Origin: Paracoccaceae bacterium
GTDB taxonomy: Bacteria > Pseudomonadota > Alphaproteobacteria > Rhodobacterales > Rhodobacteraceae
Direction: 5' to 3'
NCBI GenBank assembly: GCA_018222665.1
Contig: JAAEZW010000138.1
Location: forward strand, 1-5,700
Length of the DNA stretch: 5,700 bases
Shown here: one piece after another, positions 1-5,700 of the stretch
How the letters are laid out: the number at the start of each line of letters is the position of its first letter
Position numbering within the stretch: the first letter of the stretch is position 1
The notes under the pieces: model-generated
What the model saw: only the letters and a program-made list of their open reading frames with translations
The model's database searches: none
Told to the model about the DNA's origin: nothing
Made by a program: the position numbers and the translations under genes

Positions 1-567
1 ATGTTGGGGGACAGCCTAACCCATGGGTATGGTTTGGTTCCTGAAAATGGACTTGTCCCGCAGCTGCAACGATATGTGAATTCCCAGCGTAAGGACGTGC
101 GTTTGATCAATGCAGGGGTGTCTGGGGACACAACCGCAGGGGGCTTGGAACGTGTTGCATGGTCAATTGAACCGGGATTGGATGCGGCGGTTGTTGCGTT
201 GGGCGGTAACGATGTGCTGCGTGGAATTGCCCCCGAAGTCGTCCGCGCGAACTTGATTGGCATTTTGGACGAATTGCAGAAGGCCCAAGTTGCCCTTTTG
301 GTGGTGGGCACCCATGCCCCCAACAATTATGGCCCCGATTACAAACAGCAATTTGACGACATCTTTCCTGAGTTGGCGGAGAAATACGGAGCGCTGTATA
401 TCCCCAGTTTTTTTGAGCCGTTCATCACCGACGGCCAATTGAATGAAAGTGCGTCCCAGTATTTTCAACCAGATGGCATTCATCCCAACGCCACAGGCGT
501 GAAAATGGTCGTAGAATCAGTTGGACCAATTTTTATGGAAATGATCACGCAGGCGGCCCCAAACTAA
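1..567 (+). CDS. SGNH/GDSL-family arylesterase (TesA-like lysophospholipase/thioesterase), 5' end outside window
   Basis: This is the C-terminal 188 residues of an SGNH hydrolase, a serine esterase family that cleaves acyl esters and thioesters and is usually exported to the periplasm. All four SGNH blocks are visible, numbered from the first base of the window: GDSL with nucleophile Ser5, Gly42 in NAGVSGDTT, Asn70 in the block LGGND, and the Asp158/His161 pair in PDGIHPN. The ATG at position 1 encodes the Met just before LGDSL. TesA-type proteins have a signal peptide and first beta strand before this motif, so the real start is very probably upstream of the window and the gene is partial here. 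The stop is TAA at 565-567. Substrate preference cannot be told from the sequence. Family assignment is secure; arylesterase versus thioesterase/lysophospholipase is inferred. Confidence 0.9.
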   Translation: MLGDSLTHGYGLVPENGLVPQLQRYVNSQRKDVRLINAGVSGDTTAGGLERVAWSIEPGLDAAVVALGGNDVLRGIAPEVVRANLIGILDELQKAQVALLVVGTHAPNNYGPDYKQQFDDIFPELAEKYGALYIPSFFEPFITDGQLNESASQYFQPDGIHPNATGVKMVVESVGPIFMEMITQAAPN

Positions 568-684
568 GCCGTACTTGGCGCAACACTCAAAACCTATCCT
601 GTTGCTCCACTATATAGACTTTGTGCTGTATTCATCCCGCGCCCAAATGCAGGCATTCTATAGCGGCATCCAGTGGATGCGTCG

Positions 685-742
685 CGAGTATATTTTTGTG
701 TTTGCAGGTAACGAGTATGCGCATCGCGCATTTGACGAGTAT
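685..742 (+). repeat. Three short direct repeats CGAGTAT
   Basis: CGAGTAT occurs at 685-691, 712-718 and 736-742, the last two as ACGAGTAT. Starts are 27 and 24 bases apart. TTGCAGG also occurs twice nearby. They lie inside the hairpin-rich intergenic stretch. All three are in the same reading frame, where GAG TAT would encode Glu-Tyr, so a degraded or small coding sequence is an alternative to an RNA or binding-site explanation. The repeats are short enough that chance cannot be excluded. Confidence 0.35.
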
Positions 743-750
743 TGCAGGGA

Positions 751-778
751 AAAGAGGGTTTCGGCCCTCTTTTTCTTT
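751..778 (+). terminator. Rho-independent terminator
   Basis: An 8-bp stem AAAGAGGG (751-758) pairs with CCCTCTTT (765-772) around the six-base loop TTTCGG, and the run TTTTCTTT closes it at 771-778. The T-tract lies on the + strand side, so it ends rightward transcription: either the arylesterase transcript, about 190 bases after its stop, or a small RNA. It lies only about 50 bases before the nitrilase-like gene, so it could also act as an attenuator for that gene. Confidence 0.8.
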
Positions 779-820
779 GGCGAATGGTGCGGATCGCGGT
801 AGCCTGTCCAAAAAATGGTC

Positions 821-825
821 GAGGA
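821..825 (+). promoter_or_regulatory. Ribosome binding site deciding the nitrilase start
   Basis: GAGGA ends four bases before the ATG at 830. It lies inside the alternative ORF that starts at ATG 815, so it favours 830. The earlier ATG has only an A-rich stretch before it. Confidence 0.5.
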
Positions 826-829
826 CATC

Positions 830-1717
830 ATGCGTATTGCAACGGCGGCTTATCCCATCACTTGGTTAAATTCTTGGGATGCATATGAACAAAAACTAGA
901 GAGCTGGGTCGCAGACGCTGCTGATCACGGGGCCGAGTTTTTAGTTTTTCCTGAATATGCATCGATGGAGCTTTCATCGCTTGCAGGAGAGGAAAGTGCC
1001 GCAAAAATGGAAACCGCGCTGTCATCGGTTTCAGATGTATTCGATCGGATTTGCGAGACATATGCGAAACTTGCAAAACGATATGGCGTCCACATTTTAT
1101 CAGGCAGCGCGCCTGTGTGGGACGATGGCCGGTATGTGAACCGTTTGGGTGTTTTTGATCCCAGTGGCGCCTATATCCTGCAGGATAAACAAATCATGAC
1201 CCGTTTTGAGCGTGAAGAATGGTGCGTTGAACATGGAAATCCAATGAACGTTATCGAAACGGATTTGGGGCGATTTGGTATTTTAATCTGTTATGACAGT
1301 GAGTTTCCGAAATTGGGCCGCGCGTTAAAGGATGTGGATGTGCTTTTGGTGCCATCCTGCACCGAAGCGATGCATGGATATTGGCGCGTTCGCATTGGTG
1401 CAATGGCGCGCGCGTTGGAAAATCAATGTGTATCTGTCATGTCATCCCTGCTTAGCAATGAGGCCCGCTTTAACGGAGTGGACGAGGCAACGGGAACGGG
1501 CGGGGTTTTTGGCCCCCCTGATCGTGGGTTTCCCGCCGATGGCGTACTGGCCTTGGGTGAAATTGGAACGCCCGGATGGACCTATTGCGACATCGATCTG
1601 GATGCGATCAAAGCGGTACGCAAAGACGGCGTTGTTTTGAACCGAACCCACTGGAGCGAACAAGATATGCGTGATCTATCTGTCCCTGTTGCCACAGTTT
1701 CCAATGAATCCTCTTGA
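830..1717 (+). CDS. Carbon-nitrogen hydrolase, nitrilase superfamily, Rim1-like subgroup
   Basis: This 295-residue protein belongs to the nitrilase superfamily, cytoplasmic thiol enzymes that hydrolyse amide or nitrile C-N bonds. The Glu-Lys-Cys triad is intact: Glu42 in VFPEY, Lys120 in QDKQIMTRFE and Cys154 in ICYDSEFP. The stretch MTRFEREEW, followed by CYDSEFP, VPSCTEA, GYWRVRIGAMARALENQC and a late GFPADG, matches the pattern I know from the Rim1-like subgroup rather than aliphatic nitrilases or omega-amidases. The natural substrate of that subgroup is not established to my knowledge. Some relatives carry an N-terminal GNAT acetyltransferase domain; none is present here. The start at 830 gives MRIATAAYPI, the normal N-terminal strand of the fold, and has GAGGA upstream. 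ATG 815 would add five residues (MVEDI). There is no signal peptide. The gene ends 75 bases before infA and is probably transcribed separately from it. Confidence 0.88.
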   Translation: MRIATAAYPITWLNSWDAYEQKLESWVADAADHGAEFLVFPEYASMELSSLAGEESAAKMETALSSVSDVFDRICETYAKLAKRYGVHILSGSAPVWDDGRYVNRLGVFDPSGAYILQDKQIMTRFEREEWCVEHGNPMNVIETDLGRFGILICYDSEFPKLGRALKDVDVLLVPSCTEAMHGYWRVRIGAMARALENQCVSVMSSLLSNEARFNGVDEATGTGGVFGPPDRGFPADGVLALGEIGTPGWTYCDIDLDAIKAVRKDGVVLNRTHWSEQDMRDLSVPVATVSNESS

Positions 1718-1727
1718 AAATTTTCAA
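1714..1727. repeat. 14-bp perfect palindrome at the nitrilase stop
   Basis: TTGAAAATTTTCAA is perfectly self-complementary and includes the TGA stop of the nitrilase-like gene. It sits just upstream of the putative infA -35 region. It is AT-rich, without a GC stem, so it is a poor terminator. It could be a protein-binding dyad or chance. Confidence 0.4.
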
Positions 1728-1732
1728 AAATA

Positions 1733-1761
1733 GATACATTTAGCGCCAGGCGCGATATACT
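1733..1761 (+). promoter_or_regulatory. Putative sigma-70 promoter of the infA-maf-rng unit
   Basis: The -10 candidate TATACT (1756-1761) matches the consensus at five of six positions. GATACA (1733-1738), 17 bases upstream, is a weak -35 matching only the last three bases. The spacer contains GCGCC-A-GGCGC (1743-1753), a tight inverted repeat between the two boxes, where a bound protein could block the promoter. Transcription would begin near 1768, giving a leader of about 25 bases before infA. Confidence 0.4.
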
Positions 1762-1782
1762 GCGCACCACGTAACAATATGT

Positions 1783-1787
1783 AGGAG
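1783..1787 (+). promoter_or_regulatory. Strong ribosome binding site of infA
   Basis: AGGAG lies five bases before the infA ATG. It is the clearest Shine-Dalgarno sequence in the window and fits a highly expressed translation factor. Confidence 0.8.
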
Positions 1788-1792
1788 AGACT

Positions 1793-2011
1793 ATGGCCAA
1801 GGAAGAATTGCTCGAATTTCCAGGTGTCGTTAAGGAACTCTTGCCAAATGCGACGTTTCTGGTCGAGCTTGAAAATGGCCATGAGATCAACGCACATATG
1901 GCAGGAAAAATGCGCAAAAACCGTATTCGGGTTTTGGCAGGCGACCGCGTTCAGGTGGAAATGACACCCTATGACCTGACCAAAGGTCGGATCAATTATC
2001 GTTTCAAGTAA
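1793..2011 (+). CDS. infA: Translation initiation factor IF-1
   Basis: The 72-residue product is full-length IF-1, a single S1-type OB-fold protein that binds the A site of the 30S subunit during initiation and works with IF-2 and IF-3. The hallmark segments are all present: MAKEE, then [45 protein letters not shown], and the end [14 protein letters not shown]. The start is fixed by the AGGAG site and by the conserved N-terminus. Only 75 bases separate it from the preceding hydrolase gene, but a promoter and strong ribosome binding site lie in that gap. The TAA stop is directly followed by the GTG start of maf, so infA leads a translationally coupled unit. Identity is certain. Confidence 0.98.
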
Positions 2012-2587
2012 GTGAAACTTGTTCTTGGATCAGGCAGCCCGCGGCGAAAAGAGCTGTTGGGGCAACTTGGTGTGCATATCGATGATGTGCGCCCGCCTGA
2101 TGTGGACGAAACCCCACTGGCTGGGGAACTACCGCGTAATTATTGCAATCGTGTGACACGATCAAAAGTGGACGCCATCACACTAGGCGCGGATGAGGTT
2201 GCCTTGTGCGGCGACACGACAGTTGCGCTTGGCCGTCAGATTTTGGGCAAACCCTCTGATGCGGATGAAGCACGCGCATTTTTGCAAAAAATGTCAGGTC
2301 GTCGCCATCGTGTTATCACGTCAGTTGCTGTGAAAAAGGCCGACACGATCTGGCAGAAGGATTGCGTTAGTATCGTCAAAATGAAGGTGCTTAGCGCCGC
2401 AGAGATTGACGCCTATCTTTCCACAGGCGATTGGAAGGGCAAAGCAGGCGGATATGGTATCCAAGGTCCCGCAGGGGCGTTTGTGCCATGGATCAGCGGA
2501 TCCTATTCTGCAATCATGGGTTTGCCTGTGGCGGAAACCTATGCGCTGTTAAAGGCGGCTGGCATTTCAACATTCGGAGCGACATGA
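2012..2587 (+). CDS. maf: Maf-family nucleoside triphosphate pyrophosphatase (YhdE-type, probably dTTP/UTP-specific)
   Basis: The 191-residue protein is a Maf-type house-cleaning enzyme that hydrolyses non-canonical or surplus nucleoside triphosphates to the monophosphate and pyrophosphate in the cytoplasm. Visible motifs are the phosphate-binding [10 protein letters not shown] (residues 7-16), PDVDET (29-34), the catalytic Asp68 in [17 protein letters not shown] (79-87), and [13 protein letters not shown] (146-158) followed by [10 protein letters not shown]. The SPRR and GYxIQGxA forms are those of the YhdE subgroup, which acts on dTTP and UTP, rather than of YceF; this specificity is inferred. 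The start is a GTG with no base between it and the infA TAA, and no good Shine-Dalgarno sequence is visible. Translation probably depends on ribosomes finishing infA. Maf proteins have also been linked to septum inhibition. The 3' end overlaps the next gene. Confidence 0.95.
2576..2579 (+). promoter_or_regulatory. Ribosome binding site deciding the RNase E/G start
   Basis: GGAG lies inside the end of maf. It is seven bases before ATG 2587 but only four before ATG 2584, so the second ATG is better placed. The ATGATG at 2584-2589 makes both starts possible. Confidence 0.5.
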
Positions 2588-3591
2588 TGAAAGGACGTCA
2601 AATCCTTCTGGATCATATGGACGAGCGTCAGGCGGCCGCACTTGTTGAGGATGGCAAGCTGCAGGATTTGTTTTTGGAAACAGATTTGCCCGCACCGGGA
2701 ACGGTTTATCGTGCTGTCGCGGATCGCCCCGTAAAGGGGCAGGGGGGCATGTTTTTGAAAACCCCAGATGGCCCCGCGTTTTTGCGTCAGGTCAAAGGAT
2801 TAGCGCCGGGTCAGACCCTATTGGTGCAGGTCAGCGGTTTTGCAGAAGCGGGCAAGGCCATTCCAGTGACGTCTAAGCTTTTGTTCAAAAGCCGATATGT
2901 GATTTTGACGCCTGATGCGCCTGGCTTGAACATCTCCCGCAGTATCAAGGATGATGATCGCCGTGATGCCCTGCTCCAGATTATCCGTGAAGGCTTGGAC
3001 CCATTTGAATATGGTATGATCCTACGGTCCAGCTGTGCTGATGCGGATGATGATGACATTTTGGACGATGCGCAAAACATGCTGGGTCTTGCCAGTGCCG
3101 TTATGGCCGATCAGGATGGGGCGCCAGAGCTGTTGGTTGAGGCGGATAACCCCCACACATTAGGCTGGCGTGAATGGACAGCCCCCGCTGATATTGTGAC
3201 CGAAGCAGGGTGTTTTGAAACGCATGGCGTTTTGGACATGATTGAGGATTTGAAATCCCCCGCCGTGCGCATTGATGGCGGGCATTATTACGTGGAACCC
3301 ACGCGTGCCTTTGTAACGGTCGATGTGAATACGGGCAAAGATACCTCGCCCGCTGCGGGTATTAAGGCGAATATTGCCATGGCCCGCGATTTACCGCGCC
3401 AATTGCGGTTACGCGGTTTGGGCGGCCAGATCGTGATTGACCCCGCCCCAATGCCCAAGAAGGATCGCAAGACAGTGGAAAGCGCCCTTAAGGCCGCGCT
3501 GCGCAAAGATTCTGTGGAAACGAATTTTGTTGGTTGGACAACCATGGGCCTGATCGAGCTGCAACGCGCAAGGGTGCGTGTTCCGTTCTAG
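2587..3591 (+). CDS. Short RNase E/G-family ribonuclease
   Basis: The 334-residue product belongs to the RNase E/G family, endoribonucleases that process rRNA and mRNA. An S1-like domain spans roughly residues 34-118 (APGTVYRAV... ILTPDAPGLNISRSI). A middle region with IREGLDPFEYGMILRSS corresponds to the RNase H-like/5'-sensor part. The catalytic domain keeps both metal-binding aspartates: Asp246 in FVTVDVNTGKD and Asp285 in GGQIVIDPAPMPKKDR, spaced as in RNase E. The protein stops soon after GLIELQRARVRVPF, where RNase E and G continue into the CPxC zinc-link and a small dimer domain. It is therefore shorter than E. coli RNase G (489 residues) and lacks the zinc-link cysteines. Short forms beside infA and maf are, as far as I recall, typical of Rhodobacterales, so this is probably a lineage form rather than a broken gene. 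The chosen ATG overlaps the maf TGA by one base; ATG 2584 would add one Met. A yacG gene often follows in relatives; there is no room for it here. Confidence 0.9.
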   Translation: MKGRQILLDHMDERQAAALVEDGKLQDLFLETDLPAPGTVYRAVADRPVKGQGGMFLKTPDGPAFLRQVKGLAPGQTLLVQVSGFAEAGKAIPVTSKLLFKSRYVILTPDAPGLNISRSIKDDDRRDALLQIIREGLDPFEYGMILRSSCADADDDDILDDAQNMLGLASAVMADQDGAPELLVEADNPHTLGWREWTAPADIVTEAGCFETHGVLDMIEDLKSPAVRIDGGHYYVEPTRAFVTVDVNTGKDTSPAAGIKANIAMARDLPRQLRLRGLGGQIVIDPAPMPKKDRKTVESALKAALRKDSVETNFVGWTTMGLIELQRARVRVPF

Positions 3592-3620
3592 CAAGCGTTG
3601 TTGTAAGTATTTTAAGAATT

Positions 3621-3647
3621 CGACACGCGAACAGTGTTCGCGTGTCG
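3621..3647. terminator. Probable bidirectional terminator between convergent genes
   Basis: A 27-base inverted repeat has 13-base perfectly complementary arms (CGACACGCGAACA and its complement) around one central base. As RNA it would form an 11-bp stem with a five-base loop. It lies 30 bases after the RNase stop and 36 bases after the leuA stop on the other strand. Neither side has a clean U-tract: the + side continues with TATAAG and the - side with AATTCTTAAAAT, which is the more T-rich. Termination in both directions is the natural reading, but transcript protection or a protein-binding dyad is possible. Confidence 0.6.
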
Positions 3648-3682
3648 TATAAGTCTGAAAACAAAAGCTGCTGTAGCCTAGA

Positions 3683-5251
3683 TTAAGACACGTCTTTCCA
3701 ATTCACTTCACGCTGGTCTTCGCCCAGACGACCACGGCGGACGTATAGGCGGTTTAGCGCATTGAGATAGGCTTTGGCGCTTGCCACAACGGTATCTGTG
3801 TCGGCCGATTGGCCCGTGGCGATATTTCCGTCCTCTTCCATGCGGACGCTGACGGTGGCTTGGGCGTCTGTGCCTTCGGTCACGGCGTGAACTTGGTACA
3901 ACTGCAGGCGGGCTTTGTGTCCGTAGAGCGCCTTCACCGCGTTGAAGGTTGCGTCAACGGGTCCGTCACCTGTGGCGGTTGTTGATACTTCTTCCCCGCC
4001 GATGATCAATGTCATTTCTGCGGTTTGTGGTTCACCCGTTCCGCAGACCACGCGTAGTGATTTCAACGTAATGTGATCATTTTCCGCATCTTCGCCCGCA
4101 CGCATCAATGCAATTAGGTCTTCGTCATAGACCTCTTTCTTGCGATCTGCCAATTCTTTGAAACGGACAAATACATCCTTTAGCTGATTGTCGGCCAACA
4201 CATATCCCAAATCTTCCAATTTAGAGCGTAGGGCCGCACGGCCAGAGTGTTTGCCCATGACCAAGTTTGTCTCAGACAGGCCAACATCCTCGGGGCGCAT
4301 AATTTCGAATGTTTCAGCGTTTTTCAGCATGCCATCTTGGTGAATACCGCTTTCGTGGGCGAAGGCGTTTTTACCAACAATTGCTTTGTTAAACTGCACG
4401 GGGAAACCCGAAACCGATGCAACGCGGCGTGAAATATTCATGATCTTGGTTGTGTCGATACCTGTGAAATAGGGCATGATATCGCCGCGCACTTTCAATG
4501 CCATGACAACTTCTTCTAACGCCGTGTTGCCCGCGCGTTCGCCAAGCCCGTTGATGGTGCATTCGATTTGACGCGCACCACCTTCGACGGCTGCCAATGA
4601 GTTTGCCGTCGCCATGCCAAGGTCATTGTGACAATGCGTTGCAAAGATGATGTCATCCGCACCTGGAACCTTTTCAATCAACATGCGGATCAAATCGGCG
4701 CTTTCAACAGGGGCTGTATATCCCACGGTATCGGGGATGTTGATTGTTGTTGCACCTGCGTTGATCGCGATTTCGACAACGCGGCACAGATAGTCATGTT
4801 CAGTGCGTGTAGCGTCCATGGGTGACCATTGGATATTGTCACACAAATTGCGTGCATGGGTCACGGTTTCGTGAATACGCTCGGCCATTTGATCCTGATC
4901 CAGATTTGGGATCGCGCGGTGCAATGGCGATGTGCCGATAAATGTGTGGATGCGTGGGCGTTCCGAATTGCGCACGGCCTCCCAACAGCGGTCAATATCG
5001 CCGAAATTTGCACGGGCTAGGCCGCAAATTACGGAATTCTTACTGCGTTTTGCGATTTCGGATACGGCGCGAAAATCGCCCTCTGATGCGATGGGGAACC
5101 CTGCCTCGATAATATCAACGCCCATGTCGTCCAAAAGCTCGGCAATCTCAAGCTTTTCGTCATGCGTCATTGTTGCGCCTGGGGATTGTTCACCGTCGCG
5201 CAACGTCGTGTCAAAGATCACGATGCGGTCTTTGTTGTCGGATTGTGTCAT
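3683..5251 (-). CDS. leuA: 2-isopropylmalate synthase
   Basis: LeuA condenses acetyl-CoA with 2-ketoisovalerate, the committed step of leucine biosynthesis in the cytoplasm. The 522-residue length matches the bacterial type (E. coli has 523). The HMGL-like TIM barrel begins with IFDTTLRDGEQSPG, containing catalytic Arg18 and metal ligand Asp19. The other metal ligands are His206 and His208 in THCHNDLG and Asn242 in NGLGERAGNTALEE. A linker with HESGIHQDG and MGKHSGRAAL follows, and then, from about residue 390, the C-terminal regulatory domain that senses leucine (HITLKSLRVVCG... GDGPVDATFNAVKAL). Feedback inhibition by leucine is expected for the family. The start ATG has the weak site AGAGA six bases upstream and overlaps a short upstream ORF by ATGA. 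A leucine-rich leader peptide and long complementary segments precede it, indicating leucine-dependent control of expression. It converges on the RNase E/G gene, with a palindrome between them. Confidence 0.97.
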   Translation of the reverse strand: MTQSDNKDRIVIFDTTLRDGEQSPGATMTHDEKLEIAELLDDMGVDIIEAGFPIASEGDFRAVSEIAKRSKNSVICGLARANFGDIDRCWEAVRNSERPRIHTFIGTSPLHRAIPNLDQDQMAERIHETVTHARNLCDNIQWSPMDATRTEHDYLCRVVEIAINAGATTINIPDTVGYTAPVESADLIRMLIEKVPGADDIIFATHCHNDLGMATANSLAAVEGGARQIECTINGLGERAGNTALEEVVMALKVRGDIMPYFTGIDTTKIMNISRRVASVSGFPVQFNKAIVGKNAFAHESGIHQDGMLKNAETFEIMRPEDVGLSETNLVMGKHSGRAALRSKLEDLGYVLADNQLKDVFVRFKELADRKKEVYDEDLIALMRAGEDAENDHITLKSLRVVCGTGEPQTAEMTLIIGGEEVSTTATGDGPVDATFNAVKALYGHKARLQLYQVHAVTEGTDAQATVSVRMEEDGNIATGQSADTDTVVASAKAYLNALNRLYVRRGRLGEDQREVNWKDVS

Positions 5252-5289
5252 CTGAGTTCTCTTTTTCTATGTCTACTAAGCGGTGTCAT
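5248..5289 (-). CDS. Possible 13-codon upstream ORF overlapping leuA start
   Basis: ATG at 5289 opens a frame encoding MTPLSRHRKRELR and stops at TGA 5250-5248, which overlaps the leuA ATG as ATGA. Such an overlap would allow translational coupling. The only nearby purine-rich stretch at normal spacing is AAGAG, eight bases upstream, which is weak; the better AGAGGAG lies about 19 bases upstream, inside one of the leader's paired segments. The leader segment 5281-5273, which pairs with the leucine codons of the leader peptide, lies inside this ORF. Whether it is translated is unknown. Confidence 0.25.
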   Translation of the reverse strand: MTPLSRHRKRELR

Positions 5290-5358
5290 GTCGGTGCGCT
5301 CTTGTGTCTCCTCTGAGCGGACGCACCGGATATGGCACGCTCAGAGGCTGCTTAGTAG
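5273..5358 (-). promoter_or_regulatory. leuA leader: nested and interleaved pairing segments (attenuator-like)
   Basis: Read in the leuA direction, six segments form three perfect pairings: CTACTAAGC (5358-5350) with GCTTAGTAG (5281-5273), 9 bp; CCTCTGAGCG (5347-5338) with CGCTCAGAGG (5319-5310), 10 bp; and CGGTGCG (5328-5322) with CGCACCG (5298-5292), 7 bp. The 10-bp and 7-bp pairings interleave, so they either build an H-type pseudoknot (connecting loops of 9, 2 and 11 bases, sterically reasonable) or exclude each other. The 9-bp pairing closes the whole domain, and its 5' strand is exactly codons 22-24 of the leader peptide, CTA CTA AGC. The 10-bp segment starts in codon 25 and covers the leader stop codon. 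A ribosome waiting at the leucine codons would therefore mask both 5' strands. No U-tract follows any stem, so this is not a plain intrinsic terminator. I do not recognise it as a named riboswitch. Confidence 0.7.
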
Positions 5359-5421
5359 GAGGCCGAGCGCCAGTGGACCCAAACGGGTTTGACGCGATGA
5401 TATGGCACTAGAATTCAACAT
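5341..5421 (-). CDS. Leucine-rich leader peptide of leuA (attenuator peptide)
   Basis: A 26-residue ORF runs from ATG (5421-5419) to TGA (5343-5341), ending 89 bases before the leuA start. Its C-terminal half is LGPLALGLLLSSL: seven of the last 13 residues are leucine, and eight of all 26. The run CTC CTA CTA includes two tandem CTA codons, normally a rare leucine codon in alphaproteobacteria. This is the classic signature of an attenuation leader peptide whose ribosome stalls when charged leucyl-tRNA is scarce, comparable in principle to enterobacterial leuL. The peptide itself is not expected to have an enzymatic role. No Shine-Dalgarno sequence precedes the ATG, and the best promoter places the transcription start at or next to the A of that ATG. 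Codons 22-25 and the stop overlap two strands of the downstream folded region. The role is inferred from composition, position and structure together. Confidence 0.8.
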   Translation of the reverse strand: MLNSSAISSRQTRLGPLALGLLLSSL

Positions 5422-5428
5422 GTGTGCG

Positions 5429-5456
5429 ACTATAGCCAAGAAATTCGAAATGAAAA
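5429..5456 (-). promoter_or_regulatory. Putative leuA promoter (possibly giving a leaderless leader-peptide mRNA)
   Basis: On the - strand, TATAGT (5434-5429) matches the -10 consensus at five of six positions. TTTTCA (5456-5451) matches four of six -35 positions at a 16-base spacer. The expected transcription start is 5422 or 5421, the latter being the A of the leader-peptide ATG. Leaderless leader peptides are known from alphaproteobacterial trp attenuators (Sinorhizobium trpL). The -35 is weak, so the position is tentative. Confidence 0.45.
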
Positions 5457-5476
5457 GAGATGGAATTCACAAAATA

Positions 5477-5629
5477 CTATGCTTCGCGGGCGGCGCGGCG
5501 CAGTTTAAACGCGCGACGAAATCGGCCAACGCGATGTTCCTTGCCGCGTTCGGTAAGGTATTCTTCGATATTGCGACGATAGACCAAAACATTTTTGCGA
5601 TCTCGATTGCGCCGTAAAATCGTTGCCAT
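5477..5629 (-). CDS. Small arginine-rich basic protein, 50 residues, unidentified
   Basis: ATG at 5629 opens a 50-codon frame closed by TAG at 5479-5477. The product begins MATILRRNRDRKNVLVYRRN and contains 14 Arg and 3 Lys against 6 acidic residues, with stretches such as GRFRRAFKLRRAAREA. An in-frame TAA lies nine codons upstream with no other start between, so this is the only start. Codon choice (CGC, GAA, GGC, GCC) resembles the neighbouring genes. It has no membrane segment or cysteine motif, and the basic character would suit nucleic acid or ribosome binding; that is a guess from charge alone. It does not match DUF1127 or ribosomal bS21 patterns. No strong ribosome binding site is visible. 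Another - strand frame (TTG 5691 to 5467) is open through the same stretch, so the reading frame is not fully settled. It lies just upstream of the leuA leader on the same strand. Confidence 0.45.
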   Translation of the reverse strand: MATILRRNRDRKNVLVYRRNIEEYLTERGKEHRVGRFRRAFKLRRAAREA

Positions 5630-5700
5630 GCTCGTCCCAGATTCAAAAATTCGTTATCTTGATGCGTAACCTGACATAACGACAGGGCCAAGATTTGTTG

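Follow-up and report, generated by a model that had tools for sequence, protein, structure and literature searches.

In the 5,700-nucleotide stretch of DNA analysed here (the window), leuA is preceded by a conserved RNA element of about 170 nt, and the short leucine-rich ORF carried by this element is probably a leader peptide acting as a translational attenuator. An earlier note, made from the letters of the sequence alone, had described a 26-codon Leu-rich ORF with tandem CTA CTA codons, 89 bases ahead of leuA. All of this is borne out: the tandem codons lie at 5358-5353, the C-terminal end of the peptide reads ...LGPLALGLLLSSL, and 89 nt separate the leader stop from the leuA ATG at 5251. 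The mechanical ORF list starts the same frame at a TTG at 5439, which gives 32 codons. The downstream gene, which the note held to make leucine, is confirmed as leuA by a match of its product, 2-isopropylmalate synthase, to the NF002087 profile (850 bits). The features of the region are collected in the Table.

Table. Features of the leuA leader region; coordinates are those of the window
Feature	Coordinates	Strand	Basis
leuA, 2-isopropylmalate synthase, 522 aa	3683..5251	-	ORF and NF002087 profile match
Leader peptide ORF MLNSSAISSRQTRLGPLALGLLLSSL, 26 codons, stop TGA at 5343-5341	5341..5421	-	Conserved C-terminal Leu run
Promoter-like site: TTTTCA (5456-5451), 16-nt spacer, TATAGT -10 box (5434-5429)	5429..5456	-	Site search
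Presumed sensor codons CTC CTA CTA	5353..5361	-	Sequence; CTT or CTA at codon -4 (four before the stop) in 66 of 69 loci
Further Leu codons of the leader ORF	5367-5365 and 5346-5344	-	Sequence
P0 5' strand CUACUAAGC (two Leu codons and AGC)	5350..5358	-	Pairing; excess of own over swapped partners
P1 5' arm CCUCUGAGCG, holding the leader stop codon	5338..5347	-	97.8% of cells paired; 3 pairs changed on both sides
P2 5' strand GGUGCG, in the P1 loop	5322..5327	-	Own-partner scores, alignment
P1 3' arm CGCUCAGAGG	5310..5319	-	Helix scores, alignment
P2 3' strand CGCACC, would close an H-type pseudoknot	5293..5298	-	Own-partner scores, alignment
P0 3' strand GCUUAGUAG, its end 21 nt from the leuA AUG	5273..5281	-	Pairing; would enclose the pseudoknot as its base stem
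Probable weak Shine-Dalgarno GAGA, 6 nt 5' of the leuA AUG	5258..5261	-	Sequence only

Two further observations concern the surroundings of the element. An Arg-rich ORF of 50 codons lies upstream of the leader (5477-5629, minus strand) and has no Pfam or NCBIfam match. At the other end of leuA, an inverted repeat seen by eye (gacacgcgaa...ttcgcgtgtc, about 3620-3650) stands between leuA and a convergent gene of the RNase E/G family; it is perhaps a terminator shared by the two genes.

The relatives of leuA compared here comprise 110 loci, 80 of them from named genomes; the closest LeuA among the named genomes, that of a Rhodobacteraceae MAG (L003), is 98% identical to the LeuA of the window. 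No leader was called at nine loci (L011, L019, L038, L049, L074, L075, L104, L105 and L110), and 12 were removed by hand: one duplicate (L112), five near-duplicates (L003, L083, L084, L085 and L093) and six judged spurious (L055, L056, L063, L068, L072 and L073). The working set consists of 89 loci, 69 of them family-like (LeuA at least 66% identical) and 20 distant. Subsets of the 69 were used for P0 scored with narrow segments (65 loci), for ribosome folding (59) and for the alignment A1 (51).

A strict detector, which demands at least four Leu in the last nine codons, three of them in a row, together with a stop-codon hairpin, is positive upstream of leuA at 62 of the 79 loci with a LeuA at least 66% identical (the window and near-duplicates included) and at 17 of 28 more distant ones. 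Its controls gave two hits in 1983 random windows from the same loci and one in 1070 shuffles. We also built a covariance model, R1, from 51 sequences of the window's family; it contains P0 and P1 only, and some of the genomes searched with it contributed to its training. Of the 198 genomes of the family, 193 have exactly one R1 match. The model also recovers seven of the nine loci at which no leader had been called, five of these lying before a cupin gene. The earlier note had set in advance a comparison of relatives, in which the Leu-codon run and the frame ought to persist while the surrounding sequence drifts, and this is the pattern found: the Leu run, the frame and the stop are kept, and the flanks and the length of the ORF drift. 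A Leu-rich ORF could in principle stand at this place by chance, since short ORFs are common and several others in the ORF list overlap the leader region. Conservation has already refuted this explanation, with the element in 193 of 198 family genomes and a detector that responds to 2 of 1983 random windows, and its probability is close to nil. The leader observation is real and far from chance.

Across the class, R1 with strict filters yields 23 matches in 385 genomes, the window's own genome included. All 23 lie upstream of leuA and on the leuA strand. Twenty-one end within 80 nt of the leuA start, while the other two (L123 and L126) are found 354 nt from leuA, before an inserted cupin gene of 118 codons. 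When applied to the leuA loci, the model is positive for 23 of 25 family-like sources and for 21 of 28 distant loci; its search of the Pelagibacteraceae loci L063, L072 and L073 found no element. Applied to the regions upstream of 69 leuA genes sampled from the whole class, a looser detector is positive in 16, of which at least L196 looks spurious; its controls gave 35 of 1740 random windows, which were not cleared of the element, and 4 of 1380 shuffles. The range of this detector is about 330-355 nt upstream, and it misses copies that precede the cupin gene (L175/G061, found by R1). Outside the window's family the element is patchy. In one annotated relative, L114, no feature is listed from the element (1382-1500) to the leuA start, in a collection whose gene table is incomplete.

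In most relatives the leader peptide ends in LLLLSRL, LLLLIRL, LLLSSL or similar, and the stop codon falls in the same kind of hairpin. Outside the window's family the ending is often LLLLSCP or LLLLIRP. The N-terminus of many relatives' leaders follows, by eye, the pattern M-(x)3-5-[HDN]I, frequently written ATGACACGG...CATATC at the DNA level. Since attenuation needs only the C-terminal Leu run, a role of this N-terminal pattern in leaderless initiation or in trans is conceivable.

The TATAGT box of the window is located 7 nt before the ATG at 5421, and in most relatives the corresponding gap is 7-8 nt. With the usual sigma-70 geometry, a transcript would start here within about two nucleotides of the ATG. 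The +1 of the leader transcript is thus predicted at about 5422-5421, at the leader AUG itself, and from this spacing and geometry the leader mRNA is probably leaderless. Among the relatives, a -10 hexamer with at least five of six matches to TATAAT was sought 6-9 nt before an ATG, no more than 160 nt from the leader stop and in all frames. Such a hexamer is linked to an ATG in 48 of the 69 family-like loci (the window included) versus 1.2% of shuffles. Each of these 48 ATGs opens a frame that runs uninterrupted through the Leu run to the stop, and the ORFs that they begin range from 18 to 38 codons, with 15 distinct lengths. The evidence that the ORF is translated in frame is strong. In the other 21 family-like loci no ATG-linked hexamer reaches the 5/6 threshold. 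An in-frame ATG is present in 15 of the 20 distant loci and lacking in five; at none of the 15 does the best hexamer exceed 4/6. The leaderless prediction is therefore limited to the window's family.

A leader that is predicted to be leaderless could also serve as a constitutive booster, loading ribosomes that reinitiate at leuA without any sensing of leucine; reinitiation at leader peptides has indeed been proposed as a general effect (PMC4833913). We regard this as very unlikely, for it leaves unexplained both the presence of a Leu run before leuA in particular and the covariation of the P0 helix described below.

The earlier note had placed the key Leu codons within a downstream pairing. 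They do form part of a perfect 9-bp complementarity, CUACUAAGC:GCUUAGUAG (P0), and in the predicted fold of the window this stem encloses a second one, CCUCUGAGCG:CGCUCAGAGG (P1). The fold energy of the window is not unusual (z -1.4), so that the case rests on comparison across relatives. In what we call the own-partner test, the strand of each species is paired either with its own partner or with the partners of other species, which separates pairing from base composition. Helices were scored ungapped within fixed segments; this replaced RNAduplex stems, in which P1 swallowed the P2 strand. Over the 69 family-like loci the own-partner score is 16.5 versus 13.8 +/- 0.29 for P0 and 20.2 versus 17.8 +/- 0.31 for P2, in both cases above all 2000 permutations. 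For the 20 distant loci, 4 of 2000 permutations were as good for P0 and 93 of 2000 for P2, the latter being weak. With narrower segments the mean P0 score is 16.1 with own and 13.8 with swapped partners. A score of at least 14 is attained by 42 of 65 own pairs versus 41% of swapped pairs, and by 21% when a far-upstream control region is used (63 loci). Leu codons and purine-rich start regions pair anyway.

Covariation was assessed in A1, a MAFFT alignment of 51 sequences that was not fitted to the structure. It contains 55 cells changed on both sides versus 22 expected, a figure matched by none of 500 shuffles, and slid controls gave 17-35. Eleven of the 25 pairs changed on both sides, which 2 of 500 shuffles equalled, and the covariation score was reached by none of 500. 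The fraction of paired cells is 97.8% in P1, 79% in P2 and 61% in P0; because of register shifts, P0 and P2 appear by eye to be partly misaligned in A1. P1 and P2 are predicted to form an H-type pseudoknot, which the earlier note did not mention, and P0 would be its base stem. No family of Rfam 15 matches the window element (E up to 5) or the elements of eight other loci.

A compact, conserved pseudoknot with a base stem is also what might be expected of an RNA that binds a protein or a small molecule, the ORF being incidental. Binding of a protein was proposed in 2005 for the actinobacterial LEU element, and leader mutations in S. coelicolor do not fit classical attenuation (as cited in PMC1262725). 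For the element described here this seems distinctly unlikely, however, since every one of the 48 ATGs that follow a -10 hexamer reads into the Leu run in frame, the length of the ORF varies by whole codons, and the Leu run is kept while its codons change.

The choice of Leu codons is itself unusual: CTT and CTA account for 46% of the Leu codons in the leaders versus 8% in the leuA bodies. This bias could result from complementarity within P0, from codon rarity, or from both. In the window's own genes CTA is not rare (14 of 140 Leu codons).

The position of P0 relative to leuA was determined in the 42 loci scoring at least 14. The 3' end of the helix lies within 12 nt of the leuA AUG in eight of them, 13-30 nt away in 27 and further in seven. 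Since P0 mostly ends 13-30 nt before the AUG, the Shine-Dalgarno is often outside the helix. The footprint of the 30S subunit is wider than the Shine-Dalgarno and reaches the region just 5' of it. P0 can thus cover the Shine-Dalgarno in some lineages, and in most it adjoins the 5' side of that sequence, within the wider 30S footprint. Five loci (L011, L019, L038, L104 and L105) have a small cupin-like gene, of 98-118 codons as called, between the element and leuA. In all five, the best P0 helix stops 4-10 nt short of the cupin start codon, which is where the Shine-Dalgarno of that gene lies; in L105, for instance, UCCUAACC pairs with GGUUAGGA, 4 nt before the cupin ATG. The placement of P0 before the cupin gene looks alike, by eye, in L123 and L126. 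Such an arrangement suggests that what P0 guards is the start site that comes first in the transcript, be it that of leuA or of another gene.

A terminator-like site was sought on the minus strand between positions 5000 and 5700 of the window, and none was found. A T-rich octamer between P1 and the ATG is absent in 81 of the 89 loci and present in eight. With no intrinsic terminator evident, classical terminator/antiterminator attenuation was rejected, and control by the leader would be exerted on translation or by way of Rho. Of the attenuation-type leucine sensor envisaged in the earlier note, the conserved leader, its frame and the pairing stand; the intrinsic terminator of the classical scheme is not evident, and that the leader responds to leucine is something we infer from these sequence features. 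Under control through Rho, when no ribosome is held on the leader, the untranslated stretch or the closed leuA start would allow Rho to halt RNA polymerase, and a stalled ribosome would avert this. The conservation of Leu codons, frame and pairing, with no intrinsic terminator evident, would be compatible with such a scheme, and Rho was raised for cys leaders that have no terminators (Seliverstov 2005, PMC1262725). Yet P0 is directed at the start region of whichever gene comes first, a cupin gene included, which suggests that translation is the target, and we consider control through Rho unlikely.

Translational attenuation, the reading that we prefer, would operate as follows. Transcription would start at or next to the leader AUG, and the leader would be translated without a Shine-Dalgarno. 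When leucine is plentiful, the ribosome would reach the stop codon inside P1 and then leave. The leader, once free of the ribosome, would refold into P1, the P2 pseudoknot and the base stem P0, and 30S subunits would be kept off. When leucine is scarce, a ribosome stalled on the Leu codons would cover the 5' strand of P0 and part of P1. P0 would then be held open and leuA translated. The complementarity, the covariation, the in-frame ORF, the place of the -10 box and the occurrence before leuA belong to the sequences themselves, while leucine sensing and the direction of control are predictions of the model.

The effect of a ribosome on the leader was estimated by folding with a 30-nt footprint, a crude procedure in which P2 is ignored. 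With the A-site at codon -5, the region from -30 to +9 becomes cheaper to open by 1 kcal/mol or more in 44 of 59 loci and costlier in five; the median cost decreases from 10.2 to 7.2. About the same drop is obtained with the ribosome on any of the Leu codons or on the stop, and the direction of the switch would therefore depend on ribosome dwell time. In the window, an A-site at the CTA codons makes -35 to +9 no cheaper to open (11.8-11.9 versus 11.3 for the free leader), and a slightly different stretch likewise shows no gain (9.1 stalled versus 8.9 free). The region from -25 to +9 does become cheaper, from 9.4 in the free leader to 7.2 and 4.9. The lack of gain over -35 to +9 arises because the CUGAGCG of P1 then pairs with CGCUUAG. 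By these estimates the ribosome-opening part of the model is weak for the window's sequence. The CUGAGCG:CGCUUAG fold was considered as a general feature and rejected, because it needs the GCUUAG form of P0, which by eye is not general.

Our judgement is evenly divided on a broader proposal: that one family of leaderless, ribosome-gated leucine switches guards leuA in at least two phyla, is near-universal in the window's family, and has a pseudoknot, with the Leu codons themselves in its base stem, to close the ribosome-binding site of whichever gene leads the leu transcript. If this is true, a class of translational switch that has no Rfam match has been found, and it would settle what the LEU element of 2005 does. 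The authors of that work left its mechanism open, and no later settlement was found among the literature matches listed. The window's family, in which the element is near-universal, has tractable laboratory members, and the P0 strands offer clean compensatory mutants, so that attenuation versus protein binding is directly testable. With the element come, in addition, a coding sequence missing from annotation and a structured leader matched by no Rfam model.

Several known systems share some of these features. The enterobacterial leucine operon leader (Rfam RF00512) likewise has a Leu-rich peptide before leuA, but it works by a classical terminator and antiterminator. In Sinorhizobium meliloti, the leader mRNA of the trp attenuator trpL/rnTrpL begins at its AUG, as is predicted for the window. 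Unlike the window element, this alphaproteobacterial leader acts by a transcription terminator, and neither a pseudoknot nor a ribosome-binding-site stem is described for it in the parts of PMC7298713 and PMC10117765 drawn on here. The polycysteine short ORFs of mycobacteria are also leaderless leader ORFs with a codon run of one amino acid, cysteine in their case versus leucine in the window element, and they have been proposed to attenuate downstream translation (Canestrari et al. 2020, as cited in PMC9031893 and PMC13236596). Among the literature matches listed, taken at the level of titles and the starts of abstracts, none describes the element in Alphaproteobacteria; Lopatovskaya 2010 and Vitreschak 2004 may do so.

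Two leuA genes encoding the other type of LeuA, on S. meliloti pSymB (L120) and on the Cupriavidus metallidurans megaplasmid (L121), have an upstream run of Leu codons, a hairpin and a complement near the start codon, as observed with no control. R1 does not match either of them. These leaders suggest that the arrangement has spread more widely than R1 shows.

The actinobacterial LEU element described upstream of leuA comprises a Leu-run ORF, a pseudoknot and a base stem formed by the Leu codons with the Shine-Dalgarno box (Seliverstov 2005, PMC1262725). Its authors favoured protein binding since leader mutants of S. coelicolor leuA do not fit attenuation (PMC1262725). For C. glutamicum leuA, a leader with four consecutive Leu codons has been reported (PMC4046766). 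We compared six actinobacterial leuA regions taken from plasmid-collection records. By eye, four of the six (Nonomuraea, Nocardia, Tsukamurella and Microbacterium) have a Leu run before a stop, and no Leu-run leader is seen in the two Streptomyces plasmid copies (L113 and L119). A best-helix search, run without a control, finds P1 and P2 in all four copies and a P0 between Leu codons and Shine-Dalgarno in Nonomuraea and Microbacterium only. R1 finds these same two copies at the right place, with weak E-values (0.005 and 0.02, respectively). It does not match the other two (L116 and L117), whose best P0 is not the stem between Leu codons and Shine-Dalgarno. With two of four copies found by R1, and weakly, common descent with the LEU element may be considered, as may convergence.

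The two elements differ in several respects. Their primary sequences are dissimilar, and a Streptomyces LeuA query is only 25-31% identical to the alphaproteobacterial LeuAs. The leader stop lies inside the P1 5' arm in the alphaproteobacterial element, whereas it is 3' of that arm in the four actinobacterial copies examined. The base stem of the LEU element, as described in 2005, reaches the leuA Shine-Dalgarno, whereas the alphaproteobacterial P0 often ends just 5' of it. They have in common, as far as the 2005 description was drawn on here, the upstream Leu-run ORF, the predicted pseudoknot, a base stem involving the Leu codons and the place at leuA. From its sequence and predicted structure, the window element is best regarded as a variant of the LEU element that occurs in Alphaproteobacteria.
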